A DNA stretch of 7,372 bases from Bacillota bacterium (GTDB lineage: Bacteria; Bacillota; Sulfobacillia; JAJZYS01; JAJZLH01). The notes beneath the pieces were generated by a model. It did not search any database, had not been told where the DNA came from, and saw only the letters and a program-made list of their open reading frames with translations. Position numbers and translations under genes: made by a program. Shown piece after piece: positions 1-7,372 of the stretch (position 1 is its first letter; the number at the start of each line of letters is the position of its first letter). The stretch spans positions 1 through 7,372 of the forward strand of contig JAJZLY010000012.1 in assembly GCA_021850485.1 (NCBI GenBank). The letters run 5' to 3'.

Positions 1-388
1 AGACGGCGACCGCCAACGTGGCCGCTTCTTGGGCCCTTCTCGCGTCCTCGCTGCCGTACTCCTCCGTGGGCACGAAGTCGCTCTCACCATAGAAGGCGAA
101 CTCGCGCTGACGGCGCAGCCACTTCGACTCCGCGACCAGCCCAGGAAGGTGCTGGCGCTGGGTTTCCGGGAGTCTCTCCATGGCGCCGAGGATCAGGCCT
201 CCCACATCGTGCTGCTTGGGCGGCTCAATCCCGACCTGCCGAAGCAGCCCCTTGAGCGCTAGTTCGACGATCTCCTGGGACTCGCGGACCACGTCTGAGT
301 ACGCGTCCTGGTCGCTCAGCACCTGCAGAATCGGCAGCCGCTTGACGGCCTTCACCAGATAGCTCTGGGCGAGCGTGGTGGTGGTCAC
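1..388 (-). CDS. HEPN-domain protein of an MNT/HEPN pair, C-terminus cut by window edge
   Basis: The first 129 codons are visible and the 3' end lies beyond the window. The start is a GTG at 388-386, and its GTGA overlaps the stop (387-385) of the upstream nucleotidyltransferase, so translation is coupled. The protein is rich in predicted helix, with a four-helix HEPN pattern: a first helix near residues 5-20 and a second (VVRESQEIVELALKGLL) at 33-49. A late conserved segment around residues 92-101 ends in AFYG. HEPN proteins paired with MNT proteins are usually RNase toxins with an RX4HXY motif, and the MNT partner can AMPylate the Tyr. Here that position reads R93-QREF-A98-F-Y100, so Arg and Tyr are kept but the catalytic His is Ala. 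It may therefore be non-nucleolytic, or belong to the HEPN subfamily that lacks the His. The family call is firm; the activity is unknown. Confidence 0.85.
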   Translation of the reverse strand, partial: MTTTTLAQSYLVKAVKRLPILQVLSDQDAYSDVVRESQEIVELALKGLLRQVGIEPPKQHDVGGLILGAMERLPETQRQHLPGLVAESKWLRRQREFAFYGESDFVPTEEYGSEDARRAQEAATLAVAV

Positions 389-861
389 AGCTCCACCACA
401 TCCCCCGGCCGGAAGTCCGGCTTCAGGTCCCAGTACCAGGCCCCCTTGTAGGGAATCCGCTTCGCTCCCAGTTCCTGAAGGCGCGCCTTAAGCCGCCCGA
501 GCCGGTCTTCGATCAGGTGGAAGGGGTCGTAGGGTACGATGGCGTCGTCGACCATGTCGAGGAGCAGTGCGAAGCCGTCCTCCAGTTCCTCCTGAGTCCG
601 GAAGACGGGCGACAACGCCGGGGCTGTCCCGTCCTCGGCCTGCTCCTGCCACCATCTCTCAAAGGCGCGTTCGACCGGTACAAAAGTCTCCATGGCGGCT
701 GTCCGCCCCTCTGACTGGCGGTCCACGATCAGCAGCAGGTCGATGTCTGAGTCAGGCCTGGCGACGCCTCGCCCGTATGAGCCGAACACTGCGAGCCCCA
801 GCAGGTCACCTTTGTAAACCTGCCGACAGATCTCGCCGATGGCACGAAGCCTTGCCTGCAT
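385..861 (-). CDS. MNT-type nucleotidyltransferase (MntA-like, partner of HEPN)
   Basis: This is a 158-aa minimal nucleotidyltransferase of the DNA polymerase beta fold. The signature GSX10DXD is exact: G27-S28, ten residues, then D39-I40-D41. These residues bind the nucleotide phosphate and the two metal ions. The C-terminus (AWYWDLKPDFRPGDVVEL) is the tail usually seen in members of this family that pair with HEPN proteins. In characterised pairs the MNT protein acts as antitoxin by transferring AMP to a HEPN tyrosine. The ATG at 861-859 is preceded by AGGTGAGAGG (873-864 on the minus strand), a good ribosome binding site. The gene overlaps the HEPN gene by 3 bases and is separated from the BrxL-like gene by about 290 bp, so it probably forms its own two-gene transcript. 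The family and pairing are secure; AMPylation in this case is inferred. Confidence 0.9.
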   Translation of the reverse strand: MQARLRAIGEICRQVYKGDLLGLAVFGSYGRGVARPDSDIDLLLIVDRQSEGRTAAMETFVPVERAFERWWQEQAEDGTAPALSPVFRTQEELEDGFALLLDMVDDAIVPYDPFHLIEDRLGRLKARLQELGAKRIPYKGAWYWDLKPDFRPGDVVEL

Positions 862-863
862 CG

Positions 864-873
864 CCTCTCACCT
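864..873 (-). promoter_or_regulatory. ribosome binding site of the MNT gene
   Basis: The minus strand reads AGGTGAGAGG just before the ATG at 861-859. AGGTGA sits six bases from the start, which supports this start codon. Confidence 0.55.
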
Positions 874-886
874 GCCTCACGAGATG

Positions 887-895
887 AGCATATCA
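887..895 (-). promoter_or_regulatory. possible extended -10 promoter for the MNT/HEPN pair
   Basis: The minus strand reads TGATATGCT, a TGnTATGCT extended -10 element about 25 bases before the MNT start codon. No good -35 is visible at 17 bases (CTCATC, a poor match), which is tolerated with an extended -10. It is the only AT-rich element in this GC-rich gap. The call is tentative. Confidence 0.35.
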
Positions 896-953
896 TGAGG
901 GCGGTTGGTGATGAGAAGGCAGGTCGCGCCCGGGGTAGCGCTGGCCAACCAGA

Positions 954-994
954 CTGTCCCCGCCCTTCATCCTGCGCTGGTCATCAGGGGACAG
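954..994. repeat. 8-bp inverted repeat, possible hairpin
   Basis: CTGTCCCC at 954-961 is the perfect inverse of GGGGACAG at 987-994, with a 25-base loop. It lies about 160 bp downstream of the BrxL-like stop codon in the direction of operon transcription. No T run follows on either strand, so it could be a weak transcript-end or processing structure, or chance in GC-rich sequence. Confidence 0.35.
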
Positions 995-1154
995 GGATCC
1001 TGCCCGGCCAAGCCGCATCCCCGCCACCGCCCGGTCAGTACCCACCGGCTCGGGCCCCACAGTGCTGGCTCCAAACCGGTGCGGATCGGCGCCGAGCATG
1101 CGGCGGACAAGCCGCGAGAAGGCCAAGCCCCTGGTCTGGCGCCTGGAAGTGCAC

Positions 1155-3200
1155 TCAGGCGATTTGGCGTAGCGCCTCGGCCAGATCCCGGCAAGATAAC
1201 ACCTGCCAATGTGGCAACAGGCCACCTGCGGTGACCGCCTCCATTACGGTTTCAGGGAGCACCAAGATGCCCACATCCTCTTTGGCGAGTGCTGTCAGGC
1301 GGAGGGCAAGGTCGTCCGAGAACCACACGCCGCCGCCGATTGCACCGGTGCCGACCGCGGCCAGCGGCCGGTCTGGCACCGTCCCGCGCAGCGCCGACGC
1401 CATCGCCAGCAGCGCTGGCAGCATCATCCCTTCTCCGTCTTCCACCCGCTCACCGATCACCTGCAGGACCAGAGTGCGATCTTGTAGCCAGTCCGGAGGC
1501 AGGCCGATCAGTTTCAGATTGGCACTCAGATAGCTGTAGGCGGTGCGCAGCACCTCTTGCACCTCGGCCGACTGTTGCCCGCGGATCTGCAGCCCGCGGC
1601 CAGCTGGCAAGACGGCCACCTGGATCTCAACCATGCGGCCGACTCGGTCCTCAGCCGAACTGTGGCGGTCTGGGTAGAGGACCTGTCCGGCAGCCAGCCG
1701 CCGCCTCGGCGGCAGTGTCTGCACGGACTGGTTGCGGCGCTCCGGGGGCACCCCCAAAGTGGTGTTCTGGAAGCCCACCGGTCGGGCAGAGAATTCTCCA
1801 GCCGCCATCAGGCAGAGCTGGTCGTGCAGACGCTGGCGGAGTTCCCCGGCCAAGGAGAAGATGGCGTCCAGGGCGGGCTCACCCTTCTCGGTGCGGCCGT
1901 TGGGGAACACCAGTTTGCAAAGCCCGCGGGCCAGTCGCTCCATCGCCGCCTGGTCGCGCTGGGTGGCTCCAGCCAACAGGTCGCGCTGTCCCCTGATTCG
2001 GCGGAAATCCTCGGCAAAGGGAATCTCGCGCAGCGAGAGCAGCACCTCCCCGAAGTAGTCGGAGAGAAAGCCAACGCCGGTGGCGAAGGACTCAGGACCC
2101 AACTTGGGGATCTCCCAGCCCGGGATGAAGCCGTGCAGGCGGTCCACGAAGGCGCTGTCTCTGAGCTCCTCGGGCAGGGGGTCACACAGGGTCCGGTAGC
2201 GGCGCAGCGGGCGGTAGCCGTCGACGTTGATGTTGCCCACGAACACGGTTGAGCAGTCGGAGCGAAACTCATGGCGGCCCCGGCTGTAGGTGCCGCTCTC
2301 CAAGAAGTCCTTGAGCCCGGCCACCATGGCAGGATCGCCGAGTTCCAACCTGGCCACCTCGTCGAACACCACCACCCGCCGCTGGGCGAGGATACCCGGC
2401 CGACCGCTGGACAGGTTGACGAACAAGTTGGCCGGCGTGGCCCGCCCACCCGAGACGACGAAGGCCTTGGCCGACAGGCTGCGCAGCAGGTAGGTCTTGC
2501 CGGTGTTGCGGGGGCCCAGCTCCAGTAAGTTGAGATTTCCCTCGACCAGCGGCGTCAGTCTGGTCAGGAGCAACAGCTTGCGGCGCAGCCGGGTGGCCGC
2601 GTCCGCCAAGTCGGAGCAGATGGCCCCTGGATCGTAGCCCGAAGAGGTGAGCAACAGATCGATCCACTCATCCGTGGTGAAGTAATGTCGGCCCTCGATC
2701 AGCTCGTCGGGGCGGGTCTCAGCCTGGACCGGGCGAAACCCTCCCAGGTACGTCCTGGTCTCGTCACTCCAGCACAGCTCGGCCATCCCCCACAGGCCGC
2801 CGGTCAGGAGCCCCGGAAACCGATCGGCCAGGGTGGGCGACACCTCGATGCCGCCGATGCCGAGTCCCTCCAGGCGTCCCACATGGGCCCCGCTGGTGAG
2901 ATGCACCGAGACCTCCAGATGGTCTAGCACGTTGATCTGACCGTCGCTGACCAGCCGATGACGCCATAGCTCACGCTGGTGCGGGTCGGGATGGATCCGC
3001 CTCAGGTCGTCGGCTACCTGGTTGGCCGCCGCTTCGGTGCCTCCCGCCCGGGCGAACAAGAACTCGGCCACAAAGCGGGGTACTCGCCCCGCCCGCTCCA
3101 GCCTCCGGCTGAGGTCCTTCCTGGCCACCACCGGCTGAGAGAGGGCACCGAACACCTGGCTGACCCTCTGGTCGAGCGAGCGCTCCAGCCGGTCTGCCAT
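1155..3200 (-). CDS. brxL: BrxL-like AAA+ protein with Lon-type C-terminal domain
   Basis: The product is 681 aa, a normal length for BrxL. The N-terminal region (1-210) carries the BrxL-type start, with ARKDLSRRLERAG at 26-38 and VPRFVAEFLFAR at 40-51. The AAA+ domain follows: Walker A GPRNTGKT (229-236, K235), Walker B VVVFDEVA (276-283, D280 E281), sensor-like VGNINVDGY (321-329) and the family block FVDRLHGFIPGWEIPK (351-366), where R354 may be the arginine finger. Residues from about 525 resemble the Lon protease fold, ending in GILVLPETV. Where Lon has DGPSAG this protein has DGEGMM (588-593), and the Lon GGLKEK segment reads DDLALR, so both the Ser and the Lys of the dyad seem absent. 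BrxL is a BREX phage-restriction factor of types 1 and 4, described as an MCM-like DNA-binding ring. The start ATG shares one base with the preceding stop (TGATG), so translation is coupled. It is the last gene of the operon. Assignment to the family is strong; membership of a true BREX system is not shown. Confidence 0.85.
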   Translation of the reverse strand: MADRLERSLDQRVSQVFGALSQPVVARKDLSRRLERAGRVPRFVAEFLFARAGGTEAAANQVADDLRRIHPDPHQRELWRHRLVSDGQINVLDHLEVSVHLTSGAHVGRLEGLGIGGIEVSPTLADRFPGLLTGGLWGMAELCWSDETRTYLGGFRPVQAETRPDELIEGRHYFTTDEWIDLLLTSSGYDPGAICSDLADAATRLRRKLLLLTRLTPLVEGNLNLLELGPRNTGKTYLLRSLSAKAFVVSGGRATPANLFVNLSSGRPGILAQRRVVVFDEVARLELGDPAMVAGLKDFLESGTYSRGRHEFRSDCSTVFVGNINVDGYRPLRRYRTLCDPLPEELRDSAFVDRLHGFIPGWEIPKLGPESFATGVGFLSDYFGEVLLSLREIPFAEDFRRIRGQRDLLAGATQRDQAAMERLARGLCKLVFPNGRTEKGEPALDAIFSLAGELRQRLHDQLCLMAAGEFSARPVGFQNTTLGVPPERRNQSVQTLPPRRRLAAGQVLYPDRHSSAEDRVGRMVEIQVAVLPAGRGLQIRGQQSAEVQEVLRTAYSYLSANLKLIGLPPDWLQDRTLVLQVIGERVEDGEGMMLPALLAMASALRGTVPDRPLAAVGTGAIGGGVWFSDDLALRLTALAKEDVGILVLPETVMEAVTAGGLLPHWQVLSCRDLAEALRQIA

Positions 3201-4459
3201 CAGCTCGGCCAGTCCCGTCGCACCGGGCCGTCCAGCGGCGGGCCCTCGCCGTCGTCCGCATCCTCGTCCGGATCGACTGCCGGTTGCTCAACGGCGCTTA
3301 GCCGTAAGGTAGGGGTCTCGCCATAGCGCATCTGGTGGTCGAGCACCTGGACCGCCGCCCGCACCAACTGGCGCACCTTGGCATCGCGCTCGGGTAGCCC
3401 AGAGCGGACAATCCGGAATAGGTCCGGCCCGCCCTGCGGCGGCGTCCAGCCGTAGGCGGCGGCGTGGGCACAGCTGATGCCGGTCACCACCGTGGCCAGT
3501 TCGTCCTCGCCCAAGGGCGGCAGCACTGCCGCCTTCTCCAACCTGGCAAGCGGGCGCTCGACCGCTTTCGCCGTCTCCAGGTCACCGCGCTGGGCGAGCC
3601 ACTCCCCCAACTTCTCTTGCTCCTTGAGCCGGCCCAGGGTATCGCCTCGGAAGGAAGACGCCAGGGCCCAGGCCGTGTAGGTGTGCGGCAACTGCCGTCC
3701 TTCGGTGAGGCGGTCGAACAGCAAGTAGCTCTTCGCTCTCGCCCACCGTCCGAACTTTCCGATCATCTCCATCTCGTCGATCAAGATGACCCAGCCACCA
3801 AGCCCAGCGTGGTGCGCCATGCGGTCCAACAGCTGGAGGTAGCCGAAGTAGTCATCTGCCGTGAAGCGGTCGAGCCTGGGTGCCGGTTGTCCAAGGCTCT
3901 CCCGGTAGGCGGCGCGCACCTGACTTTGGCTGAGGTGAAAGCCCCTGAGGTCGTCCTCCAGCGTCTCTTGGGCGCCACTGCCCTCGAACAGCGCCGCCAA
4001 GATGCAGGCGAGACGCGGCGTCAGGCTCTGCTCGGCAAAGCGCAAGAGTTTTTGGATTTCCTCTGGTCGCTCCCGGAGAGCGGCCAGTAGGGCGTCCAGC
4101 CCAGGTCGCCTCACCCCTGGGGTGTAGGTACCCGCAACCAGTCTCCGGTAGAGCCTGGCGGGCGGTACCAGGGGTGACTCCCGGCTGACCGACATCAGGC
4201 TGACCAAGAAACCTGCCCGCTCAGCCATCTCCCGGATCGCCTGCAGGGCATGGGTCTTGCCGTCCCCGTAGTTGGCCATCAGCACAATGTGGTTCTTGCG
4301 GTCCTGTCTCCCCTGCTTGAGGGCGTCGAGCTGCTGCTCGACCGCGCCGAGAATCTGGGTACGGCCGGCAGATAAGAGATCCGCAGCCTCCGAGGATGGC
4401 ACGCCAGAGCGCAGGTGTTCGATCACCAACCTAGAGCGGTCAATTGGCAAGGACATCAC
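3200..4459 (-). CDS. brxD: BrxD-like P-loop ATPase (DUF2791/BREX ATP-binding family)
   Basis: The longest reading is 419 aa. The N-terminal block IEHLRSGVPSSEAADLL (13-29) is typical of BrxD/DUF2791 proteins. Walker A is ANYGDGKTH (62-70, K68 T69). The family segment MSVSRESPLVPPARLYRRLV lies at 89-108, and Walker B is WVILIDEME (223-231, D228 E229). Sensor-like WALASSFRG follows at 264-272. The last ~25 residues are acidic and proline-rich (DPDEDADDGEGPPLDG, 396-411) and probably disordered. In BREX type 2 and 6 loci BrxD is an accessory ATPase of unknown mechanism. The longest start is GTG at 4459 and ATG follows at 4456. The exceptionally strong GGAGGTGAT site overlaps both, and a TTG at 4450-4448 is eight bases from GGGAGG, which makes it the best-placed start (416 aa). 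The gene overlaps the upstream ATPase gene by 11-20 bases and ends one base into the BrxL-like ATG. Confidence 0.82.
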   Translation of the reverse strand: MMSLPIDRSRLVIEHLRSGVPSSEAADLLSAGRTQILGAVEQQLDALKQGRQDRKNHIVLMANYGDGKTHALQAIREMAERAGFLVSLMSVSRESPLVPPARLYRRLVAGTYTPGVRRPGLDALLAALRERPEEIQKLLRFAEQSLTPRLACILAALFEGSGAQETLEDDLRGFHLSQSQVRAAYRESLGQPAPRLDRFTADDYFGYLQLLDRMAHHAGLGGWVILIDEMEMIGKFGRWARAKSYLLFDRLTEGRQLPHTYTAWALASSFRGDTLGRLKEQEKLGEWLAQRGDLETAKAVERPLARLEKAAVLPPLGEDELATVVTGISCAHAAAYGWTPPQGGPDLFRIVRSGLPERDAKVRQLVRAAVQVLDHQMRYGETPTLRLSAVEQPAVDPDEDADDGEGPPLDGPVRRDWPS

Positions 4460-5576
4460 CTCCCGACCCCCTCGTCCAGGCCTCCACCAAGCGCTTCACC
4501 GGCGAGACAGCGCCTGACGTCGGGAAGGCCCGAGCTTCCACGTCCTGCACCGCACCTGCACTGGTGCCGTAGGCGCGGGCAAGGTCCAGCCGGTGCTGGG
4601 GCCAGTCCGTCTGCCACAGTTCGTCCAGGTCCTGGACGTCGTTGAAGAGGTTCGGGCGACCGGTTTGCACCTCGTTTTCCACCCGCATCGCTAGTGCCGC
4701 GTAGCTGCGCAGTCCGGCTCGCTCATCCAAGAAGACCTCCGGTCGCCCGGCGTAGACCGCCATCAGGCCGGGCATCCTGGCCCCATCGTCGATCAGTTCG
4801 CGAATCCCCTCGTAGGCATCCTCCCGGCGCAGCCTGGTGTACTTCACCCCCTCACCGGTGCTAATCAGGGCGTCCAGATCATCCACGGTCAGGACCAGCC
4901 CGGCTCCGCCACACAGCTGGATGGCAAATAGCAAAGATCTCAGCACATCTCGCACCCTAAAGCGGTCCAGTGCCATGCCAATGCCAGCCCGCCGCCGGGC
5001 GCTGGCCAAGACCCGCTCCCCTTGCAGCCAGGCCAGTGCGGTCTTGGTCGCCTCTTCGGAGGCGGCAGAGGGCTGCACGTGCGGCTCGGCGATGCGGCGC
5101 AGCGCGCTCGCCACCGGCGGCGCGATGTTGCGTTCAGCGTAGAGGAAGTCAAAGGCCCGCATCAGATCGCTCTGGGCAGCGGCAACTGGCCGGCCCTGTT
5201 CCTGGAAGGTGCGCTCCAAAGAGGCGTCCGGACGGTCCAGATCAAGCGTCACGCCCAGTCGATCCGACGCACCTCGAGCCAGGATCTTGCCCAGGTGTTG
5301 GGCCGGAATCTGCGGTACGATGTGGCGATACACCTCGTCCATGCGGCCGATCTGGACGTCTCTGGCGGAGATGGCTGCAACCAGATAGCCGCTGCCTCTC
5401 GCCGCCCGCCGCAACTGGCCAAGCAGGGCGGTCTTACCGCTTCCCTCCCGACCCTTCAGCCACTTGACAGCCGACCCGCCAGCAGGCAGGTAGTCTTGCA
5501 GGTAGTTCTCCTGCCAGAAGGCCAAGAGGCCGCCTGGGTCGACGAAGGGCCGACTCGGCCCCAGTTCAGGCACCAT
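4440..5576 (-). CDS. second P-loop ATPase, divergent relative of the DUF2791/BREX ATP-binding family
   Basis: The product is 378 aa from the ATG at 5576-5574. Walker A is GREGSGKTA (42-50, K48 T49). The Walker B-like strand is GLVLTVDDLDAL (226-237), with Asp-Asp (232-233) where BrxD-type proteins have Asp-Glu. Beyond it, LMAVYAGRPEVFLDE (271-285) followed by LRSYAALAMRVE resembles the sensor/arginine region of DUF2791 and ORC/Cdc6-like ATPases. The end, SPVKRLVEAW (358-367), also has the family flavour. No known activity can be assigned. The frame is open upstream to 5759, but that extension is Ser/Trp/Cys-rich shadow of the preceding gene. The ATG has AGGA eight bases ahead (GAGGA, minus 5589-5585) and overlaps the upstream stop by 11 bases, so it is the sensible start. 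It probably works as a partner of the adjacent BrxD-like ATPase. The ATPase call is firm; the family placement is moderate. Confidence 0.72.
   Translation of the reverse strand: MVPELGPSRPFVDPGGLLAFWQENYLQDYLPAGGSAVKWLKGREGSGKTALLGQLRRAARGSGYLVAAISARDVQIGRMDEVYRHIVPQIPAQHLGKILARGASDRLGVTLDLDRPDASLERTFQEQGRPVAAAQSDLMRAFDFLYAERNIAPPVASALRRIAEPHVQPSAASEEATKTALAWLQGERVLASARRRAGIGMALDRFRVRDVLRSLLFAIQLCGGAGLVLTVDDLDALISTGEGVKYTRLRREDAYEGIRELIDDGARMPGLMAVYAGRPEVFLDERAGLRSYAALAMRVENEVQTGRPNLFNDVQDLDELWQTDWPQHRLDLARAYGTSAGAVQDVEARAFPTSGAVSPVKRLVEAWTRGSGGDVLAN
4459..4464 (-). promoter_or_regulatory. strong Shine-Dalgarno that questions the BrxD-like start
   Basis: The minus strand reads GGGAGGTGATG. 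GGAGGTGAT matches the 16S rRNA 3' end over nine bases. It leaves only two bases before the ATG (4456-4454) and none before the GTG (4459-4457), but eight bases before the in-frame TTG at 4450-4448. The spacing favours TTG initiation inside the end of the preceding gene. Confidence 0.6.
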
Positions 5577-6336
5577 CTTCCAGTTCCTCGACCTCCAGCA
5601 TGCTGAACACCTCCACACCACCGTGGGAGTTTGGGATCTCCAGCGTGCGTCGCTTGCTGTTGACGAAGCTGAGCCTGTGCCCCTCGTACACCAAGTCTGA
5701 GTCGCGGCGCAGGCGGTGGATGTCCCAGATGAACTCCTGGCGACTGTAACCCGCAGCACCGGTGCGCAGGCTGAGCAGGTCGTAGATGTCCAGGAGGAAA
5801 ACGCTGGTGCCCTGGCCTTTGCCGGACTTGAGCAGTAAGCGGTGTGCTTCGGTCAGCGCCTTCAAGAAGCGGGTTGCGTTGAAACTGGAGCGATTCAGCC
5901 GCTTGACCTGAGATTGGATCTCGGCCACCACGGCGTCTGGTCTAAGGGCGTTGCGCTTCTGCCTGCGGCCGATGGTCACCTGCTCCTGGGCGAGGTCTAT
6001 CCGAAAGGACAGTGGAAAGGTCTCGAAGCTTGGAAACTCTCCGGAAAGGGAGAGGTCGGCCCTGGCCGCAGCGTCGCGCAGGGCTGACTCATAGGCGGTG
6101 ACGGTGGTCTCGTCCGCGGCCAGCGACCATCCAGACAGGCTCGCCTGTGCCTGTCTCGTTCCCTCAGTGAGCTCGTCAAGCGTCTTTGCCAACTCAGGGA
6201 GCCGCTGCCTGAGCGCTTTCAGATCCCAGTGGGACTCGGCTGTCACGACTGCTCCTGCCATCTTGCGCAGACGCTTCAGGTCTGTCGTGAGGCTGCGCAG
6301 TTGGTCCAGGGCCTCGCTCGTCAGAAAGTCGCTCAC
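5566..6336 (-). CDS. uncharacterised 256-aa protein with likely C-terminal winged helix, first gene of the BREX-like operon
   Basis: I do not recognise this family. Residues 5-70 are mostly helical with spaced leucines (LRSLTTDLKRLRK, 13-25; LRQRLPELAKTLDELTEG, 42-59) and could form a short coiled coil. Residues 100-130 look beta-rich (FETFPLSFRIDLAQEQVTIG). Residues 135-170 are helical (VVAEIQSQVKRLNRSSFNATRFLKAL). The C-terminal part (178-235) reads as a winged helix: a helix VFLLDIYDLL, a candidate recognition helix SRQEFIWDIHRLRRDS (198-213), then the wing YEGHRLSFVNSKRRTLEIP. That would suit DNA binding or docking to the ATPases. The start is GTG at 6336-6334, seven bases after a perfect AAGGAGG. 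An ATG seen slightly upstream is in another frame. It is the first gene of the operon and overlaps the next gene by 11 bases. There is no signal peptide or membrane segment. Confidence 0.75.
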   Translation of the reverse strand: MSDFLTSEALDQLRSLTTDLKRLRKMAGAVVTAESHWDLKALRQRLPELAKTLDELTEGTRQAQASLSGWSLAADETTVTAYESALRDAAARADLSLSGEFPSFETFPLSFRIDLAQEQVTIGRRQKRNALRPDAVVAEIQSQVKRLNRSSFNATRFLKALTEAHRLLLKSGKGQGTSVFLLDIYDLLSLRTGAAGYSRQEFIWDIHRLRRDSDLVYEGHRLSFVNSKRRTLEIPNSHGGVEVFSMLEVEELEDGA

Positions 6337-6630
6337 TCATCATCCTCCTTGATTCATCTCGCCCAAACTAAGATCGCTGACACCCGCCGGCCGCGATTAG
6401 GTTAGGCGGTGGCCGTATCGCTTCCTTCCGTGACCAGCTGAAACCCGAGGAGGAGGCGGGTGACCAGGTCTGACCGCATGCCACTGGGCCGGACCTTGGG
6501 CGGTACAGAAAGGGGGAAAGTCCATCTGCATCCCGGCGCTGTGGCTGCTCTCACCCGTATCGCTGGAAGACGCTGATGACAGGGCGTCGGTCCCGGTCGT
6601 TATTTACTCCGAGATCGATCCGGTCATAGG
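6337..6630. other. divergent intergenic region upstream of the BREX-like operon
   Basis: This 294-bp region separates the minus-strand operon from the plus-strand DUF433/DUF5615 remnant, so any promoters for both should be here. I see no clear -35/-10 pair. On the minus strand the only AT-richer spots are around CTAACCTAAT and GATCTTAGTTT (about 6368-6403). A small plus-strand frame (6478-6576, 32 codons) and a frame ending with EEEAGDQV before 6473 have no recognisable identity. The heptamer TGACCAG occurs twice, 30 bp apart (6431 and 6461). Nothing else is supported. Confidence 0.45.
6344..6350 (-). promoter_or_regulatory. ribosome binding site of the first operon gene
   Basis: The minus strand reads AAGGAGG, a perfect consensus, followed by seven bases and the GTG at 6336-6334. 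It fixes the GTG start rather than the out-of-frame ATGs at 6343 and 6340. Confidence 0.75.
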
Positions 6631-6826
6631 ATGGAGTCGTCGATCACAATCCCCGAGTGCTGGGGGCAAGCCTACCATCCGGGGGACCCGCATCTCCGTG
6701 GCTTTCATCCTGGAAGCGCTGGCAGGTATGACGGAGGACGAGTTGTTGCTCGATTACCCTGTCCTCAAACGTGATGATCTCAACGCCGCTCTTCGGTACG
6801 CCGCCAGGGAACTGGAGGTGCGGTGA
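6631..6826 (+). pseudogene. DUF433 antitoxin-like gene broken by a one-base frameshift
   Basis: The gene starts at ATG 6631 with MESSITIPECWG and then loses frame. The rest of the domain continues one base later as GKPTIRGTRISVAFILEAL and GMTEDELLLDYPVL, ending AARELEVR before the TGA at 6824-6826. Together they rebuild a typical DUF433 protein of about 64 aa, with the family signature GKPTIRGTRI and the segment D-DLNAALRYAA. DUF433 proteins are helix-turn-helix antitoxins usually paired with DUF5615 PIN-like toxins, and such a gene follows here with a GTGA overlap. The break is at the G run 6662-6666 (five Gs; four would restore the frame CWGKPTIRG). The frame of the distal part has no ATG, GTG or TTG upstream within reach. 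It is a pseudogene unless the extra G is a sequencing error. Confidence 0.72.
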
Positions 6827-6951
6827 AGTTCTTGCTGGATGCCAACATCAGTCCACGGGTGATCCCGGCCTTGATCGCATCCGGCCACCAAGCCACCATG
6901 GCAAACGACGGTCTTGCCCAAACAGCCTGGCAAGCATGGCAGAAGCGCTAA
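6823..6951 (+). pseudogene. truncated DUF5615 PIN-like toxin gene
   Basis: GTG at 6823-6825 overlaps the TGA of the DUF433 gene. It opens 42 codons beginning MKFLLDANISPRVIPALIA and then SGHQAT, which is the standard N-terminus of DUF5615 (PIN-like RNase) proteins; D6 would be the first metal-binding acid. The family is normally about 110-120 aa. Here the reading stops with TAA at 6949-6951, and the later acidic residues (the THD/DxDF part) are missing. After residue 30 the sequence no longer matches the family. The 3' end of a convergent gene begins at 6958, so the toxin's tail seems to have been lost at a junction rather than by a single stop mutation. It cannot encode a working PIN nuclease. 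Confidence 0.7.
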
Positions 6952-6957
6952 CATTCC

Positions 6958-7305
6958 TCACTTGGACCCACGAGGTCGGTCTCGCCCCGGGTCGGTTATC
7001 TCCCGCTTCCGCAGGTCCGGGTTCACGGAATTGCGGATAAGGTCGAACGCAGCTTGACCATCCAGCGTACAAGCTACGAATTCGCTAAAGCTCTGAAGGC
7101 TCTGTAGGTGAAGTTCGTTGACTGCAATGTGACGTAAGAGGCTCTCGTCGTCAATGGACCGCTGACCGTGTGAGAAATATACGGTACACAGTTTCCGGGT
7201 GGGATGATCTGGATCGAAGACGGCATAATGCTCGTGCTTAGTTCCTCTTGTAGGTTGGGCACTGAGTTTCTCGTGGAGTGCCCGCTTGATGTCCCGTATC
7301 AGCAT
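6958..7305 (-). CDS. 115-aa hypothetical protein, possibly HicA-like
   Basis: This is a small basic protein. The central part, RGTKHEHYAVF (20-30), CTVYFSHGQ (40-48) and SLLRHIAVNEL (55-65), loosely follows the layout of HicA mRNA interferases: a glycine followed by His-rich strand, then a short strand with His-Gly, then a helix beginning near an Arg. The resemblance is weak and I do not assign the function. H24, H26 and H46 are the candidate catalytic positions. The start ATG (7305-7303) overlaps the stop of an upstream partial gene (ATGCTGA), and GAGGA directly touches the ATG, so translation is probably coupled. The last ~15 residues (EITDPGRDRPRGSK) are low-complexity and may be foreign sequence read through at the junction with the broken toxin gene. 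Confidence 0.6.
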   Translation of the reverse strand: MLIRDIKRALHEKLSAQPTRGTKHEHYAVFDPDHPTRKLCTVYFSHGQRSIDDESLLRHIAVNELHLQSLQSFSEFVACTLDGQAAFDLIRNSVNPDLRKREITDPGRDRPRGSK

Positions 7306-7372
7306 TCCTCGCTTGCCTGAAGGTCAAACACGTTTCGCACAAAGGCGAGTGTCCCTAGCAGATGTGCGGCCA
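7299..7372 (-). CDS. 3' end of an unidentified gene leaving the window
   Basis: Reading the minus strand in from the window edge gives an open frame ending LLGTLAFVRNVFDLQASEEC and TGA (7301-7299). It has a natural amino acid composition, and its stop overlaps the ATG of the 115-aa gene by seven bases (ATGCTGA), as in a coupled two-gene unit. Only 23 codons are visible, so the product cannot be named. If the 115-aa protein is a toxin, this could be its partner. Confidence 0.45.
   Translation of the reverse strand, partial: AAHLLGTLAFVRNVFDLQASEEC

Follow-up and report, generated by a model that had tools for sequence, protein, structure and literature searches.

A recurrent four-gene operon couples two BrxC/D-family ATPases to BrxL and may act as a BREX-related defence

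Introduction

BREX type 1 consists of BrxA, BrxB, BrxC, PglX, PglZ and BrxL. Previous work placed BrxC, BrxB, BrxF and BrxD in the ORC clade and showed that BrxL resembles MCM, its ATPase being required for restriction (PMC10164562). There is still dispute over how BREX halts phage; one proposal is that it imitates ORC-Cdc6-MCM loading and disturbs phage replication or origins, and in the study that made it a translocase or helicase activity of BrxL was not demonstrated (PMC10164562). Outside the operon described here, BrxL is known only from BREX; it is not an active protease, and in BREX types 5 and 6 its place is often taken by helicases, with BrxD as the proposed loader of BrxHI (PMC12839542). 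Self recognition in BREX normally requires PglX (PMC11842806). Other systems that bear on the comparison are Shango, with SngA (TerB), SngB (an ATPase) and SngC (a helicase), and Pbe, which is defined by PbeC, an ABC ATPase, and the DndE-like PbeD (PMC10853773).

Here we analyse an operon in which the proposed core of BREX stands by itself: BrxL and an ORC-like pair, with neither methyltransferase nor PglZ. We read it as an ORC/Cdc6-like loader joined to an MCM-like motor, which may form a defence that blocks the replication of incoming DNA without a mark of its own, a reading that we hold with about even confidence. In agreement with an earlier note on this DNA, which took the system to be undescribed or poorly described, we found no account of the four-gene unit in the open-licence PMC literature, a body that leaves out most subscription papers; searches there for standalone BrxL and for DUF2791 returned nothing relevant.

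A four-gene operon with a full-length BrxL

The window, meaning the whole stretch of 7372 bases that was analysed, makes up all of contig C11; the genome to which it belongs comprises 1.61 Mb in 33 contigs and is 97.2% complete. The GC content of the window, 0.648, agrees with the 0.643 of a segment taken from C2, a large contig of that genome, and its tetranucleotide use correlates with that of the C2 segment at r 0.95. Since the window is a whole contig, the absence of a gene from it alone says little, and the genomic context was supplied by relatives. The four overlapping minus-strand frames described earlier are present in the list of open reading frames, in the order G4, G3, G2 and BrxL, the brxL start codon sharing 1 nt with the stop codon of G2. 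The features of the window are as follows.

2-861: HEPN and MNT nucleotidyltransferase pair, left flank (family-library match)
1155-3200, minus strand: BrxL, with an N-terminal domain, an MCM-like AAA+ domain and a Lon-like C-terminal domain (Pfam, NCBIfam and PADLOC)
3200-4459, minus strand: G2, BrxC/D-family AAA+ ATPase, 419 aa (PF10923, 74.7 bits)
4440-5576, minus strand: G3, AAA+ ATPase with a modelled ORC/Cdc6 fold, about 378 aa from ATG 5576 (PF10923, 99.2 bits)
5566-6336, minus strand: G4, 256-aa product of the operon's first gene, GTG start (open reading frame and homologues)
6344-6350, minus strand: Shine-Dalgarno-like AAGGAGG, 7 nt before the G4 GTG start (read directly)
6958-7305: 115-aa open reading frame on the right flank, matching no family in four libraries

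A scan for promoters and terminators gave matches at chance level only.

The last gene, previously called BrxL-like and AAA+/Lon-type, proved to encode a full-length BrxL, scoring 372.7 bits against TIGR02688 (cut-off 329.3) and, in Pfam, 304 bits against BrxL_ATPase and 70 bits against BrxL_N; the solved BrxL relative 8EMC matches it with E 1.7e-73. In the alignment it lacks the EGPSAG catalytic serine motif of Lon, as do most cassette BrxLs, in line with published work in which BrxL is not regarded as an active protease (PMC12839542). The BrxLs of L043, L045, L047 and L062 keep this serine motif, and their lysine partner looks absent.

A PF13337 search of 154 genomes of the window's class returned 37 substantial BrxL genes, 20 within 10 kb of G2, 8 within 10 kb of PglZ and none near both; the remainder are five short type-4-like, two type-1-like and two contig-edge proteins, the last scoring like cassette BrxL. 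Scores separate the cassette BrxLs (296-338 bits) from the PglZ-linked ones (433-485 bits). In a tree of 46 BrxLs, a single branch (99/97) separates the 25 cassette BrxLs from both the type 1 proteins, plasmid BREX loci included, and the short type-4-like ones. Directly after BrxL, the window's closest relatives carry a RecQ-like helicase (L037:12217-13643, L158:11740-13695 and L041:10211-12508), the one in L041 with HRDC and RecQ zinc-binding domains.

Two unequal ATPases and a putative adaptor

The description of the ATPases as BrxD-like holds at the level of the family, with G2 and G3 both above the PF10923 (BrxC_BrxD) gathering cut-off of 22.2 bits, but they are not BrxD orthologues, as NF033438 gives 55.6 bits for G2 and 103.8 bits for G3 against a cut-off of 350. 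The two form a conserved pair of their own in an operon with G4, mostly without BrxL and beside other helicases. The listed G3 frame reaches 5759, but residues 1-67 have a pLDDT below 50, and G3 of close relatives begins about 8 nt inside G4, suggesting that ATG 5576 is probably the true start.

The structural model of G3 (pLDDT 83, core over 90) has an ORC/Cdc6 fold, its best matches being Aeropyrum ORC2 (1w5t; Z 14.4 over 230 residues, rmsd 3.6), Cdc6 (Z 13.1) and TnsC (Z 12), with eukaryotic ORC5 and MuB also among the top folds. Because TnsC matches this fold nearly as well as ORC does, a loader is one of several readings of the model. The presence of TnsC and MuB among the matches would suit a triplet that selects DNA for an effector, in the manner of TnsC/MuB-like targeting ATPases, and loads no ring; we find this barely credible, as there is no transposase and the identified partners are motors, not recombinases.

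The active sites of the two ATPases differ. G2 has intact Walker A (GDGKTH) and Walker B (IDE) motifs, whose lysine and Asp-Glu pair are kept in 86 of 86 relatives. In G3 Walker A is intact, whereas the Walker-B glutamate is absent (motif DDLD) and occurs in only 1 of the 86 relatives. This pattern of motif conservation suggests that G2 is likely the hydrolysing subunit and G3 its ATP-binding partner.

No entry in the family libraries matches G4 above its own cut-off. Its AlphaFold2 model (pLDDT 94.1) consists of a long N-terminal helical hairpin, a small central β-sheet and a C-terminal part. The C-terminal half runs helix-strand-helix-helix-strand-strand, an order typical of winged helices; the model thus fits the earlier winged-helix reading of this part, though no database match confirms it. 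Fold searches with Foldseek and VIA-align gave no full-length match and mostly aligned the N-terminal hairpin (residues 1-74); as they tested mainly the hairpin and barely the rest, we do not claim a new fold. A G4 profile run against PDB sequences gave matches that were for the most part coiled coils or designed helical proteins, and these were set aside. G4 is likely a DNA- or target-binding adaptor.

The operon shares with BREX type 1 a full-length BrxL of type-1 domain layout and ATPases of the ORC-clade BrxC/D family; it differs in having no linked PglZ or Eco57I-type PglX, two small ATPases where type 1 has the large BrxC, a BrxL from a separate clade, and the new component G4. Like the BrxD-BrxHI pair of BREX type 2, a proposed loader and helicase (PMC12839542), it links an ORC-like ATPase to a DNA motor, but its two ATPases are diverged and fall below the BrxD cut-off, its motor is BrxL, and PglW, PglX and PglZ are missing. 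Shango also combines a BrxD-related ATPase with a motor; family searches of the window, however, found neither a TerB-domain gene nor an SF2 helicase, and the SngB matches are weak (29.5 bits for G2, 43 bits for G3). Archaeal and eukaryotic ORC-Cdc6 and MCM resemble the cassette in the modelled fold of G3 and in the published MCM similarity of BrxL (PMC10164562), whereas the cassette is a bacterial operon and not a set of replication genes, and neither an origin nor primase genes were seen in linkage with it.

Two further assignments were considered and rejected. An SF2 helicase from a sister clade matches PbeA models of PbeABCD, one of the CxC ABC-ATPase systems, but the window has no ABC ATPase or DndE relative. 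ARMADA and DISARM are defined by the YprA helicase and PglX.

A conserved unit away from PglZ and PglX

A sample of 398 genomes from the phylum yielded G4 homologues in 14, counting the window's genome. At each of these loci G4 is followed by G3-family and G2-family genes in the same order and on the same strand, a few of the loci having parts that run off the contig or that required a finer search for reading frames. A profile search of genome contigs with the G2 alignment gave 479 relatives; among the best 80 of these, which were inspected, almost all lie in a G4-G3-G2 triplet where the contig permits, and about 20 have BrxL directly after G2, as do further genomes of the class. One genome, G160, has this order on two contigs with overlapping, nearly identical ends. 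The idea that the four genes make up a complete unit is thus borne out by about 20 non-identical loci with the same order and overlapping genes, and the homologues do occur together elsewhere in the class. Adjacent genes typically overlap by 4-11 nt, and in nearly all loci no more than 26 nt lie between the BrxL start and the G2 stop.

PglZ and an Eco57I-type PglX, two of the BREX hallmark genes that the earlier note found missing from the window, are missing from relatives on longer contigs as well. PglZ (PF08665) is absent from the window's genome, and none of the 20 cassette BrxLs lies within 10 kb of PglZ, compared with 8 of the 17 non-cassette BrxLs. In the 20 cassette genomes, PF07669 (Eco57I-type methyltransferase) has a match on no cassette contig; as controls, the same search found the methyltransferase beside BrxL in two BREX loci (G518:C16 and G437:C10). 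With one family searched and several contigs short, this absence is strong for PglX and weaker for methyltransferases generally. Among 138 neighbour proteins of BrxL cassettes there is no recurrent methyltransferase, PglZ or constant fifth gene, and BrxA and BrxB are not among the 25 commonest Pfam and PADLOC families, a tally in which single occurrences would not show. As PglZ and PglX are missing while parts are shared with BREX, we file the cassette as a BREX-related variant and not as a BREX type.

These data also bear on whether the cassette could be the interference arm of a BREX-like defence that takes its self mark from an unlinked host methyltransferase. The window's genome does contain one Eco57I-family methyltransferase, on another contig (G000:C25), and the normal need of BREX for PglX in self recognition (PMC11842806) would favour such an arrangement. 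However, 10 of the 20 cassette-bearing genomes have no Eco57I-family match anywhere, so that no member of this family is a constant partner, and we regard an unlinked mark as quite unlikely.

The genes of the unit are inherited together. Of 154 genomes, 35 have BrxL, 39 have G2 and 23 have both (p 5e-9). Pairwise distances of BrxL and of G3+G2 correlate at r = 0.981 over 22 loci (0 of 5000 permutations), a value that includes shared host descent; the matching groupings in the two trees indicate that the genes travelled together despite that share. The distribution is patchy, the cassette being missing from both congeneric genomes and present twice in one MAG. No viral copy of G2 was confirmed in IMG/VR, a plasmid collection contained no copy of G4 or of a sister G2, and the phages searched for BrxL gave only 6 distant matches, so mobility is shown by patchiness only.

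An ORC/Cdc6 fold in G3 next to an MCM-like BrxL could also describe the replication module of an integrated mobile element, an initiator pair with a replicative helicase like the ORC/MCM genes of archaeal plasmids. We consider this very improbable: integrase, relaxase and primase genes do not recur next to the cassette, no tRNA site lies near it, the plasmid and viral searches found no copies, and the partners of the triplet include Cas3.

At the flanks, an earlier reading as toxin-antitoxin genes is right for the left side, where the HEPN and MNT nucleotidyltransferase pair lies, and not for the right, where the gene matches no toxin-antitoxin family. A second HEPN-MNT pair on contig C2 (L020:8476-9861) has 85% identity over 952 bp to the left flank of the window, and beside it is a brxL remnant of 72-85 bp (24 residues, 21 identical). 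This suggests that C2 probably carries a decayed second site, at which HEPN-MNT and the cassette once stood together and from which the cassette has since been lost. In the other loci inspected, HEPN-MNT is no constant neighbour of the cassette.

Interchangeable motors and a proposed mechanism

In a tree of G3+G2, all 23 BrxL-linked triplets fall in one clade of 36 rows (SH-aLRT 99), which also holds about ten triplets without an adjacent BrxL, at least one of them at a contig end. Sister clades have other nucleic-acid motors in place of BrxL. A ResIII-type SF2 helicase stands beside the triplet in 30 members of a 33-row clade, the others including truncated contigs, and an SF1 AAA_11/12 helicase follows G2 in all six members of a 6-row clade. 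A further subclade lies inside type I CRISPR-cas operons (L024:57-15242, L027:4709-15999, L028:7742-19122 and L031:9555-13662), with Cas7-family genes and Cas6, and with an array of 44 repeats in L024. Cas3 adjoins G4 in L027 and is separated from it by one small reading frame in L024, and Cas6 adjoins the triplet in L031. In this CRISPR-linked group, taken with L100, the Walker-A lysine of G3 is lost in 5 of 5 members, compared with its retention in 81 of 81 elsewhere.

Hybrid loci (L048:1794-10224, L044 and L061) carry a true Shango SngB ATPase (PADLOC E 5e-118 in L048) and a DEAD helicase upstream of G4-G3-G2.

That helicases stand in for BrxL in sister operons speaks for BrxL working as a DNA motor. 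A constant ORC-like pair beside a variable motor fits both published ideas, that BREX imitates ORC-Cdc6-MCM loading (PMC10164562) and that BrxD loads BrxHI (PMC12839542).

A rival reading is a genome-maintenance module, in which the ORC-like pair and a replaceable helicase or BrxL would repair or restart host replication or remodel DNA, with no anti-invader role. The neighbours of BrxL cassettes are mostly housekeeping families with few defence genes among them, the raw tally including one Csd1, two Csx1, two TnpB-like and two PsyrT proteins; the partners are SF1 and SF2 helicases of repair type; and these neighbourhoods, together with the absence of copies from the plasmid and virus searches, weaken the anti-invader reading. 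On the other side, the cassette is patchy, missing in congeners and duplicated in one MAG, the triplets of one sister clade lie within type I CRISPR-cas operons, in another the gene order links the triplet to a Shango SngB gene, and BREX is the only other setting in which BrxL is known (PMC12839542). We therefore treat a maintenance role as unlikely, though deserving real weight.

The known role of BrxL, the patchiness of the cassette and the association of sister triplets with CRISPR and Shango genes support an anti-invader function; such a defence may restrict without methylation. In the mechanism that we propose for this defence, G4 would recognise foreign DNA, as it enters or replicates, by a structure or a sequence on it, and the hydrolysing G2 and the ATP-binding G3, which has no catalytic glutamate, would form a mixed AAA+ assembly on the chosen DNA. 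This assembly would load BrxL rings onto the DNA, where BrxL would remain bound or translocate and so block replication, with no cutting and no dedicated mark on host DNA. Because the core stands here without methyltransferase and PglZ, the idea of ORC-MCM imitation becomes testable with four genes.

More tentatively, G4-G3-G2 might be a general, undescribed ORC-like loading module into which immunity plugs BrxL, SF2 or SF1 helicases or Cas3; its BrxL version would then be the first BREX-family system without modification or PglZ.

In another triplet clade, G4 is preceded not by a helicase but by a helix-turn-helix (HTH_3) protein of 346-418 aa (L022:10461-11717, L023:8985-10058 and L026:10258-11298).
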